Source of the DNA: Mucilaginibacter sp. dw_454
GTDB taxonomy: Bacteria; Bacteroidota; Bacteroidia; Sphingobacteriales; Sphingobacteriaceae
Assembly: GCF_018449775.1 (NCBI RefSeq)
Contig: NZ_JAAVVB010000001.1
Span: 1,054,001 to 1,118,000, forward strand
DNA length: 64,000 bases
Direction: 5' to 3'
Shown here: piece by piece, positions 1 through 64,000 of the stretch
How the letters are laid out: the number at the start of each line of letters is the position of its first letter
Position numbering within the stretch: the stretch's first letter is position 1
Position numbers and translations under genes: made by a program
Notes under the pieces: model-generated
What the model saw: the letters and a program-made list of their open reading frames with translations, nothing else
Database searches by the model: none
What the model was told of the DNA's origin: nothing

Positions 1-1
1 A

Positions 2-1804
2 CGCAACGCATTGAACGGAGACCGTGTTAAAGTTTACGTTTATGCCAAAAGCAAAGGCAGCCGCAAAGAGGGAGAGGTTATTGAAATCATTAATCGCGCC
101 AAAATGGAGTTTACGGGTATCGTCAAACTGTCAGACCGTTACGCGTTTTTTATTCCCGATGATCGTAAAATGATGCACGACATTTTCATCCCAATGGGTG
201 AATTGAATGGTGCAAAAAATGGCATCAAAGCGGTAGCGGAAATTACCGACTGGCCCGCGCAGGCTAAAAATCCGGTTGGCCGTATCAAGCATATCCTGGG
301 TGTACAAGGTGATAACGATACTGAGATGAACGCCATCCTGGCTGAATATGGTTTCCCGTTATCGTTCCCTGCTGAGGTTGAACATGATGCCGAATCTATA
401 TCAGCGGATATTACGCCGCAGGAAATTGCTAAACGCAGAGACTGCCGTGATATCACCACATTTACCATTGACCCTTTTGATGCCAAGGACTTTGACGACG
501 CTATATCATTTAAAATATTAGAGAATGGTAATTATGAAGTTGGCGTGCACATTGCCGATGTATCACACTATATCATCCCTGATTCTGCTTTAGATAAAGA
601 AGCGTTCGATCGCGGCACTTCGGTTTACCTCGTAGACCGTGTGATACCGATGCTACCGGAGCGTTTATCGAACGGTTTATGCTCACTACGCCCCAACGAG
701 GACAAGTTATGCTTCGCCGCTATTTTTGAGTTAGATGAAAAAGCCAACATCGTGAACGAATGGTTTGGTAAAACAGTAATCCATTCTAACCGCCGTTTCA
801 CTTATGAGGAAGTACAGGAGGTTATAGAAACCAAAGAAGGCGATTATAAATACGAAATACTGAAACTGAATGAGCTGGCTTATATCCTGCGAGATCGTAA
901 GTTTAAGAATGGCGCTATCAGCTTTGAAACTACCGAAGTTAAGTTTATACTAGACGAAAAAGGCCGCCCGACTGGTGTTTACGTTAAAGAACGTAAAGAT
1001 GCTCATAAACTAATTGAAGATTTTATGCTCCTGGCTAACCGCAAGGTAGCCGAGTTTGTAAGCAAAAAAGGCAAGGGCAAGCAAAAATATACTTTTGTTT
1101 ACCGCGCGCATGACTCGCCAAAACCTGATGCATTGGCCAGTTTTGCCACTTTTGCTGCAAGATTTGGCTATAAGATCAACACCAAATCAGACAAAGAAAC
1201 TGCTAAATCATTAAACCATTTAATGGAAGATGTAGAGGGCAAAAAAGAACAAAATGTATTGACACATTTGGCTATCCGGTCGATGGCTAAAGCTATTTAT
1301 ACCACTAAAAGCAGTAGTCACTACGGCTTAGCATTTGATCATTATACACACTTTACCTCGCCTATCCGCCGTTACCCCGATGTGATGGTACACCGTTTAT
1401 TGCAGCATTATTTAGATGGCGGGCAATCTGTAAATGCAGATCATTATGAGAAAATGTGTCAACATGCATCGCAAATGGAAAAACGTGCTGCCGATGCTGA
1501 ACGAGCTTCAGTTAAATACAAACAGGCTGAGTTTTTAAAGGATCAGATTGGCACAATTTACAGTGGTGTTATCTCTGGTGTTACCGAATGGGGTATGTAT
1601 GTGGAAATTATTGAAAATAAATGCGAGGGCATGATTCGCCTGCGTGATATCTCTGATGATTTTTATACTTTAGACGAGAAAAATTACCAGATCATTGGCC
1701 AACGTAAAAAGAAAGTTTACCGTTTAGGCGATGAGGTAAAGATCAAAGTCAAAAACGTCGACCTTACCAAAAAACAAATTGATTTTTCGTTAGTACAAGA
1801 TTAG
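2..1804 (+). CDS. rnr: Ribonuclease R, 5'-truncated by window edge
   Basis: This is a processive 3'-5' exoribonuclease that degrades structured RNA in the cytoplasm. The frame is open to the left edge, so the true start lies outside the window; the TTG at 11 is an internal Leu codon, not a start. About 600 residues are visible. They hold cold-shock-like domains, the RNB catalytic domain with the Asp-rich motif DPFDAKDFDDA about 155 residues in (Mg-binding aspartates intact), and a C-terminal S1 domain in roughly the last 85 residues. RNase II is the alternative, but the S1 domain together with the lysine-rich linker and cold-shock part fits RNase R. It ends 86 bases before the polyprenyl synthase gene. 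Confidence 0.93.
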   Translation, partial: RNALNGDRVKVYVYAKSKGSRKEGEVIEIINRAKMEFTGIVKLSDRYAFFIPDDRKMMHDIFIPMGELNGAKNGIKAVAEITDWPAQAKNPVGRIKHILGVQGDNDTEMNAILAEYGFPLSFPAEVEHDAESISADITPQEIAKRRDCRDITTFTIDPFDAKDFDDAISFKILENGNYEVGVHIADVSHYIIPDSALDKEAFDRGTSVYLVDRVIPMLPERLSNGLCSLRPNEDKLCFAAIFELDEKANIVNEWFGKTVIHSNRRFTYEEVQEVIETKEGDYKYEILKLNELAYILRDRKFKNGAISFETTEVKFILDEKGRPTGVYVKERKDAHKLIEDFMLLANRKVAEFVSKKGKGKQKYTFVYRAHDSPKPDALASFATFAARFGYKINTKSDKETAKSLNHLMEDVEGKKEQNVLTHLAIRSMAKAIYTTKSSSHYGLAFDHYTHFTSPIRRYPDVMVHRLLQHYLDGGQSVNADHYEKMCQHASQMEKRAADAERASVKYKQAEFLKDQIGTIYSGVISGVTEWGMYVEIIENKCEGMIRLRDISDDFYTLDEKNYQIIGQRKKKVYRLGDEVKIKVKNVDLTKKQIDFSLVQD

Positions 1805-1810
1805 TATATA

Positions 1811-1872
1811 GTTGATTAAGTTGGATTGAGTTGATTAAGTTAAAAACGGTGTAACCACCCACCTTATCAACC
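1811..1872. repeat. Intergenic short-word direct and inverted repeat
   Basis: The 12-base word GTTGATTAAGTT occurs at 1811-1822 and again at 1830-1841. A related word on the opposite strand at 1859-1872 (CCACCTTATCAACC) makes an imperfect inverted repeat with 1811-1824. It fills the gap between rnr and the polyprenyl synthase. It belongs to the same style of near-tandem, short-word intergenic elements seen at several places in this window. Confidence 0.5.
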
Positions 1873-1890
1873 ATTCACCATACACCACAC

Positions 1891-2865
1891 ATGAGAGAAC
1901 TACAAGATCTGCAGCTGTTAATTGATAACGCCGTTACCGAGCTTAAATACCCGCCATACCCTGCCGAGCTATACGAGCCTATTTACTATATACTGAGCAT
2001 GGGTGGTAAACGCATGCGCCCTGCGCTGCTTTTAATGGCTTGCGATCTGTTTGGTGGCGATGTGGAAAAAGCCTTGCCGCCTGCTTTGGCTATCGAGGTA
2101 TTTCATAACTTCACTTTGATGCACGATGACATTATGGACAATGCACCGCTGCGTCGTGGTAAAACTACCGTACATGAGCGTTGGAACCAGAATGCTGCCA
2201 TCCTATCAGGAGATGTGATGTTGATTGAAGGCTATAAGCTGATGATGCAGGTTGAGGACAGATTACTACGTGTTATTCTCGATATATTTAACACCACCGC
2301 CGTTGGGGTGTGCGAGGGCCAGCAACTGGATATGGATTTTGAGAATCGTAACAATGTAAAAATCGACGAGTATATCTACATGATCAAACTAAAGACGGCT
2401 GTAGTACTAGGTGGTGCTTTAAAAATAGGTTCTATTTTAGGCGGTGCGGATATGAAAGATGCCGAACTAATTGCAGAGTTTGGCGAGAATCTGGGTCTGG
2501 CCTTCCAACTGCAGGATGATATACTGGATGTATACGGTTCGCCTGAAAAATTTGGCAAACAGGTTGGTGGTGATATTATCTCCAACAAAAAAACCTACTT
2601 ATTAATCAAGTCGTTAGAACTGGCCGATCAACAGCAAACAGCTGACCTGCACAAATGGATCGACACGAAAAATTTCGACAACCACGAGAAAGTTGAAGCA
2701 GTAACCAGTATCTACAATGCCGTTCAGGTAAAACAACACGCCGAAACCACCATGCATGAATATGCAGACCGTGCGTTTGAAGCTTTAGAAAAGATCAATC
2801 TTCCTGAAGAAAACAAACAGTATCTGCGAGATTTTGCAGACAGTTTGATGGTGCGCGAATATTAG
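1891..2865 (+). CDS. Polyprenyl diphosphate synthase (IspA/IspB-like)
   Basis: This is a trans-isoprenyl diphosphate synthase. It condenses isopentenyl diphosphate onto an allylic diphosphate to make chains for menaquinone or other lipids, in the cytoplasm. Both Asp-rich motifs are intact: DDIMD at residues 79-83, followed by RRGKTTVH, and DDILD at 210-214. The length of 324 residues is normal for the family. The product chain length (farnesyl, geranylgeranyl or octaprenyl) cannot be fixed by eye. Dxr, an earlier enzyme of the same isoprenoid supply, is encoded at about 18.8 kb but in a separate unit. The TonB-domain gene follows after 10 bases and may be co-transcribed. Confidence 0.9.
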   Translation: MRELQDLQLLIDNAVTELKYPPYPAELYEPIYYILSMGGKRMRPALLLMACDLFGGDVEKALPPALAIEVFHNFTLMHDDIMDNAPLRRGKTTVHERWNQNAAILSGDVMLIEGYKLMMQVEDRLLRVILDIFNTTAVGVCEGQQLDMDFENRNNVKIDEYIYMIKLKTAVVLGGALKIGSILGGADMKDAELIAEFGENLGLAFQLQDDILDVYGSPEKFGKQVGGDIISNKKTYLLIKSLELADQQQTADLHKWIDTKNFDNHEKVEAVTSIYNAVQVKQHAETTMHEYADRAFEALEKINLPEENKQYLRDFADSLMVREY

Positions 2866-2875
2866 GTACCGAGGT

Positions 2876-3295
2876 ATGAAATACTTAATTTCAATAGTTT
2901 TTCTTACATTTTCATATTGTATAACCAACGCACAAATTAACAGCGGTAATCACAACCCAGACACTAACAAGTTTTTTGGCGAGCCGATGGAGACAGCACC
3001 TGAATATCTGGGTGGTAGCAAAGCGTTAGCAGCGTATCTGTCAGACAATATACATTACCCGGCAACTGCAAGAAAAAATAATATACAAGGACGAGCGATC
3101 CTGGATTTTATTGTTGAAAAAAACGGCGAAATAACTGATGTGAGGATAGTTCGGCACCTGTCACCTCTATTAGACACAGAAGCGGTCAGAGTAATAAAAG
3201 GAATGCCAAAATGGAAGCCTGGCACCCAGAATTACAAGCCGATTTGTGTACGTTATGCACTTCCGATAAACTTTGCTTTACTGTCAAAAAAATAA
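2876..3295 (+). CDS. Secreted TonB C-terminal domain protein
   Basis: This is a 139-residue protein with a Sec signal peptide (about residues 1-19) and a single TonB C-terminal domain. The domain shows the typical Bacteroidota pattern: EYLGGSKALAAYL, NIHYPATA, QGRAILDFIVEKNGEITDV, then MPKWKPG and a final LPINFAL. It lacks the proline-rich periplasmic spacer and a clear retained membrane anchor, so it is not an obvious energy-transducing TonB. Such stand-alone domains are common in Bacteroidota and their partners are unknown. It starts 10 bases after the polyprenyl synthase, which suggests one transcript. Confidence 0.82.
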   Translation: MKYLISIVFLTFSYCITNAQINSGNHNPDTNKFFGEPMETAPEYLGGSKALAAYLSDNIHYPATARKNNIQGRAILDFIVEKNGEITDVRIVRHLSPLLDTEAVRVIKGMPKWKPGTQNYKPICVRYALPINFALLSKK

Positions 3296-3396
3296 CAAGT
3301 CCGCTTTCTATTTTAGTATCAGCTTTTTTACAGCCGGTTAATTCCTTCATGCCGATTATAATCAGCATATTTAGGTAATCCAATATAACCTAATGT

Positions 3397-4938
3397 ATGA
3401 AAGCCAAAAAGCTGTCGCCCGGCAATAGTATTGCGGGCAACAATTCACGACGTGTGTTCTTAAAAAATGGCGCTCTACTTAGTCTGGCAGTGGCCAGCAG
3501 TCCGCTTATTAAGATCTCGTCGGCAATTGCTTCACCTTCTACCAAAGAATTCATCAACGGCATACAGGTTGGCATGGCTTCATTTGCCGATGAGGGTATT
3601 GATCACGTTTTGGATACTTTGCAAAAACGTGGAGCAATCAACACTATATTCCTGAATACTTTTACCTATGGCGATGGCCTATCAGGCAGGCAAGTTGCTG
3701 GTCAGCCTTTTCCCGATCATGGACCCCAGGAAGCCGATAAAAACTACCATGGAGGTAATTATGCTATCCCCCACGCTAAATATTATCAAAATACAGTTTT
3801 AAAAGATACCCGTTCGCCGGAATATGGCAGTCGCGATTTAGTGGCCGAAGTTGTAAAAGGCGCACACAAACGTGGCATGGAAGTATTTTCTACCATCGAA
3901 GATCAATGGCGCGACGATATACCGGGGATTGATCAATGCCACGAGGTAGATCTGGTGGGCCGTAAGGCAAAAACCACTTGCCTGTTTAATCCAAACATAC
4001 GTGCTTTTTGGACAGATCTGGCCACCGATACATGTACCAGTTATGATTTGGATGGTATTGTATTCTTTAATGAGCGCAGTGGCCCACTGTTAAATGCTTT
4101 GGGTGCCAGTCATTTGGTGGGTACTGTAGATCCATCGCGCTCCACTTGTTTTTGCGAATATCACCAAGCCGCGGCCAAAGCGCGGGGTATTAACTTTGAA
4201 CGTACCAAAGAAGGTTATCATAAACTGGATGAGTTTGCCAAAGCCTGCCAGGCCGATCAACGCCCCAGCGATGGATATTATGTGGAGTTCCAGCGTATCA
4301 TGCTGGAATATCCGGAAATTGTCGCCTGGGATAGATTATTTGATTTTGGCAAGCACCAGATTGTAGACGACGTTTACAAAGCAGTAAAAGCTTTGGGCAA
4401 AAAGCAGTTAGTAGGTTTGCATATTGAGCACGTTAATTCGTTCAATCCGTTCTTCCGTGCTACCCGCGATTATGAAGATCTGGCTAAACGTGTGGATTTC
4501 CTAAAAATTGTAGTTTACAACAATTGCGGCGGCGAGCGTTATCAGCACTTTATCAAAAATATCCATTCTACTATGTTTAAGGATATTCCTTTCGAAGAAT
4601 TGATGCGGTTCAACAATCATTTACTGGGTTATAGTTTAAGTGAGGCTTCTTATGATGATCTGCCAAAGGCAGGCCTGTCGCCTGATTATGTATATCGTGA
4701 AACGCAAAGAGCGCTTATTGGGTCGAAAGGTAAATGTTTGATCCTGCCCGGTATCGATATCGGCATCCCGGTAGGTAAAAACAGTCGTAAACAATCTCCG
4801 GATGATGTCTACCAGGCTACTATGGCTGCTTATAAGGCCGGCGCCAATGGCGTGATTATATCCCGTAAATATTCTGAAATGAAATTAGACCTGATCGATG
4901 CGGCCGGCCGAGCCATCCGCGAAGCGATAAAAGGTTAA
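3397..4938 (+). CDS. Tat-exported putative TIM-barrel glycoside hydrolase
   Basis: The N-terminus carries a twin-arginine signal (SRRVFLKNGALLSLAVA, residues about 22-38), so a folded protein is predicted to be exported by Tat. The 513-residue body has the look of a beta/alpha barrel: it opens with GIQVGMASFADEGIDHVLDTL, then alternating hydrophobic strands and helices, and acidic candidates in DLDGIVFFNER. I do not recognise a numbered CAZy family, and no catalytic pair can be assigned by eye. It is followed after 15 bases by a GH92 alpha-mannosidase that also has a Tat signal, so the two probably act together on a mannose-containing glycan. A small inverted repeat, TTAGGT/ACCTAA (3371-3376 and 3388-3393), lies just before the start. 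Confidence 0.6.
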   Translation: MKAKKLSPGNSIAGNNSRRVFLKNGALLSLAVASSPLIKISSAIASPSTKEFINGIQVGMASFADEGIDHVLDTLQKRGAINTIFLNTFTYGDGLSGRQVAGQPFPDHGPQEADKNYHGGNYAIPHAKYYQNTVLKDTRSPEYGSRDLVAEVVKGAHKRGMEVFSTIEDQWRDDIPGIDQCHEVDLVGRKAKTTCLFNPNIRAFWTDLATDTCTSYDLDGIVFFNERSGPLLNALGASHLVGTVDPSRSTCFCEYHQAAAKARGINFERTKEGYHKLDEFAKACQADQRPSDGYYVEFQRIMLEYPEIVAWDRLFDFGKHQIVDDVYKAVKALGKKQLVGLHIEHVNSFNPFFRATRDYEDLAKRVDFLKIVVYNNCGGERYQHFIKNIHSTMFKDIPFEELMRFNNHLLGYSLSEASYDDLPKAGLSPDYVYRETQRALIGSKGKCLILPGIDIGIPVGKNSRKQSPDDVYQATMAAYKAGANGVIISRKYSEMKLDLIDAAGRAIREAIKG

Positions 4939-4953
4939 AAGATATTCTATACC

Positions 4954-7266
4954 ATGAAGGAAAAACCAAAGGACGGCTTATCTCGCCGTAAGTTTATGCA
5001 AGCTGGTGGCATCATAGCCGCCGCCACAGTTATCCCAACACAATTAAAGGCATCGGCAGATAAAATTACTGATCCGGTACCTGCGTCTCCAGCCGAGGAT
5101 GATTTCCTGGAATACATCGACCCAATTATAGGCAATATAGCCCCGCTATTAAATACAAACAGGCCGGTGGTACATTTGCCTAATCAAATGGTACGTACGC
5201 ATCCCAGGCGTCAGGATTATCTGGATGATCAGATTACCGGGTTTCCCTTATTGTCATTAAACGTTATCACCCCACAAACTATCTTTTCTGTTCGCCCGGC
5301 TAAAGGGCAATTAGACAATTCAGCCTGGAATGACCGGTTAACATACGATCACGACATGGAGATCACGCGGCCATGGTATTATTCAACTATGTTGATTGAA
5401 AAAGGTATCCGCGTTGAAAATACGGTTAGTGCCAAAGGCGGCATCTATCGGTTTACTTTTCCGAAAGGCATTGAGAAGCACGTGTTGCTTACCCATTGTT
5501 ATGCTAGCGGCTTATATGATATCGAAGGTAACACAGTAACCGGAACCGAATTTGTAAACGATGCTATCCATGCGCAAAAAGGCAAAGCTTATATGTACGG
5601 CGTGTTTTCAGGCCATGGAATAAGCTCAAAGTCAGAAGGCGATAAAGATTGGGGTAAATACACGGTGCAAGGCGCATTAGCAACGCCGAAAATGATGGAT
5701 GGACAAAAGATAGCGATGAGCTATTCTAAATCAGATCCGGATCAGATTGAGTTTCGCTTCGCGGTATCGTTCATCAGTGTTGAACAGGCCAAACAGAATT
5801 ATCAAAATGAAATAGCCGACATAACTTTCGATCAACTAGCAGCAAAAGGTAAAGCCATTTGGAAAAAAACTATCGACCAAATAAAAGTCGAAGGTGGTAC
5901 TATAGGTCAGCGACGCACTTTCTATACCGCGCTATACCGCACTTATGTACGAATGGTCGACATCAACGAGGGCGGTAAATATTTTAGCGGTTATGACGAC
6001 AAGGTGCACAGCGACAAGCGCGCCATGTATACCGAAGACTATACCTGGGGAGATTATATAGCCCAACATCCGCTGCGCGCGATATTGAACCCGGAGCAAG
6101 AGGGCGACATGCTTCAATCGTACGTTAACATGTATGAGCAAAGTGGCTGGGTTCCCGAGTATCCAAAAGTATATGGCGACAGACCCGGCATGTTTGGTTT
6201 CTACTCTTCTGTCATGTTTTTAGATGGTTATCGAAAGGGCATCCGAAACTTCGATGCTAAGAAAGCTTTGGAAGGAATGCTGAAGAATGCTGAGCAAGCT
6301 ACTATGCTGGCCTCTACAAACGGCCCCAAAGGGGCGCTGGAAGACTTTTATCACGAAAAAGGCTATTACTCTGCTCTGCACGTTGGCGAGGCGGAGACGG
6401 ACCCTTTTGCCAAAGCACACCATAGTGCACGTTCGGCGGTCGCGGTAACACTGGCAGCCAGCTATAATGATTGGGCGGTAGCACAGTTGGCTAAAGAATT
6501 GGGCGATAACGAAGTTTATAAAAGGTATCTCCCAAAAGCGAATAACTATAAAAACCTTTGGAGCAATGACAAAATGTTATTTATGCCTAAGGATGACAAG
6601 GGTGAGTGGGTTGACATCGACCCAAAAATGCAGGGACAGTCTTACTATAACGAGAACAATGGCTACACTTACAAATGGGGTGTACAACATGATATTCCAG
6701 GTTTGATTGAACTGATGGGCGGCAAAGATAAGTTTGAACATGAGCTTGATCAGCTTTTTCGTGAAGGTTTGGGCACTAGTCGCGCGGCGTTTTACGATAA
6801 GTTTCCAGACATGACATCGTTGATTGGTCAGTTCTCTATGGGTAACCAGTGCGCATTCCAAATACCATACCTATTCAACTATACCAATAATCCGTGGAAG
6901 ACTCAAAAATGGACGCGTTTTATCCTGGACGTTTATTTTAAAGACAATGTGCTTGGAGTAGCGGGTGACGAGGATGGGGGTTCTATGTCATCGGTTGTTG
7001 TATTTTCTGCCATGGGATTTTTCCCGATACAGCCCGGCTCACCGATGTATACCATCACGAGTCCGCTATTTAGTAAGATCACAATCGATTTGCATAATGG
7101 CAAAACCTTTACCTTAATAGCCAAAGGATCATCCAAGACGAAGAAATATATACAGTCGGCATCAATGAATGGTAAGAAGTTGGATAAACTTTGGTTTTCT
7201 CACCAGGAATTGCTTGACGGCGGTACTTTGGTGTTAGAGATGGGCGAAATGCCGGTGCAGGCGTAA
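4954..7266 (+). CDS. GH92 alpha-1,2-mannosidase family protein, Tat-exported
   Basis: GH92 enzymes are calcium-dependent exo-alpha-mannosidases acting on N-glycan or yeast-type mannans. Family signatures are present: YTEDYTWGDY and EQSGWVPEYP in the middle, NNGYTYKWGVQHDIPGL near residue 570, and GDEDGGSMSSVVVFSAMG near residue 670 followed by FFPIQPGSP. At 770 residues it has the usual beta-sandwich plus (alpha/alpha)6 barrel length. The N-terminus has SRRKFMQAGGIIAAATV, a twin-arginine signal. That is unusual, because most Bacteroidota GH92 enzymes are Sec-exported lipoproteins. It forms a unit with the preceding Tat-exported protein. A hairpin at 7278-7310 follows the stop. Confidence 0.9.
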   Translation: MKEKPKDGLSRRKFMQAGGIIAAATVIPTQLKASADKITDPVPASPAEDDFLEYIDPIIGNIAPLLNTNRPVVHLPNQMVRTHPRRQDYLDDQITGFPLLSLNVITPQTIFSVRPAKGQLDNSAWNDRLTYDHDMEITRPWYYSTMLIEKGIRVENTVSAKGGIYRFTFPKGIEKHVLLTHCYASGLYDIEGNTVTGTEFVNDAIHAQKGKAYMYGVFSGHGISSKSEGDKDWGKYTVQGALATPKMMDGQKIAMSYSKSDPDQIEFRFAVSFISVEQAKQNYQNEIADITFDQLAAKGKAIWKKTIDQIKVEGGTIGQRRTFYTALYRTYVRMVDINEGGKYFSGYDDKVHSDKRAMYTEDYTWGDYIAQHPLRAILNPEQEGDMLQSYVNMYEQSGWVPEYPKVYGDRPGMFGFYSSVMFLDGYRKGIRNFDAKKALEGMLKNAEQATMLASTNGPKGALEDFYHEKGYYSALHVGEAETDPFAKAHHSARSAVAVTLAASYNDWAVAQLAKELGDNEVYKRYLPKANNYKNLWSNDKMLFMPKDDKGEWVDIDPKMQGQSYYNENNGYTYKWGVQHDIPGLIELMGGKDKFEHELDQLFREGLGTSRAAFYDKFPDMTSLIGQFSMGNQCAFQIPYLFNYTNNPWKTQKWTRFILDVYFKDNVLGVAGDEDGGSMSSVVVFSAMGFFPIQPGSPMYTITSPLFSKITIDLHNGKTFTLIAKGSSKTKKYIQSASMNGKKLDKLWFSHQELLDGGTLVLEMGEMPVQA

Positions 7267-7277
7267 CCGTTTAGAAC

Positions 7278-7310
7278 AGACTTACGAAGTTTTTGAAACT
7301 TCGTAAGTCT
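7278..7310. repeat. Perfect 15-bp hairpin after GH92 gene
   Basis: The arms 7278-7292 and 7296-7310 are perfectly complementary (AGACTTACGAAGTTT and its complement) around a 3-base loop. No long T run follows, so it may be a dispersed palindromic repeat that also acts as an mRNA 3' end rather than a classic terminator. It lies between the convergent GH92 and rpmA genes, next to a more typical terminator. Confidence 0.7.
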
Positions 7311-7320
7311 TCACCACAAA

Positions 7321-7350
7321 AAAAGCCCGCATCATTGATACGGGCTTTTA
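7321..7350. terminator. Bidirectional terminator between GH92 gene and rpmA
   Basis: The stem AAAAGCCCG (7321-7329) pairs with CGGGCTTTT (7341-7349) around an 11-base loop. It has A residues before it and T residues after it, so it reads as an intrinsic terminator in both directions. It ends 20 bases from the rpmA stop codon. Confidence 0.75.
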
Positions 7351-7369
7351 TATTTTAAGTGCTTACTGA

Positions 7370-7828
7370 TTACTCAGCAGCTTCTGTTGCTTCTTCAGCA
7401 TCGGCAGCTTTCTTTTTAGGAGCTGCTGCTTTTTTTGCTTTTGGAGCTGCTGTTTCTTCAGCTACCGGAGCTGCTGCAGTTTCTGCAACGACTTCAGGTG
7501 CTTTTTCAACAATAGGTTTAGCTGCTGCTTTAGCTTTTGGAGCTGGTGCAGCATCTTCAATTACAGGAGCAGTTTGGAAAGGAACTACAGATACGTATGA
7601 ACGGTTGTCTGCTTTCTTTTTGAAAACCACTTCTCCTGCTACTAAAGCAAATAATGTATGATCTTTACCGATACCTACGTTAAGGCCCGGATTGTGTTTT
7701 GTACCACGTTGACGAACGATGATGTTACCAGCAATAGCAGGCTGACCACCGAAAATCTTGATACCTAAACGTTTGCTATGCGATTCGCGGCCGTTTCTTG
7801 AACTACCGGCCCCTTTTTTGTGTGCCAT
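7370..7828 (-). CDS. rpmA: 50S ribosomal protein L27 with long Ala/Lys/Glu tail
   Basis: L27 sits near the peptidyl transferase centre of the large subunit. Residues 1-87 are a normal L27: [53 protein letters not shown]. The N-terminus begins directly with the mature AHKKG type sequence, with no cleavable Firmicutes-type leader. Residues from about 88 to 152 form an added low-complexity tail of Ala, Pro, Lys and Glu (repeats such as [16 protein letters not shown]), nearly doubling the protein. It follows rplU by 50 bases on the same strand, as is standard, and shares its promoter. Confidence 0.95.
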
Positions 7829-7878
7829 TCTCTTATATTTTTATGATCGGCATAAAACCAATCGTTTTAAAAATCTGA

Positions 7879-8187
7879 TTATAAAGTAATACCGGTGATC
7901 TGGATCTTGGTAAATTGCTGACGGTGACCGTTTTTCTTTTTGTAACCTTTTCTTCTTTTCTTTTTGAAGATTATTACTTTATCACCTTTTAAATGAGACA
8001 GGATCGTAGCCGATACTTTAGCACTTGTCAAATCAGTTCCTAATTTGAATTTGCCTTCGTTTTCTGCTAACAACACATTGCCAAATTCAATACTAGCGCC
8101 TTCATCACCTTGTAATCTGTGTACAAAGATCTGCTGGTCTTTAGCAACTTTAAATTGCTGTCCTGCTATACTTACTATTGCGTACAT
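7879..8187 (-). CDS. rplU: 50S ribosomal protein L21
   Basis: This 102-residue ribosomal protein binds 23S rRNA. It starts MYAIVSIAGQQFKVAKDQ and has the basic RRKGYKKKNGHRQQFTKI segment near the C-terminus, as L21 proteins do. It is the first gene of the rplU-rpmA unit, with a good promoter 34 bases upstream of its start codon. Confidence 0.97.
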   Translation of the reverse strand: MYAIVSIAGQQFKVAKDQQIFVHRLQGDEGASIEFGNVLLAENEGKFKLGTDLTSAKVSATILSHLKGDKVIIFKKKRRKGYKKKNGHRQQFTKIQITGITL

Positions 8188-8220
8188 GGTTTGTTAATTA
8201 TTGTTTTAAAATTCGAGGTG

Positions 8221-8251
8221 CAAATATAGCATATTTATTTAAATAAAACAA
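8221..8251 (-). promoter_or_regulatory. rplU-rpmA promoter, -33 TTG and -7 TATATTTG
   Basis: On the reverse strand, TTG (8251-8249) is followed by 20 bases and then TATATTTG (8228-8221). This matches the Bacteroidota housekeeping sigma consensus (TTG, about 19-21 bases, TAnnTTTG). Transcription would begin about 25-30 bases before the rplU start codon. The region between the boxes is almost pure A/T. Confidence 0.7.
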
Positions 8252-8263
8252 TGCAAGTAATAA

Positions 8264-8950
8264 TTACTTTCCGCATTGCTTTTGCAAATCATCGCTATAT
8301 CCTTTGGGTATGGGTTGGCCACCCAACTTCATGCATTCATCATAGTACCTTTTGGCATTAGTGCAATCCTGCTTATAAAAATAAGCAGCAGATAATTTGA
8401 ATAGCGTGTTTTGATTATTAGGATCGATATTATATGATTTGATAAAAAGGTTAATAGCATCATCAAGGTAATGCATTTCTTTTGTACCAAAAAAATAAGA
8501 TGTGTAGATAGTAGCTTTATCTGTTAAAAGATTAGAACTTTCTGGATTTATAGTAAGCCCTTTATCTAATTGCCTTAGCGCCTCGTCATTATCCCCGAAA
8601 GTAAAATACACAGCGCCATATCCCCAATAGACATTTTCGTTTTTAGGCTCAAGCAACCACGCCTGGTTAAAACGTTTCATTGCAGTTTCTATATCTCCCT
8701 GATAAAGATATTTAAAACCAAGCTCTACCATGTGGGCCGATGCTTTTAAACGCGTCGGGTATTGTGAAAGGGCGGCTTTAATAAAGGTATTATCCTCTTC
8801 TGTTTGCTCTTTTGTTTTAGCAAGACCGCCATACTCAGGCTGCAGATTAATTGCTGACGATGCGTCTTGTTTGAATTGAGTGTAAGTAAGCTGCTGCGCG
8901 ATTGATGGAAAAGCCATTAAACAGAGAAAAAATACTAATACATTTTTCAT
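8264..8950 (-). CDS. Secreted tetratricopeptide-repeat protein
   Basis: This 228-residue protein has a Sec signal peptide (MKNVLVFFLCLMAFPSIAQQ). TPR helices follow: AFRFNQ-type pairs such as GDIETAMKRFNQAWLLEPKNENVYWGYG, and a second pair at GDNDEALRQLDKGLTINPESSNLL. It is probably a periplasmic protein-protein interaction module with no catalytic residues. It lies 5 bases downstream of the hypothetical membrane protein gene at 8956 on the same strand and is likely co-transcribed with it. The function is unknown. Confidence 0.75.
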   Translation of the reverse strand: MKNVLVFFLCLMAFPSIAQQLTYTQFKQDASSAINLQPEYGGLAKTKEQTEEDNTFIKAALSQYPTRLKASAHMVELGFKYLYQGDIETAMKRFNQAWLLEPKNENVYWGYGAVYFTFGDNDEALRQLDKGLTINPESSNLLTDKATIYTSYFFGTKEMHYLDDAINLFIKSYNIDPNNQNTLFKLSAAYFYKQDCTNAKRYYDECMKLGGQPIPKGYSDDLQKQCGK

Positions 8951-8955
8951 AGTGT

Positions 8956-9477
8956 CTATTTTTTCTGATTCTGCTCCTCGTCGTTCAATACCTGCAATAT
9001 TTCTTTGATTACACCCTGATTGGCATCTATCAATCTGATGTCTCCTACAAAATTGGCGTCATACACTACCTTTTTACTTTTGCGCTTATATTTAAACTCT
9101 ATAATATAGCGCACAGGTTTAGGATTAGTTTTCACGCTGTCGCCCGTTTCGTCGGAAGGAAAATCCCAGAAACCAAGGTCGGCTGCTTTGCGGTGCAGAT
9201 AAAGCAGGTCTTTCTGGTTTAAATGCAAATGCATTTTTACTAACGAGTCGCGATTGTTTAAATATTGATAATCGCCAGTCTTTGAATCATATTTATTTAG
9301 CAAACTGTCCCGGTCGCCATATTGAATGCTTATCGACTCGAATTCTGTGAATCTGTATGGTGCATTTTTTAGCATATGATGGTAATAATACAGGCAATAA
9401 AACAAGCATGGTAAAATAACGCTTAGCGCCAGGAATATTCTTTTTGAATCAGAAAGTTTAAAGCCTATATAAGCCAT
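8956..9477 (-). CDS. Hypothetical membrane-anchored protein
   Basis: I do not recognise the family. The 173-residue protein has one N-terminal membrane segment (residues about 12-32, IFLALSVILPCLFYCLYYY) and then a soluble domain of mixed strands and helices. The segment VRYIIEFKYKRKSKKVVYD suggests a small beta-sheet domain. It is placed in the operon with the TPR protein. The start at 9477 is the only ATG that keeps the membrane anchor. Confidence 0.6.
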   Translation of the reverse strand: MAYIGFKLSDSKRIFLALSVILPCLFYCLYYYHHMLKNAPYRFTEFESISIQYGDRDSLLNKYDSKTGDYQYLNNRDSLVKMHLHLNQKDLLYLHRKAADLGFWDFPSDETGDSVKTNPKPVRYIIEFKYKRKSKKVVYDANFVGDIRLIDANQGVIKEILQVLNDEEQNQKK

Positions 9478-9479
9478 GG

Positions 9480-9600
9480 GGACGGATGAATGATTTTTGA
9501 GTTAATCTTTTTATGATGGTAATTCCGGCAAAATTAAAAAACTAATTCATCATTCACTCACTCAATCGCTCATTCACTAAATCACTCATTAAAAATGGCT
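9480..9600. repeat. Short-word repeat running into the symporter 3' end
   Basis: On the reverse strand this segment is made of near-tandem 7-9 base words (GAGTGATTTAGTGAATGAGC, then GATTGAGTGAGTGAATGATG). A shorter related block at 9485-9503 (GGATGAATGATTTTTGAGT on the plus strand) makes it an imperfect inverted repeat. The longer block overlaps the last codons of the symporter gene and encodes its terminal residues MSDLVNERLSE and the stop. Confidence 0.55.
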
Positions 9601-10972
9601 CGGTCGTCAATTCTCCCTCCCATTTACTTACTACCGCCGTGGCCATAGCATTACCCAACACATTAGTTGCAGATCTGCCCATATCAAGCAGCGGATCAAT
9701 ACCTATTAACAAGGCTAAACCCGCCTCCGGAATATTGAACATGGCGATGGTGCCCGCAACCACGGCCAGCGATGCGCGCGGCACCCCTGCAACGCCCTTA
9801 CTGGTCAACATCAAAGTAAACAACATGGTAAGCTGTTGCACGGTTGAAAGGTGAACGCTGTATGACTGCGCCAGGAACAAAGAGGCAAAAGTCATATACA
9901 TCATTGAGCCGTCCAGGTTAAACGAGTAGCCTAGCGGCAATACAAAACTTACTATTTTATTGCTGCAGCCAAAGCGTTCCATTTCAATCAATATTCGCGG
10001 ATAAGCCGCCTCGCTGGTTGAGGTGCTAAATGCAACCAATACGGCATCTTTAATATTAGCGAGCAGGTTAAATACCCTCGATTTTAACACAACGAAACCC
10101 GCTATAATGATAATACACCAAAGCAAAGTCAGCGAGAAATAGAACTCGCCAATAAACACCGCATAAGTTGACAACACACCAAGCCCCTGTTTGGAAACAA
10201 TAGCTGTAATAGCGCCAAATACAGCTAACGGCGCCAGCATCATCACATAACTTGTAATTTTAAGAATAACCTGCGCTATGGCGTCAAAGGCTTTAATGAC
10301 GATCTCTCGTTTTTCGCCGATTGATGCTGTCGCAACACCAAAAAACAAAGCGAACACCACAATTTGTAGTATCTCATTATTTGACATCGACTCGAAAAAG
10401 CTTCTCGGAAATACGTGCCCAACAAAATCTCTTAATGACAAAGCGGTCTTTTGGATGTCGGTACCTAAATGACTGTCAGGCAACATCAAATGCATTTCCC
10501 TACCAGGTTCAAAAAAGTTAACCAGCAACATCCCCAGTAATAACGATACTATGGTGGCGCTAAAAAACCAAAGTAACGTTTTCATGCCAATGCGGCCTAC
10601 TGCCTTAATATCGTCTACCTTTGCCACCCCAACAACCAGTGTGGTAAACACTAATGGCGCGACAATCATTTTGATCAACCGTAGAAAAATATCACTCAAA
10701 ATGGTAAAATATTCCACTTTGTCTTCCCGTATAGTATCATTGGTTTTACGGATTTTAGCGTGTGCAACACGTTGTATTTTAAGATCTTTGTAGAGTATAG
10801 ACGAGGTATCTTTTACAGCTATTAGTTTATTGTCAATAGCTTTGATACTGGTTTCGGCGGCATTGATTTTGTTATTGTATGTTGCAACTACCGATACATT
10901 ATAAATGTAACCAACAATTACACCTAAAATAAGTGCGATAAAAATATAAAGCGTAAGCTTGCTTTTTTTCAT
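9554..10972 (-). CDS. Dicarboxylate/amino acid:cation symporter (SLC1/DAACS)
   Basis: This is an inner-membrane secondary transporter of the glutamate/aspartate/C4-dicarboxylate family, driven by Na+ or H+. The 472-residue protein has the family hallmarks: the serine-rich STSTSEAAYP re-entrant loop, PLGYSFNLDGSMMYMTFASLF with the NLDG substrate/cation site, the second hairpin around SKGVAGVPRA, and LLDMGRSATNVLGNAMATAVV with the conserved NVxGN-like motif. An insert of about 60 residues with a charged helix lies between the first and second membrane segments (residues about 30-85). The substrate cannot be told. The last 11 residues come from an intergenic-type repeat. Confidence 0.93.
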   Translation of the reverse strand: MKKSKLTLYIFIALILGVIVGYIYNVSVVATYNNKINAAETSIKAIDNKLIAVKDTSSILYKDLKIQRVAHAKIRKTNDTIREDKVEYFTILSDIFLRLIKMIVAPLVFTTLVVGVAKVDDIKAVGRIGMKTLLWFFSATIVSLLLGMLLVNFFEPGREMHLMLPDSHLGTDIQKTALSLRDFVGHVFPRSFFESMSNNEILQIVVFALFFGVATASIGEKREIVIKAFDAIAQVILKITSYVMMLAPLAVFGAITAIVSKQGLGVLSTYAVFIGEFYFSLTLLWCIIIIAGFVVLKSRVFNLLANIKDAVLVAFSTSTSEAAYPRILIEMERFGCSNKIVSFVLPLGYSFNLDGSMMYMTFASLFLAQSYSVHLSTVQQLTMLFTLMLTSKGVAGVPRASLAVVAGTIAMFNIPEAGLALLIGIDPLLDMGRSATNVLGNAMATAVVSKWEGELTTEPFLMSDLVNERLSE

Positions 10973-11034
10973 TTACTAATATACAGTGCGAAGCTACGAC
11001 TATTTACTATTTTGCTAAACTATAAATTACAAAC

Positions 11035-11562
11035 ATGAGTACAGCCAACTATGGCCTACAGGATATCAAGAAAGAGCTGCAGCATTTATCGGGCTTGCAA
11101 ATAGCCGAGCTATGTCTCAGGCTGGCGCGCCATAAAAAAGAGAACAAAGAATTACTAGCTTATTTACTGTTTGAATCCAACAATCAGACGGAGTTTGTAG
11201 AGAAGGTAAAAGCCGAAGCTGGGTTTATGTTTAGTCAACTACCCGTGCGTAGTTATGAAGCAGCTAAATATCTGCGTAAAATATTAAGGTTAATTGGCAA
11301 GTACACTAAGTTTTCAGCTTCAAAAGACGCTGAAATTGAATTGCTGCTTAATTTTTGCGCCAATTATATTCAATATGCCGATCGGAAAACTTCATACAAA
11401 CCCTTGCGGTTAATACTGATACGCCAGGTGGAAAAGATCCGTACATCAATAGGTAAACTACATGAAGATTTACAGTTAGATTTCACTAATGAGTATAACG
11501 CCATGTTGGATGACGCAGAAAAAAAGTTAAGTTGGTTTAATAAGAGCAGCTACTTGTTGTAA
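11035..11562 (+). CDS. Hypothetical alpha-helical protein
   Basis: I do not recognise the family. The 175 residues are predicted to be almost all helix, basic overall, without signal peptide or membrane segment, so a cytoplasmic protein. It begins MSTANYGLQDIKKELQHLSG. It diverges from the symporter gene and ends 45 bases before the ECF sigma factor gene; a promoter-like box lies in that gap, so it is probably not part of the sigma unit. Confidence 0.6.
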   Translation: MSTANYGLQDIKKELQHLSGLQIAELCLRLARHKKENKELLAYLLFESNNQTEFVEKVKAEAGFMFSQLPVRSYEAAKYLRKILRLIGKYTKFSASKDAEIELLLNFCANYIQYADRKTSYKPLRLILIRQVEKIRTSIGKLHEDLQLDFTNEYNAMLDDAEKKLSWFNKSSYLL

Positions 11563-11571
11563 CAAAGCCGT

Positions 11572-11579
11572 TATCTTTG
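11572..11579 (+). promoter_or_regulatory. -7 box TATCTTTG before ECF sigma gene
   Basis: TATCTTTG matches the TAnnTTTG Bacteroidota -7 box and ends 28 bases before the GTG start of the sigma factor gene. No TTG is found at 19-21 bases upstream (the closest is at spacing 15), so support is partial. Confidence 0.4.
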
Positions 11580-11607
11580 CGTCTTAATACAAAACTTACC
11601 TATTACT

Positions 11608-12105
11608 GTGGCGCATAAGGAAATTGTCTTTAAACAAATTTTTGAGGCTAACTCAAAAAAGATATTCCATTTGTGCTATGGCTATACGGGGGACGATGAT
11701 GCTGCGAACGACCTATTACAAGAAACTTTTTTAAAAGTTTGGCAAAACCTGGACAAATTCAGAAACCAGGCCATGATATCAACCTGGATTTATCGCATTG
11801 CGGTAAATACCTGTTTAACGTATCTTAGATCAGAGAAGCGCCAGGCTAAAGACGAGCTTACGCCGCATATAGCAGAAACTAAAATGGAAGAGGTTTCTGA
11901 AAAAAATGAACAGGTAGCTTTATTATACAAATGTATTTCTAAGTTAGAGGAGTCTGAAAGAATTATTATAACGATGGTGCTTGATGAAATGCCCTATCCG
12001 GAGATAGCAGATATATCGGGTATATCAGAAGGTAATTTGCGGGTGAAGATTTTCCGCATTAAACAAAAATTGACGGAGCTATATAATCAGTATGAAAGAC
12101 TTTGA
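11608..12105 (+). CDS. ECF-type RNA polymerase sigma factor
   Basis: This 165-residue sigma-70 family protein has region 2 (GYTGDDDAANDLLQETFLKVW, the core-binding and -10-reading helix, with TWIYRIAVNTCLTYLRSEKR) and region 4 (LEESERIIITMVLDEMPYPEIADISG, with ISEGNLRVKIFRIKQKL as the recognition helix). The start is GTG at 11608, since no ATG lies ahead of region 2. The stop overlaps the next gene by 14 bases, so translation is coupled to a membrane protein that could be its regulator. The target promoters are unknown. Confidence 0.93.
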   Translation: MAHKEIVFKQIFEANSKKIFHLCYGYTGDDDAANDLLQETFLKVWQNLDKFRNQAMISTWIYRIAVNTCLTYLRSEKRQAKDELTPHIAETKMEEVSEKNEQVALLYKCISKLEESERIIITMVLDEMPYPEIADISGISEGNLRVKIFRIKQKLTELYNQYERL

Positions 12106-12682
12106 TCATTTAATGTCGGTTTGGCAGGAACAGCCAAAGAAGGATCAGCTTTCTGTAGATGATATGCTGAAACAGGTAAAGAAGGGAATTAGCGGGCTAA
12201 GCAGAAAACTGTTTTGGAACATCACCATTATGTTGATAACTGTTGCAGGACTATCGGCTATAATGTTGTTTTTTGTATTTAACTCATGGGCTACTTACCT
12301 TGGTATAGCTATTGTACTTATCACTGTCATATTATTCCTGTTAGTAATGCTTAGAGATTACCGCATCATCAGTAAACAGGATGTCACCATTAACCCAGCG
12401 GCTTATCTACAGGATTTAAAAGAATACCAAAGAAATCGCGCAAAGCTATACGGCCGTCTATATTATATCTATGTATTGTTAATGAGTACCGGCTTATTCT
12501 TGTACTTTATAGAAGTGTTGCAGAGCCACTCTGCAATGTTTAAAGCCCTGGCATATAGCGTGTATGTAGGAATCATTTGTTTCTCGACTTTCTATATCAG
12601 AGTACAGTTTGTAAAAAACGAACAGGAAAAACTCAACCTGATCATAGAGCGGCTCACCCGCCTGCAAAATCAGTTCGATTAA
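12092..12682 (+). CDS. Membrane protein coupled to ECF sigma (possible anti-sigma)
   Basis: This 196-residue protein has a cytoplasmic N-terminus of about 40 residues (MKDFDHLMSVWQEQPKKDQ, then a charged helix) and four hydrophobic segments. The segments lie at about residues 42-64, 66-88, 118-140 and 150-168. The gene overlaps the sigma factor gene by 14 bases. The position and the short soluble head fit an anti-sigma factor or membrane sensor, but no zinc-type HxxxCxxC anti-sigma motif is present, so the role is inferred from context only. Confidence 0.6.
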   Translation: MKDFDHLMSVWQEQPKKDQLSVDDMLKQVKKGISGLSRKLFWNITIMLITVAGLSAIMLFFVFNSWATYLGIAIVLITVILFLLVMLRDYRIISKQDVTINPAAYLQDLKEYQRNRAKLYGRLYYIYVLLMSTGLFLYFIEVLQSHSAMFKALAYSVYVGIICFSTFYIRVQFVKNEQEKLNLIIERLTRLQNQFD

Positions 12683-12858
12683 TTTGCAAATCCTTTTGTT
12701 GTTGTGCAATTAGCTAGCCGGCAACCTCACTTATCCATACCGGCAAGCTCATTGCCATTGTGATAGGGTTTATTTTGAATGTGATCTAAAATACCGCTTA
12801 TTTCATTGATTGATAAAACTTTAACACACATTAACAAAAGCGTTAATATATGTTAAAC

Positions 12859-13566
12859 TCAAATGCCGGTAGCTGCCCAAAACAGTAGGTAAGTTTTTGA
12901 TTGATTTTTTATTCTTACCTCCTTAAGAACACGTGTTGGGTTTGGATGCACATTCAGTGCGTGGATATTATGATGATTAGGTTCTGTCTGCGACGCTGTA
13001 TTGCTCCACTTGGCCAAGTCGTGAACAACATAGCTAAAGTCCGGATCGTTGTCCGGCACATCAGTCGCCCAATCGGGTACGATAATATTTTTTACATCTG
13101 CGCCGTCATTATAAATAAGCTCATACTGTAGTTTTGATTTCCCATAGGCGCTGGTTAGGCAGATATACAAATCCTTATATTTACCTTTTAGCATAGTAAT
13201 TGTAAGAGCATTAGTATCTAATAACCTGGCTTGATAACCTTTGGCATCGTCATTATCATAGTGAAGAAGGATTTCCGGATGGTGACTATTAGCGGGAATA
13301 AGTGGATTATCGGGCAAAGCCTTTGGAGCTGCCTCGCCATTAAACTTAGCCGCAGATGTAGTTAAAAAACCGTTATCCCGGTCTACTCCTTTTGTCCAGT
13401 GCACCAGCTTGCCATTGGTGAACGTAGTAACCGGACGGGCATTTAATAAATCTTCCACGTCAACCTGCACTACGTAGTTGTTTTTTGAGTTATAGCCAGA
13501 ACTAACCAGTAAACCACAAACTATACTCATCGCCAAAAAACATTTAAAAACTAATTTAGATTGCAT
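12859..13566 (-). CDS. Hypothetical secreted protein
   Basis: I do not recognise the family. The 235 residues begin with a Sec signal peptide (residues about 1-24). The rest looks like a beta-sandwich: HHPEILLHYDNDDAKGYQARL, TITMLKGKYKDLYICLTSAYG, KLQYELIYNDGADVKNIIVPDW, and a C-terminal strand KTYLLFWAATGI. The pattern recalls a sugar- or surface-binding discoidin/F5-8-like fold, but that is only a resemblance. It is transcribed divergently from the membrane protein at 13599 and has no operon partner. Confidence 0.55.
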   Translation of the reverse strand: MQSKLVFKCFLAMSIVCGLLVSSGYNSKNNYVVQVDVEDLLNARPVTTFTNGKLVHWTKGVDRDNGFLTTSAAKFNGEAAPKALPDNPLIPANSHHPEILLHYDNDDAKGYQARLLDTNALTITMLKGKYKDLYICLTSAYGKSKLQYELIYNDGADVKNIIVPDWATDVPDNDPDFSYVVHDLAKWSNTASQTEPNHHNIHALNVHPNPTRVLKEVRIKNQSKTYLLFWAATGI

Positions 13567-13598
13567 AATATAAAGGTAACTATTTATTTTGTGGACGC

Positions 13599-14327
13599 AT
13601 GAAAAACCGGTCTTATCTCAGCCTGTCTAAATTTACTTTGGTTGTTAGTATAAGTCTGTACGCGGTGTCGTTAACGCAGCAAGGGTATTGTGTTTCTGGT
13701 TTCTGCGGCGATCATTGGTCGGGCTTATCATTGGTGGCTATGGGCGCTATTGGTGGTATCATGAGTATAGCCGGCTTAACCTGGTATGCAAATCCTGCAC
13801 TGTGGGCAGCCTGGTCGCAAATTAGTCGGCATCCTAAAAGATCATTTATTTTCAGTTTAATAGGGACATTATTAGCTGCTTCATTTTTATTAGCCACCGA
13901 AATATCGGATATCAAACCCAACGTACAATCAAACATTACCGGCTATCAGCCTGGTTACTGGTTGTGGCTAGCCAGTATGGCGGTAATGCTTACGGGTAGT
14001 ATGATCTGTTATATCTTTAATAAAAACAATCCACCCGCAGATCAGCTTAGCGCTTATTTACGAGTCGATTTTAATAAACGTTACGCTAAAGGTGTTACTT
14101 TGCAAACAAAAGGCTCACTTTATCAGAATAACGATAGATCTATCAAATTACATGAAGGAATGGAAGCTATTTTATGGGATATTGACTATGACGATAAAAA
14201 GCGCGACGACCTGGCCGTTAAAGCCGTTATCCGTTTTAGTTCGACCCAAAATAGCTGGGTAGCCGAGTTTAATTTAGATGATCTGCTGCACGAATCGCAG
14301 CGCGAAAAGCCTTTGTTATATAATTGA
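13599..14327 (+). CDS. Hypothetical four-segment membrane protein
   Basis: This 242-residue protein has four hydrophobic segments in its first 160 residues (about 9-28, 40-60, 82-100 and 124-147) and then a soluble C-terminal domain of about 85 residues rich in Asp and Lys (KLHEGMEAILWDIDYDDKKRDD). Two cysteines lie in the first external loop (QQGYCVSGFCG). No family is recognised. It lies upstream of the glycosyltransferase unit, but a -7 box in the gap suggests a separate start for that unit. Confidence 0.55.
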   Translation: MKNRSYLSLSKFTLVVSISLYAVSLTQQGYCVSGFCGDHWSGLSLVAMGAIGGIMSIAGLTWYANPALWAAWSQISRHPKRSFIFSLIGTLLAASFLLATEISDIKPNVQSNITGYQPGYWLWLASMAVMLTGSMICYIFNKNNPPADQLSAYLRVDFNKRYAKGVTLQTKGSLYQNNDRSIKLHEGMEAILWDIDYDDKKRDDLAVKAVIRFSSTQNSWVAEFNLDDLLHESQREKPLLYN

Positions 14328-14359
14328 ATGGGCGGATATAAATCATTCCTCATTTTTTC

Positions 14360-14367
14360 TATTTTTG
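14360..14367 (+). promoter_or_regulatory. -7 box TATTTTTG before GT2 unit
   Basis: TATTTTTG is a full match to TAnnTTTG and ends 43 bases before the first glycosyltransferase start. No TTG lies at the usual 19-21 base distance upstream, so the call rests on the -7 box alone. Confidence 0.4.
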
Positions 14368-14410
14368 CATGGGTTTAAAACGGCTTGGCCCCAACCCTAT
14401 CACCTATTAA

Positions 14411-15364
14411 ATGGATATATCAGTAGTAATACCTTTATATAACGAAGTTGAATCGTTGCCTGAGCTTACCTCTTGGATAAGCCGCGTGATGGACGAAAAG
14501 AGTTTTATGTACGAGATCATTTTAATTGATGATGGCAGTACAGACGGCTCGTGGGAAATGATCAATAAACTGCGCTTAAATAACCCTTTTATAAAAGGCA
14601 TTAAGTTTCGCCGTAATTATGGTAAATCTGCCGCTTTAAACGTTGGTTTTGACGCTGCCGAAGGCGATGTGATCATTACCATGGATGCTGATTTACAGGA
14701 CAGCCCGGACGAAATCCCTGAACTTTACCGCCGTATTGTTGAAGAAAAATACGATCTGATATCGGGTTGGAAAGCTAAACGCTATGATCCGTTAAGCAAA
14801 ACTATACCTACTAAAATATTTAACTGGGCCACGCGCAAAATGTCGGGTATTAATAACCTGCATGATTTTAACTGCGGCCTTAAATCATATCGTAAAAACG
14901 TCGTAAAAAACATAGAAGTTTATGGCGAGATGCATCGTTATATTCCGGTAATAGCAAAATGGGCTGGCTTCACTAAAATTGGCGAGCAGGTTGTTGAGCA
15001 TCGTGCCCGTAAATACGGGACTACCAAATTTGGTATGAGCCGTTTTATAAATGGGTTACTTGATTTACTGTCAATATTCTTTGTAGGTAAATTTGGCAAA
15101 CGCCCTATGCATTTTTTTGGATCGCTGGGTGCGTTGTGCTTCCTGGCAGGCTCTATTTGTGCTTTTTGGTTAGTTGGCGATAAGTTATATGATCTTGCAA
15201 ATCACATTAAAATATCGCGCGAAATAACTGCCAAACCTTTGTTCTATTTTGCACTGGTAGCTATCATTATCGGGTCGCAAATGTTTCTGACCGGTTTTGT
15301 TGCCGAATTGGTAGCTCGCGCAGCCCCTGAGCGTAACAAATACCAGATAGAAGACAGCATTTAG
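14411..15364 (+). CDS. GT2 glycosyltransferase, dolichol-phosphate-mannose synthase type
   Basis: This GT-A fold enzyme probably transfers a sugar from a nucleotide donor to a polyprenyl phosphate at the inner membrane. Residues 1-230 hold the catalytic domain: ISVVIPLYNEVESLPELTSW, the nucleotide-binding IDDGSTDGSW, and the DADLQDSPDEIP metal-binding DxD. The acceptor-site HRARKYGTTKFG follows. Two C-terminal membrane segments (about 232-255 and 270-295) give the GtrB/DPM1-like layout. A second GT2 and a membrane protein follow on the same strand. The gene ends inside a repeat (15364-15484). Confidence 0.88.
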   Translation: MDISVVIPLYNEVESLPELTSWISRVMDEKSFMYEIILIDDGSTDGSWEMINKLRLNNPFIKGIKFRRNYGKSAALNVGFDAAEGDVIITMDADLQDSPDEIPELYRRIVEEKYDLISGWKAKRYDPLSKTIPTKIFNWATRKMSGINNLHDFNCGLKSYRKNVVKNIEVYGEMHRYIPVIAKWAGFTKIGEQVVEHRARKYGTTKFGMSRFINGLLDLLSIFFVGKFGKRPMHFFGSLGALCFLAGSICAFWLVGDKLYDLANHIKISREITAKPLFYFALVAIIIGSQMFLTGFVAELVARAAPERNKYQIEDSI

Positions 15365-15484
15365 ATGTGCAAATATGCAGATGTGCAGATGTGCAGATGC
15401 ATACCGCTTAGTGAGCATTTTTAACATCGATAAATTAAATAAATAAGTAATCTGCACATTTGCATATCCGCACATCTGCACATC
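15364..15484. repeat. Inverted repeat of AGATGTGC-type 8-base words
   Basis: The left arm (15364-15398) and right arm (15450-15484) are 35 bases each; by hand alignment 30 of 35 positions pair. Each arm is itself about four near-tandem copies of an 8-base word (AGATGTGC and variants). The 51 bases between the arms are A/T-rich. The left arm starts at the last base of the upstream stop codon and the right arm ends 8 bases before the next start codon. Confidence 0.8.
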
Positions 15485-15492
15485 AAAACAAC

Positions 15493-16461
15493 ATGTTTTT
15501 TTCCATCATAATTCCTTTATATAATCGACCGCAAGAGATAAAAGAGCTGCTTGAAACTTTAACCATGCAGACCTATAAAAACTTCGAGGTACTAATCATT
15601 GAAGATGGATCAAAAGACGATGCTGAGGCCGTTGTAAAAAGCTTCGAAGGTTCATTAAACGTAAGATATTTTGTAAAAGAGAATGCAGGTCAAGGCTTTG
15701 CCCGTAACTATGCGTTTGAACGCGCTAAAGGCGACTACTTTATTATTTTTGATTCAGACTGCTTGATTCCTGAAGATTACCTGGAAATAGTAAACAATTC
15801 GCTCAACGAAAATTGGTTGGATGCCTACGGTGGCCCCGATGCGGCGCACGAATCGTTCACCCCTACTCAGAAAGCTATCAGCTATGCCATGACCTCGCCG
15901 TTTACCACAGGTGGTATCCGTGGCAACAAAAAGAGTTTGGGTCAATTTCATCCGCGCAGCTTTAACATGGGTATTTCGCGCCAGGTTTGGGAAAAAGCAG
16001 GAGGCTTTATTATCACTCGCTCAGGCGAGGATATTGAATACAGCATTCGCATCCATAACATGGGATACAAAATCGGACTGATTCCGCGAGCCAAGGTATA
16101 TCATAAGCGCCGTACTAATTTTTTACAGTTTTATAAACAACTACATTTCTTCGGTAGGGCGCGTATTAATGTTTATAAGTTCTTCCCTAACGAGCTTAAG
16201 GCAGTTCATTTCTTTCCCGCTATGTTTACGCTGTGTGTTATATTCACACTTATCGCAAACATTTTCGGGTGGTCAATTGCTGTTTTATGTGATATCATAG
16301 CCGCGCTTATTATTTTGTTAATATTTTTTCATTCGCTCATTAAAAATAAGTCGGTAAAAATTGCATTTTTGAGCGTAATAGCATCATTCATTCAGCTTAC
16401 AGCTTACGGGCTGGGTTTTATGCAGGATATCTGGCGCAGGCTTATATTAAAACAGTGGTAA
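15493..16461 (+). CDS. GT2 glycosyltransferase with C-terminal membrane segments
   Basis: This family 2 glycosyltransferase begins MFFSIIIPLYNRPQEIKELL. An upstream in-frame TTG at 15460 lies inside the repeat and is rejected as the start. The donor-site motif is IIEDGSKDDAE and the metal site is FDSDCLIP. A GEDIEYSIRIHNMGYKIG segment supplies the acceptor/base region, followed by YHKRRTNFLQFYKQ. Two or three hydrophobic segments follow from about residue 245. The acceptor is unknown; the neighbours suggest cell-envelope glycan work. Confidence 0.87.
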   Translation: MFFSIIIPLYNRPQEIKELLETLTMQTYKNFEVLIIEDGSKDDAEAVVKSFEGSLNVRYFVKENAGQGFARNYAFERAKGDYFIIFDSDCLIPEDYLEIVNNSLNENWLDAYGGPDAAHESFTPTQKAISYAMTSPFTTGGIRGNKKSLGQFHPRSFNMGISRQVWEKAGGFIITRSGEDIEYSIRIHNMGYKIGLIPRAKVYHKRRTNFLQFYKQLHFFGRARINVYKFFPNELKAVHFFPAMFTLCVIFTLIANIFGWSIAVLCDIIAALIILLIFFHSLIKNKSVKIAFLSVIASFIQLTAYGLGFMQDIWRRLILKQW

Positions 16462-16467
16462 AATAAT

Positions 16468-17196
16468 ATGTATCATCCTTTTTCGGTCGCAGAAACAACG
16501 AGAGCTGCATGGGTTATTTTCAAGAAAAACTTCGTAACTATAATTGTTTACTCATTTATATCATTCCTGCTGCTTTCTGTTTTAGGAGTTGTGACCGAAT
16601 ACATCATATCTGCCGACTCATTTGCTGGCGCTATGGCGGTATCTTTTATTATGATATTTGTACAGGCTTACACAACGCTAGGCCTATATAAATTGATATT
16701 CACGGTAATTGACAGTGAATATTACGAGTTTGAATTTAACCAGGTGCTGCCTGCATTTAAAAGTATTGTGAGTTATCTTATTGTAGTTTTCTTCATAGCT
16801 TTTATTGTTACCACCTTTCACTTTGCTATGGAATGGTTTAATGCTTATCCAAATCTGCAAACTTTATTAGAAGATATAGCAGCCGGATTTGCGCTCTATA
16901 TAGCCCTGCGTATTATGTTTTTTATCACGTTTGTGGTCGATGACCAGTCGGGTGCTTTTGAATCTCTTAAACAAAGTATTGACCTTACCCGAGGGTATTT
17001 TTTTAAAGTTCTGACTATGCTGATCATTATTTTGGTTTTAATAGCATTACCTGCCACCCTTTCGCGTTACTACCCTGTTATCTCAATTGCCATTATATTT
17101 ACTTACCCATTTGTAAATATTATATTAGCAGTAACCTATCGTAAGCTGGTTTACAGCCACCAGGATATAGACGACGACATTGCCGAGACCAATTAA
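16468..17196 (+). CDS. Hypothetical polytopic membrane protein
   Basis: This 242-residue protein has about six hydrophobic segments (starting near residues 22, 52, 92, 135, 182 and 200) with short charged loops, and a soluble acidic end (SHQDIDDDIAETN). No family can be named with confidence; the layout resembles small DUF-type membrane proteins found near glycosyltransferases. It starts 6 bases after the GT2 stop and ends 3 bases before the GH3-type gene, so it is part of one tight operon. Confidence 0.6.
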   Translation: MYHPFSVAETTRAAWVIFKKNFVTIIVYSFISFLLLSVLGVVTEYIISADSFAGAMAVSFIMIFVQAYTTLGLYKLIFTVIDSEYYEFEFNQVLPAFKSIVSYLIVVFFIAFIVTTFHFAMEWFNAYPNLQTLLEDIAAGFALYIALRIMFFITFVVDDQSGAFESLKQSIDLTRGYFFKVLTMLIIILVLIALPATLSRYYPVISIAIIFTYPFVNIILAVTYRKLVYSHQDIDDDIAETN

Positions 17197-17199
17197 GCT

Positions 17200-18717
17200 A
17201 TGGGTTTAAAAGCCATATTGAGTAAAGCATTTGCGGCGTGGGTTAATAAAGATCTCGATCGCATTCGTAAAGACGCGGTATCGCTACAGCAAAAAACTTT
17301 CGAAACTTTAATTGATCAGGCCAAAGATACAGCTTTTGGCAAGGATCATGATTTTGACAAGATCAATACTTATGCAGACTTTAAAAGGCACGTACCAATT
17401 CGCGACTACGAAGAATTAAGCAGCTACATAACCCGTGTATCCAATGGCGAAGAGAATGTACTTTGGCCAGGTAAACCAACCTATCTCACTAAAACATCAG
17501 GCACAACCTCGGGCGTAAAATATATCCCTATCAGCAAAGAAAGCATGCCTGAGCACATTAAAGCTGCGCGTAATGCTTTGCTTGCCTATATCCATGAAAC
17601 AGGTAAGGCCGATTTCCTGAATGGCAAAATGATATTTCTGCAAGGAAGCCCCATTTTGGCAGGGAAAGCCGATATACCAACCGGTCGCCTATCAGGTATT
17701 GTAGCGCACCATGTACCCGCTTATCTGCAAAAAAACAGGCTACCCAGTTATGAAATCAATTGTATTGATGATTGGGAAGAAAAGGTGGACGCTATTGTAA
17801 CCGAAACTGTCAATGAAGATATGCGCCTGATATCGGGCATACCGCCCTGGTGCCAGATGTATTTTGATAGATTATCAACCGTATCGGGAGGTAAAAAAAT
17901 AAAAGATATTTTCCCCAACTTCAAGCTATTTGTTTATGGCGGGGTTAACTATGAACCGTACCGTGCGCGTATAGAGGATAGCATCGGTTTCCCTATCGAT
18001 ACTATCGAAACCTACCCTGCTTCTGAAGGTTTTATCGCCTTCCAGGATTCTCAAAAAGAAAAAGGATTATTGTTATTGGTTAACTCAGGCATTTTTTATG
18101 AATTTATCCCTACAGATGAATACTTCAATGAAAATCCAACACGTATCGGCTTAGAAGATGTAGAGTTGGATAAAAATTATGCATTGATACTAAATACCAA
18201 TGCCGGCTTATGGGGATACAGTATTGGGGATACCGTAAAGTTCATCTCCAAAAACCCTTATAAAATATTAGTTACCGGCCGTATTAAACATTACATTTCT
18301 GCGTTTGGAGAACATGTTATTGGCGAAGAGGTAGAACATGCATTAATGAGCGTGGCTAACCAGGAAGGTATTGATGTGGTTGAATTTACAGTGGCGCCCC
18401 AGGTAACTCCGCCAAAGGGCGAACTACCTTACCATGAATGGTTTGTTGAATTTGGAGCAGAACCGAAGGACCTTAAAGCTTTTGCTTTAAAAGTTGACAA
18501 AGCCCTGCAATCAAAAAATATTTATTACTTTGACCTAATTGATGGTAACATTTTGCAACCTTTGATTGTCCAAAGCTTAAAAAAAGATGCGTTTATCAGT
18601 TATATGAGATCGCAGGGAAAGCTTGGCGGACAAAATAAGGTGCCCCGTCTGGCCAACGACAGAAAGATTGCAGACGGATTGAAGGAATATATAGCCCCAC
18701 CCAACCCTCCCCGGTAG
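17200..18717 (+). CDS. GH3-type acyl-acid amido synthetase
   Basis: GH3 proteins (named for the plant auxin-response gene, not glycoside hydrolase 3) adenylate a carboxylic acid and join it to an amino acid. The 505-residue product has the ATP-site motif TKTSGTTSGVKYIPIS near residue 95, YGGVNYEPYRARIE and ETYPASEGFIAFQ in the middle, and GEHVIGEEVEHAL in the mobile C-terminal domain. Bacterial members are frequent in Bacteroidota, and their substrates are largely unknown. The final residues APPNPPR and the stop codon lie in an intergenic-type repeat, suggesting that the C-terminus was replaced by repeat insertion. Confidence 0.85.
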   Translation: MGLKAILSKAFAAWVNKDLDRIRKDAVSLQQKTFETLIDQAKDTAFGKDHDFDKINTYADFKRHVPIRDYEELSSYITRVSNGEENVLWPGKPTYLTKTSGTTSGVKYIPISKESMPEHIKAARNALLAYIHETGKADFLNGKMIFLQGSPILAGKADIPTGRLSGIVAHHVPAYLQKNRLPSYEINCIDDWEEKVDAIVTETVNEDMRLISGIPPWCQMYFDRLSTVSGGKKIKDIFPNFKLFVYGGVNYEPYRARIEDSIGFPIDTIETYPASEGFIAFQDSQKEKGLLLLVNSGIFYEFIPTDEYFNENPTRIGLEDVELDKNYALILNTNAGLWGYSIGDTVKFISKNPYKILVTGRIKHYISAFGEHVIGEEVEHALMSVANQEGIDVVEFTVAPQVTPPKGELPYHEWFVEFGAEPKDLKAFALKVDKALQSKNIYYFDLIDGNILQPLIVQSLKKDAFISYMRSQGKLGGQNKVPRLANDRKIADGLKEYIAPPNPPR

Positions 18718-18775
18718 GGAGGGCTTAAAAAAATATTATTAAAGTCTCCCTTACCGGGGAGATTTAGAGGGGGCT
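18693..18775. repeat. C/G-rich inverted repeat overlapping GH3-type gene end
   Basis: The arms 18693-18726 and 18742-18775 (34 bases each) form an imperfect inverted repeat around a 15-base A/T spacer. Each arm also holds its own small hairpin (CCCTCCCCGGTAGGGAGGG on the left, CTCCCTTACCGGGGAG on the right). The left arm encodes the last residues and stop of the GH3-type protein. A related single arm lies at 33951-33980 after htpG. Confidence 0.8.
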
Positions 18776-18790
18776 GATAAATTTATAGAA

Positions 18791-19981
18791 TTGATTAACA
18801 GTATAAAAAATATAGCCATCCTTGGCTCAACAGGAAGTGTAGGTACGCAAACTTTAGAAGTGATAGGCGAAAATCCTTCGCTGTTTAAAGCTTACGTACT
18901 AACAGCAAATAATAACGCTTTCTTGTTAATTGAACAAACATTAAAGTTTAAACCTGCTTATGCCATTATTTGCGACGAAAGCAAATATGCAGAGGTTAAA
19001 AATGCTTTGGCAAATACAAGCACTAAAGTATTAGCCGGTATTAAAGCTATTGCAGATATAGTAACCGATCCGCAGATTGATATCGTTTTAACTGCCATGG
19101 TAGGTTTTGCGGGATTGGAGCCGACGATATCGGCTATCACAGCCGGTAAAACCATCGCCTTAGCCAATAAAGAAACCCTGGTTGTTGCCGGCGAATTGAT
19201 CAACAGTTTGGCCAAAAGGCACAACGTAAAAATACTACCGGTAGATTCTGAACACTCGGCTATATATCAATGTTTGGTTGGCGAGGAGAACAACCCTATT
19301 GAAAAAATCATCCTTACAGCCTCTGGTGGACCCTTCCGGGGCAAAACTTCTGATTTCCTGGCTAATGTAACCCGCGAACATGCACTTAAACACCCTAACT
19401 GGGTAATGGGTGCTAAGATCACTATTGACTCGGCTACGCTGATGAATAAGGGGCTGGAAGTTATAGAAGCTAAATGGTTGTTTGATTTGGATGCAGAACA
19501 GATTGATGTGATCGTGCATCCGCAATCTATTGTACATTCACTGGTTCAATTTGAGGATGGCTCGCTTAAAGCACAGATGGGTTTGCCGGATATGAAACTA
19601 CCGATTCAATATGCACTGGCATATCCTGATCGCCTAAAAAATAATTTTAAGCGATTTAGTTTTATCGACTATCCTACCCTAACCTTCGAAAAACCTGATC
19701 TGGAGACATTTCGTAATTTAGGTTTTGCCTATACCGCCTTAAATAAAGCCGGTAATATGCCATGCATTGTTAATGCAGCAAACGAGGTTGCTGTTGCAGG
19801 GTTTTTAGCCGACAGCCTAAGCTTTTTAGCTATGAGTGATGTTATTGAGAATTGTATGCAGCGCATGAATTTTCAAACCCACCCTACGCTTGATGATTAT
19901 TTGAATACTGACAAAGAAACACGCATATTTGCGCAAAATTTAATAAAACAAATGCCTCATAAGGCATACAACGTAATATAA
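18791..19981 (+). CDS. dxr: 1-deoxy-D-xylulose 5-phosphate reductoisomerase
   Basis: This is the second enzyme of the MEP isoprenoid pathway. It converts DXP to MEP with NADPH and a divalent metal, and it is the target of fosmidomycin. The N-terminal NADPH fold starts IAILGSTGSVGTQTLEV. The metal/substrate site includes VDSEHSAIYQCL, TASGGPFRG and GAKITIDSATLMNKGLEVIEA, and HPQSIVHSLVQFEDGS follows. The 396-residue length is typical. The start is read as TTG at 18791; no ATG lies before the NADPH motif. rseP follows after 3 bases, a common Bacteroidota pairing. Confidence 0.95.
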   Translation: MINSIKNIAILGSTGSVGTQTLEVIGENPSLFKAYVLTANNNAFLLIEQTLKFKPAYAIICDESKYAEVKNALANTSTKVLAGIKAIADIVTDPQIDIVLTAMVGFAGLEPTISAITAGKTIALANKETLVVAGELINSLAKRHNVKILPVDSEHSAIYQCLVGEENNPIEKIILTASGGPFRGKTSDFLANVTREHALKHPNWVMGAKITIDSATLMNKGLEVIEAKWLFDLDAEQIDVIVHPQSIVHSLVQFEDGSLKAQMGLPDMKLPIQYALAYPDRLKNNFKRFSFIDYPTLTFEKPDLETFRNLGFAYTALNKAGNMPCIVNAANEVAVAGFLADSLSFLAMSDVIENCMQRMNFQTHPTLDDYLNTDKETRIFAQNLIKQMPHKAYNVI

Positions 19982-19984
19982 AGA

Positions 19985-21334
19985 ATGAGTATAGTAATAA
20001 TGGTTGGCCAGTTGCTACTGGGACTTTCGATTTTGGTGATTTTGCATGAGCTGGGCCACTTTTTAGCTGCAAGAGCGTTTGGTATTAAGGTAGATAAGTT
20101 CTACCTGTTTTTTGATGCCTGGGGTTTTAGCCTCTTTAAATTTACATACAAAGATGTTGAATACGGTATAGGCTGGTTACCATTAGGCGGTTACGTAAAA
20201 ATTGCCGGAATGATAGACGAATCTATGGACACCGAGCAGATGGAAGGCCCGCCGCAGCCATGGGAATTCCGTTCAAAACCGGCCTGGCAGCGTTTAATTG
20301 TAATGCTGGGTGGTATTTTTGTAAATGTTGTATTAGGCATCTTTATTTTTTGGATGCTTGCTGCGCGTTTGGGCGAGAATTACGTGCCCAACTCAAGTAT
20401 CAAATACGGTATTGTGCCGGGAGTTGTAGGCCAGAAAATGGGCCTACAGGCAGGTGATAAAGTGATAGCGGTAAACGGGAAACCTGTTGACCATTTCGAA
20501 GACCTGATGACCAAAATGAAGGTGATACTGGATCACACTGTACTTACTGTACAGCGGGGTGATAAAGTAATGGATTTGACTGTACCTGCAAACATTATTA
20601 ATGACATTGCAGATTATGGCCAGAATGGAATGGAGCAATTCATCAGCCTATTGCCGCGTACTAAGTTTGCTGTAGACTCTGTAGCTAAAAACAGCAGCGC
20701 ATTCCAGGCTGGGCTGATTCAAGGCGACAGCATAACTGCTATTAATGGCATCCGCATTCAATTCTTTGATCAGTTGCAAACTGCATTGAAAGCTAACATT
20801 GATAAACCTGTAACATTAGAAATAAAACGCCACAACGAGGTAAAATCGTTAACCACTACGATCAACAAAACAGGCAAATTGGGTATCATCCCCAAATTTG
20901 ATTTGCCTAAAGAACTGCACGTTAATTACGGATTGATGGGCTCATTACCGGTGGGTGCCAACAAAGCCTGGGACATGTTCTCGACCAATGTAAAAGCTAT
21001 TGGCAAAGTATTTAAAGGCGAGGCTAAATTTAACAAAGTAGTTGGCGGGCCGGTTGTTATGGCAACCATGTTTGGTACACATATAGACTGGATACGTTTT
21101 TGGTCGATGGTAGGCTTTTTATCAATGGCGCTGGCCTTTACCAATTTATTACCCATACCCGCGCTTGACGGTGGCCATGCTGTATTTCTGGTGATTGAAA
21201 TGATAAAAGGCAAACCGCTGAGTGATAAATTCCTGGAGCGTGCGCAGATTGTTGGATTTGTATTGATTATAACCCTGATGGTGTTTGTGTTCGGAAACGA
21301 TATTATGAGACAGATAATGAAACACAAACCGTAA
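19985..21334 (+). CDS. rseP: RIP metalloprotease RseP (site-2 protease)
   Basis: This is an inner-membrane zinc protease that cuts membrane-bound substrates such as anti-sigma factors inside the bilayer. The catalytic HExxH is HELGHFLAAR near residue 21 in the first membrane segment. The third zinc ligand is in NLLPIPALDGGHAVFL near residue 388. Between them lie two PDZ domains (about residues 130-210 and 220-300). The 449-residue length is normal. The overlap with a stress-sigma role fits the ECF sigma gene in the window, but no link is shown. A strong terminator follows. Confidence 0.95.
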   Translation: MSIVIMVGQLLLGLSILVILHELGHFLAARAFGIKVDKFYLFFDAWGFSLFKFTYKDVEYGIGWLPLGGYVKIAGMIDESMDTEQMEGPPQPWEFRSKPAWQRLIVMLGGIFVNVVLGIFIFWMLAARLGENYVPNSSIKYGIVPGVVGQKMGLQAGDKVIAVNGKPVDHFEDLMTKMKVILDHTVLTVQRGDKVMDLTVPANIINDIADYGQNGMEQFISLLPRTKFAVDSVAKNSSAFQAGLIQGDSITAINGIRIQFFDQLQTALKANIDKPVTLEIKRHNEVKSLTTTINKTGKLGIIPKFDLPKELHVNYGLMGSLPVGANKAWDMFSTNVKAIGKVFKGEAKFNKVVGGPVVMATMFGTHIDWIRFWSMVGFLSMALAFTNLLPIPALDGGHAVFLVIEMIKGKPLSDKFLERAQIVGFVLIITLMVFVFGNDIMRQIMKHKP

Positions 21335-21360
21335 TTGATACTAGAAAAATAACCTAAATA

Positions 21361-21406
21361 TAAATAAAGAAGCCGCTCGGGATATCCGGAGCGGCTTCTT
21401 TATTTA
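21361..21406. terminator. Strong bidirectional terminator after rseP
   Basis: An 18-bp perfect stem (21361-21378 with 21389-21406; core AGAAGCCGCTC) closes a 10-base loop. The outer A/T part provides a U run in both directions. It separates rseP from the convergent DUF4199 gene. Confidence 0.88.
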
Positions 21407-21421
21407 TTAATGTTTATATAG

Positions 21422-22033
21422 TTAAACTGTAGGGTCTATCGCAGGTGTTTCGTCGAGTTCATCAGTGTTTAGAAATGCCAAAGGTCTATTCTTTCTAATG
21501 CAAGCAGCTATGATTAGGTTGATAATAGCATAAAACAATAAACTAAAACCAAAGCCGGTAGCTTCATTTTTAAAAGTTGGTGCCATTTTAGCCTTAAATT
21601 CACCATTTTCAAAGATCTTGGTAGTTTGATCAATTTTGTCCTGATCCATTCCCATTTTAGCCAAACGTTGAGACATTACAGCCTCTGTGGCATCGTTGAT
21701 CTTGGTAGGCATATCCGGATCGACGAACTTAAACAGCACAAAGCCGTAAACAATCGTTAAAATTATAATGAGTAAAGACATCGTCATTAACCCTCTAAAT
21801 GCTTCGCCAAAGCTCCAGTAGCCACCCAATGCTTTCCTAATCTCCATACCAAACACCACAAGCAACGCTATACCTATGGCACTGTTTAGCAATTGTATCC
21901 ACAAATTAGTAAATGCCATCAGCGGATCAATAATTCTGAAGACAACCATTAAAACTATTGAAATTATACCTATTAAAAGCCCGTACCTAAGGCCTAATTT
22001 GCCGATGGTAGCTTTACTCTGAATGTCATTCAT
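21422..22033 (-). CDS. DUF4199 domain membrane protein
   Basis: This 203-residue protein has four hydrophobic segments (about residues 15-33, 40-60, 78-102 and 158-178). The family-typical segment GYWSFGEAFRGLMTMSLLI lies before the third segment. A helical extracytoplasmic loop (PTKINDATEAVMSQRLAKMG) lies between the third and fourth segments. DUF4199 proteins are confined mostly to Bacteroidota, often beside GT2 and dihydroorotase-like genes as here, and have no known function. It is the last gene of a reverse-strand unit starting at the BatA-like gene. Confidence 0.82.
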   Translation of the reverse strand: MNDIQSKATIGKLGLRYGLLIGIISIVLMVVFRIIDPLMAFTNLWIQLLNSAIGIALLVVFGMEIRKALGGYWSFGEAFRGLMTMSLLIIILTIVYGFVLFKFVDPDMPTKINDATEAVMSQRLAKMGMDQDKIDQTTKIFENGEFKAKMAPTFKNEATGFGFSLLFYAIINLIIAACIRKNRPLAFLNTDELDETPAIDPTV

Positions 22034-22050
22034 GATTGGATCTATTTAGG

Positions 22051-22719
22051 TTAAACAAATGATTCTAGTATACTGTATACCGCCATATCAAACGCTGTAT
22101 CAACCGCACTATCTGCTACAATACTTTTTTCGTCGGTAGTTGGCTGCGGGTTCTGGAAAAAGCACATCATGGGATAAAACAACTCTTTAAGCTCTGAGTC
22201 TTCCGGTAACTTATCTGCAACCGCGGCAATTTCGTTTACCGGGCTTTCCATCAATATCTGGTGTGCAATCACTGGTTCATAAATGCGGTATTCATCCTGG
22301 AACTCATCTTCATCAACCAACAAAAATTCCTTCAGGTAATCTTCCAACTCAGGTTCGATCTCTTCATCTTCGCACTCATTCAGATAAAGCAGCAGGTTTA
22401 ATAATTCTGTGCCTCTATCCAGCGTTTGTTCTTCAATATCTTCCCACTCGGGGCTATCCAGGTAATCCTCTTCTAATTTCTTAACGTCAGCGCTAAAGAA
22501 GTTGATCATCAGCAGATCGAAAAACACTTCGCGCAAAACTTCCAGTTCAGGGTGGTTATCAAAAACCGCGTCAAGCGCGTCAATCTTGGTTAAAAAGTCG
22601 TCGTCTAAACCAAATACAGATTTAAACTCGCCTTCTGTTTTTGCAGCATCGCTGTCGCTATATTTTGAAAAAGACTGCAGCGCTGCGCCTAATGCTCTTT
22701 CTATTTTAGGATCGATCAT
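22051..22719 (-). CDS. Hypothetical acidic cytoplasmic protein
   Basis: I do not recognise the family. The 222-residue protein is strongly acidic (runs such as NECEDEEIEPELEDYL and LLVDEDEFQDEYRIYEP) and predicted to be mostly helical, with no signal or membrane segment. Its start codon overlaps the stop of the dihydroorotase-like gene (ATGA), so the two are translationally coupled. This suggests a functional link, for example a partner of the non-catalytic dihydroorotase-like protein. Confidence 0.65.
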   Translation of the reverse strand: MIDPKIERALGAALQSFSKYSDSDAAKTEGEFKSVFGLDDDFLTKIDALDAVFDNHPELEVLREVFFDLLMINFFSADVKKLEEDYLDSPEWEDIEEQTLDRGTELLNLLLYLNECEDEEIEPELEDYLKEFLLVDEDEFQDEYRIYEPVIAHQILMESPVNEIAAVADKLPEDSELKELFYPMMCFFQNPQPTTDEKSIVADSAVDTAFDMAVYSILESFV

Positions 22720-23978
22720 TTTGTATTTGATTTATATACTTGATTATTGTTACAGGTTAACATAATTTCCCCTTGCAGATTTTGATCTATATAAGGCGAA
22801 TTACTTGATTTAGACAGGTTATTTGTTTTATTGAAATTCCATTCTGCATTGCTATCAAAAACCACCAGGTTAGCTTTTTGGCCAACCGCTATAGCAGGCA
22901 CCTCGACTTCCAATATGATTCTGGGATTAATTGCCAGCTTTGCAACGATTAATGCGGTATCCAATCCGGCACTAACAGCCAACGAAAATGCGGTTTGAAA
23001 ACCGATGATACCAAATTCAGCCACTTCAAACTCCACGTCTTTAAATTCTATCTCGTGCGGGGTATGTTGCGATACTATAGCATCTATAGTATCGTCTTTT
23101 AAGCCATTTAAAAGCGCATCAACATCTGTGCGGGTACGTAGTGGTGGTTTTACTTTATATTGGCTATCAAAGCCTGCCAGGGCCTCATCGGTTAATGTCA
23201 GATGATGGGCGGCCACGTCGCAGGTTACCTTCAAGCCTTTCTTCTTGGCTTCCCGGATCAGTTCTACAGATCGAACGGTTGATATGGTACTAAAATGGAT
23301 CTTTGAATCAGTATACTCGGCCAGGTAAAGGTCGCGGGCAATCATTAACTCTTCTGCTAAAGACGGAATGCCTTTCATGCCCAGCAGCGTGCTCATTTCG
23401 CCTTCATTAACTTTAGCCTTACCGGCGATGGCTGTATCCTCAGGATAAGAAAACACTACAGCTTCAAAGCCTTTGGTATATAGCAGTGCACGTTCCATCA
23501 AACCGGCATCCTGCACCGGGCGGTTGCCATCTGTAAAGGCTTTTGCGCCACTTTGGTACATATCGTACATTTCGGCCAGATCTTTACCCTCCCGTTTATG
23601 TGATAGCGTGCCCAACGGGTAAACATCCACCAAGTTATTTTTAGCTCGGTTAAACAGGTATTCAACTTCGGCTTTTGAGTGCACCGGCGGTTGCGAATTA
23701 GGCATTAAAGCTATGCCGGTGAAACCACCTGCAGCTGCAGCGGCTGTCCCTGTTTTTAGATCTTCTTTAGTTTCCAGTCCCAGTTCGCCGATATTGCAGT
23801 TCAAATCAAAAAAACCCGGCGAAACTTGTTTACCTCTTGCATCGAAAACTTCGACATCGGTTTTAATGTCTTTAGCAATTTCTGTGATGGTACCGTTTGT
23901 TATTAAAATATCAGCAACTTGTTTGTTAAACGGTGAGTTAGGGTCAACAATAGTAGCGGATTTGATAAGCAAATTCAT
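22716..23978 (-). CDS. Dihydroorotase-like protein, predicted non-catalytic
   Basis: The 420-residue amidohydrolase-fold protein aligns by eye with type I dihydroorotase (pyrimidine synthesis): start MNLLIKSATIVDP, LMPNSQPPVH, DVAAHHLTLTDEAL, IGFQTAFSLAV. The metal site is not conserved. The HxH motif is replaced by N60-C61-N62 (FFDLNCNIGE), the usual HAED His is Tyr178 (FSYPEDTAI), the HFSH His is replaced in IHFSTIST, and the catalytic Asp of the DHAPH motif is Gln304 (SQHTPH). It therefore resembles the inactive PyrC-prime class that assembles with aspartate carbamoyltransferase. It is 10 bases from the BatA-like gene and overlaps the acidic protein gene. Confidence 0.85.
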   Translation of the reverse strand: MNLLIKSATIVDPNSPFNKQVADILITNGTITEIAKDIKTDVEVFDARGKQVSPGFFDLNCNIGELGLETKEDLKTGTAAAAAGGFTGIALMPNSQPPVHSKAEVEYLFNRAKNNLVDVYPLGTLSHKREGKDLAEMYDMYQSGAKAFTDGNRPVQDAGLMERALLYTKGFEAVVFSYPEDTAIAGKAKVNEGEMSTLLGMKGIPSLAEELMIARDLYLAEYTDSKIHFSTISTVRSVELIREAKKKGLKVTCDVAAHHLTLTDEALAGFDSQYKVKPPLRTRTDVDALLNGLKDDTIDAIVSQHTPHEIEFKDVEFEVAEFGIIGFQTAFSLAVSAGLDTALIVAKLAINPRIILEVEVPAIAVGQKANLVVFDSNAEWNFNKTNNLSKSSNSPYIDQNLQGEIMLTCNNNQVYKSNTK

Positions 23979-23988
23979 TTGTGCTGCT

Positions 23989-26070
23989 TTATGTGTGGAT
24001 TGAGGTCGATCTCTCTTGCTGCAAAATCTGTTTATCAGCCCCGCTTTTGATAGTTATATAGCGGGTAAGCAGTATTTCGATAGCGAGAAAAATCAATGCC
24101 AAAATTATACAAAGTTTCCATAATTGCACACCAAAATCTGCTTGAGCCACGATATCTTTTACTGTACCGCGGGTTGGCCCTATCACACTCCCTCTATCAC
24201 CCAATATTTTATCCAGTTCATGTGCGGTATAATAACTTAAATCCGACTCGCTTCTGTTATCATTAAATGCCATTATAGAAGCCGTGCTATCCTGCTTTTT
24301 TAAATCATAGAGACCAGTTTCCTGCAATTGGTCTGACACATAAAGCAGCGTACTTCCCTCCTGTTGTTTTACATCAGGAATAATGCTTTGTTTACCTTTT
24401 ACCAATTTCAGCAGCTGTTTGTCTGACGATTGAACAGGCGGCGCCTCTATAGTCTCATCATGTCCCAATGTATAAAACAAAGGCTGGTCGTGGCCACTTA
24501 ATAAAGCAATCCTGAACATTATCGGCACAAATAAAGCATGGCGCGGCAAATTGCTAAAATCTTCGCTTAGCGGAACCGCAGATACATATACTTTTCCTTT
24601 ACTACTGCGATAGCCGGCCCAGAACTTTCCGCCACCCTGCAGTTGCATAATACTTTCATCGCTGCCTGAAGTAGTACTTAATTGATAATACTGCTTTACA
24701 ATCGGCAGATCTGGGTTTTGAGGAAAATCCTCGAATATATTTTTAAATACAGGATTCTGTAAATTAAGCGATGATACTTTTATATTTTCTGTAAGTAATT
24801 TTTCAGGATACCCTGCGCCCATCTGTTGTAGAAAAGACTTGTAACTAGTCAAATCGGCATCAACTGCGGGGAATACAACCAGTGTGCCGCCTTTGTTAAC
24901 ATATACTTTTAGCTGTTGCGATAATCCGGTAGATATTGTTTTAATGTCGCCCAAAACAATTAATGGGTAAGTACTCAGCCCCGCATAATCGACATTACCA
25001 TCAGTTGTACGGGTGGCGCTAAAGAATTGATCAGTGCCAAAAAGTGCTTTTAAATAGGGATTAGCGGTGCCACCATCAATCAATAGTACTTGCATTTGCT
25101 GCTTCACATTGAAGCTGAAATAAAACTGATTATCGAAAGTAACCGGGTTGTCTTGCAAACTAATCTCGCCACGTTGCCAACCAGGTTTAAGACCGGAGAA
25201 ATTCAGCGTATCATTCTGTACTGCACGCGCGCTGATGGTAAAGCCGCCTAAAGCTTTTTGTTCGCCATTGATAGCCAGTTTAAGCGGAATTTTAGTAGAG
25301 TTTTCATTCGCATAATTATGCAGTCTCACCACCAGTTTTTCAACTTCGCCGGGGCGATGAATGGCGCTTAACAACCAAACCGAATCGACTGCTACATTGG
25401 CGGGTGTGTTGGCGCTTAATTGCACCAGACTTATATGCACCCCTGTATCAACTTTTAAAGGTTGCCCATTTGAAATGTTTTTTTGGAAATCGGATATAAT
25501 ATCAATAGACCGGCTGGCGCCAGGTTGCATATTCAACAGGTTTTGCTGGCGATCTATAATCTGTTGTAAACTTCTACTCCGCGGACTGATCTGCACCGCA
25601 TCCACCGCATCATTAAACTCCTCACGACTTAATAAACGTTGATGTTTGCCCTCAAAGTCCTGGGTCAATAACTGGAACTTATCATTCATTGAATAAGCGG
25701 ATGCAATCTCTTTAGCGTGGCGTTTACCCTCGTCTAATAAAGAGCCCTCGCGGTTTAGGGTTTGCATAGAATATGAGTTATCTACAAAAATACTCACTAT
25801 ACGTTGCGCGCCGGCGTTAGCATTATTATGATTGGATAGGTACGGACGCGCAAAGGCCAAAACAAGAAAAGTTAACGCCAATAAACGTGAAACAAGTATC
25901 AATCGCTCTTTTAGGTTACGACGCGATGATTGCTGCTCCTGGATTTCTTTCAGGAATTGTACATTGCTAAAATAGACCCTTTGATAGCGCCTGAAATTGA
26001 ACAAATGAACCAGGACCGGTATAGCCAGCGATACTAATGCAAATAAAAAAGCCGGATATAAAAAATGCAT
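23989..26070 (-). CDS. BatA-like membrane protein with vWA-type region
   Basis: The 693-residue protein starts with the BatA/aerotolerance N-terminal module: two membrane segments around FLYPAFLFALVSLAIPVLVH and LILVSRLLALTFLVLAFARPYL (residues 4-80). A von Willebrand A-like region follows, with IVSIFVDNSYSMQ (a DxSxS-type metal site; here DNSYS). The middle part is extracytoplasmic and beta-rich, and a last membrane segment lies near residue 655. In Bacteroidota such proteins accompany MoxR/BatA genes, which are not in this window. It leads a four-gene reverse-strand unit. Confidence 0.8.
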   Translation of the reverse strand: MHFLYPAFLFALVSLAIPVLVHLFNFRRYQRVYFSNVQFLKEIQEQQSSRRNLKERLILVSRLLALTFLVLAFARPYLSNHNNANAGAQRIVSIFVDNSYSMQTLNREGSLLDEGKRHAKEIASAYSMNDKFQLLTQDFEGKHQRLLSREEFNDAVDAVQISPRSRSLQQIIDRQQNLLNMQPGASRSIDIISDFQKNISNGQPLKVDTGVHISLVQLSANTPANVAVDSVWLLSAIHRPGEVEKLVVRLHNYANENSTKIPLKLAINGEQKALGGFTISARAVQNDTLNFSGLKPGWQRGEISLQDNPVTFDNQFYFSFNVKQQMQVLLIDGGTANPYLKALFGTDQFFSATRTTDGNVDYAGLSTYPLIVLGDIKTISTGLSQQLKVYVNKGGTLVVFPAVDADLTSYKSFLQQMGAGYPEKLLTENIKVSSLNLQNPVFKNIFEDFPQNPDLPIVKQYYQLSTTSGSDESIMQLQGGGKFWAGYRSSKGKVYVSAVPLSEDFSNLPRHALFVPIMFRIALLSGHDQPLFYTLGHDETIEAPPVQSSDKQLLKLVKGKQSIIPDVKQQEGSTLLYVSDQLQETGLYDLKKQDSTASIMAFNDNRSESDLSYYTAHELDKILGDRGSVIGPTRGTVKDIVAQADFGVQLWKLCIILALIFLAIEILLTRYITIKSGADKQILQQERSTSIHT

Positions 26071-26190
26071 TATTTAGTTCGATAGGTGCTTTATACAAAT
26101 GTGCGAAATTCGGGCTAACAATCGCCATACATTTTAGCAATGATTTCCAATGCAACACGCATCTCTAACGCTAGGTATGCTAAGAACGGT

Positions 26191-26991
26191 TTAGTTGCTG
26201 TCGTCATCACTTTCGCTATGGTGACGGCGATGGTGTTTCTTTTTCTTTTTATGAACGACTTCTTCCTTGTGATGATGTTTCTTAGCGCTCTTTTTGGTTT
26301 CCGATTTTTTATTTTCTGTCGATTTCTTTTCAACGGGTTGAGTTACCCGGGTAACTGTTTGTTTGTCTTTAACCGAAGTTGAATCTTTACTTAGCTGTTT
26401 AACATTAAAGTTATTGTTACTAAGTGTATATTCAAACTTACGCTCGGCACCGGTTTTTTTGGCTGATGCACCACTCCCTTCGTAAATTGGGAAGTCTCGC
26501 ATCAATTTACCTTCTGTAATATAAAAATTATCATTACCACGATAACCTTTGCGTTGTGAGCTGGTTAGTTTAGGGAAATCAAGTTTCTGAACTTTCTTCT
26601 CGTAAAACTCGTAGGCATACATGGTGGTAAAGTTGATAGTATCCTTACGCTTGGCCTGGATCAATATTTCGGGATGTCCGTCTATATCCATATCAGAGTT
26701 GTAGGCATCAACAATTTGACCGTTAATATCGGCAGTGGTAGTGGTATAAGTTTTGGTAACAGAATCTGAATGCAGGATCAAAAGCGAGCTGGTATCTGCT
26801 CCACCGCGCCCCCAACTTAAAACATCATAATAATTACCCGGCGATACTTCGATCAGTTTATGAAACTTAAACGGCTCCATCAAAGTGGGTGTCTTAGGCG
26901 TGTAATTAACCGGAGCCTTTTTCTCTTCGTGTGTGCAGCTGACAATCAGCGCACATCCCATCAACATAAAAATATAAGACCTGAAACTCAT
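26191..26991 (-). CDS. Lipoprotein with His/Lys-rich C-terminal tail
   Basis: The 266-residue protein has a lipoprotein signal (MLMGCALIVSCTHEEKK, lipidated Cys about residue 20). A beta-rich domain follows (residues about 45-200; MDIDGHPEILIQAKRKD recalls FG-GAP/VCBS-like segments). The last 55 residues are highly charged, with KKHHHKEEVVHKKKKKHHRR and an acidic end SESDDDSN. The tail could bind divalent metal or anionic polymer, which is inference. It lies 7 bases downstream of the GH20 hexosaminidase on the same strand. Confidence 0.62.
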   Translation of the reverse strand: MSFRSYIFMLMGCALIVSCTHEEKKAPVNYTPKTPTLMEPFKFHKLIEVSPGNYYDVLSWGRGGADTSSLLILHSDSVTKTYTTTTADINGQIVDAYNSDMDIDGHPEILIQAKRKDTINFTTMYAYEFYEKKVQKLDFPKLTSSQRKGYRGNDNFYITEGKLMRDFPIYEGSGASAKKTGAERKFEYTLSNNNFNVKQLSKDSTSVKDKQTVTRVTQPVEKKSTENKKSETKKSAKKHHHKEEVVHKKKKKHHRRHHSESDDDSN

Positions 26992-26998
26992 AATTATT

Positions 26999-29302
26999 TT
27001 AGTTAAACAATAGGTCAGAACCTAATTCGCCGGTAGGTTTACCCGGCAGGGTAATAAATACTTTTAGCCCGCCGGTTATACCTACATTGAAATATTTTAA
27101 GGTAAATTTATGATAGCCTTTTTGTAAAGCTATGGCGCCGTTTTTAGCACTTATAGGGTGTTTGCCATCGTTATCAACTACCAGTTGATTATCGATTAAT
27201 AAAGTCGACCCATCATCAGACGAAGTCGAAAATCCATAAACACCATCACTATCAATACGCACATAACCGTTATATATTATGGCAAAACCTGTGACTTTTC
27301 TAAACTGATTGATATTGAAGCTCTTAGCAATCAGTGAATCTGCGCCATCTGCAGATAACTTAAAGTCGTTAGTGCTGGCATATTCGCCCGGGATCAATTC
27401 GTAACGTAAACCCGGCGTTGTCCCCGAGAACGGTACTGCCGGCAGCGGTGCTTTGTTATAAATGGTCATTTTGGTAACAACACTACGTTTGCCGGTTGGC
27501 GTAATTACAATAGTTTGCAGCTCACGATATTGGTCGATAGGAACATTATAAGTCTTCGGCAATGTATATTCAATATCTGTTTCGCGTGGCGTATAACCAT
27601 CAATGGTATAATAAACCTTAGCGCCGGTTACAGGCGATTTTAGACTAACGGTCATGGTGCTGCCAAATCCAACCGAATCTTTAGCGCCGATGGCTGTAGG
27701 CACACGGTAATCAAAGCCATTTTTATCTAACCAGGCCAAATGATTAGGCAAACGGTTTTCAGAAAAATCTTTAAAGTTTTTGTTAGCCAGCGATGTCCAG
27801 GCTACCTCTGACACGGCAAACATACGCGGCAGCAACATGTATTCAACTTTATTTTCGGTAGGGATATATTCTGTCCACAAATTACCTTGCACACCCAGGA
27901 TATGCTTTTTTTGGTCGGCATTTAACTCTTCAGGTGTTGGGTCGTAACGATAGGTTTTGTCTAAGGGTGCGAAGCCGCCAATGCCGACTGGCTCTGTTCC
28001 CAGTTTGCCTTGCGCGGCATCCAGATATAAGCCACCGCTACCAGGGGTCATAATTACGTTGTGATTTTGTTTAGCTGCTTCGATACCGCCCTGCTCGCCT
28101 CTCCAGCTCATTACGGTGGCATTGGGCGCAAGGCCACCCTCCAATATCTCATCCCAGCCAATAATGCTGCGACCTTTTGAATTGACAAATTTTTCTATGC
28201 GTTGAATAAAATAGCTTTGCAAGCCATGCTCATCTTTCAATTTCAACCTCTTGATTAGCTTTTGACAAAATTCTGATTGTTTCCAAACATCTTTAGGGGC
28301 TTCATCGCCACCAATGTGAATGTATTTGCTCGGGAAAAGATCCATAACCTCAGTCAGTACATCTTCCAGGAAGCCAAATGTTTTATCTGAGGGACAATAC
28401 ACGTCCCTGAAAACGCCCCAGGTTCCTTGTACCTGATAGCCCGAAGTAGGTTCGCAACCCAGTTCAGGATATGAAGCTAAAGCAGCCATAGCGTGGCCCG
28501 GCATTTCAATTTCAGGTATAATGGTTATGTATCTATCAGCGGCATATTTAATTACATCGCGGATCTCATCCTGAGTATAATAGCCATCAACCGGGGTATC
28601 ATCATATTGCTGTGGTGTACGATCATGATAGTTGCCAATAACGGTAGCAGGGCGATGACTGCCGATCTCTGTTAATTTGGGATATTTCTTAATCTCTATT
28701 CGCCAGCCCTGATCATCAGTTAAATGCCAATGGAAGGTATTGAACTTATAAGCAGCCATCAGGTCAATGTATTTCTTAACAAAAGTCGCGTTAAAGAAAT
28801 GGCGGCAAACGTCCAGCATCAAACCGCGGTAACCAAAACGAGGATAATCTTCTATTTGAACACACGGCAATTTCGCTGTGGCGCCTCTGTCAGCAGGGAT
28901 CAATTGGATTAAAGTTTGTATCCCGTAAAACAACCCTGCGCCTTTACCCGCAATAGTAATATTTGTTGGGGTAATGGTTAACCGATAACCTTCGGCAGGC
29001 AGGCCATCTGTGCCTGCGCTGGTTAGTACCAAGCTATTAGCCACAGTTGCCCCACTGTTTTGTTTAACAGCGATGTGTAACATGGCACTGTTTTTTAAAT
29101 AATCGGCTAAAAATACTACTGCTTTATTATCTACCGAATCGGCCAACAGAGTGGTTTCCTGACTTAACACAAAAGTACCCGTTGATTTTTTGACAGATAC
29201 CGGGGCCGGAATGATTCCGAGATTTGGATTAAGGTCCTGAGCTTGTATCGCGACAGCAAATCCAACAACAGCAACCAGCAACAGAATTAGTTTTTTATAC
29301 AT
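26999..29302 (-). CDS. Beta-N-acetylhexosaminidase, GH20, with PA14 domain
   Basis: This is an exo-hexosaminidase that removes terminal GlcNAc or GalNAc through substrate-assisted catalysis. The parts in order are a signal peptide (1-21), a GH20b N-terminal domain (about 28-150), a (beta/alpha)8 catalytic domain with HWHLTDDQGWRIEIK, PEIEMPGH and the Asp-Glu pair D333-E334 in HIGGDEAPKDVWK, a chitobiase-type C-terminal sandwich (about 540-620), and a PA14 sugar-binding domain (about 630-765; FSTSSDDGSTLLIDNQLVVD). With 767 residues it is a full-length multi-domain enzyme. It probably acts in the periplasm or at the surface on chitin-like or host/plant glycans. Confidence 0.95.
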   Translation of the reverse strand: MYKKLILLLVAVVGFAVAIQAQDLNPNLGIIPAPVSVKKSTGTFVLSQETTLLADSVDNKAVVFLADYLKNSAMLHIAVKQNSGATVANSLVLTSAGTDGLPAEGYRLTITPTNITIAGKGAGLFYGIQTLIQLIPADRGATAKLPCVQIEDYPRFGYRGLMLDVCRHFFNATFVKKYIDLMAAYKFNTFHWHLTDDQGWRIEIKKYPKLTEIGSHRPATVIGNYHDRTPQQYDDTPVDGYYTQDEIRDVIKYAADRYITIIPEIEMPGHAMAALASYPELGCEPTSGYQVQGTWGVFRDVYCPSDKTFGFLEDVLTEVMDLFPSKYIHIGGDEAPKDVWKQSEFCQKLIKRLKLKDEHGLQSYFIQRIEKFVNSKGRSIIGWDEILEGGLAPNATVMSWRGEQGGIEAAKQNHNVIMTPGSGGLYLDAAQGKLGTEPVGIGGFAPLDKTYRYDPTPEELNADQKKHILGVQGNLWTEYIPTENKVEYMLLPRMFAVSEVAWTSLANKNFKDFSENRLPNHLAWLDKNGFDYRVPTAIGAKDSVGFGSTMTVSLKSPVTGAKVYYTIDGYTPRETDIEYTLPKTYNVPIDQYRELQTIVITPTGKRSVVTKMTIYNKAPLPAVPFSGTTPGLRYELIPGEYASTNDFKLSADGADSLIAKSFNINQFRKVTGFAIIYNGYVRIDSDGVYGFSTSSDDGSTLLIDNQLVVDNDGKHPISAKNGAIALQKGYHKFTLKYFNVGITGGLKVFITLPGKPTGELGSDLLFN

Positions 29303-29392
29303 AATTATAGTTTGACCAATAATTTAAAGGTGGTGAAGTTAGCAGATTTTGAAAATAAATTGCAGTGTATCTTGTAAAAAATATGCCACAAA

Positions 29393-29420
29393 AAAGGGCT
29401 GCCTGTATAGACAACCCTTT
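29393..29420. terminator. Terminator-like hairpin after trxB
   Basis: A 12-bp stem with two mismatches (29393-29404 with 29409-29420; outer AAAGGG/CCCTTT) has A-rich sequence on its left, which is a U run on the reverse strand. It lies 21 bases beyond the trxB stop. Confidence 0.6.
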
Positions 29421-29441
29421 ATATTTTCGGTTAGGCAATTA

Positions 29442-30398
29442 TTATGCAGTAACCACGTGCTCTTTAGCAGCAAGGTAACGTTCGGCATCAATGGCGGCCA
29501 TACAGCCGGTGCCGGCAGCGGTAACCGCCTGGCGGTAAATATGATCCTGCGCATCGCCACAGCAAAATACACCTTCAATGTTAGTTTGAGTAGATCCCGG
29601 TTTGGTTTTGATATAGCCGGTTTCGTCCATATCTATCCAACCTTTAAATATGTCTGTGTTGGGTGAGTGACCAATTGCTACGAAGAAACCGGTAACGTCC
29701 AGTTTCCTGTCTTCGCCGGTTTTATTGTTAGTTACCAGTACGCCGTTCACACTTTGGCCATCGCCTAAGATCTCTTTTGTTTCGGTACTGTATAACACCT
29801 CGATGTTAGGTGTATTCAACACACGGTGCATCATTGCTTTAGACGCGCGGAACTCTTCGCGACGCACAATCATATAAACCTTGTTAGTTAGCTTAGCCAG
29901 GTAAGTTGCTTCTTCAGCAGCGGTATCACCGGCACCTACTATGGCAACGTCCTGACCTTTAAAGAAGAAACCGTCGCAAACGGCGCAGGCAGATACACCA
30001 AAACCGCTGTATTTTTGCTCAGACTCCAGCCCTAACCATTTAGCAGATGCACCGGTTGATATGATCACCGTGTCGGCCAGTATGGTTTTACTTTCATCAA
30101 CCACTACTTTGTGTGGCAGACTCGAAAAGTCAACAGAGCTTACGTAACCAAAACGGATATCAGTACCCAGCCTTTCAGCTTGCTGACGAAAATCTTCCAT
30201 CATTTCAGGGCCCATGATACCTTCCGGGTAACCCGGGAAGTTCTCAACATCAGTAGTTTGGGTAAGCTGACCGCCTGCCAGCATACCTGTGTACATCACA
30301 GGTTTCAAATCGGCACGCGATGCGTATATGGCCGCGGTATATCCGGCAGGACCTGAACCAATGATCAGGCATTTAACGTGTTCTAAGTTTTCAGACAT
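29442..30398 (-). CDS. trxB: Thioredoxin-disulfide reductase
   Basis: This NADPH- and FAD-dependent cytoplasmic reductase keeps thioredoxin reduced. The start is MSENLEHVKC at 30398; longer frames run upstream, but those residues do not fit the family. The FAD site is IIGSGPAGYTAAIYAS (residues 12-27), the redox pair is CAVC at 138-141, the NADPH site is AIVGAGDTAAEEATYL, and the C-terminal FAD motif is GVFCCGDAQDHIYRQ. The 318-residue length is typical. A promoter lies 19 bases upstream. Confidence 0.96.
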   Translation of the reverse strand: MSENLEHVKCLIIGSGPAGYTAAIYASRADLKPVMYTGMLAGGQLTQTTDVENFPGYPEGIMGPEMMEDFRQQAERLGTDIRFGYVSSVDFSSLPHKVVVDESKTILADTVIISTGASAKWLGLESEQKYSGFGVSACAVCDGFFFKGQDVAIVGAGDTAAEEATYLAKLTNKVYMIVRREEFRASKAMMHRVLNTPNIEVLYSTETKEILGDGQSVNGVLVTNNKTGEDRKLDVTGFFVAIGHSPNTDIFKGWIDMDETGYIKTKPGSTQTNIEGVFCCGDAQDHIYRQAVTAAGTGCMAAIDAERYLAAKEHVVTA

Positions 30399-30416
30399 CG
30401 AATTAAAAATGAAGCA

Positions 30417-30447
30417 CAAAAATAAGATATAAAACGATGGGCGGCAA
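30417..30447 (-). promoter_or_regulatory. trxB promoter, -33 TTG and -7 TATTTTTG
   Basis: On the reverse strand TTG (30447-30445), 20 bases, then TATTTTTG (30424-30417), the same spacing as at rplU. Transcription would start about 10-15 bases before the trxB ATG, giving a very short leader. This supports the chosen start at 30398, because the longer frame would begin upstream of the promoter. Confidence 0.65.
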
Positions 30448-30554
30448 TAGGTATTAGTCAACATACTGCCATTAGATTTTAACATTTCGATGTTCCGTTT
30501 GAAAGATGGGGCATATTGCCAATTTAGTGCGGATATGATAACTTGTGCCACACA

Positions 30555-31079
30555 ATGAAGAATATTTTAGCCATATCCGGAAGCCTGCGCCAAGGCTCGT
30601 CAAATCATGCCATCTTAAGCTATTTGAGTTCCATTACACCTGATGATACCAATTACACAATTTATGACGACATGGCAAATATCCCGGCCTTCGACCCCGG
30701 CTTAGATACTGATAGCCCGCCTGCTTCTGTAGCCACCTTGCGTCGATTATTAAGCAATACAGACGGGGTAATTATTTGCACCCCTGAGTATGCTTTTGGT
30801 GTGCCCGGCTCGTTAAAGAACATGCTGGACTGGCTGGTATCAAGCAGTACTTTGGTTGATAAACCTGTTGCTTTAATTACTGCTTCGTTAGGTGGCGAGT
30901 ATGCGCATGCCTCGCTCCTGCTTACTTTGGGGGTTTTGACTGCCAAACTTTCTGACGAAACCAATTTGTTGATTCAATTTGTCAGATCCAGGATTGCTAC
31001 AGACGGCACCATTACCGACATGGGCACGATTGAGCGATTAAAGGATTTGTCGAGGATTTTTGTAGCTAATATTGGTTGA
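30555..31079 (+). CDS. NADPH-dependent FMN reductase
   Basis: This flavodoxin-like fold protein reduces FMN or quinone-type substrates with NAD(P)H. Motifs are ILAISGSLRQGSSNHAIL (FMN phosphate loop, residues 4-21), CTPEYAFGVPGSLKNMLDW (the PEYN-like flavin loop) and ALITASLGGEYAHASL. The 174-residue length fits the family. The start is the ATG at 30555 rather than the TTG at 30543, because the conserved MKNILAISGS begins there. It diverges from trxB; both are redox-related. Confidence 0.9.
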   Translation: MKNILAISGSLRQGSSNHAILSYLSSITPDDTNYTIYDDMANIPAFDPGLDTDSPPASVATLRRLLSNTDGVIICTPEYAFGVPGSLKNMLDWLVSSSTLVDKPVALITASLGGEYAHASLLLTLGVLTAKLSDETNLLIQFVRSRIATDGTITDMGTIERLKDLSRIFVANIG

Positions 31080-31199
31080 TTTTTTTTGACTAAACTTGCT
31101 TAACAAGGCTTCAGGCAGCTTTCTATTGTAAAATATTAGTTAAACAAAACCAAATAAGGTTTTAAATTATGTAAATTAGACTTACATAAACCTTTCAAC

Positions 31200-31940
31200 A
31201 TGAGCCACCTACCTTCATCTATCCATTCATACCTGCGCTATTTTTTAACAGTGTTTAGTTTACTGAGTGTAAACTGTGCGTTTGCACAAATTATCCCTGG
31301 TACTGTCACTAATAATGCTAAACCTGTGGACGGCGCTATAATTACCAATCTGCATTCAAAGCGTATGTCTATGAGTGGTGCTAGCGGTAATTTTATCATG
31401 CCGGTGAAGAAAGGCGATACTCTTTTAACAGATTATGAAGGATTTAAAACAGATACTGTTATCTATAAAGATCAAAATGAGTTATTGATTGCGCTTAAAC
31501 CTTTACCAACTTTACTGGACGAGGTGACGATTTGGGAACGTTCGATGAGTCCATTGGATAAGTTTCAGGAGAAACAGGACGAATACTACCAAATTTATCG
31601 CATTGGCGATAAAAGTAATTGGATGGCGTTGAGCCTGAGTCTGATGATGAACCCATTTTCTAATCATTTTAGTAAAGAGATAAAAAATGCGCGCCATCTG
31701 CAAAAAACCTTGCTCAGAGATTATCACGATGACATTATCGATACTCGCTTTACTAAAGGGCTGGTAGCTAAAATAACCGGGTATGAAGGAAAGCAGCTTG
31801 AAAATTTCATGATAGACAATCGCCCGAGCTTTGAATTCATCGAACACGCGTCAGATTACGACGTGATGGAATATATCATTAAAGCCAAAAAAGGCGAAAC
31901 TACGCACGACAACGTCGCTGTGAATAAAAACGATAAATAG
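31200..31940 (+). CDS. Secreted protein with carboxypeptidase regulatory-like domain
   Basis: The 246-residue protein has a signal peptide (residues about 1-30, ending CAFAQ) and then a carboxypeptidase D regulatory-like beta-sandwich: IPGTVTNNAKPVDGAIITN, SGASGNFIMPVKKGDTLLTDYEGF. A helical C-terminal half follows (KFQEKQDEYYQIYRIGDKSN onward). Such proteins are common and uncharacterised in Bacteroidota. Two short hairpins (AAAACC/GGTTTT and TATGTAA/TTACATA) lie in the upstream gap. Confidence 0.7.
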   Translation: MSHLPSSIHSYLRYFLTVFSLLSVNCAFAQIIPGTVTNNAKPVDGAIITNLHSKRMSMSGASGNFIMPVKKGDTLLTDYEGFKTDTVIYKDQNELLIALKPLPTLLDEVTIWERSMSPLDKFQEKQDEYYQIYRIGDKSNWMALSLSLMMNPFSNHFSKEIKNARHLQKTLLRDYHDDIIDTRFTKGLVAKITGYEGKQLENFMIDNRPSFEFIEHASDYDVMEYIIKAKKGETTHDNVAVNKNDK

Positions 31941-32059
31941 GTTTGGAGGTAAGCAAATAGCTTACCCTCTACTGACAATTTGACAAAACTTCTCCTTTGG
32001 AACGCTCATTGATGTGCAGGGTTATCAAATAAATTAATCCAAAAATCAATTATAAAATT

Positions 32060-33943
32060 ATGCAAGAAAAAGGAACCATTTCGATTCACACCGAAAACAT
32101 TTTTCCGATAATTAAAAAATTCCTGTACTCTGATACCGAGATATTTTTGCGCGAGCTGGTATCAAACGCTATCGATGCTACTCAAAAAATAAAACGACTG
32201 GCATCGCTTGGCCAGTATAACGGCGATTTAGGCGACTTGCGCGTAGAAGTTGCTTTCGACGAGGAAAAGAAAACCATTACCATCTCTGACAACGGTTTAG
32301 GTATGACTGCCAATGAGATCAAGAAATACATTAACCAGATAGCATTCTCTGGCGCTACCGAGTTTATGGAGAAATTCAAAGAAGCTAAAGATGCCAATGA
32401 GATCATTGGTCGCTTTGGCTTGGGCTTCTACTCTGCTTTTATGGTGGCCGATAGGGTTGAAATTGAAACTTTATCTTATCAGGAAGGTGCAGAACCAGCA
32501 CACTGGACCTGCGATGGCAGCACCGAGTTTGAAATAAGCGAAGGCAGCTTAGCCGAGCGTGGTACAGAGATTACCCTGCATATTAACAGCGAGTCTGAAG
32601 AGTTTTTAAGCAAAAACCGCTTACAGGAAATTCTGGACAAATATTGTCGCTTTCTGCCGGTGCCAATTAAATTTGGTACTAAAACAGAATCTGTTGAGGA
32701 TGGCGTTGACGAAGAAGGTAAATCAAAATACATTTCGGTAGAGCTTGATAACATTATCAATGATACCAACCCTATCTGGACAAAGGCACCAGCTGAGTTA
32801 AAAGATGAAGATTACCTGGCTTTCTACAAAGAGTTATATCCGTTTAGCGAAGATCCGTTGTTCTGGATCCACCTTAATGTTGATTATCCTTTTAACTTAA
32901 CAGGTGTGCTGTATTTCCCGAAGCTAAAAAAGGACTTCGAGATACAACGCAACAAGATCAAATTATTCTCCCGCCAGGTATTTATTACCGACGAGGTTAA
33001 GGATATCGTTCCGGAGTTCCTGATGCTGTTACACGGTATTATAGACTCACCTGATATTCCACTTAACGTATCCAGGAGCTTCTTACAGGCCGATAGTAAT
33101 GTAAAGAAAATTAATAGCTATATCACCAAAAAAGTGGCTGACAAGCTAGCTGAGCTATTTAAAAGCGACCGTAAAGCTTACGAAGATAAATGGACCGATA
33201 TTGGCCTGTTTGTGAAATACGGTATGGTGAGCGAAGACAAGTTTTATGATAAAGCTAAAGACTTTGTTTTGTTGACTAACACCGCTAAAGAGAATTTTAC
33301 TTTAACTGAATACAAGGACAAGGTTGAAGGCGTGCAAACTGATAAAGACGGACAACTGGTTTACATCTATACCAACGATCCTTCAAAACAAGATTCATTT
33401 ATCCAATCAGCCAACAGAAAAGGTTATGATGTGTTGTTAATGGACTCTCCTATTGATACGCACTTTGTTAGTCACCTGGAACAAAAGCTTGAAAAAACAT
33501 CATTGAAACGTGTTGACGCTGATGTCGCTGATAAGCTGATCAAAAAGGATGACGCTCCGGAAACTGTATTGACAGCCGATCAAATTGAAAAGGTAAAGGC
33601 TATTTTTGATAAATCTATCAATCGCCCTGCTTACAAGGTTGAAGTGGAAAGCCTACACCCGGAAGAGTTACCCGTAACAGTTACGATGGACGAGTTTATG
33701 CGCCGTATGAAAGATATGGCAGCCATGGGCGGCGGTATGGGTTTTTATGGCAGCATGCCAGATAACTATAAAGTAGTAGTTAACGGTAACCACAAACTGG
33801 TAAGCCGCATTTTGCAGGACGAAAGCGAAGAGTTACAATCACAATTGGCTAAACAAGCCTTTGATTTGGCGCTGCTTTCGCAAGGTTTATTAACCGGTGC
33901 AGATTTAACCGAGTTTGTAAATCGCAGTGTGAATTTGATATAA
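32060..33943 (+). CDS. htpG: Molecular chaperone HtpG (Hsp90)
   Basis: This is a homodimeric ATP-dependent chaperone in the cytoplasm. The N-terminal GHKL ATPase domain shows FLRELVSNAIDATQKI, ITISDNGLGMT and GRFGLGFYSAFMVAD. The middle domain has FPKLKKDFE, LFSRQVFITDEV and IDSPDIPLNVSRSFLQ. A C-terminal dimerisation domain follows. The 627-residue length is standard. The AHA1-like protein encoded at 57.7 kb belongs to a family of Hsp90 activators in eukaryotes, but no link is implied. Confidence 0.97.
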   Translation: MQEKGTISIHTENIFPIIKKFLYSDTEIFLRELVSNAIDATQKIKRLASLGQYNGDLGDLRVEVAFDEEKKTITISDNGLGMTANEIKKYINQIAFSGATEFMEKFKEAKDANEIIGRFGLGFYSAFMVADRVEIETLSYQEGAEPAHWTCDGSTEFEISEGSLAERGTEITLHINSESEEFLSKNRLQEILDKYCRFLPVPIKFGTKTESVEDGVDEEGKSKYISVELDNIINDTNPIWTKAPAELKDEDYLAFYKELYPFSEDPLFWIHLNVDYPFNLTGVLYFPKLKKDFEIQRNKIKLFSRQVFITDEVKDIVPEFLMLLHGIIDSPDIPLNVSRSFLQADSNVKKINSYITKKVADKLAELFKSDRKAYEDKWTDIGLFVKYGMVSEDKFYDKAKDFVLLTNTAKENFTLTEYKDKVEGVQTDKDGQLVYIYTNDPSKQDSFIQSANRKGYDVLLMDSPIDTHFVSHLEQKLEKTSLKRVDADVADKLIKKDDAPETVLTADQIEKVKAIFDKSINRPAYKVEVESLHPEELPVTVTMDEFMRRMKDMAAMGGGMGFYGSMPDNYKVVVNGNHKLVSRILQDESEELQSQLAKQAFDLALLSQGLLTGADLTEFVNRSVNLI

Positions 33944-33950
33944 CACCGAT

Positions 33951-33980
33951 CTTAAATCCTCTCCAGTAGAGAGGGCTTTA
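33951..33980. repeat. Single arm of the C/G-rich intergenic repeat
   Basis: The segment holds CCTCTCCAGTAGAGAGG with TTAAAT before and GGCTTTA after it, and closely resembles the right arm of the repeat at 18742-18775 read on the other strand. It lies 8 bases after the htpG stop and abuts the terminator. Confidence 0.6.
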
Positions 33981-34027
33981 AAACAAAAACGCCGCTTGCT
34001 TAATTGTCAGCGGCGTTTTTGTTTTAA
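33978..34027. terminator. Terminator after htpG
   Basis: A perfect 19-bp stem (33978-33996 with 34009-34027; core ACGCCGCT) closes a 12-base loop. The A/T outer part gives a U run after the stem. It is the clear end of the htpG transcript. Confidence 0.88.
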
Positions 34028-34150
34028 GTCAACCTCCGATAGAAAGTTTATGACCTATAAGTCAGCGATTCTTACATTGCGATTACTTAATTTTATACAA
34101 AGTAGCGAAACTCATTCGTTATAAACCTGTTAACCTTTAAATACCTCGTT

Positions 34151-34672
34151 ATGAAAAACTTAAAATTGTTTTGCGTCACACTTATTTGCGCCGTCGGATT
34201 AAGTCCTGCTTTTGCGCAAAAACCAACAAAAGCCGAAAAGAAAGCTGCAAAAATTGCAGAGATAACGCGATTGATTAACTCGGGCAGTTATGTTTTTAAA
34301 GCCGATTATGTAATACCAAACGGCATACCTTCGCGCAATTTAACCAGCGATTATGATGTAACTGTTACGCCGAATAAACTGGAGGTATGGCTACCGTTTT
34401 TTGGCAGAGCCTATGCCCCACCGCGCGACCCTACGGATGGCGGTATCAAACTAACCACCGCTAATTTCACCAATAAAGTAGTTAACAAGAAAAACACCTG
34501 GGAAATAACCCTGACTCCAAAAGAACAAAATCCGCCGGGTGTAAAAGATGTACGTTATTTACAACTGTCTGTTGGATCAGACGGCTATGCTTCACTAAGA
34601 GTAACCTCGCTTAACAAAGAGCCTATATCATTCAACGGGCATGTAGAAGCAATAGAAGTAAAGAAAAGCTAA
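34151..34672 (+). CDS. DUF4251 domain secreted protein
   Basis: The 173-residue protein has a signal peptide (residues 1-22, ending AFAQ) and then a single DUF4251 domain: a basic helix (KPTKAEKKAAKIAEITRLI), then SGSYVFKADYVIP and SDYDVTVTPNKLEVWLPFFG. DUF4251 is a Bacteroidota family of unknown function, probably a beta-barrel-like periplasmic domain. It stands alone, convergent with eutC. Confidence 0.82.
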   Translation: MKNLKLFCVTLICAVGLSPAFAQKPTKAEKKAAKIAEITRLINSGSYVFKADYVIPNGIPSRNLTSDYDVTVTPNKLEVWLPFFGRAYAPPRDPTDGGIKLTTANFTNKVVNKKNTWEITLTPKEQNPPGVKDVRYLQLSVGSDGYASLRVTSLNKEPISFNGHVEAIEVKKS

Positions 34673-34701
34673 ACAAGCCTTCGCTAATTTATAACGCGGG
34701 T

Positions 34702-35454
34702 TTACTCATGCAGTAAGCCCGCGTTGTCTTTTAGGGCCACGCCGGATAGTTTTCTGCTAAACGCTTCTTGAATTAAATAGAAGATTTTTTTGGAAGCTTG
34801 CTTATAATTAAGCCCGTCAGGGCGGATGTTGGATACGCAGTTGCGCGATTCGTCAGTTAATCCGGGTTTAGGCTGATAAGTTAAATAGGCCCCGATACTA
34901 TCGGTAGAGCTTAATCCGGGGCGTTCGCCAATTAATATTAAAGATAGTTTGGCATTCATTGCCGCTGCAATCTCGTCAGCGATAGCTACCCTGCCCTCTT
35001 CAACCAATACAATGTCTGCCAGTTTAAAATCGACCGATTGAAACAGGGGAATCAATGCTTTCAATAATCCAATAACGTTAGTGTTTATGGCGGCAGCCGA
35101 TAGGCCATCAGCTATGATAATCGATATATCTGTAGGCTGATGATATTCTTTCAATTGCTCGACTGATTTTTCATCAAGCTTTCTACCCAGATCTGGCCTT
35201 TGCAAATATTGTTCACGGTAGCCGGCCTGGCTATGCAGATGGATTACCGGCAAGTCAAACTGCTTTAAATCGGCTATTAATCCATCGACGTTTAAAGACG
35301 AATAAACTGCATCGCGGGCATGTGCGTGGGCCAGCTTAAATTCCAGCGATTGCTTTAAGGGAATGCTGGTACCTGCACGGCCAATAGCTATCCGCGCTGC
35401 GGTAAATTCCTGCAGAGCTATCAACGGATCGGAAGATTTGATCACCTTTTTCAT
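34702..35454 (-). CDS. eutC: Ethanolamine ammonia-lyase small subunit
   Basis: This is the light chain of the adenosylcobalamin-dependent enzyme that splits ethanolamine into acetaldehyde and ammonia. The conserved start TAARIAIGRAGTSIPLKQSLEFKLAHAHARDAV and the later IIIADGLSAAAINTN, LILIGERPGLSSTDSIGAYLTY are typical. The start at 35454 overlaps the eutB stop (ATGA); a longer frame to 35541 lies inside eutB and is rejected. The 250 residues are slightly short of the E. coli form, mainly at the N-terminus, as in other non-microcompartment types. Confidence 0.94.
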   Translation of the reverse strand: MKKVIKSSDPLIALQEFTAARIAIGRAGTSIPLKQSLEFKLAHAHARDAVYSSLNVDGLIADLKQFDLPVIHLHSQAGYREQYLQRPDLGRKLDEKSVEQLKEYHQPTDISIIIADGLSAAAINTNVIGLLKALIPLFQSVDFKLADIVLVEEGRVAIADEIAAAMNAKLSLILIGERPGLSSTDSIGAYLTYQPKPGLTDESRNCVSNIRPDGLNYKQASKKIFYLIQEAFSRKLSGVALKDNAGLLHE

Positions 35455-36827
35455 GGCATGCCCCTGTTTAACAGTCCGTGTCCATCTGCTACAGAAAGCA
35501 GGTTTCCCTGATCGTCGGTTATCCCCTGTTTGATTAGCCAACTTTCAAATTCGGGTGCCGGACGCAGTCCTAGAACTTTCCGCAAATATAAAGCATCATG
35601 GAACGAAGTGGATTGATAGTTTAGCATAATATCGTCCGATCCCGGAATCCCCATCACAAAATTGCAACCTGCCACACCCAGCAGCGTCAATAAATTATCC
35701 ATATCATCCTGATCGGCCTCGGCATGGTTGGTATAACAAACATCAACCCCCATAGGCAAGCCCAGCAGCTTGCCACAAAAATGATCTTCGAGCGCCGCGC
35801 GAATGATCTGCTTGCCGTCATACAAATATTCGGGGCCAATGAAGCCAACCACGGTATTTACTAAAAAGGGTTTGTACCTGCGCGCCACGGCGTAGGCACG
35901 GGCCTCGCAAGTTTGCTGATCGACACCAAAGTGCGCATTTGCCGAAAGCGAACTGCCCTGCCCCGTCTCAAAATACATGACATTATTGCCAACAGTACCA
36001 CGATTTAAAGATAGCGTAGCCTGATAAGCCTCGTCCAGCAAAGCCAAATCAATACCAAAGCTTGAATTTGTTTTTTCTGTACCGGCTATAGACTGGAAGC
36101 AAAGATCAACAGGCGCATTTTCATTAATCAATTGCAGCGTTGTGGTGATATGGCTTAACACGCACGATTGTGTCGGGATATCAAATTGCTGGCGAATATT
36201 ATCGATCAACTGCAATAAATTAGCCACGGCAGCCGGGCTATCCGTCGCTGGATTAATACCGATAACGGCATCGCCACTGCCTAATAACAATCCGTCGATA
36301 ATGCTGGCAGCAACGCCTTTTGGGTCATCCGTTGGGTGATTAGGCTGCAATCGGGTGGAAAAATGTCCCTTTAGGCCAATGGTGTTTCTGAACTTAGTTA
36401 CTGCCTCACATTTTTTTGCTATCGCGATCAAATCCTGGTTGCGCATTAGTTTTGATACCGCGGCAGCCATTTCCGGTGTGATACCGGCATTGATCTGTTG
36501 CATAGTATTGCAGGTAGTATGATCGCTCAATAACCAGTCGCAAAAATCGCCAACGGTTAAATGGCTAATGGGCTCAAAAGCTACAGGATCGTGCGTATCG
36601 ATGATTAGGCGAGTTATCTCATCCTGTTCATAAGGAATTATAGCTTCGTTTAAAAAATTCTTTAAAGGCACATCAGCCAAAGTTATCTGTGCGGCAACGC
36701 GTTCTTCATAACTCGACGCACAGATACCAGCCAGCTCGTCGCCCGATCGATATGGCGAAGCTTTGGCCAAAAGCATCTTCAGATTTTCAAATCTGTAAAC
36801 TTTGCCTTTTAAGGTGTGCCGGTACAT
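35451..36827 (-). CDS. eutB: Ethanolamine ammonia-lyase large subunit
   Basis: This TIM-barrel catalytic chain binds adenosylcobalamin and ethanolamine. It shows the DAVIGINPATDSPAAVANLL stretch, YFETGQGSSLSANAHFGVDQQTCEARAYA and GFIGPEYLYDGKQIIRAALEDHFCGKLLGLPMGVDVCYTNHAEADQDD. The 458 residues match the family. Its start overlaps the permease stop by one base (TAATG) and its stop overlaps eutC (ATGA), so the three are tightly coupled. No eutA reactivase or eutR regulator is in the window. Confidence 0.96.
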   Translation of the reverse strand: MYRHTLKGKVYRFENLKMLLAKASPYRSGDELAGICASSYEERVAAQITLADVPLKNFLNEAIIPYEQDEITRLIIDTHDPVAFEPISHLTVGDFCDWLLSDHTTCNTMQQINAGITPEMAAAVSKLMRNQDLIAIAKKCEAVTKFRNTIGLKGHFSTRLQPNHPTDDPKGVAASIIDGLLLGSGDAVIGINPATDSPAAVANLLQLIDNIRQQFDIPTQSCVLSHITTTLQLINENAPVDLCFQSIAGTEKTNSSFGIDLALLDEAYQATLSLNRGTVGNNVMYFETGQGSSLSANAHFGVDQQTCEARAYAVARRYKPFLVNTVVGFIGPEYLYDGKQIIRAALEDHFCGKLLGLPMGVDVCYTNHAEADQDDMDNLLTLLGVAGCNFVMGIPGSDDIMLNYQSTSFHDALYLRKVLGLRPAPEFESWLIKQGITDDQGNLLSVADGHGLLNRGMP

Positions 36828-38179
36828 TAGTTGATAGTTGAAATTGCTTCGGCCTGCATCAGCAATACATCATCGGTGATCCGTGTTTTATGCTTACCCA
36901 GCAGCATAAAGATAACAACAATTATAGCCAGCAATGCGAAGAATATCACACTTACCATAAGGTTAAAATATATTATGGCGAGTAAACATATTGTGGAGAT
37001 TAGCAAGGCTATTGCTGGGAAGGCCGGATAAAACGGCGCTATAAATGGACGCTCCAGGTCTGGTTCTTTTTTTCGCAATATAAACAGGCTGGTCATGCTG
37101 AACATGTACATTACTACCGCGCCTAACACGGATAAAATAATGATCTGCGCTGTGGTACCTATGTAGATCGCAACAAAGCTGATCAATCCACCCACAATAA
37201 CCGACCAATGCGGCGTTTTGAAACGATGATTAATTTGGGCTAAGCCCCTTGGTAAATATCCGCTGCGTGCCATGGCAAACACCTGCCTTGATGATGCCAG
37301 TATGGTACCATGTAATGAGGCTATCAGTCCGAATAAGCCTATGCTGGCAAAGATCTTAGTTAAACCGCTGCCCTTGCCCAGCACTATGCCGATGGCTTCG
37401 GGTAAAGGGTAATCCAGACTGCTTAATAATTTCCAGTTAGTAATACCGCCGGTGATGATCATTACACTTAAAGCTAACAGTACTAAAGTTATTATTGTTG
37501 CGATGTATCCTTTGGGGATATTTCTCTTGGGGTCTTTAACTTCTTCTACCACCATCGCCATACCTTCTATTGCCAAATAAAACCAAACGGCAAATGGTAA
37601 GGCGGCAAATACACCGCTCCAGCCAAAGGGCATTGGGTTAGTCAAATAATTAACCATCTTAAAATGCGGACCGACGATACCTAGATATAACAACAACTCA
37701 GCCACAGCCAGCAAAGTAATAAACACAGAAAAAGCCGCCGACTCCTTCACGCCAGAAATATTCAATATCATAAACGCCGTGTTAAACAACATAGCCGATT
37801 GCATTACAGGTATTGGAGGATATAGAAAATGTAAATAAGCACCCAGCGAGACTGCAATAGCAGGCGTAGCAAGCAGGAAATCAATCAAAGTAGCATAACC
37901 GGCTATCAAGCCGCCAAAGGGCCCCATCGCTCTATAGGCATAGGCAAATGCGCCGCCGGCATGTGGTATTGCAGCGGTTAGTTCTGTATAGCTGAATATG
38001 AAAGTGATGTACATTACGGTTACCAGCAATGTGGCAATGAGTAAGCCGATAGTACCCGCGACACCCCAGCCTAGGTTCCAACCAAAGTACTCGCCCGATA
38101 TAACCAGGCCAACACCAATGGCCCATAAATGTATGGGCTTTAAAACCCGCTTAAGTTGTTCTGTACCGATTGTTGACAT
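36827..38179 (-). CDS. eat: Ethanolamine permease (APC family)
   Basis: This is an inner-membrane amino acid/polyamine/organocation transporter with about 12 hydrophobic segments in 450 residues. The segment LKPIHLWAIGVGLVISGEYFGWNLGW and IPHAGGAFAYAYRAMGPFGG are typical for ethanolamine permeases of the Eat type. It is the first gene of the unit and supplies the substrate for EutBC. No microcompartment shell genes follow. Confidence 0.9.
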   Translation of the reverse strand: MSTIGTEQLKRVLKPIHLWAIGVGLVISGEYFGWNLGWGVAGTIGLLIATLLVTVMYITFIFSYTELTAAIPHAGGAFAYAYRAMGPFGGLIAGYATLIDFLLATPAIAVSLGAYLHFLYPPIPVMQSAMLFNTAFMILNISGVKESAAFSVFITLLAVAELLLYLGIVGPHFKMVNYLTNPMPFGWSGVFAALPFAVWFYLAIEGMAMVVEEVKDPKRNIPKGYIATIITLVLLALSVMIITGGITNWKLLSSLDYPLPEAIGIVLGKGSGLTKIFASIGLFGLIASLHGTILASSRQVFAMARSGYLPRGLAQINHRFKTPHWSVIVGGLISFVAIYIGTTAQIIILSVLGAVVMYMFSMTSLFILRKKEPDLERPFIAPFYPAFPAIALLISTICLLAIIYFNLMVSVIFFALLAIIVVIFMLLGKHKTRITDDVLLMQAEAISTIN

Positions 38180-38249
38180 GCGACCGTTGTTTAACCAGTT
38201 ATTACAGGCTTAAAGTACTGAAAAACCGGCGCAAATCAAAACGGTAAAA

Positions 38250-39434
38250 CTAGTCGCGCAGAAATGGATTGAAATTACGGGTGCCTATTGCCATACCCGC
38301 GGCGCGACAAACGGTTTTCTCGCCAAATTTAAAGTTAATCTTATCCATGGCCTGGTACAATTTTATGCGCTCCTCGTTATCTTCAAACAAATTGATCTGG
38401 TAACTGCCCGGGCTTATGTTACTTAGCTTAACACCGATCAACCGGATTGGCCGATGGCCATTCCAAGCTTTTTTTAGGAGGTTTTTAACGCCGGGGATAA
38501 GAATATGCTCGGCAGCAGTTAAAGCTATTTTTTCCTGAACGGTATGCGTCTCAAAATTAGCGTAGCGGATCTTAATAGCCAGGCATGAAGTTACTTTGTT
38601 CTCCTTACGCAATTTATAGGCTAATTCTTCAGTCATCGATACTAAAACAGTTTCCAATGTTTTCTTATCAATCACATCTGTTTCAAATGTATTTTCTGTC
38701 GATATGGATTTACGGTCGCCATGAGGTACGATCTCACTGTCGTCAATAGCGTTGGCCCGCTCCCAGATATAACGACCGTGCTTGCCGAAAACCGTTTCCA
38801 GGAATTTAAGTTCCACGCGCTGCAGGTCGCCAATTTTTTCGATGCCGAATTGATAAAGTTTCTGGCAGGTCTTCTCGCCCAGCATCGGTATTTTACGAAT
38901 AGACATGGGCGCCATAAATTCTTTTTCCTTGCCGTGTTCAATCATCAACTGTCCGTTTGGTTTAGCCGCGTTGGTAGCCATTTTAGCTACCGTTTTGCAA
39001 GATGCCATGCCGAACGATATCGGCAAACCTGTTTCGCGGGTAATACGCGCGCGCAAATCAGTAGCTAATTGGTAACAATTATGGAAGCGATCCATCCCGG
39101 TGAGATCGATGTAAAACTCGTCGATGGATGTTTTTTGATAAAGCGGCACACTGTCATGAATGATCTGCGTAACCTCGCGCGATGCCTCGCTATAACGACC
39201 GTGGCTGCCTCGAATAACGGTAGCATGCGGGCACAATTTCATGGCTTGTTTCATGGGCATGGCCGAATGGATACCAAACTTACGCGCCTCATAACTGCAG
39301 GATGCTACCACGCCTCTATCCGCCGAGCCACCAATCAGAACCGGCTTACCAATCAGACTTGGATCAAATTTCCGCTCAACCGATACAAAAAAGGAATCAA
39401 GATCAATATGTACAATCCATCGCTTACTTTCCAT
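38250..39434 (-). CDS. dinB: DNA polymerase IV (Y-family translesion polymerase)
   Basis: This is an error-prone polymerase that bypasses damaged template bases. The catalytic acidic residues are in HIDLDSFFVSVE (residues 9-20) and TSIDEFYIDLTG (102-113). The steric region GVVASCSYEARKFGIHSAMPM and the helix-hairpin-helix IRKIPMLGEKTCQKLYQFGIEKIGDL follow, then the little-finger domain. A beta-clamp-binding motif QINLF lies at 346-350, with 44 residues after it, an internal position rather than the usual extreme C-terminus. It is transcribed divergently from the 2H phosphoesterase. Confidence 0.96.
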   Translation of the reverse strand: MESKRWIVHIDLDSFFVSVERKFDPSLIGKPVLIGGSADRGVVASCSYEARKFGIHSAMPMKQAMKLCPHATVIRGSHGRYSEASREVTQIIHDSVPLYQKTSIDEFYIDLTGMDRFHNCYQLATDLRARITRETGLPISFGMASCKTVAKMATNAAKPNGQLMIEHGKEKEFMAPMSIRKIPMLGEKTCQKLYQFGIEKIGDLQRVELKFLETVFGKHGRYIWERANAIDDSEIVPHGDRKSISTENTFETDVIDKKTLETVLVSMTEELAYKLRKENKVTSCLAIKIRYANFETHTVQEKIALTAAEHILIPGVKNLLKKAWNGHRPIRLIGVKLSNISPGSYQINLFEDNEERIKLYQAMDKINFKFGEKTVCRAAGMAIGTRNFNPFLRD

Positions 39435-39438
39435 AGCA

Positions 39439-39446
39439 CAAAATTA
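39439..39446 (-). promoter_or_regulatory. -7 box TAATTTTG for dinB
   Basis: On the reverse strand TAATTTTG (39446-39439) fully matches TAnnTTTG. It ends only 4 bases before the dinB ATG, so the transcript would have almost no leader. No TTG is found at the standard distance. It could instead be chance A/T sequence. Confidence 0.3.
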
Positions 39447-39453
39447 AAATTAA

Positions 39454-39486
39454 TTTGCACAATTGCTAATAATATTAGTAATATTG
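39454..39486 (+). promoter_or_regulatory. Promoter for 2H phosphoesterase gene
   Basis: TTTG (39454-39457), 21 bases, then TAATATTG (39479-39486), one mismatch from TAnnTTTG. The spacer holds the A/T palindromic run CTAATAATATTAG. It lies back to back with the dinB box in a 74-base gap, so the two genes could be controlled together. Confidence 0.4.
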
Positions 39487-39508
39487 TTTCCCACTAAAAT
39501 TTTTGGCA

Positions 39509-40126
39509 ATGAAGGGTTACCTGGATTTCTTTATGTTGCTTTCTCCGCCTGAGCGGGTGAAAGCTATAGTGCGCGAGCATAAACATTATGCCGCCGATGT
39601 AATTGGTAGTTATGACAGCGAATATTCCATCGCGCATATCTCTGTAAACAAAATGCAGCGACAGAAAACATTTTTAACCGAACCCGGCATTCGCGAGTTT
39701 AGGCAGCGGCTATGTCTTATCCCCCCGGTTACCTTGACCATTGGCGGCTTTGATTACTTTGTGCATGGTAAAGATTATCGAACAATTTATGCGAGGATAG
39801 TAAGTTCGCCAGAAACTAGCCATTGGTTCAAGATGCTGAAACAACACCTCAAAATCAAAGAGTTTAATGTGCCTCATATTACCATATGCCGCAATATACC
39901 GTTAGCTGATTTTGACAAAATTTGGCCATATTTCAAGCAGCTTGAATGGAAGGAAACCTTTACTGTTAACGCATTGACCGTACTACAGCGAGAATCATTC
40001 GTGAGTTTTGCTAAGTGGGAACCCTATACCGAGTTGCCATTTGAAGGCAAGGTTCAGTACAGCATGGCACCGCCAAAGCCGTCGCTTTTAAAACCTTTAA
40101 ATAGCCATCAAACCAGTTTATTTTAG
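39509..40126 (+). CDS. 2'-5' RNA ligase/2H phosphoesterase family protein
   Basis: The 205-residue protein has the two HxS/T motifs that define 2H enzymes: HIS at residues 43-45 (IAHISVNK) and HIT at 123-125 (VPHITICR), with hydrophobic strands before each. Members hydrolyse or form 2',5' or cyclic phosphodiester bonds in RNA or nucleotides. The start is the ATG at 39509, not the TTG two codons earlier. The last five residues are QTSLF, a good match to the beta-clamp-binding consensus. It diverges from dinB and overlaps the APS kinase gene tail to tail by 9 bases. Confidence 0.85.
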   Translation: MKGYLDFFMLLSPPERVKAIVREHKHYAADVIGSYDSEYSIAHISVNKMQRQKTFLTEPGIREFRQRLCLIPPVTLTIGGFDYFVHGKDYRTIYARIVSSPETSHWFKMLKQHLKIKEFNVPHITICRNIPLADFDKIWPYFKQLEWKETFTVNALTVLQRESFVSFAKWEPYTELPFEGKVQYSMAPPKPSLLKPLNSHQTSLF

Positions 40127-40642
40127 TTCAGAAAGAATAAAATCGAATAACTTTTTCGCAGATACATCGATGGTTTCCTGATCTGTTTTGAGTATTAGAT
40201 CTGGGTTTTGAGGCATTTCAAAAATATCATTAACCCCTGTCAGGTTATTTACCCTATCGGGATGATTGAAGGGCAACATGGCACGCCGGTAAAGCTTTTT
40301 GGTATCACGTTGCAAGAGTACGTTAAGGCTACATTCGATATAAACCGTTTTTACATCGGAGTAGCGGGCTTTTATTTCATGACGCACATCTTCATAGGGA
40401 TTAATGGCCGAAATAATGGTTATGATATTATCCAATGAAAGAACAGAAGCAACAGCAGCCAGACGCCTGATATTCTCATTCCGATCGGCCTTGGAGAAAC
40501 CCAGATTGGCACAGATACTTTTACGGTATATGTCGCCATCAACAACTTCACAAGTTATACCATGCTGCTGCAATAAATGCTGCACCGCAGTTGCGATAGT
40601 AGTTTTGCCGCTGCCTGATAATCCGCAAAATTGTAAGATCAT
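40118..40642 (-). CDS. cysC: Adenylylsulfate (APS) kinase
   Basis: This enzyme phosphorylates APS to PAPS, the sulfate donor. The P-loop is GLSGSGKTT (residues 7-15). APS-site motifs are EVVDGDIYRKSICANLGFS and DRNENIRRLAAVASVL. The 174-residue length fits stand-alone CysC. The sulfotransferase gene lies 12 bases upstream on the same strand, so the PAPS made here is probably for sulfation of a metabolite or glycan rather than for sulfate reduction. No ATP sulfurylase gene is in the window. Confidence 0.9.
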   Translation of the reverse strand: MILQFCGLSGSGKTTIATAVQHLLQQHGITCEVVDGDIYRKSICANLGFSKADRNENIRRLAAVASVLSLDNIITIISAINPYEDVRHEIKARYSDVKTVYIECSLNVLLQRDTKKLYRRAMLPFNHPDRVNNLTGVNDIFEMPQNPDLILKTDQETIDVSAKKLFDFILSELK

Positions 40643-40654
40643 ATCGCCAGTTGG

Positions 40655-41866
40655 TTATTTAAAAAACAGCTGTTTAAACTGCATATAAACTTTGTTTAGG
40701 CCACTAATCTTATTAGTTTGGTAACCAAGTAGCTTCGCCTTATCGCCTACATAAACAGCAATCATATTTTTGTCTGTTGGTGTAAGAAGGTCTTGTTGAG
40801 TATGGTCGATTGATTTTAGAATTGCTCCTGATGAAGCATTTTTTTTAAAAGAGCTATTGGCCTGTGTCGGCATACCTGCAGTTGTTGCCTGTTTTAATTG
40901 CGGAGTCTCATCAATGTTTAGAAAATCGGCTAACTTTCTTATAGTTTCATCCGGGTTATCGCAAAGCGACTCATATCGCAACAAAAAAAATCTTAGATCA
41001 TTAACAATCGCAGTGTCAGCAGCTACCTGGTATGAGATATTCAGGTATCGCAAAGCATTGCGTAAGGTAACGCCGGGCTCCATCGCCTTGCGCGAGGTTA
41101 GAGTAGCGATAGGCTCACGTACTACATGCACAATTTTAGCTTCAGGAAATTCTGCCCAGATGCGATTTAGAAAACGTTCGTTGGTTGGCGTTTTATCTAC
41201 CCATGCCGCGGCAGTTAACTTATTAATGCAAGACGCATAGGCCAATATAATAGCGGAGTGCGGCCATTGCGTACCTTCAGCATGCGACAATTGCTGCCAC
41301 CATGCCAGTACATATCGCGCAAAATCAATATAAGGTGATGTTATTTCATCAGTTTTACCCAAAAGCCAGTAAGGAGGTTGGTTAATAGGGTTAACCAAAC
41401 GACGCAACCATTCTGTACCCAGGTATTGCGGCCATTGGTTGGTTGGCAACCGTTTTAATTTAAGTTCAAGGTTAGTATAAAAAGTACCCTCTGATGGTAA
41501 AACGGTTAACTGCGGATGTCCATCTAACAGGTTTTGCACCAATGTCGTACCGCTTCTATGCACACCGCAAACAAAAACCGGGCGATGGCGTAGCGCTAAA
41601 CCGCTCGCTATTTGTGTTTCGCTAAGCTTCATCGGCCCCAATCCTTCAGCCTCTCGCCATACCAATTCTGACCATTGCAATGTAACATAAAGCAAATCCG
41701 CCGGCGGCGCGGTTTCCAGTCTGCGCGTAGGTAACAGCTTATCTAATTCGTTTTCGGCTTCAATAATTTGCTTAAGCATGAGCAATTGATTGGTCAATAC
41801 GTTATGGTAAATACTGTAAAAAAGCTTTTTGGGTTGCTTTCTCCGCAATAATAAACTATCAGCCAA
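40655..41866 (-). CDS. PAPS-dependent sulfotransferase
   Basis: This 403-residue sulfotransferase-fold protein has the 5'-phosphosulfate loop CGVHRSGTTLVQNLL (residues 100-114) and the 3'-phosphate segment HVVREPIATLTSRKAM near residue 250. The start is uncertain: TTG at 41866 is the longest frame, and an ATG at 41779 (MLKQIIEAENELDKLL) would leave all catalytic parts intact. It is coupled to the APS kinase gene downstream, which supplies its donor. The acceptor is unknown; a surface glycan, lipid or small metabolite are options. Confidence 0.82.
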   Translation of the reverse strand: MADSLLLRRKQPKKLFYSIYHNVLTNQLLMLKQIIEAENELDKLLPTRRLETAPPADLLYVTLQWSELVWREAEGLGPMKLSETQIASGLALRHRPVFVCGVHRSGTTLVQNLLDGHPQLTVLPSEGTFYTNLELKLKRLPTNQWPQYLGTEWLRRLVNPINQPPYWLLGKTDEITSPYIDFARYVLAWWQQLSHAEGTQWPHSAIILAYASCINKLTAAAWVDKTPTNERFLNRIWAEFPEAKIVHVVREPIATLTSRKAMEPGVTLRNALRYLNISYQVAADTAIVNDLRFFLLRYESLCDNPDETIRKLADFLNIDETPQLKQATTAGMPTQANSSFKKNASSGAILKSIDHTQQDLLTPTDKNMIAVYVGDKAKLLGYQTNKISGLNKVYMQFKQLFFK

Positions 41867-41981
41867 AAAAAGATATTTTCCTAAAGCGCAAGCCTACAGA
41901 TGATTGCGAATATTTACAGGTACCAAACACCGCCCATATTCGTTTTTTAACAATTTTTTAACCCCGGCAGTAACATTTTTC

Positions 41982-41989
41982 TATATTTG
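41982..41989 (+). promoter_or_regulatory. -7 box TATATTTG of SRP RNA gene
   Basis: TATATTTG fully matches TAnnTTTG and ends 4 bases before the first paired base of the SRP RNA (41994), exactly where a transcription start is expected. No TTG is seen 20 bases upstream. Confidence 0.6.
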
Positions 41990-41993
41990 CGGC

Positions 41994-42090
41994 GGGTAAG
42001 TCTTTTACGGCCAGCTCCTCTTGAACTCCCCCAGGGTGGGAACGCAGCAAGGGTAGAGAGTTGAGCGGCGCGATAAAAGTAGCTTACCCA
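41994..42090 (+). ncRNA. ffs: Signal recognition particle RNA (4.5S type)
   Basis: The segment carries the universally conserved apical SRP domain: CCCAGGGTGGGAACGCAGCA then AGGGTA, with the GGAA tetraloop. The ends pair (GGGTAAG at 41994-42000 with CTTACCC at 42083-42089), and GCCAGCTC pairs with GAGCGGC further in, giving one long irregular hairpin of about 97 bases, the size of the bacterial 4.5S RNA. It binds Ffh to target membrane proteins. T runs (42091-42096, 42103-42111) follow as terminator. It lies in the 327-base gap after the sulfotransferase gene. Confidence 0.93.
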
Positions 42091-42193
42091 TTTTTTGTGC
42101 CTTTTTTTTTACAAAACACTTGCAAATCAGCCGATTTGTGTTTAAATTTAATCAGCAATTATTTGTTTCACAATAAATTTCGGAGGGTTAACC

Positions 42194-42376
42194 ATGAAGA
42201 AGAAATCTACTATGGTATTTCAGTCTGGCAAGACTGAAACCGATAATGCCGAATTACAAACCAACAGAATCAATAGTCAAAAAATGTATCGTGACCATCG
42301 CGCCAGTGACTATCATGGTCATGGCCGATGTAATAAATTTCCGTTTGGCAGCAGCCACGGACCCTTATATTTTTGA
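42194..42376 (+). CDS. Possible small basic protein with Shine-Dalgarno site
   Basis: The 60-codon frame encodes a basic, His- and Gly-containing peptide (MKKKSTMVFQSGKTETDN at the start, SDYHGHGRCNKFPFGSS near the end) with no signal or membrane segment. Support is the strong ribosome-binding site GGAGGG 7 bases before the ATG, rare in this phylum, and codon choice like that of its neighbours. It has no recognised family. It could be a small regulatory or structural protein, or a chance frame in the gap between the SRP RNA and ypdA. Confidence 0.4.
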   Translation: MKKKSTMVFQSGKTETDNAELQTNRINSQKMYRDHRASDYHGHGRCNKFPFGSSHGPLYF

Positions 42377-42528
42377 TTGACTGTTTGTTCATTATGGTTT
42401 AACACCGTTTCGGCACGGCGTATTAGTTTAGTTTGCCTAAACCAACCCATTGCGTTAGTCATTCGAAATTCATTATTCCGTAATCGGGCAGCTAATATTT
42501 ATACGACCACACATAATACTTTAAATCT

Positions 42529-42559
42529 CATTATAATTGCATAAAGTTCAATTATAATG
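42529..42559 (+). promoter_or_regulatory. Perfect 11-bp inverted repeat including ypdA start codon
   Basis: CATTATAATTG (42529-42539) and CAATTATAATG (42549-42559) are exact inverted copies with a 9-base spacer. The last three bases of the right arm are the ATG of the downstream reductase gene. It could be an operator or an mRNA hairpin that hides the start codon. Confidence 0.65.
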
Positions 42560-43519
42560 CTCGATCTACTTATTATCGGCGGTGGCCCAATTGGTATAGC
42601 TTGCGGTTTAAAAGCGCAAAAGGCAGGTTTAAGTTTCATAATTATTGAAAAAGGCTGCCTGGTAAACTCGTTATACAACTACCCCGCTACTATGACATTT
42701 TTCTCTACTTCAGAGAAATTGGAGATTGGCAACATACCTTTTGTAACCATCAGCAATAAACCTACACGTGCCGAGGCTTTGGAGTATTATCGCCGTGTAG
42801 CAACATCGAATAATTTGCCTATCAATTTATTTGAAGATGTAACGGCTTTAACACGCGACGGTGAAGGTTACACCATCGTTACCAACAAAGACACTTACCA
42901 GGCTAAACGCGTTATTATATCCACCGGATTTTATGATGTCGCCGTAAATCTGGATATTCCTGGCGAAGACCTGCCTAAAGTAAAACATTACTACAAAGAC
43001 CCTCACTTTTTTGCCATGCAGAAAGTAGTTGTGGTAGGTTCAAGTAACTCGGCTATTGATGTGGCCTTGGAGACTTATCGTAAAGGTGCTGACGTTACGT
43101 TGGTTATTCGTGGCGGTGAGATCAGCCATAGGGTAAAATACTGGGTGCGGCCCGACATTATTAACCGCATTAAAGAAGGCAGCATTAAAGCCTATTTTAA
43201 TTCAAACCTTAAGGCTGTTCGCGAACACGACGTGGACATTGAAACACCAGATGGCCTGGTTACTATTCCTAATGATTTTGTGATGGCGATGACCGGTTAC
43301 AAGCCAAATTTTGATCAGTTAAAAAAATGGGGATTGATTTTATCTGACGATAAATTCATCCCTCAATACAATCCTGATACCATGGAAACCAACCTGCCGG
43401 GCCTGTATTTAGCCGGTGTAGTTTGCGGCGGGTTAGATACGCATTTATGGTTCATAGAAAACTCGCGCATTCATGCTGATATGATTGTAGATGATATTGT
43501 ATCTAGGCGCCGGGTATAA
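42557..43519 (+). CDS. ypdA: YpdA-like FAD/NADPH disulfide reductase
   Basis: The 320-residue flavoprotein resembles bacillithiol disulfide reductase: IIGGGPIGIACGLKAQKAG (FAD site), YNYPATMTFFSTSEKLEIG, an NADPH site VVVVGSSNSAIDVALETY, and a C-terminal FAD motif GLYLAGVVCGGLDTHLW. It lacks the CxxC pair of thioredoxin reductase, as YpdA does. It would reduce a low-molecular-weight thiol disulfide; whether this organism makes bacillithiol is not shown here. The start codon is inside a palindrome. Confidence 0.85.
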   Translation: MLDLLIIGGGPIGIACGLKAQKAGLSFIIIEKGCLVNSLYNYPATMTFFSTSEKLEIGNIPFVTISNKPTRAEALEYYRRVATSNNLPINLFEDVTALTRDGEGYTIVTNKDTYQAKRVIISTGFYDVAVNLDIPGEDLPKVKHYYKDPHFFAMQKVVVVGSSNSAIDVALETYRKGADVTLVIRGGEISHRVKYWVRPDIINRIKEGSIKAYFNSNLKAVREHDVDIETPDGLVTIPNDFVMAMTGYKPNFDQLKKWGLILSDDKFIPQYNPDTMETNLPGLYLAGVVCGGLDTHLWFIENSRIHADMIVDDIVSRRRV

Positions 43520-43906
43520 AGCCCTCAGTCCTAAGTTAAAAAACCGCAGATTACCAGCTTTTGACTCCAGACTAACAGTATCACGTCATTAAATCAAATT
43601 TTCCTTGCATAAATAAAAATTAATGCAAACTTTTGCATCAAATTTTAAATAAAGCAACAATCTATCAAAATGATACTGCAAACCTTAAATAAGCCCACTG
43701 TTAGAGCATGTTCTGCTCCGGTTGCCGCTGCTTTGGTTCTGGCTGTTTTATTTATCCCATCACGACGAAGGCTGTATATGCCACGGGTTTAATTACCGGC
43801 ACTTCTATTGCCCGTCTACAGAAGTTATTTAAAACTTCTTCATCAAAAAAATCATTAATTACTAAAGGCTCAGGCCAATTTTTAACGGTAATTTTTTCTA
43901 TTTACA
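43520..43906 (+). promoter_or_regulatory. Leader region of the arginine operon
   Basis: This 387-base gap has three parts. Bases 43523-43590 are a short-word intergenic stretch (CAGTCCTAAG, CAGATTACC, GACTCCAGACT). Bases 43605-43638 hold three TTGCAT half-sites, the last two forming the palindrome ATGCAAA-CT-TTTGCAT (43623-43638), a candidate operator. From 43670 follows a 40-codon frame with an Arg-Arg-Arg run, then a pair of mutually exclusive hairpins (43801-43806/43820-43825 and 43820-43826/43833-43839). A long-range pairing (43791-43798 with 43886-43893) is followed by a T run at 43892-43897. The arrangement fits an amino-acid-responsive attenuator. Confidence 0.5.
43670..43792 (+). CDS. 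Candidate arginine leader peptide (40 residues)
   Basis: An ATG at 43670 opens a 40-codon frame ending TAA at 43790-43792. The peptide starts MILQTLNKPTVRACSAP, has a hydrophobic run (VAAALVLAVLF) and ends IPSRRRLYMPRV: five Arg in 40 residues, three of them consecutive at codons 32-34, with codons CGA CGA AGG. It lies just before the competing hairpins and upstream of the first arginine-biosynthesis gene. An overlapping frame from 43708 exists in another phase. A chance frame cannot be excluded. Confidence 0.4.
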   Translation: MILQTLNKPTVRACSAPVAAALVLAVLFIPSRRRLYMPRV

Positions 43907-44557
43907 ATGACTATACAAGATTTCGATATACAGGTTGCTACAGCACAGCATGTAGACTACGCCCCGCTCATTACCGATGAGATGGCTGAGTCGGCAAAGG
44001 CACGTGGTACCGGTATAGCACAACGTACACCAGAATATGTCGCCAGCAAAATGCTGGAGGGCAAGGCGGTAATAGCGCTACATAAAGACGGCACCTGGGC
44101 CGGATTTTGCTACATAGAAACCTGGAGCCATGGCGATTTCGTGGCCAACTCGGGCCTGATCGTAGCACCCCAGTTTAGAAAAGCAGGCTTGGCTAAGGCT
44201 ATTAAGCATAAAATATTTGAACTTTCGCGCACCAAATATCCTGAGGCAAAGCTATTTGGCTTAACCACGGGGTTAGCTGTTATGAAGATTAACTCTGAAT
44301 TGGGCTACGAGCCAGTTACTTATTCAGAATTAACCCAGGACGAAGATTTCTGGAAAGGCTGCAGGAGTTGCGTCAACTACGATATCCTGACCATGAAGGA
44401 ACGTAAAAATTGCATGTGTACCGCTATGTTGTTCGACCCGGTTGAGAAGGCTAAAGATGCTGAGTTGCAAAAGCAAGAGAATCTGGAGAAAATGACTAAG
44501 AAAGCGACACTGTTCGAACGGATAGAAAGCGCTATAAAAAGCTTCGGTCAACATTAA
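43907..44557 (+). CDS. GNAT N-acyltransferase, likely glutamate N-acylation (arg pathway)
   Basis: This 216-residue GNAT-fold protein is the first gene of the arginine block, where it probably N-acetylates or N-succinylates glutamate (the ArgA step). The acetyl-CoA site is seen in GLIVAPQFRKAGLAKAIKHK (residues 83-102; RxxGLA-type loop). After the GNAT core come four cysteines (C152, C155, C169, C171; GCRSCVNYD and NCMCTAM), which look like a small zinc-binding element not usual in GNAT enzymes. A helical tail ends the protein. The assignment to glutamate is from context. Confidence 0.78.
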   Translation: MTIQDFDIQVATAQHVDYAPLITDEMAESAKARGTGIAQRTPEYVASKMLEGKAVIALHKDGTWAGFCYIETWSHGDFVANSGLIVAPQFRKAGLAKAIKHKIFELSRTKYPEAKLFGLTTGLAVMKINSELGYEPVTYSELTQDEDFWKGCRSCVNYDILTMKERKNCMCTAMLFDPVEKAKDAELQKQENLEKMTKKATLFERIESAIKSFGQH

Positions 44558-44992
44558 TAAGCTAAAAGACTAAAGCTAAAAGCAGAAAGCTAAAAACTGA
44601 TGAGAGATTTTAGGAAATTAGAAGTTTGGAAAAAAGCACATAACCTAAATTTGTTTGTGTACTTGAACCTGCTGCCTAAATTTCCCAAAAGTGAGCAGTT
44701 TGATATGCTAAGTCAGACAAAACGTGCAGCATATTCAATTCCATTAAATGTTGTGGAGGGAAGTGGCAGATTTACTGAGAAGGATTTCGCTCATTTTTTA
44801 GATATGGCGCTAGGATCTGCTCATGAATTAGAATACTGCTGTCTTTTATGCAAGGATTTATCTTACATAGACGAGGAATTATTTAACAATACTAATAATC
44901 TTATTAACGAAGTAAAAGCCATGTTAATTGGCTTGATTAAAAAAATAAGAGAGTAAAAAGCTTTGGTCTTTTTGCTTTCTGCTTTCAGCTTA
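44558..44992. repeat. S23-like gene bracketed by 34-base inverted repeats
   Basis: The left arm 44558-44591 (TAAGCTAAAAGACTAAAGCT then AAAAGCAGAAAGCT) and right arm 44959-44992 are imperfect inverted copies; by hand 26 of 34 positions match. They enclose the whole four-helix-bundle gene. The element begins right after the GNAT stop codon and ends 3 bases before the argG start, so it looks inserted between two genes that would otherwise adjoin. The layout matches 23S rRNA intervening sequences, which carry an S23 gene between the arms of a stem. No target-site duplication is visible. Confidence 0.7.
44600..44956 (+). CDS. Four-helix-bundle protein (S23/23S rRNA IVS family)
   Basis: The 118-residue all-helical protein is of the family encoded in 23S rRNA intervening sequences: FRKLEVWKKAHNLNLFVYLN (residues 4-23), SQTKRAAYSIPLNVVEGSGR (41-60) and ALGSAHELEYCCLLCKDL. 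The fold is also used by Avd proteins of diversity-generating retroelements; no reverse transcriptase is nearby. Function is unknown. It interrupts the arginine operon inside inverted repeats. Confidence 0.9.
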   Translation: MRDFRKLEVWKKAHNLNLFVYLNLLPKFPKSEQFDMLSQTKRAAYSIPLNVVEGSGRFTEKDFAHFLDMALGSAHELEYCCLLCKDLSYIDEELFNNTNNLINEVKAMLIGLIKKIRE

Positions 44993-44995
44993 TAT

Positions 44996-46192
44996 ATGGA
45001 AAAGAAAAAAGTAGTTTTAGCGTATAGCGGAGGTTTAGACACCTCATTTTGTTGTATATACTTAACCCGCGATTTGGGTTATGAAGTGCATTCGGTTATT
45101 GTAAACACCGGCGGTTTTAGCGACGAAGAGTTGGCTCTGGTTGAAAAACGTGCTTACGAAATGGGGGTTACCTCACACCATGTGGTTGACGAAACCGAAA
45201 ACTTTTACAATACCTGCGTACGCTACTTAATTTATGGCAACGTATTAAAAAACAACACTTATCCATTATCTGTAAGTGCCGAACGTGTTAGTCAGGCTAC
45301 TGCCATTGCCAATTATGCCAAAGAAATCGGTGCCGAGTTTGTTGCTCATGGTAGCACCGGGGCCGGTAATGACCAGGTTAGGTTTGATATGATCTTTAAT
45401 ATTCTGATCCCTAATGTAGGTATCATCACTCCTATCCGTGATTTGAAATTGAGTCGCGAGGCAGAAATTGAATACTTGAAAAAACATGGTGTGGAGATGA
45501 ACTTTGAGAAAGCCAAATACTCAATCAACAAAGGTATCTGGGGCACATCGGTTGGTGGTAAAGAAACCTTAACCTCAAACTTAGGCATGCCTGAAGAGGC
45601 ATGGCCTACACAAGTAACAGCTACCGAAAAAAGAAATATCGAACTAACTTTTGAAAAAGGTGAACTGATTGCGCTTGACGGTAAAAAATATAATAGCCCT
45701 ACCCAGATTATTCAAGAACTGCAAGCTATTGCCCAGCCTTATGGTGTAGGTAGAGATATTCATGTCGGCGACACCATCATAGGTATAAAGGGCCGCGTGG
45801 GTTTTGAGGCTGCAGCGCCAATGATCATTATTAAAGCGCATCATACTTTAGAGAAGCATACGCTAACCAAATGGCAGTTAACCTGGAAAGATCAATTGTC
45901 TATGTTCTACGGCAACTGGCTACATGAGGGTCAATTCCATGATCCTATTATGCGTAATATGGAAGCCTTCCTTACTGATACGCAAAAACAGGTTAGTGGT
46001 AAAGTATTTATTGAATTGCAGCCTTACAGGTTCCAAATTATAGGTATTGAATCTGATCATGATTTGATGTCGAACAAATTTGGTAGCTATGGTGAGATGA
46101 ACAATGCCTGGAGCGGCGAGGATGTTAAAGGCTTCTCCAAAATATTTGGTAACCAGGTGATGATCTATCACAAAGTTAACGGCGGCGAATAG
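44996..46192 (+). CDS. argG: Argininosuccinate synthase
   Basis: This enzyme joins citrulline and aspartate with ATP. The N-terminal ATP loop is VVLAYSGGLDTSFCCIYL. Other signatures are EFVAHGSTGAGNDQVRFD and the C-terminal domain with GRVGFEAAAPMIIIKAHHTLEKH. The start is the ATG at 44996 (MEKKKVVLAYSGG); the longer frame from 44963 lies in the repeat arm. The 398-residue length is standard. The stop is directly followed by the next ATG, so it is tightly coupled to the cupin gene. Confidence 0.96.
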   Translation: MEKKKVVLAYSGGLDTSFCCIYLTRDLGYEVHSVIVNTGGFSDEELALVEKRAYEMGVTSHHVVDETENFYNTCVRYLIYGNVLKNNTYPLSVSAERVSQATAIANYAKEIGAEFVAHGSTGAGNDQVRFDMIFNILIPNVGIITPIRDLKLSREAEIEYLKKHGVEMNFEKAKYSINKGIWGTSVGGKETLTSNLGMPEEAWPTQVTATEKRNIELTFEKGELIALDGKKYNSPTQIIQELQAIAQPYGVGRDIHVGDTIIGIKGRVGFEAAAPMIIIKAHHTLEKHTLTKWQLTWKDQLSMFYGNWLHEGQFHDPIMRNMEAFLTDTQKQVSGKVFIELQPYRFQIIGIESDHDLMSNKFGSYGEMNNAWSGEDVKGFSKIFGNQVMIYHKVNGGE

Positions 46193-46543
46193 ATGAACAC
46201 GATATTCTCAAAGAGCGAATGTTTAGAACATTATACCTGGGGCGATGATTGCCACGGATGGATCTTTGTGGATACGGACGCCTTATCGGTTAAACAAGAG
46301 CTGATGCCGCCAGATACTGCCGAAAAGTTGCATTATCATGAGCAGGCGACCCAGTTTTTCTACATCATGAACGGCAGGGCGAAATTCACTGTTGACGGTG
46401 AGGTCATCGAACTAAGAGAACAGCAGGCTATTCAGATTGACCCCATGCAGCAACATTCAATAGCCAATCATCAGCATACGGACCTGGAATTTTTAGTATA
46501 TTCTTATCCATCGACAAAAAATGACAGAATTGAAATCAAATAA
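46193..46543 (+). CDS. Cupin-domain protein in arginine operon
   Basis: This 116-residue single cupin has the first metal motif KLHYHEQATQFFYIMNGRAKF and a second motif around DPMQQHSIANHQHTDLEFLVY. It could be an isomerase-like or sensor cupin; no substrate can be named. It starts at the base after the argG stop and overlaps argC by 23 bases, so it is fixed in the operon. Confidence 0.82.
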   Translation: MNTIFSKSECLEHYTWGDDCHGWIFVDTDALSVKQELMPPDTAEKLHYHEQATQFFYIMNGRAKFTVDGEVIELREQQAIQIDPMQQHSIANHQHTDLEFLVYSYPSTKNDRIEIK

Positions 46544-47519
46544 AGTAAAAGCAGGCATTATAGGTGGAGCGGGTTATACCGGCGGCGAAATGCTGCGGAT
46601 TTTGGTAAACCATCCCGATGTTGAAATAGCTTTTGTACATAGCAACAGCAACGCCGGCAATTATTTATACGAAGTACATACCGATTTATTTGGCGATACC
46701 GAGCAAAAATTCACTGGCGAGTTGTCGACTGATATCGATGTGCTTTTTCTTTGTGTAGGTCATGGCGATGCTAAGAAGTTTTTAGATGCAAATCCTATCC
46801 CGGATAATGTTAAAATTATCGACCTGAGCCAGGATTTCAGGTTAAATGCTAACGCTCAACTAGGAAGTAAAACCTTTGTTTATGGTTTGCCTGAGTTAAA
46901 CAGAGACGCTATCAAATCGGCACAAAACGTGGCTAATCCGGGTTGTTTTGCAACTACTATTCAGTTGGGATTATTGCCATTAGCCTCGATAAGCAAATTG
47001 GATAAAGAAGTTCATATTTCGGCAACTACGGGATCTACAGGCGCTGGACAAAGTCTTGCTCCTACTTCGCACTTTACCTGGAGAAATGATAACCTATCGG
47101 TTTATAAAGTTTTCGGTCACCAGCATTTGAATGAGATTGGCGAATCTTTAAAGCAATTACAGCCTGCTTTCGCGCAGCCCATAAGCTTTGTGCCTTACCG
47201 GGGCGATTTTACCCGTGGTATTTTTGCTTCTATTTACATGGATAGTGATTTGACCGAGGCTGAAGCTTTAAAACTGTATGAGGATTTTTATGCCGGTCAC
47301 CCGTTTACGCATGTAACCAGCCATAACATCGACCTAAAACAGGTGGTTAACACCAATAAGGTTTTTTTACAAGTTAAAAAATATGATAATAAGCTTTTCA
47401 TTATCAGCATGTTAGATAATTTACTGAAAGGCGCATCTGGTCAAGCGGTTCAAAACATGAACTTAATGTTTGGCTTAGATGAGCGCGCAGGTCTTCGACT
47501 TAAGGCGACCGGATTTTAA
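46521..47519 (+). CDS. argC: N-acyl-glutamyl-phosphate reductase
   Basis: This NADPH-dependent enzyme makes N-acylglutamate semialdehyde from the acyl phosphate. The NADPH loop is GIIGGAGYTGGEMLRIL (residues 12-28) and the catalytic Cys142 is in NPGCFATTIQLGLLPL; SATTGSTGAGQSLAPTSHF and VPYRGDFTRGIFAS follow. The 332-residue length is typical of type 1 ArgC. The start overlaps the cupin gene by 23 bases; no later ATG fits before the NADPH loop. Confidence 0.95.
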   Translation: MTELKSNKVKAGIIGGAGYTGGEMLRILVNHPDVEIAFVHSNSNAGNYLYEVHTDLFGDTEQKFTGELSTDIDVLFLCVGHGDAKKFLDANPIPDNVKIIDLSQDFRLNANAQLGSKTFVYGLPELNRDAIKSAQNVANPGCFATTIQLGLLPLASISKLDKEVHISATTGSTGAGQSLAPTSHFTWRNDNLSVYKVFGHQHLNEIGESLKQLQPAFAQPISFVPYRGDFTRGIFASIYMDSDLTEAEALKLYEDFYAGHPFTHVTSHNIDLKQVVNTNKVFLQVKKYDNKLFIISMLDNLLKGASGQAVQNMNLMFGLDERAGLRLKATGF

Positions 47520-47578
47520 ACCGACAGCCACAGCGGAACCTTTATTCACTAATTATCTAAATTTTAACAATTAATAAT

Positions 47579-48706
47579 ATGAAACCGTTCGACGTATATC
47601 CTATCAATCCCATCAACATAGTAAAAGGCCGGGGAAGCCTGGTTTATGATGATAAAGGACAAGAATATCTGGACCTATATGGTGGTCACGCTGTAATATC
47701 TATCGGCCATACTCACCCTCATTACGTAAAAAGACTGGAAGACCAATTACACCAATTAGGCTTCTATTCAAACTCTATAGAGATACCAATCCAAAAAGAG
47801 CTAGCCGAGAAGCTAGGCCATGTATCGGGTAAAGAAAACTACCAGTTATTCTTGATCAACTCCGGTGCAGAAGCCGATGAGAATGCATTGAAACTGGCAT
47901 CGTTTTATAATGGCAAAAAGAAGGTAATAGCCTTCACAGGCGCTTTTCACGGCCGTACTTCTCTGGCGGTTGCGGTTACTGATAATCCAAAGATAGTAGC
48001 CCCGATTAATGAAACAGATAATGTGATTAGGTTACCGTGGGCTGATGAGGCTGCTTTAGAACAAGCTTTTGCTGATCATGATGATATCTCATCAGTAATT
48101 ATTGAAGGTATTCAAGGCGTAGGCGGCATACAGGTTGCGCCGGAAAGCTTCCTGCAAAAGATCAGATCGCTCTGCGACACACATAACGCGGTATTTATTG
48201 CAGATTCGGTACAATGCGGTTACGGCCGTACAGGTAAGTTCTATTCGCACGATTTTGCTGGTGTTGATGCAGACATTTACACCATGGCTAAGGGCATGGG
48301 CAATGGCTTCCCCATTGGTGCAATCAGCATCGCTCCAAAATTCCATGCTGTCTACGGCATGCTGGGTACTACTTTTGGCGGTAATCATTTAGCTTGCGCG
48401 GCGGCTTTAGCTGTGTTGGAAGTTATTGAACAACATAACTTGATGCAAAACGCTGCTGAAGTGGGTGGTTATTTAATTGAAGAGTTAAAGAAGTTTAAAC
48501 AGGTTACCGAAGTTAGAGGACGTGGTTTAATGATCGGCATTGATTTACCTGCTGAATATGCTAATGCTAAAAAAGACTTATTATTTAAACATCATATCTT
48601 TACCGGCGAAGCTAAACCAAATGTGATCAGGCTGTTGCCTGCTTTAAATTTAACTAAAGCACATGCTGATCAATTTTTAGAGGCTTTTAATGCTGTATTG
48701 AAATAA
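47579..48706 (+). CDS. argD: N-acylornithine aminotransferase
   Basis: This PLP enzyme moves an amino group from glutamate to N-acylglutamate semialdehyde. It has LFLINSGAEADENALKLA, the PLP-site Asp209 in VFIADSVQCGYGRTGKF, and the Schiff-base lysine K238 in YTMAKGMGNGFPIGA. The 375-residue length fits ArgD. Whether it prefers acetyl- or succinyl-ornithine cannot be told. It follows argC by 59 bases and is separated from the carbamoyltransferase gene by a palindromic repeat. Confidence 0.94.
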   Translation: MKPFDVYPINPINIVKGRGSLVYDDKGQEYLDLYGGHAVISIGHTHPHYVKRLEDQLHQLGFYSNSIEIPIQKELAEKLGHVSGKENYQLFLINSGAEADENALKLASFYNGKKKVIAFTGAFHGRTSLAVAVTDNPKIVAPINETDNVIRLPWADEAALEQAFADHDDISSVIIEGIQGVGGIQVAPESFLQKIRSLCDTHNAVFIADSVQCGYGRTGKFYSHDFAGVDADIYTMAKGMGNGFPIGAISIAPKFHAVYGMLGTTFGGNHLACAAALAVLEVIEQHNLMQNAAEVGGYLIEELKKFKQVTEVRGRGLMIGIDLPAEYANAKKDLLFKHHIFTGEAKPNVIRLLPALNLTKAHADQFLEAFNAVLK

Positions 48707-48717
48707 GAAATAAATAC

Positions 48718-48792
48718 TGTCATTTCGTCCAACGGGAGAAATCTTATATCAAGTCGCTTGCATAAGATTTCTCACTACGTTTCGAAATGACA
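48718..48792. repeat. REP-like palindromic element
   Basis: The left arm 48718-48747 and right arm 48762-48792 pair over the outer TGTCATTTCG (10 bp) and inner GAGAAATCTTAT (12 bp), with an unpaired 7-8 base bulge between them and a 14-base loop. Elements reading TGTCATTTCG...GAGAAATCT are a familiar intergenic repeat type in related Bacteroidota genomes. It lies between argD and the carbamoyltransferase gene, so it would be transcribed within the operon. Confidence 0.8.
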
Positions 48793-48809
48793 AACGATAT
48801 ATTGAGACC

Positions 48810-49760
48810 ATGAAACTATTTTCTTCCGTAAACGACGTAACCGATATAAACGCACTTGTTGCCGAGGGCCTGGAACTTAAAAAGAACCCGTACGCGCATC
48901 AGCATCTGGGTAAAAACAAAACTTTAGGATTGGTATTTCTTAATCCAAGCTTACGTACCCGCATGAGCACCCAAAAAGCTGCTCTTAACCTGGGCATGAA
49001 TGTCATGGTGTTAAACATCGATAAAGAAGGCTGGGCCTTAGAGCTGCGCGATAATGTGGTAATGAACGGCGCGACTGTCGAGCATATCCGCGAGGCTGCC
49101 GGTGTTATGGGTCAGTATGTTGATATATTGGGTGTACGTTCTTTTCCGGGCTTGACCGACCGTGAAGAAGATTATACCGAAGTGATCTTTAATAAGTTTG
49201 TTGAGTTTTGCGGTGTTCCGGTGGTGAGTTTGGAATCAGCCACCCGCCACCCTTTACAAAGCCTGGCCGATTTGATTACTATTGAAGAATTAAAGACCCG
49301 TCAGCGCCCAAAAGTGGTGTTAACCTGGGCTCCGCACATAAAACCATTACCTCAGGCAGTACCAAATTCATTTGCCGAATGGATGTGTAAAGCCGACGTT
49401 GATTTTGTGATCGCGCACCCTGCCGGTTATGAATTGAGTACTGATTTTACTCACGGCGCTACAATCACCCAAAGTCAAGACGAAGCCCTTGCAGATGCAG
49501 ATTTTATTTACGTAAAAAACTGGTCGGCTTTTGAGCCTTATGGGCAAATATTTGGAGGTAACGAAGACTGGATGCTTACTAACGACAGACTAAAGATCAC
49601 CAACAAAGCTAAAGTAATGCATTGCCTGCCTGTACGCCGCGATTTGGAGCTGTCTGCCGAGGTTTTAGACGGCCCAAGCTCAATTGTTGTACATGAGGCT
49701 GCTAATCGTGTATGGGCTGCGCAAGCTGTATTAAAGCAGATGCTGGAGCGGTTGCAATAG
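48810..49760 (+). CDS. N-acyl-L-ornithine carbamoyltransferase (B. fragilis ArgF-prime type)
   Basis: This carbamoylates N-acylornithine, not free ornithine. Carbamoyl-phosphate motifs are FLNPSLRTRMSTQKA (residues 43-57) and ESATRHPLQSLADLITIEE. Acyl-ornithine-type features are WAPHIKPLPQAVPNSFAEWM and the HCLPVRRDLELS segment. The 316-residue length is right. At position 90, where the X. campestris N-acetyl enzyme has Glu (its E92) and the B. fragilis N-succinyl enzyme has Pro (P90), this protein has Val (NGATVEH), so the acyl group used is open. Confidence 0.92.
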   Translation: MKLFSSVNDVTDINALVAEGLELKKNPYAHQHLGKNKTLGLVFLNPSLRTRMSTQKAALNLGMNVMVLNIDKEGWALELRDNVVMNGATVEHIREAAGVMGQYVDILGVRSFPGLTDREEDYTEVIFNKFVEFCGVPVVSLESATRHPLQSLADLITIEELKTRQRPKVVLTWAPHIKPLPQAVPNSFAEWMCKADVDFVIAHPAGYELSTDFTHGATITQSQDEALADADFIYVKNWSAFEPYGQIFGGNEDWMLTNDRLKITNKAKVMHCLPVRRDLELSAEVLDGPSSIVVHEAANRVWAAQAVLKQMLERLQ

Positions 49761-49764
49761 CGCT

Positions 49765-50367
49765 ATGTATACCCCTAAGATCAATTTATTGGATGATAAG
49801 CAGGAAGCCGTTAGTTTTATGCAACACTATAGTTTTGCTACTATTGTTACGGTAAAGAACGGGATTCCATCGGCAACACATTTGCCTTTTGTTGTTTCGC
49901 TGCGCGATGAGCAGATCATCCTGACTTCGCATTTCGCTAAAATCAATCCGCAGGTTAAAGAATTGCTTGATGGCAATCCCTTGGTTATCTTTACCGAACC
50001 ACACGCCTATATCTCACCCAAACATTACGAGAGTGAGCGAAGTGTACCAACGTGGAATTACATTTCGGTACATGCGTATGGCAAAGCAACATTAATTGAA
50101 AGTGCGGAAGAAAAAGCAAAGCTACTCGAGCAGACCATTCGCTTTTATGAAGATGATTACCTGAAACAATGGAACGGATTGTCGGAAGATTATAAATTAA
50201 AGATGATGAAAGGCATCACCGGTTTTGAAATCATAGTTACAGAACTACAGGGTAAGAAAAAATTGAGCCAGAACAGAAGCGATATAGAGAAAGAGCGCAT
50301 CATCGCAGATCTAAGCGCTAGTCAGGATTGGGCAGCTAAAGCTATTGCCGACTACATGTCTAAGTAG
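49765..50367 (+). CDS. FMN-binding PaiB-like protein
   Basis: This 200-residue protein has the PaiB/FMN-binding split-barrel pattern: FATIVTVKNGIPSATHLPFVV, LTSHFAKINPQ, VIFTEPHAYISPKHYE and VPTWNYISVHAYGKA. PaiB of Bacillus was named a negative regulator, and the family probably uses a flavin or heme cofactor. It starts 4 bases after the carbamoyltransferase stop and so closes the arginine block; its job there is unknown. It overlaps the antiporter gene tail to tail by 8 bases. Confidence 0.86.
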   Translation: MYTPKINLLDDKQEAVSFMQHYSFATIVTVKNGIPSATHLPFVVSLRDEQIILTSHFAKINPQVKELLDGNPLVIFTEPHAYISPKHYESERSVPTWNYISVHAYGKATLIESAEEKAKLLEQTIRFYEDDYLKQWNGLSEDYKLKMMKGITGFEIIVTELQGKKKLSQNRSDIEKERIIADLSASQDWAAKAIADYMSK

Positions 50368-51610
50368 CTTTCTCTTCGGGTATAGACGCGGCAATCACAC
50401 GGTTCAACGTCAGCCCCTGCACAATTACCGAAAATATAACGATAAAATAGCTGGCAGCCAATATAACGTGTCGGTAAGGGCTATAAGGTAATGATAGCGC
50501 CAAAGCTATAGAGATACCACCCCGCAAACCTGCCCAGGTAAGTATGTTGATGTTTTTAAGGTTGGTGTGTACAATTTTCTTAAAGAACACCAACGGAGTT
50601 AAAATGCTGATCCATCGCGCTATCAGTATAGCAGCTATGCCGATACTACCTATCAGCCAATAATTGTTCAGGTAGGGTAAATTGATCATCTGCAAACCTA
50701 TCATCACAAAAAGAATAGTATTCAGCATTTCATCAATCAACTCCCAAAATTTTTCAAGCGACTGGTGCGAATGCTCAGAACTATCAAGATTAATACTCCG
50801 ATTTCCTGCAAACAGTCCAGCAGTAACTACAGCCAGCGGGATAGAAAAATGCATATAAGCGGCAACAACAGATATACTCATTACCAACGCTACCGATACC
50901 AATACAATAGTTTGAAAATCGGTAATACTTTTCATCAGCCTGAAAGCGATAAAGCCCAGGAATGCGCCTAAAATTATCCCGCCAAAAACCTCTTTTACAA
51001 ATAGTACTACTGTTTTTGCCAAATCCAGTTTATCATTACCAGAGTCGATAAATTCCAATATAGTGATAAACAACACCAATCCTATCCCATCGTTAAACAA
51101 CGACTCGCCTGATATGATAGTCTCCAAATTAACGGGCAATCTTGAGTTTTTGATAATGGCGCCAACTGCTACCGGGTCTGTAGGTGAGATCAGTGCACCA
51201 AACAATAAGCAATAAACTAATGGTATGTGGATACCGAAGAGGTTAGTGATCCAATAAAATAACCAACCGAAAACCACCGTAGAAATAATTACACCGATAG
51301 TACTCAGTATAAATACCGGTCGCATCTCTTTTTTAAGCCGACGTGTATTTAGTGTAAATGAGCTGGAGAAGAGCAGAAAACCCAACATAATATTGAGCAC
51401 CGTACTTGAGAAATTAATGTGCTTTGCCAGCAATGTCAAATAATGGGCTGTGTTGGGATCAACACTATCAATAAAAATGGTGATAATGGACGCTACAACG
51501 GCTATGGTTACAATGCCAATGGTGCCAGGCAGTTTAACAAAACGGGCGTTGATGTAAGAGTAAAAAGCGCTTACAATAACTAATAAAGCAATAATCGAAA
51601 ACAAATCCAT
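50360..51610 (-). CDS. Na+/H+ antiporter, CPA1 (NhaP) family
   Basis: The 416-residue inner-membrane protein has about 12 hydrophobic segments. CPA1 signatures are LLFGALISPTDPVAVGAIIKNS and GESLFNDGIGLVLFITILEF (the ND cation site), plus WAGLRGGISIALALSLP. It exchanges Na+ or K+ for H+. The NDH-2 gene lies 23 bases upstream on the same strand, so both may be expressed together in ion and redox balance. Confidence 0.92.
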   Translation of the reverse strand: MDLFSIIALLVIVSAFYSYINARFVKLPGTIGIVTIAVVASIITIFIDSVDPNTAHYLTLLAKHINFSSTVLNIMLGFLLFSSSFTLNTRRLKKEMRPVFILSTIGVIISTVVFGWLFYWITNLFGIHIPLVYCLLFGALISPTDPVAVGAIIKNSRLPVNLETIISGESLFNDGIGLVLFITILEFIDSGNDKLDLAKTVVLFVKEVFGGIILGAFLGFIAFRLMKSITDFQTIVLVSVALVMSISVVAAYMHFSIPLAVVTAGLFAGNRSINLDSSEHSHQSLEKFWELIDEMLNTILFVMIGLQMINLPYLNNYWLIGSIGIAAILIARWISILTPLVFFKKIVHTNLKNINILTWAGLRGGISIALALSLPYSPYRHVILAASYFIVIFSVIVQGLTLNRVIAASIPEEKAT

Positions 51611-51633
51611 TAGGCTACCGGCAATTAACAGGT

Positions 51634-52929
51634 TTATTTTTCAGGCTCCACCGTTCGGGTGGCACGGTTAAAACTACGTATAATGAGCCTGTTATCGCTA
51701 TTCTTGGTAAAGTAGTTAATCATCCAGGTTAAAATAACCGAACTCTTGTTAGAAAAACCCGCCAGCGACAGAATATGTACAAAGCCCCACAACAACCACG
51801 CAAAAAATCCCTGGAAATGTAATTTACCTAAATCTGCCACGGCTTTGTTGCGGCCAATGGTAGCCAGCGTACCTTTATCACGATATACAAATGGCTCGGT
51901 TGGTTGATTGTTAACCAGGTGCGTTAAGTTTTTAGCCAGCCAGGCACCCTGCTGTATTGCTGCCGGCGCAACACCGGGATGTCCATTAGGATATTCTTCG
52001 CTAATAATTGCCGACACATCGCCTATGGCGAATATGTTTTCATAGCCTTTTACACGGTTAATATCATCTGTTTCAATACGCGAACCGCGCGCCAGTTTGA
52101 CATTCTGCATGCCTTCGGGCACCTCTCCCATAACACCTGCCGCCCAAAATACATTACGCGTTTGCAGCACCATGCCGTCATCAATTTTCAAGGTATGCCC
52201 ATTGTAGCTTTGAACGTGAACGCTATTGTATATAATTACATCGTTAGCAGCCAAAAACTGCTTGGCTTTGCGCGATGCACCGTCAGACATGGCAGCCAGT
52301 AACCGGTCTTTACCCTCCACCAGGTAAACTTTCATATCCTGCTTACTCAGCCCGTGGTAATCTTTTTCTAATATCAGGTGACGCATTTCACCTAAGGCAC
52401 CGGCCAGTTCAACACCGGTAGGCCCGCCGCCAACTACCACAAAAGTCATTAGCGCGTCGCGTTCGGCTTTATCTTGAGTGATTAACGCCTTTTCCAAATG
52501 CTGCAATGTTAATCCGCGAAGATTAAGTGCTTCGGGTACATTCTTCATCGGCATGGTGCAGGTTTCCAGATCTTTGTTACCAAAAAAATTAGTGTTTGAT
52601 CCGGTGGCTATCACCAAATAATCATAATGGACATCACCTATGCTGGTATTGATAGTATTCGATTCTGGATTTATCTTCTCGACATTAGCCAAATTGAAGC
52701 TAAAGTTATCCTGATAAGTAAATATCCTGCGGATAGGAAACGCAATAGAATCAGCCGGGATAGCACCCATAGCCACCTGGTAAAGCAACGGTTGAAACGT
52801 GTGGTAATTATGTTTATCAAGCATCAGCACCTCAACAGGGGCGTTCTTTAACTTCTTTGCTAATTGTAATCCGCCAAAACCACCGCCGATAATAACTACC
52901 CTTGGCTTACTTTTATTTTCTTGCTCCAT
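51634..52929 (-). CDS. Type II NADH dehydrogenase (NDH-2)
   Basis: This membrane-bound, non-pumping NADH:quinone oxidoreductase of 431 residues has the FAD site RVVIIGGGFGGLQLAKKLK, HTFQPLLYQVAMG, the NADH site FVVVGGGPTGVELAGALGEM, the second FAD motif IFAIGDVSAI, and PAAIQQGAWLAKNL. A C-terminal hydrophobic segment (FFAWLLWGFVHILSLAGF) anchors it. It leads the unit with the antiporter gene and is transcribed away from the alpha/beta hydrolase gene. Confidence 0.93.
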   Translation of the reverse strand: MEQENKSKPRVVIIGGGFGGLQLAKKLKNAPVEVLMLDKHNYHTFQPLLYQVAMGAIPADSIAFPIRRIFTYQDNFSFNLANVEKINPESNTINTSIGDVHYDYLVIATGSNTNFFGNKDLETCTMPMKNVPEALNLRGLTLQHLEKALITQDKAERDALMTFVVVGGGPTGVELAGALGEMRHLILEKDYHGLSKQDMKVYLVEGKDRLLAAMSDGASRKAKQFLAANDVIIYNSVHVQSYNGHTLKIDDGMVLQTRNVFWAAGVMGEVPEGMQNVKLARGSRIETDDINRVKGYENIFAIGDVSAIISEEYPNGHPGVAPAAIQQGAWLAKNLTHLVNNQPTEPFVYRDKGTLATIGRNKAVADLGKLHFQGFFAWLLWGFVHILSLAGFSNKSSVILTWMINYFTKNSDNRLIIRSFNRATRTVEPEK

Positions 52930-53021
52930 ATATAAAGATGACAGACTCGTGCTAAATGATTAAGTGCTTGCTAAAATATGTAAAGTGTATTTGTTATTTT
53001 TAGCTCTTATGTAAAATCGGC

Positions 53022-53984
53022 ATGAAAAAAATTTTTCTTTACACTTTACCGCTGCTATTTATGGCAGCATTCGTTCAAGGTCAAATTAAAAAAGTTGACA
53101 GCTGGACCGATGGCAAATACCTTAACATTAATGGTGCCAAATTATGGGTGGTAACGGTTGGCGAAGGCGACCCTATCATCTTCATTTCCGGTGGCCCTGG
53201 TGGTGCACACGTTGGTTTGCGCAGCTTTGACCCACTGGCCGACGGTCATCATCAGCTAATATATTTTGATGCCTTTGGACGAGGTAAATCAGACACAGCA
53301 AAAAAAGTGTCCGAGTATACTTTGGCGCGGGATATTGAAGACCTGGAAGGTTTACGTAAGGCACTAAAGCTGGATAAAATAACCATCCTGGGACACTCTT
53401 ACGGTGGCGTGGTGGCTCAAGGCTACGCCGTTAAATATGGCGAACATCTAAGTCACCTGATATTGGCGGATACCTTTCACAGTTTTGTGATGTGGCAGGA
53501 AAATGACGACAGCTCAAACCGCGAGATTAAAAACAGCTACCCAGAGGTTTGGGATGAGCTGATGAAAATCCGTGAGCAGGGAGCAGTATCAAGCGACCCA
53601 ATACACCAGGAGGCTTATAGCAAGGTACCTTACGGATTTTTGTATGCCTATAATCCGGACAAATTTGCCACACGTGGAAGCAAACCCTACCCTAACGCTT
53701 ATAATGCTAAACTTTACTACCAGATGGTTGGTAAGGATGGCGATTTTATTGTAGGCAGCGACATTGGCACATTCGACTATCGGAAACAATTAAAAGACCT
53801 GAAAATGCCGGTACTGATAGTAACAGGCCGTTATGACCGCGTTGCAGTACCATGGATGGCGATTAAGTTTAAAGAGTATTGCCCGCAAGCGCAGTTTGTA
53901 CTATTTGAGAGATCAGGACATAACCCGCAGATAGAAGAGCCAGAGAAAGAATTCAAAATTATCAATGACTTTTTGGCAAAATAA
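53022..53984 (+). CDS. Secreted alpha/beta hydrolase (proline iminopeptidase-like, S33)
   Basis: The 320-residue protein has a signal peptide (residues 1-20, ending VQGQ) and an alpha/beta hydrolase fold. The oxyanion region is FISGGPGGAHVGL, the nucleophile Ser lies in ILGHSYGGVVAQGYA near residue 126, the Asp in VTGRYDRVAVP, and the His in ERSGHNPQIEEPE. It is most like prolyl aminopeptidases of family S33. The substrate is not certain. It stands alone between the NDH-2 unit and argB. Confidence 0.88.
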   Translation: MKKIFLYTLPLLFMAAFVQGQIKKVDSWTDGKYLNINGAKLWVVTVGEGDPIIFISGGPGGAHVGLRSFDPLADGHHQLIYFDAFGRGKSDTAKKVSEYTLARDIEDLEGLRKALKLDKITILGHSYGGVVAQGYAVKYGEHLSHLILADTFHSFVMWQENDDSSNREIKNSYPEVWDELMKIREQGAVSSDPIHQEAYSKVPYGFLYAYNPDKFATRGSKPYPNAYNAKLYYQMVGKDGDFIVGSDIGTFDYRKQLKDLKMPVLIVTGRYDRVAVPWMAIKFKEYCPQAQFVLFERSGHNPQIEEPEKEFKIINDFLAK

Positions 53985-54108
53985 AACCATCTGATATAGC
54001 TCATGTAAACAGGGTGATTTATATGACTTACCCAATGTTTTTACCATTTTTAGTTATAACTGTCTTTTTTTTGACTGAAAACTTATCAGATAAGCGGCTT
54101 TTTGCCCA

Positions 54109-54136
54109 ATAATTCGTTAATTTTGTATCGAATTAT
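54109..54136 (+). promoter_or_regulatory. argB-proC promoter inside a perfect inverted repeat
   Basis: The arms ATAATTCG (54109-54116) and CGAATTAT (54129-54136) are exact inverted copies separated by 12 bases (20 bp centre to centre). The -7 box TAATTTTG (54118-54125) lies exactly between them. A protein bound to the repeat would block the promoter. The expected transcription start is about 54130, so the leader is about 20 bases. Confidence 0.6.
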
Positions 54137-54148
54137 GACTATTTGAGC

Positions 54149-54946
54149 ATGAAATCCTTACATATTATTAAAATTGGCGGAAATGTTATAGATAATTCAG
54201 AAAATCTACACCATTTTTTGAAGGATTTTACCGAGTTCGACGGATATAAAATATTGGTACATGGAGGTGGTAAAGTAGCAACTCAACTTTCAGAAACCCT
54301 TGGAATTGAGGCCAAACTGGTTGATGGCCGCCGGATAACTGATATAGAAACTCTGCGTGTAGTTACCATGGTTTATGGAGGGCTGATCAACAAAAACATC
54401 GTCGCACAACTACAGCGTTTCGGCACTAATGCTATCGGATTAACCGGAGCCGATGGTAATTTTATTCGCACCAAAAAGCGCCCGGTAAAAACTATTGATT
54501 ATGGCTTTGTGGGCGATATCGATGATAACTCGGTTGATGCCGAAGGAATTGGCCGGTTGCTGGAAGCGGGCTTCACTCCTGCTTTCTGTGCTTTAACACA
54601 CGATGGCGAGGGCCAGCTTTTAAATACCAATGCCGATACTATTGCCTCTGCTTTAGCGGTTTCGTTATCGTCATCATTTGATACAACACTAATATATTGC
54701 TTTGAGAAAAAGGGTGTATTGATGGACGTTAATGATGACGACTCCATCATCAGAGATATTGACCCGGTTAGGTACGAGGAATTAAAAACAAAACAAATTA
54801 TTCACAGTGGCATGCTGCCTAAACTCGAGAACGCTTTTACAGCAATAGCTTGTGGTGTTAAGGCCGTGGTAATTGGCCACTCAAACGATCTGGGCGAACT
54901 GAAAAGCGGTAAGCCATTTGGAACACGATTAAGCAAGACAATATGA
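54149..54946 (+). CDS. argB: N-acylglutamate kinase
   Basis: This phosphorylates N-acetyl- or N-succinyl-glutamate. The amino-acid-kinase fold starts LHIIKIGGNVIDN and continues ILVHGGGKVATQLSETLG, LVDGRRITDIETLRVVTMVYGG, NAIGLTGADGNFI and LLNTNADTIASALAV. The start is the ATG at 54149; a TTG two codons earlier is possible. The 265-residue length is typical. The stop overlaps the proC start (ATGA). Confidence 0.95.
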   Translation: MKSLHIIKIGGNVIDNSENLHHFLKDFTEFDGYKILVHGGGKVATQLSETLGIEAKLVDGRRITDIETLRVVTMVYGGLINKNIVAQLQRFGTNAIGLTGADGNFIRTKKRPVKTIDYGFVGDIDDNSVDAEGIGRLLEAGFTPAFCALTHDGEGQLLNTNADTIASALAVSLSSSFDTTLIYCFEKKGVLMDVNDDDSIIRDIDPVRYEELKTKQIIHSGMLPKLENAFTAIACGVKAVVIGHSNDLGELKSGKPFGTRLSKTI

Positions 54947-55761
54947 ATTCGCAACAACATATCGCTATTTTAGGCAGCGGAAATATAGGTTTATCATTAG
55001 CCAAGGGCCTGGTAAAATCAGGTATCTGCAAACCTGCTCAAATAACATTAACACGCCGCAACCTTGACGCGCTGGACGACTATGCGGCCGCGGGCTACCA
55101 GGTTACCAACCAAAATGTAAAAGCCGCAAAAAAGGCTGACATCGTTATTCTTGCGGTACTACCCCAACAGCTAAATAAATTACTGGAAGAGATTAAACCG
55201 GCTATAAAATCAGAGAAACAATTTTTAGTTTCGGTTATATCCGGCGTTAGTTGCAATGACATTCGTGAGCAACTGGAAATGAATGTGCAGGTTATCCGCG
55301 CTATGCCTAATACAGCCATCGCTATTGGCGATTCTATGACTTGCATAGCCACGGATAATGGCAGCACCAAGAATGTAAATCTGGTAAAATCACTATTTGA
55401 TACTGTTGGTGTCACTATCCAGATCAACGAAGAATTAATGACGGCAGCTACAGCGCTTTGTGCTTGTGGTATTGCCTTCTTTCTACGTTCAGTTAGGGCA
55501 GCGTCACAAGGAGGCACAGAAATTGGTTTTCATGCGCATGATGCGCTTAAAATGGCCGCTCAAACAGCCAAAGGCGCGGCTAACCTTCTGTTACAATTAC
55601 GATCTCACCCCGAACAGGAAATTGATAAGGTTACATCGCCAAAAGGCTGTACCATTGCCGGATTAAATGAGATGGAGCATAACGGCTTCAGCTCTGCCAT
55701 GATAAAAGGCATTAAACTTTCAGCAGTAAAGGCGGGCGATTTGTATAAAAGCGAGGATTAA
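54943..55761 (+). CDS. proC: Pyrroline-5-carboxylate reductase
   Basis: This last enzyme of proline synthesis reduces pyrroline-5-carboxylate with NAD(P)H. The nucleotide loop is IAILGSGNIGLSLAKGL (residues 7-23), then ILAVLPQQL, SVISGVSC, IRAMPNTAIAIGDSM and the C-terminal VTSPKGCTIAGLNEMEHNG with substrate residues. The 272-residue length is standard. It is translationally coupled to argB, joining proline and arginine synthesis. Confidence 0.94.
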   Translation: MNSQQHIAILGSGNIGLSLAKGLVKSGICKPAQITLTRRNLDALDDYAAAGYQVTNQNVKAAKKADIVILAVLPQQLNKLLEEIKPAIKSEKQFLVSVISGVSCNDIREQLEMNVQVIRAMPNTAIAIGDSMTCIATDNGSTKNVNLVKSLFDTVGVTIQINEELMTAATALCACGIAFFLRSVRAASQGGTEIGFHAHDALKMAAQTAKGAANLLLQLRSHPEQEIDKVTSPKGCTIAGLNEMEHNGFSSAMIKGIKLSAVKAGDLYKSED

Positions 55762-55770
55762 GTAAGAGAT

Positions 55771-56202
55771 TTATAATTTATAACCCTGGCGGGCATAAAG
55801 CTGCCATTTGTTATTGATCTTTTTCCAGACCTGCATAACCCCAATAGTAATATTGTTTATTTTACCCTTATCGTTAGTATCGGCTATAAACTTGTGTCGC
55901 ACAACCGCTGTGTTGCCGTCCACAACTATACGCTGATCTTTCAAATCAATACGGGTGAATGCTATCTGGCCGCTTACCAGCGCGTCAATAAACTGGCCCT
56001 TATTGTTTACAGGCCCAAAAAACTGTCCGTAACTTAGCTGATCGGCTAAAACATCGTTTAAAACGGCTTTATCCCCTGCTATCATGGCTTTACGTAAAGC
56101 CTCTACCTGACCTGCAACAGCACGCTCATCGCTACTTTGGGCAAATAAGGAAACAGTAAGCAACGAAAAAATAAGGAATAATAAGGCGGTTAGTTTTTTC
56201 AT
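55771..56202 (-). CDS. Secreted SnoaL/NTF2-like (DUF4440-type) protein
   Basis: The 143-residue protein has a signal peptide (residues 1-21, ending LFAQ) and then one cone-shaped NTF2-like domain: VAGQVEALRKAMIAGDKAVLNDVLADQLSYG and the last strand pattern IGVMQVWKKINNKWQLYARQ. Such domains bind small ligands or act as enzymes; no active site is assigned. It lies tail to tail with proC, 9 bases apart. Confidence 0.75.
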   Translation of the reverse strand: MKKLTALLFLIFSLLTVSLFAQSSDERAVAGQVEALRKAMIAGDKAVLNDVLADQLSYGQFFGPVNNKGQFIDALVSGQIAFTRIDLKDQRIVVDGNTAVVRHKFIADTNDKGKINNITIGVMQVWKKINNKWQLYARQGYKL

Positions 56203-56282
56203 TTGACGTATGCAGCTTAAGCTTGCTAAAGTAATTCGCCATCGTCACATTACAAACGCCCTAACACATCGTAACAAACAAG

Positions 56283-56978
56283 TTACTTATCTCGCAAATA
56301 ATAATGTTTAACCCGATTAAGCTGCTCATCCAACTCATATACTAATGGTACGGCCGTAGGTATTTCTAGTTTGGTTACATCCGCATCATTAAGATTGTCA
56401 ATGTATTTTATTAATGCGCGCAAACTATTGCCGTGCGCGCAGATAATAATTTTCTGCTGATCTTTCAAAGCGGGTATAATCTCATCGTTCCAAATGGGTA
56501 ACACTCTATCCATTGTTTGGCTCAGGTTTTCTGTAACCGGCAGTTGCGCTTCAGTAAGGTCTTTATAGCGAAGATCATGACCAGGATAACGTGCATCTGT
56601 TTTGGCTATCGGCGGCGGGTCTTCATTTGGGTCGCGACGCCAGCGTTGTACCTGGTCAGCGCCGTATCTGTCTATGGCGCCTTGTTTATTCAAACCTTGC
56701 AGTGAGCCGTAAAAACGCTCATTTAGGCGCCACGACTTGTGTATAGGTATCCATAAATGGTCCAACTCTTCTAATATGATATGCAGTGTTTTAATGGATC
56801 GTTTTAAAACCGAGGTGTAGCCAGCATCAAAATTATAGCCATACTTTTTAAGGATTTGCCCTGCTTGTCTGGCTTGTTCATATCCTTCGGCATCCAGATC
56901 AACATCCGTCCAGCCTGTAAATCTGTTTTCCTGGTTCCAAATACTTTCGCCGTGTCTTATCAATACTAGTTTCTGCAT
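56283..56978 (-). CDS. gpmA: 2,3-bisphosphoglycerate-dependent phosphoglycerate mutase
   Basis: This glycolytic enzyme interconverts 3- and 2-phosphoglycerate. The phospho-accepting His9 is in LVLIRHGESIWNQENRFTGW, followed by ERFYGSLQGLNKQGAIDRYG, and the second active-site His is in IIICAHGNSLRALIKYI. The 231 residues are the usual length. It diverges from the acetate-uptake transporter gene. Confidence 0.96.
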   Translation of the reverse strand: MQKLVLIRHGESIWNQENRFTGWTDVDLDAEGYEQARQAGQILKKYGYNFDAGYTSVLKRSIKTLHIILEELDHLWIPIHKSWRLNERFYGSLQGLNKQGAIDRYGADQVQRWRRDPNEDPPPIAKTDARYPGHDLRYKDLTEAQLPVTENLSQTMDRVLPIWNDEIIPALKDQQKIIICAHGNSLRALIKYIDNLNDADVTKLEIPTAVPLVYELDEQLNRVKHYYLRDK

Positions 56979-57079
56979 GTTGATGGTTAAACGTCAAACC
57001 CAAAAATCGGTTTTAATATTTGCAAATGATTATAAATGGTTTAAATTGCATTAACAAACCAATTAAAACCAAGTACTTT

Positions 57080-57664
57080 ATGACAACTATTGCACCTGTT
57101 AAGGATGGCATTGCCAATCCTGCACCGCTGGGGCTATGCGCCTTTGGGATGACTACCGTTTTGCTAAACCTTCACAATGCCGGAGTTTTTGAAATGAACT
57201 CAATGATACTGGCGATGGGTATTTTTTATGGCGGACTGGCGCAGGTAATTGCCGGTGTTATTGAAGCTAAAAAGAACAATACCTTTGGGTTAACTGCTTT
57301 TACATCATACGGTTTCTTCTGGCTGTCATTAGTAGGCCTGATTGTGATGCCTAAATTAGGTTGGGTTGCCGCTCCGAACGAAATAGCTATGGCCTCCTAT
57401 CTGGCAATATGGGGTTTATTTACCCTGTTGCTGTTTTTTGGCACCCTTAAATTAAACAGGGCCCTGCAGGTTGTCTTCGGCTCATTGGTTATATTATTTG
57501 CTTTATTGGCCATTGGCGACGCTACAGGTAATAAAAGCATCAGCAAATTAGCCGGTTTTGAAGGTATTATTTGCGGCGCATCTGCTATTTATACGGGTAT
57601 TGCACAAATACTAAATGAGGTTTATGGCAAAACAGTATTGCCAATTGGCCCGGTAAATGCCTAA
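57080..57664 (+). CDS. Acetate uptake transporter (YaaH/SatP family)
   Basis: This 194-residue inner-membrane protein has six hydrophobic segments and the family signature [18 protein letters not shown] (residues 13-30). It takes up acetate or succinate with H+. The start is the ATG at 57080 ([10 protein letters not shown]); an upstream in-frame ATG at 57026 gives an unlikely basic extension. The AHA1-like gene follows after 9 bases. Confidence 0.9.
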
Positions 57665-57673
57665 CTTGCGCAG

Positions 57674-58054
57674 GTGAAAGATTATAAAAAATACTATATC
57701 ATACCAGAATCGCCAGAGTCTGTTTACCTGGCGCTTACCAATCCGTTAACCATCCAATTATGGACAGGCGAACCAGCTGAAATGTCGACAGAACAGGGCT
57801 CAGAATTTTCGATGTGGGATGGTGCCATTGTAGGCAAAAACATTGAGTTTGAAACCGATAAAAAAATCGTACAGCAATGGTATTTTGAGGGTCAGCCGGA
57901 AGAGTCGATAGTTACCATTAAACTGCACTCCGATAAAGCAGGAACCTCAGTAGAATTAAGGCATACAAACATCCCTGACGAAGCTTATGAAGATATGGTG
58001 GATGGCTGGAATGACAACTATTTTGGAGCATTAGCAGATTTTTACGAAGGATAG
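57674..58054 (+). CDS. SRPBCC/AHA1-like protein
   Basis: This 126-residue START-like (SRPBCC) domain resembles the Hsp90-activator AHA1 C-terminal domain: YYIIPESPESVYLALTNPLTIQLWTG, SMWDGAIVGKNIEFE, KIVQQWYF and VDGWNDNYFGALADFY. It probably binds a small hydrophobic ligand. The start is GTG at 57674. It is the second gene after the acetate transporter and is followed by a terminator. Confidence 0.84.
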   Translation: MKDYKKYYIIPESPESVYLALTNPLTIQLWTGEPAEMSTEQGSEFSMWDGAIVGKNIEFETDKKIVQQWYFEGQPEESIVTIKLHSDKAGTSVELRHTNIPDEAYEDMVDGWNDNYFGALADFYEG

Positions 58055-58082
58055 ATTTTAAACGACATTCTTTTTATAAGAT

Positions 58083-58111
58083 AAAAGCCGCCCGATAAGT
58101 TGGCGGCTTTT
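58083..58111. terminator. Terminator after AHA1-like gene
   Basis: The stem AAAAGCCGCC (58083-58092) pairs with GGCGGCTTTT (58102-58111) around a 9-base loop, with further T residues after it. Confidence 0.82.
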
Positions 58112-58223
58112 GTTTTATATACTTTTTAATCCCCTTTATAATTAATCACGCTCACTGGTTGCCTCTTATATAACCGGTGTCTTATGTTTGTCAGACATAG
58201 CGTTTGAGATTTTACGCTCACAA

Positions 58224-58260
58224 AAAAAAGGCCTCCTAAGTAGAACAGGAGGCCTTTTTT
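58224..58260. terminator. Bidirectional terminator of the lipoprotein gene
   Basis: A perfect 14-bp stem (58224-58237 with 58247-58260; AAAAAAGGCCTCCT) closes a 9-base loop and gives U runs in both directions. It lies 25 bases beyond the lipoprotein stop on the reverse strand. Confidence 0.85.
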
Positions 58261-58285
58261 ATAAAAGTAGTTTAATCTTTAAAAA

Positions 58286-59854
58286 TTATTGAGTAGCCCA
58301 TTTAGTGCCATCAAATTTAAAGGTAAGGCTAGTTAACTGGTTAGAGCCACTGTAATAAGCATAAGTTACAGCAACGGCCTGGCCAGCAGTAGCAGTAGTA
58401 CCATATCTTGTTTTAAGTACGTTAGCAATACCTGCGTTGATTTGTGGCTGACTCCATGCGCTGGCGCCAGACAAGCTGAAGTCACCAAAGCTGCCTAAGT
58501 TAGTCATTGCAGCTGGTGTTGCGCCAGTGCTATTGTCCGCCCCTATAGCTGCATAGTCGTCACCTGTAAGGGTGTATTTTGCAGGATCCGATGCCGGCTG
58601 ATATACAAACGCGGTTTTTGTAGCATCGTAGATAAACGTATAAGTTTCAGTGGTATATTGACTATATGCTTTAAACGTAACCAGGAATTTTTGGTTAGCA
58701 GATGGAGCAGTATAATTAGTTTTCAAGATAAATATCAAACTATTAGCAATTTGTGTATCAGACCAACGGCTGGTAGCGGTGGCGCTATTCAATGTAAAGT
58801 CAGTGTTAGAAACCATGTTTTTAATAGCTGTAGCACCTGCTAATACTCCAGGATCAGTGGCAGCATTGTCACCAATTTTAGCATAATCACCAGCGGCCAG
58901 GGTATAGTTTACGGTGTTATCAAGCTGACCGGTCCAAATACCGTTAGAAAGCGTAAACAGGTTTGTTGCAGTGGTATTTGAAACAACAAAATTAGTACCG
59001 TCATAAGCCATAGGCATTACGCGCTGATAGGTCGTAAGATATTTGTAACTTACATTAATAACGTCACCGACATGAATTGACGCCATTACAGAAGCATCGG
59101 CTTTTAAGAAAGCGTTAAAGTACGAAGGCAAAGTGGTGCTGCTTGCAACGTCACTTGCCAGGAACCAGTTATTGGTACCGCGGTTAACAGATGCATACTG
59201 AGCAGGGCTAACACAATAGATTTTTTGCCAACCATTGGCAGTCGTAAATAAAAACGCATTGGTTACTGTAGTGCCGCTTGATGGTGTGGCACCGCTTTCA
59301 AAATACACGTAAGTAAGTACACGGATAGAGTTATTTTGTAATGGCGTTTGATAGGTTTTATATGTATAAGCCAAATAGTTAAGTACAGCTGTGGCAGTAA
59401 AGTCACTAAAGTTATTTGCTGTAATACTAGTGCCAGCAACAGCCGGAAAAACGTAATCGTTTGTAGGTGTTGTTTGTAACGTGTGAGCTACATCGGCGTT
59501 TAATGAATCTGCCAGCTTAAGCGTTGGCACTACTGGCGATGTGGCGTAAGTTACTGTAATTTGCGAGCCAGTTACTGCAGCCGGAAACTCTGCGGTTAAA
59601 ATGGTTGGAATATTAGCAAAAGCTGCTGCAGTACCTGCAAAGAAGTCTTGAGTGCTTGCACCAATAGCAGGCGACAGTTTTGAATAATCAGTAGCACCAA
59701 GTGTAATTGATGCTATTGTTGGTGGGGTAACGGTTTTAACCGTTGGAGGAGGAATTGGACCTAGCTCGCTATAGGTTTTGTCCATAGGCTTGCATGCGCT
59801 AAATACAGTAGCAGCAGCAGCAAACGCCATCACATAATTAAAAATCTTTTTCAT
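58286..59854 (-). CDS. Repeat-containing lipoprotein partner of TonB receptor
   Basis: The 522-residue protein has a lipoprotein signal (MKKIFNYVMAFAAAATVFSAC, lipidated Cys21) and a Pro-rich linker. Four to five divergent repeats of about 90-100 residues follow. The clearest are the last two: YTLAAGDYAKIG...KYL-type and YTLTGDDYAAIGAD, each followed by a W-x-x-x-QI-x-x-x-I helix and then a VTYAYYSG strand and a YDGT/FDGTKW end. No SusD-like helices are seen. It is the second gene after the TonB receptor (19 bases), so it likely sits on the cell surface and helps bind a ligand. The ligand is unknown. Confidence 0.7.
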   Translation of the reverse strand: MKKIFNYVMAFAAAATVFSACKPMDKTYSELGPIPPPTVKTVTPPTIASITLGATDYSKLSPAIGASTQDFFAGTAAAFANIPTILTAEFPAAVTGSQITVTYATSPVVPTLKLADSLNADVAHTLQTTPTNDYVFPAVAGTSITANNFSDFTATAVLNYLAYTYKTYQTPLQNNSIRVLTYVYFESGATPSSGTTVTNAFLFTTANGWQKIYCVSPAQYASVNRGTNNWFLASDVASSTTLPSYFNAFLKADASVMASIHVGDVINVSYKYLTTYQRVMPMAYDGTNFVVSNTTATNLFTLSNGIWTGQLDNTVNYTLAAGDYAKIGDNAATDPGVLAGATAIKNMVSNTDFTLNSATATSRWSDTQIANSLIFILKTNYTAPSANQKFLVTFKAYSQYTTETYTFIYDATKTAFVYQPASDPAKYTLTGDDYAAIGADNSTGATPAAMTNLGSFGDFSLSGASAWSQPQINAGIANVLKTRYGTTATAGQAVAVTYAYYSGSNQLTSLTFKFDGTKWATQ

Positions 59855-59873
59855 AATAATATTTTAAATTGTC

Positions 59874-62483
59874 TTAAAACTTAACTTTTACACCAATAGC
59901 ATATGTTCTGCCAAAGCCATAGTAAACACCGGCACTGCCTCCTGCTAAAACGTTAGGATTGCCGCTCGCATTCGGATCATAAGCATCAGAAATATAGGTA
60001 GTATTCAATAAATTGTAAACGTTACCGATTAAAGATGCATCGCATCCGGCAAATTTAAATCTGTACACCGCGTTTACGTTGAAAAGGTAGTAGTTAGGTA
60101 CTTCCCACGGATGTAAATTTGCATTGGTAATATTTATATAGTTAAAAGAAGCATTGTAGTTACCATAATAGTTCCAATCAACACCCAATTTTAATTTAGG
60201 TAATACCTGACCATCTATACCTAAATAGGCGGTGGTCTGAGCGGCGTCGCCTACTTTAATGCCTTTAAGCAAAAGTGCGCTGGCAGTAACTACTTTACTT
60301 CCGGCAACGTCGCTTTGTGCGCTAGCCTGACCGGTATTGTTGGTATAATACCAATCGCCAAGAGACAACATACCTTTAATGTTAATTTCTTTTATAGGGC
60401 GATAAACACCATCAAACTCTATACCCTGGTGTAATTCATTTATACCGGTTACGTTAATGGAGGTAACTGAGGCATCCGGGTTGGTTTGAGAAGTTACATA
60501 AGAACGATCTTTGTAGGTTGAACGATACAGGTTAATATTTGCTGTAAATTCTGAGCTTCTAAAGCCATAGCCCACCTCATAACTAAGCAATTTCTCGGGT
60601 TTAGAATTATCGTTAATTTGATTTGCCGACGGACCTGTAGCAGCCGTAAATATCGTTGCCACCAAAGGAGCTCTTTCCAGGTAACCTACGTTTGCGAAAA
60701 CATTATTATGGCTGTCCAGATTATAGTTAGCGCCGCCTTTAGCTTGGTAACCCAGGAAATTAACCCACTTGGTTGACGCAGCAGCACTACCAGTTTTGAA
60801 ATCAAAATAGTCAATCTTTTTATCACCTGTGTTGGTACCTGCTACCGAAACAAAAGCTGATAAATCATCTTTGGTGTATTCAGTTTGTAAGAATAAACCT
60901 TCTGAAGCGATATTGTAACGGTAATCACGATTATATTTCTCGCCGGTAGTAATTAAATTACTGGTGCCGTTAACGTTCGCAGCATCAGTAATATAGTTAC
61001 CACCCAACAGGTCGGCAACTTTATAGTAATGCTCAACGGTATAATATCTTAAATCTGCACCTGCCAACAGGTCTATGTTATTACCAAATTTGTGTTTGAA
61101 GGTAGAAAGATCCCCTACCCATTTGTGATCGTTAGAGTTGGCCAACAACCAGGCGCTAGAAGCACCGTTAACGCTTGCCGCGTTTGCTCTTTCAATCGCA
61201 TTAAAATCAATTGGCGAATAGATCGGATCACCGGTACGTGGTTGATTTGAGGTAACTACAAGAGGTGTAGTAGCTGTCGGTGCCTTAGCAGTTATTGTAC
61301 CATTGCTAAGATAGGTTGCATTACCTTGACCATAAGATCCATACAGAGTAGATGCAAACTGTGAATTATCGCTGATATTCCAGTTATAATTCAGCATAGC
61401 GATAGGCTTATTATAATTGTTAGCCTCACCGCTTACGTACTGGCCATTCAAATAGCCCCAATCCGGGTTATATTTGATGCCTTGTGGAGCAGAACGATAT
61501 GTTTGAATAGGTAAAAATGAGTAACGTTGGCCGTGAGATTGGGTCGCACCCATAACGGTTAATGACAGCGTTTGGTTTGGAGATATGATCTTGGAAAGGT
61601 TAAAGAAATAGCTGTAACCAGAATAATTCAAACCTTCAGCATACATTTGGCCTTGTGCTTTAGAAAGCAATATTGAACTGGCCCATCCCTTATCACTCAA
61701 ACCGGTTGAATAATATAATGCGGTTTTTGAAGCACCATTATTACCAATAGTTTGTGATACAGTTCCTTCTTCTTTAACGTCTGTACTACGGGTAGTAATA
61801 TTGATAGTACCACCTAATGATGGAACGGCTACTTTAGAAGCACCAAGACCACGTTGTACTTGCATTGATGTAGTTACGTCTACTATACCAGCATAATCGC
61901 TCCAGTAAAGGTGACCAGTTTCAGGGTCATTTGCAGGCATACCATTAAGCAACATCGCTACGTTGTTGTTTTGGAAACCCCGGATACTGATCCTCGAATC
62001 GCCATAACCACCGCCGGTTTTCGTTGCCATAACACCAGGTGTGCTGGTCAATAATTCCGGAAACTCAAGGCCTGCGCCTTTTTCTTCGATAGTTACCTGG
62101 CCAATAGTTGAAACTGCGATAGGTGTCTTCCTGTCAATAGCTTTATCGCCGATGATAGTAACCTCTTTCATCGCGCCATCGTTGGTTTTAAGTGATATTT
62201 CGCCAACGTTCTGACTCCCAGATTCTACTGTTACCTCTTGGGTGAGATAGCTGACATAGCTAAGAACCAATACCTGGCTCCCCTCGGGCACACGTATTTT
62301 GAAGGTACCGTCAAGCGATGTAGTTGTACCATTGGTGGTACCTTTAATAATTACAGAGGCGCCAATCAGTGGCTCCTTGGTTTGTGCATCAAGCAACTTG
62401 CCTGTTACCACCCTGCCGTTCTGTGCCAGGACTGCGCCTGAAGTAAAGAGGCAGATGAATAGAATAAGTAAAAGCTTCCTCAT
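59874..62483 (-). CDS. TonB-dependent outer-membrane receptor
   Basis: The 869-residue protein has a signal peptide (1-20), a carboxypeptidase-regulatory-like domain (about 23-105; VVTGKLLDAQTKEPLIGASV), a plug domain (about 125-235; STIGQVTIEEKGAGLEFPELL, SIRGFQNNNVAMLLNGMP) and a long beta-barrel ending with an aromatic-rich strand and terminal Phe (TYAIGVKVKF). It is of the CirA/FecA type rather than SusC, which is about 1000 residues. It forms a unit with the repeat lipoprotein. The substrate is not known; metal chelate, peptide or glycan are options. Confidence 0.93.
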   Translation of the reverse strand: MRKLLLILFICLFTSGAVLAQNGRVVTGKLLDAQTKEPLIGASVIIKGTTNGTTTSLDGTFKIRVPEGSQVLVLSYVSYLTQEVTVESGSQNVGEISLKTNDGAMKEVTIIGDKAIDRKTPIAVSTIGQVTIEEKGAGLEFPELLTSTPGVMATKTGGGYGDSRISIRGFQNNNVAMLLNGMPANDPETGHLYWSDYAGIVDVTTSMQVQRGLGASKVAVPSLGGTINITTRSTDVKEEGTVSQTIGNNGASKTALYYSTGLSDKGWASSILLSKAQGQMYAEGLNYSGYSYFFNLSKIISPNQTLSLTVMGATQSHGQRYSFLPIQTYRSAPQGIKYNPDWGYLNGQYVSGEANNYNKPIAMLNYNWNISDNSQFASTLYGSYGQGNATYLSNGTITAKAPTATTPLVVTSNQPRTGDPIYSPIDFNAIERANAASVNGASSAWLLANSNDHKWVGDLSTFKHKFGNNIDLLAGADLRYYTVEHYYKVADLLGGNYITDAANVNGTSNLITTGEKYNRDYRYNIASEGLFLQTEYTKDDLSAFVSVAGTNTGDKKIDYFDFKTGSAAASTKWVNFLGYQAKGGANYNLDSHNNVFANVGYLERAPLVATIFTAATGPSANQINDNSKPEKLLSYEVGYGFRSSEFTANINLYRSTYKDRSYVTSQTNPDASVTSINVTGINELHQGIEFDGVYRPIKEINIKGMLSLGDWYYTNNTGQASAQSDVAGSKVVTASALLLKGIKVGDAAQTTAYLGIDGQVLPKLKLGVDWNYYGNYNASFNYINITNANLHPWEVPNYYLFNVNAVYRFKFAGCDASLIGNVYNLLNTTYISDAYDPNASGNPNVLAGGSAGVYYGFGRTYAIGVKVKF

Positions 62484-62530
62484 ACGTTGTTTTTGTTTTT
62501 GAATTTGTTTTAACTAAAAAATTGCAGGGA

Positions 62531-62538
62531 CAAATATA
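62531..62538 (-). promoter_or_regulatory. -7 box TATATTTG of TonB receptor gene
   Basis: On the reverse strand TATATTTG (62538-62531) fully matches TAnnTTTG. The -33 TTG is not at the usual distance (one at spacing 15). The leader would be about 40-45 bases. The rest of the 349-base gap to lpd is A/T-rich and holds one repeat arm. Confidence 0.5.
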
Positions 62539-62762
62539 TCGCTTGATATCATTCAATATGTTAACTCCATGTTAACAATTAAGGCGTTTTTTTATTTATT
62601 TATCAACATTTTAAGAATTTATTACCTCGAATGTAAATTACTTGATACAATGAGTTCAAAAATCACAATTGCCTGATTAACAATTTCTTTACAGTTAACC
62701 TATATAATTTATAGGGTTTATAGTTGTTATATGGCACTTAAATGATGTAAATAAAACGATGC

Positions 62763-62803
62763 AGTTTTCAGCTTTCAGCGCTTTTACTTAGCTTTGGCTT
62801 TCT
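62763..62803. repeat. Solo AGCTTTC-type repeat before lpd
   Basis: The stretch reads as near-tandem words (TTTTCAGCTTTCAGCGCTTT then TACTTAGCTTTGGCTTTCT) and resembles one arm of the element around the S23-like gene at 44.6-45 kb. No partner arm is seen nearby. It lies 30 bases before the lpd start. Confidence 0.5.
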
Positions 62804-62832
62804 AAAAAAATAAAACAAGAATTAACTACACT

Positions 62833-64000
62833 ATGGACTACGATGTAATTGTTATAGGGTCTGGCCCGGGCGGCTATGTTGCTGCAATCCGCGCTTCCCA
62901 GCTTGGTTTAAAAACCGCGGTAGTTGAAAAAGAATCATTGGGCGGCATTTGCCTTAACTGGGGGTGTATCCCAACCAAAGCTCTTTTAAAGAGTGCGCAG
63001 GTTTTTGAATATCTTAATCATGCTAAAGAATATGGCATTAATGTTAGCGGTGGCGAAGTGGATTTTGAATCTGTTATTAAAAGAAGCCGTGGAGTTGCAG
63101 ATGGCATGAGCAAAGGCGTTCAGTTTTTAATGAAGAAAAACAAGATTGACGTTATAACCGGCACGGGAAAATTAAAAAGTAAGGGCGTTGTTGAAGTAAG
63201 AACCAACGATGGTGTAAAAGAATATAAAGCCAAACACATTATATTGGCTACAGGCGGTCGCTCGCGCGAATTGCCAAACCTTAAGCAAGATTTCAAAAAA
63301 GTTATCGGTTACCGCCAGGCTATGATCTTGCCTAAAAAACCTGCCACTATGATTGTTGTTGGCTCGGGCGCTATAGGTATTGAGTTTGCCTACTTCTATA
63401 ACTCAATTGGCACCAAAGTTACTGTTGTTGAATATCTTGATAATGTAGTACCGTTGGAGGATGAGGAGGTATCAAAAACACTGGGCCGTATCCTTAAAAA
63501 GCAAGGTATCAATATCATGACCGGCTCTAACGTTGAATCGGTTGATACCAGCGGCGAAGGTTGTAAAGTAACAGTAAAAACTGCCACCGGCACTGAAATT
63601 CTGGAAGCAGAGATCGTTCTGTCGGCTGTAGGTATCTCAACCAATATAGAAGGTATTGGCCTGGAAGAAAATGGCGTAACAACAGATCGTGGCAAAGTTG
63701 TGGTTGATGATTTCTATCGCACCAACGTTGAGGGGGTTTACGCTATCGGCGATATTGTTAAGGGTCAGGCGCTAGCTCACGTAGCGTCAGCAGAAGGTAT
63801 TATTTGTGTCGAAAAAATTGCGGGCCTTAAACCAGAACCGCTTGACTATAATAACATCCCCGGTTGCACATACTGCAGCCCGGAAATTGCATCTGTTGGT
63901 TATACCGAAAAAGCTGCGAAAGAGGCAGGTTACGAAATTAAAGTAGGCAAGTTTCCATTCTCTGCATCAGGCAAAGCAAGTGCATCTGGCGCTAAAGATG
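62833..64000 (+). CDS. lpd: Dihydrolipoyl dehydrogenase, 3'-truncated by window edge
   Basis: This E3 flavoprotein reoxidises lipoyl groups of 2-oxoacid dehydrogenases or the glycine cleavage system. It starts MDYDVIVIGSGPGGYVAAIR. The redox pair is C40-C45 (GGICLNWGCIPTKALL), the NAD site is MIVVGSGAIGIEFAYFY, and the second FAD motif is GVYAIGDIVKGQALAHVAS. The dimerisation domain is entered (YTEKAAKEAGYEIKVGKFPF) before the window ends at codon 389 of about 465. No other complex subunit is in the window. Confidence 0.95.
   Translation, partial: MDYDVIVIGSGPGGYVAAIRASQLGLKTAVVEKESLGGICLNWGCIPTKALLKSAQVFEYLNHAKEYGINVSGGEVDFESVIKRSRGVADGMSKGVQFLMKKNKIDVITGTGKLKSKGVVEVRTNDGVKEYKAKHIILATGGRSRELPNLKQDFKKVIGYRQAMILPKKPATMIVVGSGAIGIEFAYFYNSIGTKVTVVEYLDNVVPLEDEEVSKTLGRILKKQGINIMTGSNVESVDTSGEGCKVTVKTATGTEILEAEIVLSAVGISTNIEGIGLEENGVTTDRGKVVVDDFYRTNVEGVYAIGDIVKGQALAHVASAEGIICVEKIAGLKPEPLDYNNIPGCTYCSPEIASVGYTEKAAKEAGYEIKVGKFPFSASGKASASGAKD

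Follow-up and report, generated by a model that had tools for sequence, protein, structure and literature searches.

Bacterial control of arginine synthesis is known mainly through ArgR, and the locus described here raises the question of what could govern an arginine cluster in a genome in which no ArgR is found. Ahead of this cluster, the window (the whole stretch of 64,000 nucleotides that was analysed) carries a short open reading frame with Arg codons close to its stop, followed by a series of RNA hairpins (Table 1). Comparison with related genomes leads us to regard this region as probably an arginine-responsive attenuator of the leader-peptide type, acting in cis on the GNAT-argG-argC-argD-argF' cluster. 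The sensor side of such an attenuator appears well supported by these comparisons, whereas the output side is not. The putative device recurs in all Sphingobacteriaceae genera read, where genomes lack ArgR, and would provide both a test bed for the coupling of translation to gene control in Bacteroidota, which rarely rely on Shine-Dalgarno pairing, and a guide to annotating missed small ORFs.

Table 1. Features of the putative arginine leader and the cluster behind it, in window coordinates
Feature	Position	Strand	Basis or remarks
Promoter-like region	43605..43636	+	-33 type TTG 43605-43607, -7 type TTTTGC 43631-43636
Leader peptide ORF	43670..43792	+	ATG, 40 codons, TAA; MILQTLNKPTVRACSAPVAAALVLAVLFIPSRRRLYMPRV, then stop
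Control codons CGA CGA AGG (RRR)	43763..43771	+	first two are CGA at every genus locus used
P-R-V-stop codons	43781..43792	+	5' strand of P2; in other family genera, 5' strand of the stop-spanning hairpin
Helix P2	43783..43815	+	43783-43788 with 43810-43815
Hairpin H1 (earlier pairing 2)	43820..43839	+	fold z against shuffles
Hairpin H2	43857..43893	+	AU-rich, GGC/GCC by the loop
GNAT acetyltransferase, first gene of the cluster	43907..44557	+	weak sub-cut-off Pfam GNAT matches; PDB GNAT relatives
argG, cupin gene, argC, argD, carbamoyltransferase argF'	44996..49760	+	NCBIfam

The arginine cluster

Of the genes behind the leader, argG (TIGR00032) and argC (TIGR01850) score over the NCBIfam cut-off, argD and the carbamoyltransferase are each named from their best NCBIfam match, which lies under the cut-off, and the GNAT protein matches no NCBIfam model. 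Both argG and argC follow the GNAT gene in 20/20 genomes examined. The control codons of the leader thus specify Arg, the end product of the downstream pathway, which is the correspondence that marks attenuators of the trp/his type.

Several features of the neighbourhood are recorded here in their own right. The GNAT protein has four invariant Cys, arranged as CxxC ... CxC, across 18 aligned relatives, and these may form a metal site. A second, diverged GNAT copy (51% identity), whose match contains one TAA, lies elsewhere in the window's genome (G000:C16:81827-82363, locus L047), and no Arg-rich leader was found upstream of it. Between the GNAT gene and argG, positions 44600-44956 hold a gene of the 23S rRNA intervening-sequence (four-helix bundle) type, which had no match in six other genus clusters examined. 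In three family clusters (L177, L179, L181) this gene separates argC from argD, so that its place in the arginine cluster seems to shift. A Bacteroidales small SRP RNA (RF04183) lies at 41987-42093, with 99.1 bits against a gathering score of 55.2.

The leader in the genus Mucilaginibacter

The preliminary description of this DNA had reported a 40-codon frame with five Arg and an RRR run at codons 32-34, and the window sequence bears this out exactly, with Arg at codons 12, 32, 33, 34 and 39. Its suggestion that frame and Arg run be looked for in relatives could be followed within the genus, which was assigned as Mucilaginibacter via named relatives. The GNAT gene was present in 45/60 genomes of the first relatives search and in 140/149 genus genomes. 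We fetched 76 genus loci (30 + 6 + 40) and used 74, including the window's own; L006 and L013, whose contigs end upstream, were left out. At all 74 loci an RRR run starts with CGA CGA and is followed in frame by a stop, always at the tenth codon. The run varies in its third codon (AGG 47, CGA 12, CGG 10, AGA 5), and the peptide ends in PRV-stop at 64 of the 74 loci. Since CGA is invariant at the first two codons of the run, yet makes up only 16/200 Arg codons in 18 window genes, the constraint acts at the level of the codon. A pattern for the leader end has 38 matches in 33/60 relatives. Of these, 32 lie at the leader, each in a different genome, and the 6 found in other places equal the number for a reversed control pattern (6); in the window's own genome the single match is at the arginine locus.

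Substitution patterns bear on whether the frame is translated. Over the last 10 leader codons in the genus, pN/pS is 0.37 in frame and 0.29 when CGA CGA is set aside, as compared with 1.60 and 2.04 for the last leader stretch in the +1 and +2 frames; codons 2-23 give 0.69 (31 leaders), and the last 8 codons in the family 0.35 (n = 28). The low in-frame values, set against the shifted frames, therefore indicate that the leader is, by its pattern of substitution, a coding frame, the first property expected of a trp/his-type attenuator. It could be argued that a frame under such purifying selection encodes a small functional protein in which the Arg codons are incidental, but this reading is hardly tenable given that outside the genus the leaders resemble each other just in their final residues, that the position is fixed ahead of one operon, and that the leader has no Pfam match.

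The leader in the family and the class

In the other genera of the family (40 loci), the N-terminus of the leader is unrelated and its Arg-rich end is alike: RRPxxPRx-stop is matched by 25/40 loci, a PR[VA]-stop end occurs in 24, and CGA CGA is kept in 31/40. The nine family loci without CGA CGA (L095, L096, L113, L117, L119, L120, L121, L123, L127) include leaders with PFPRR-stop or AYFPRR-stop ends and a Pedobacter-like SRQxFTPRI-stop group, in which just two separate Arg codons are left in that stretch. In the 28 family leaders whose CGA sits at the corresponding position, the Pro before the last Arg is kept in 28/28 and the last Arg in 27/28, with four codons used for each.

We applied one rule throughout: the ORF had to have 15 codons or more, a stop 75-200 nt upstream of the gene, and no fewer than 3 Arg among its final 12 residues. 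This rule was passed by 33/40 family loci (shuffled mean 1.9). The class sample held 247 genomes, of which 83 have the GNAT gene, 75 of them outside the family, and 49 of these were read; here the rule was passed by 24/38 loci against a shuffled mean of 1.9 and by 7/9 against 0.6, leaving 14/38 and 2/9 that fail, and the passing ORFs of L151, L165 and L167 are unlike the others and may be due to chance. Upstream of GNAT paralogues, 0/5 had such a leader. With a wider stop range (60-330 nt), scored without shuffles, 59/80 loci pass among the best 80 of 589, some of which are genomes also counted in the family and class sets; the passing records include Chitinophaga, Myroides, Sphingobacterium and Cyclobacteriaceae, and in Flavobacterium haoranii no Arg leader was found within this range. 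The leader is thus visible in records of Chitinophagaceae, Flavobacteriaceae and Cyclobacteriaceae, and a leader with Arg codons by its stop, ahead of the arginine cluster, as first proposed for the window, is kept across the genus, the family and part of the class.

In a group of Chitinophagaceae-type loci (L243, L253, L260, L263, L265, L266, L270), the sequence AGGACGA is found directly 3' of the leader stop, and in two of them (L265 and L266) it is complementary to CGTCCTG just 5' of the stop.

RNA hairpins after and across the stop

Across 34 loci, the mean fold z is -1.5 for the stretch from leader to gene and -0.8 for the ORF. Whole-region MAFFT alignments left H1 and the stop hairpin unaligned; for this reason a covariance model was replaced by permutations of hairpin arms, by swaps of arms between neighbouring loci and by arms carried over from neighbours. 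The plain arm permutations ignore kinship, and the p values of the 11 neighbour-swap tests are uncorrected, such that only those of H1 and of the family stop hairpin would pass correction.

Three pairings had been proposed after the leader: 43801-43806 (ACTTCT) with 43820-43825 (AGAAGT), 43820-43826 with 43833-43839, and 43791-43798 (AATTACCG) with 43886-43893 (CGGTAATT). All three are perfect complements in the window, and they differ in how they fare among relatives. The first, thought to be a competing stem, scores at chance in the neighbour swap (14 to 15 of 37, p 0.4) and is rejected. The second corresponds to H1, the best 28-nt hairpin after the leader, with z below -1 at 60/74 loci (mean -2.4) and arms that vary widely; no permutation of its arms in 3000 reaches the native value and its swap p is 4.9e-6, although both figures are biased towards a locus's own arms, which were picked on its own fold. 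With neighbour-derived arms, 12/25 doubly changed positions pair, as against 9/50 in crossed and 6/19 in slid controls. Taken together, these comparisons identify H1 as a conserved hairpin of changing sequence. The third pairing is weak, with 4/3000 in the arm permutation and the own arm better in 19 and the swapped arm better in 10 of 37 pairs (p 0.033 uncorrected). Of the three proposed stems, the second holds, the third is weak and the first fails. The six T said to follow the third pairing do exist as a run at 43892-43897, two of which lie inside the pairing rather than after it; this run overlaps the end of H2, 13 nt before the GNAT start codon.

H2 has a fold z below -1 at 33/74 loci (mean -0.97), an arm permutation of 0/3000 and a swap p of 0.013, both again biased to own arms picked on their own fold; with neighbour-derived arms, 26/50 doubly changed positions pair, against 19/100 crossed and 6/25 slid. 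The support that neighbour-derived arms lend to H1 and H2 may be called modest, and that for P2 is modest as well. P2 pairs the Arg-Val-stop codons with the bases immediately 5' of H1, as GGGUUU with AAACCC in many relatives, and its native energy of -7.38 kcal/mol compares with -6.91 for permuted arms (1/5000 reach it) and -5.45 for a composition-shuffled flank, with a neighbour swap of 18 to 8 of 36 (p 0.0074 uncorrected).

In the other family genera, a different helix is built on the same codons: the Met-Pro-Arg-Val codons pair with bases directly after the stop (-10.27 vs -6.73 in fixed windows at 38 loci, 0/5000 permutations; neighbour swap 16 to 1 of 18, p 0.0005). The third base of the Pro codon is paired at 26/38 loci (CG 12, GC 2, AT 8, TA 4) and the first base of the Arg codon at 31/38 (AT 18, CG 13). 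Synonymous changes in this stop hairpin are thus compensated 3' of the stop, with four Watson-Crick pair types at the Pro third base. The hairpin is not supported in the genus (swap p 0.17), nor outside the family, where 67 class leaders gave 14 to 17 of 33 (p 0.72) in a test whose upstream arm includes the first base of the stop.

Two other candidate structures were set aside. P1, a minor hairpin directly 3' of RRR, lacks support (115/1000 permutations, swap p 0.19), and base pairing between the Arg codons and the GNAT gene amounted to just broad matches in the coding region, roughly +75 to +150, which we attribute to chance (34 loci of L001-L036). Within the ORF, a further candidate hairpin at codons 12-16 was the sole stem that RNAalifold kept on alignment A2, with 5 pairs, 4 of them with two-sided changes, and a rough neighbour swap gave nothing for it (p 0.42).

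Ribosome states and the output of the leader

The attenuator that we favour would work as follows. When Arg-tRNA is short, ribosomes would stall at CGA CGA, leaving the PRV-stop region free, so that P2 could form next to H1 and the operon would be expressed. When arginine is ample, ribosomes would reach the stop and cover the PRV-stop strand, and H2 would then end transcription or block initiation of the GNAT gene. That stalling switches the operon on, and not off, we infer from the biosynthetic role of the cluster.

Folding was computed for each state at 25 C, with the front edge of the ribosome placed 12 nt past the A site. P2 has 5.9 expected pairs with the ribosome stalled at the first CGA and 5.6 in free RNA, and disappears in 72/74 loci once the ribosome is at the stop; contacts between the leader end and the tail are likewise fewer in 49/74, and both of these losses arise by construction, the strand being removed from the fold. 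H2 barely moves, with 13.0 expected pairs in the stalled state, 13.5 at the stop and 12.4 in free RNA, and, the weak signal of the third pairing apart, no strand that competes with H2 stands out in the genus. An antiterminator was also sought there, and pairing of the Arg codons with downstream sequence was at chance (908/1000 permutations reach it), as was that of the RV-stop codons with the last 70 nt (967/1000).

Under a terminator rule of 3 G-C pairs plus T right after the stem, by which an AU-rich terminator would be missed, a canonical terminator was found at 1/74 genus loci against 0.8 in shuffles, and a terminator scan of 43300-44300 gave none. Because the terminator test failed in the genus, the window's copy is not classed as a trp-type transcription attenuator. 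A classical switch between antiterminator and terminator is no more than a candidate here, with 13.0 vs 13.5 expected pairs for H2 and 1/74 vs 0.8 in the scan. As for the layout of ribosome-mediated attenuation that the preliminary description recognised in the window, the translated leader and a conserved hairpin after it stand, and the first pairing as competing stem and the operator fall away.

A realistic possibility, short of likely, is that the same sensor has a translational output, with H2 occluding the GNAT initiation region and, in some genera, CGA-CCN codons pairing just before the start. The end of H2 lies some 10-20 nt ahead of the start codon, and six loci (L029, L035, L085, L086, L088, L090) have no T tract after H2, as would suit such an output. 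Nine family loci show complementarity between CGACCY and RGGTC-like bases before the start, reached by 12/3000 permutations within the set, but this set was chosen because it shows that match, and across the full 38 family loci the swap gives 9 to 6 of 18 (p 0.13). Moreover, the pairing probability before the start is the same across ribosome states, and features of a transcriptional output are enriched: T5 runs before the GNAT gene in the genus (35/74 vs 16.2) and canonical terminators in the family (7/38 loci vs 0.7 shuffled). Complementarity of CGA-CCN to GGGTC- or AGGTC-type bases before the GNAT start was noted at L098, L099, L109, L111, L115, L116, L124 and L129, and is not significant over the whole family.

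The proposed attenuator may also be viewed more widely, in a form that we put forward only tentatively and regard as rather unlikely as a whole. The leader would be an old arginine device of Bacteroidota that fuses codon and RNA, in which CGA CGA, being slow and tRNA-limited, acts as the sensor, and the switch consists of helices on the last codons and stop, readable only with the ribosome off the stop. Such a device would occupy the place that argR has in ArgR-bearing genomes, might add nascent-peptide arrest via PR[V/A/I]-stop, and would have lineage-specific outputs, a terminator in some genera and blocked initiation in others.

Arrest of the nascent peptide could also be the whole explanation, the conserved C-terminus (RRxxxPR[V/A]-stop, SRQxFTPRI-stop, PFFPRR-stop) stalling the ribosome and perhaps sensing arginine, an account that we consider quite improbable. 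The end of the leader shows amino-acid and codon constraints both, and it is the former that speak for arrest: selection on the last codons persists at the amino-acid level without CGA CGA (pN/pS 0.29), Pro (28/28) and Arg (27/28) are kept in the family while their codons vary, and some Arg-poor leaders keep PRI-stop. The invariant CGA CGA, however, is a constraint on codons and not on the peptide, the peptide motif shifts between lineages while the Arg codons stay, and the conservation of Pro-Arg in the family is partly explained by the stop-spanning RNA hairpin.

ArgR, the palindrome and the promoter region

The window's genome (G000, 99.9% complete in 19 contigs) gave 0 matches to ArgR (PF01316), as compared with matches in 9/14 control genomes. 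Of the 247 class genomes, 14 match PF01316, 11 of them over the cut-off, and 7 of these 11 also have a GNAT match. In six of the seven (G312, G352, G385, G416, G446, G474), a comparison of coordinates places argR directly upstream of GNAT: the ArgR domain shares the strand of the GNAT match and lies some 290-350 nt ahead of it, a gap that fits little beyond the remainder of argR; in the seventh, G441, the match is borderline and lies on another contig. An Arg leader was present in 0/2 of the argR-adjacent upstream regions read, out of the six. On these few cases, ArgR and the leader look like alternatives at one place. Most class genomes sampled have neither ArgR nor, necessarily, the GNAT gene.

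The promoter-like region in Table 1 is read by a -33/-7 scheme that we take to be the Bacteroidetes promoter consensus. TTTGC of the -7 type is found upstream at 74/74 genus loci and a -33/-7-like pair at 52/74; a sigma-70-type promoter scan of 43300-44300 gave none at 43605-43640. The palindrome ATGCAAA-CT-TTTGCAT at 43623-43638, which had been taken for an operator, overlaps this region. Its exact form occurs at 8/74 genus loci and a looser TGCAA-N2-4-TTGCA at 27/74, so that, with no PF01316 match in the genome and a palindrome that is not conserved, the ArgR operator is rejected. Control mainly by a repressor at the palindrome, to which its presence and the looser form at other loci might lend some credit, is the least probable reading of all, as the genome has no ArgR, the exact form is rare, and the conserved half is the -7 type TTTGC itself.

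Comparison with known systems

The trp, his, leu, phe and thr operons are controlled by leader-peptide (ribosome-mediated) attenuators. The arginine leader resembles the trp/his type in its order of parts, a short leader rich in codons for the amino acid of the pathway, then RNA hairpins, then a biosynthetic operon. It differs in that the amino acid is arginine, that the control codons are C-terminal, within ten codons of the stop, that the helices are built on the last codons and the stop, that no exchange of antiterminator and terminator emerged from the comparisons, and that by the scan the genus has no canonical terminator.

In the fungal arginine attenuator peptide and in bacterial TnaC, a free amino acid is sensed via the nascent chain, and ribosomes stall when it is abundant. 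These systems and the arginine leader have in common that a short upstream peptide exerts amino-acid-dependent control close to its stop, whereas the codon-level signature of the latter points to tRNA charging.

Within Bacteroidota, the Bacteroid-trp RNA is reportedly a Trp-codon leader, and its name, unlike the arginine leader, points to tryptophan. It is described as a candidate structured RNA of Bacteroidetes (RF01692; Weinberg 2010, PMC2864571). Neither this family nor any other in Rfam, T-box and riboswitches included, matched window positions 43500-44000 at E up to 1, and 15 family and class loci gave no match at gathering scores. In Flavobacterium psychrophilum, a member of the same phylum, operons for amino-acid biosynthesis have been described as showing strong signs of leader-peptide attenuation in their upstream regions, with pheA and hisG, and no arginine operon, among the conserved 5' elements in the main-text section of that study (PMC9723704). 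The general idea of leader-peptide attenuation in the phylum is therefore already in print (PMC9723704). In the open-licence literature, supplements aside, we found no leader-peptide attenuator of arginine biosynthesis in Bacteroidota, in line with the preliminary remark that none was known in the family, and the device is absent from Rfam.

A parallel on the sensor side is rbfL of Staphylococcus aureus, a leader peptide whose rare Arg codons serve to sense arginine limitation (PMC13009471). Arginine would thus be sensed by leader Arg codons in both systems; in rbfL, however, stalling has a repressive effect because it masks the rbf ribosome binding site, and the target is a biofilm regulator and not arginine synthesis (PMC13009471).
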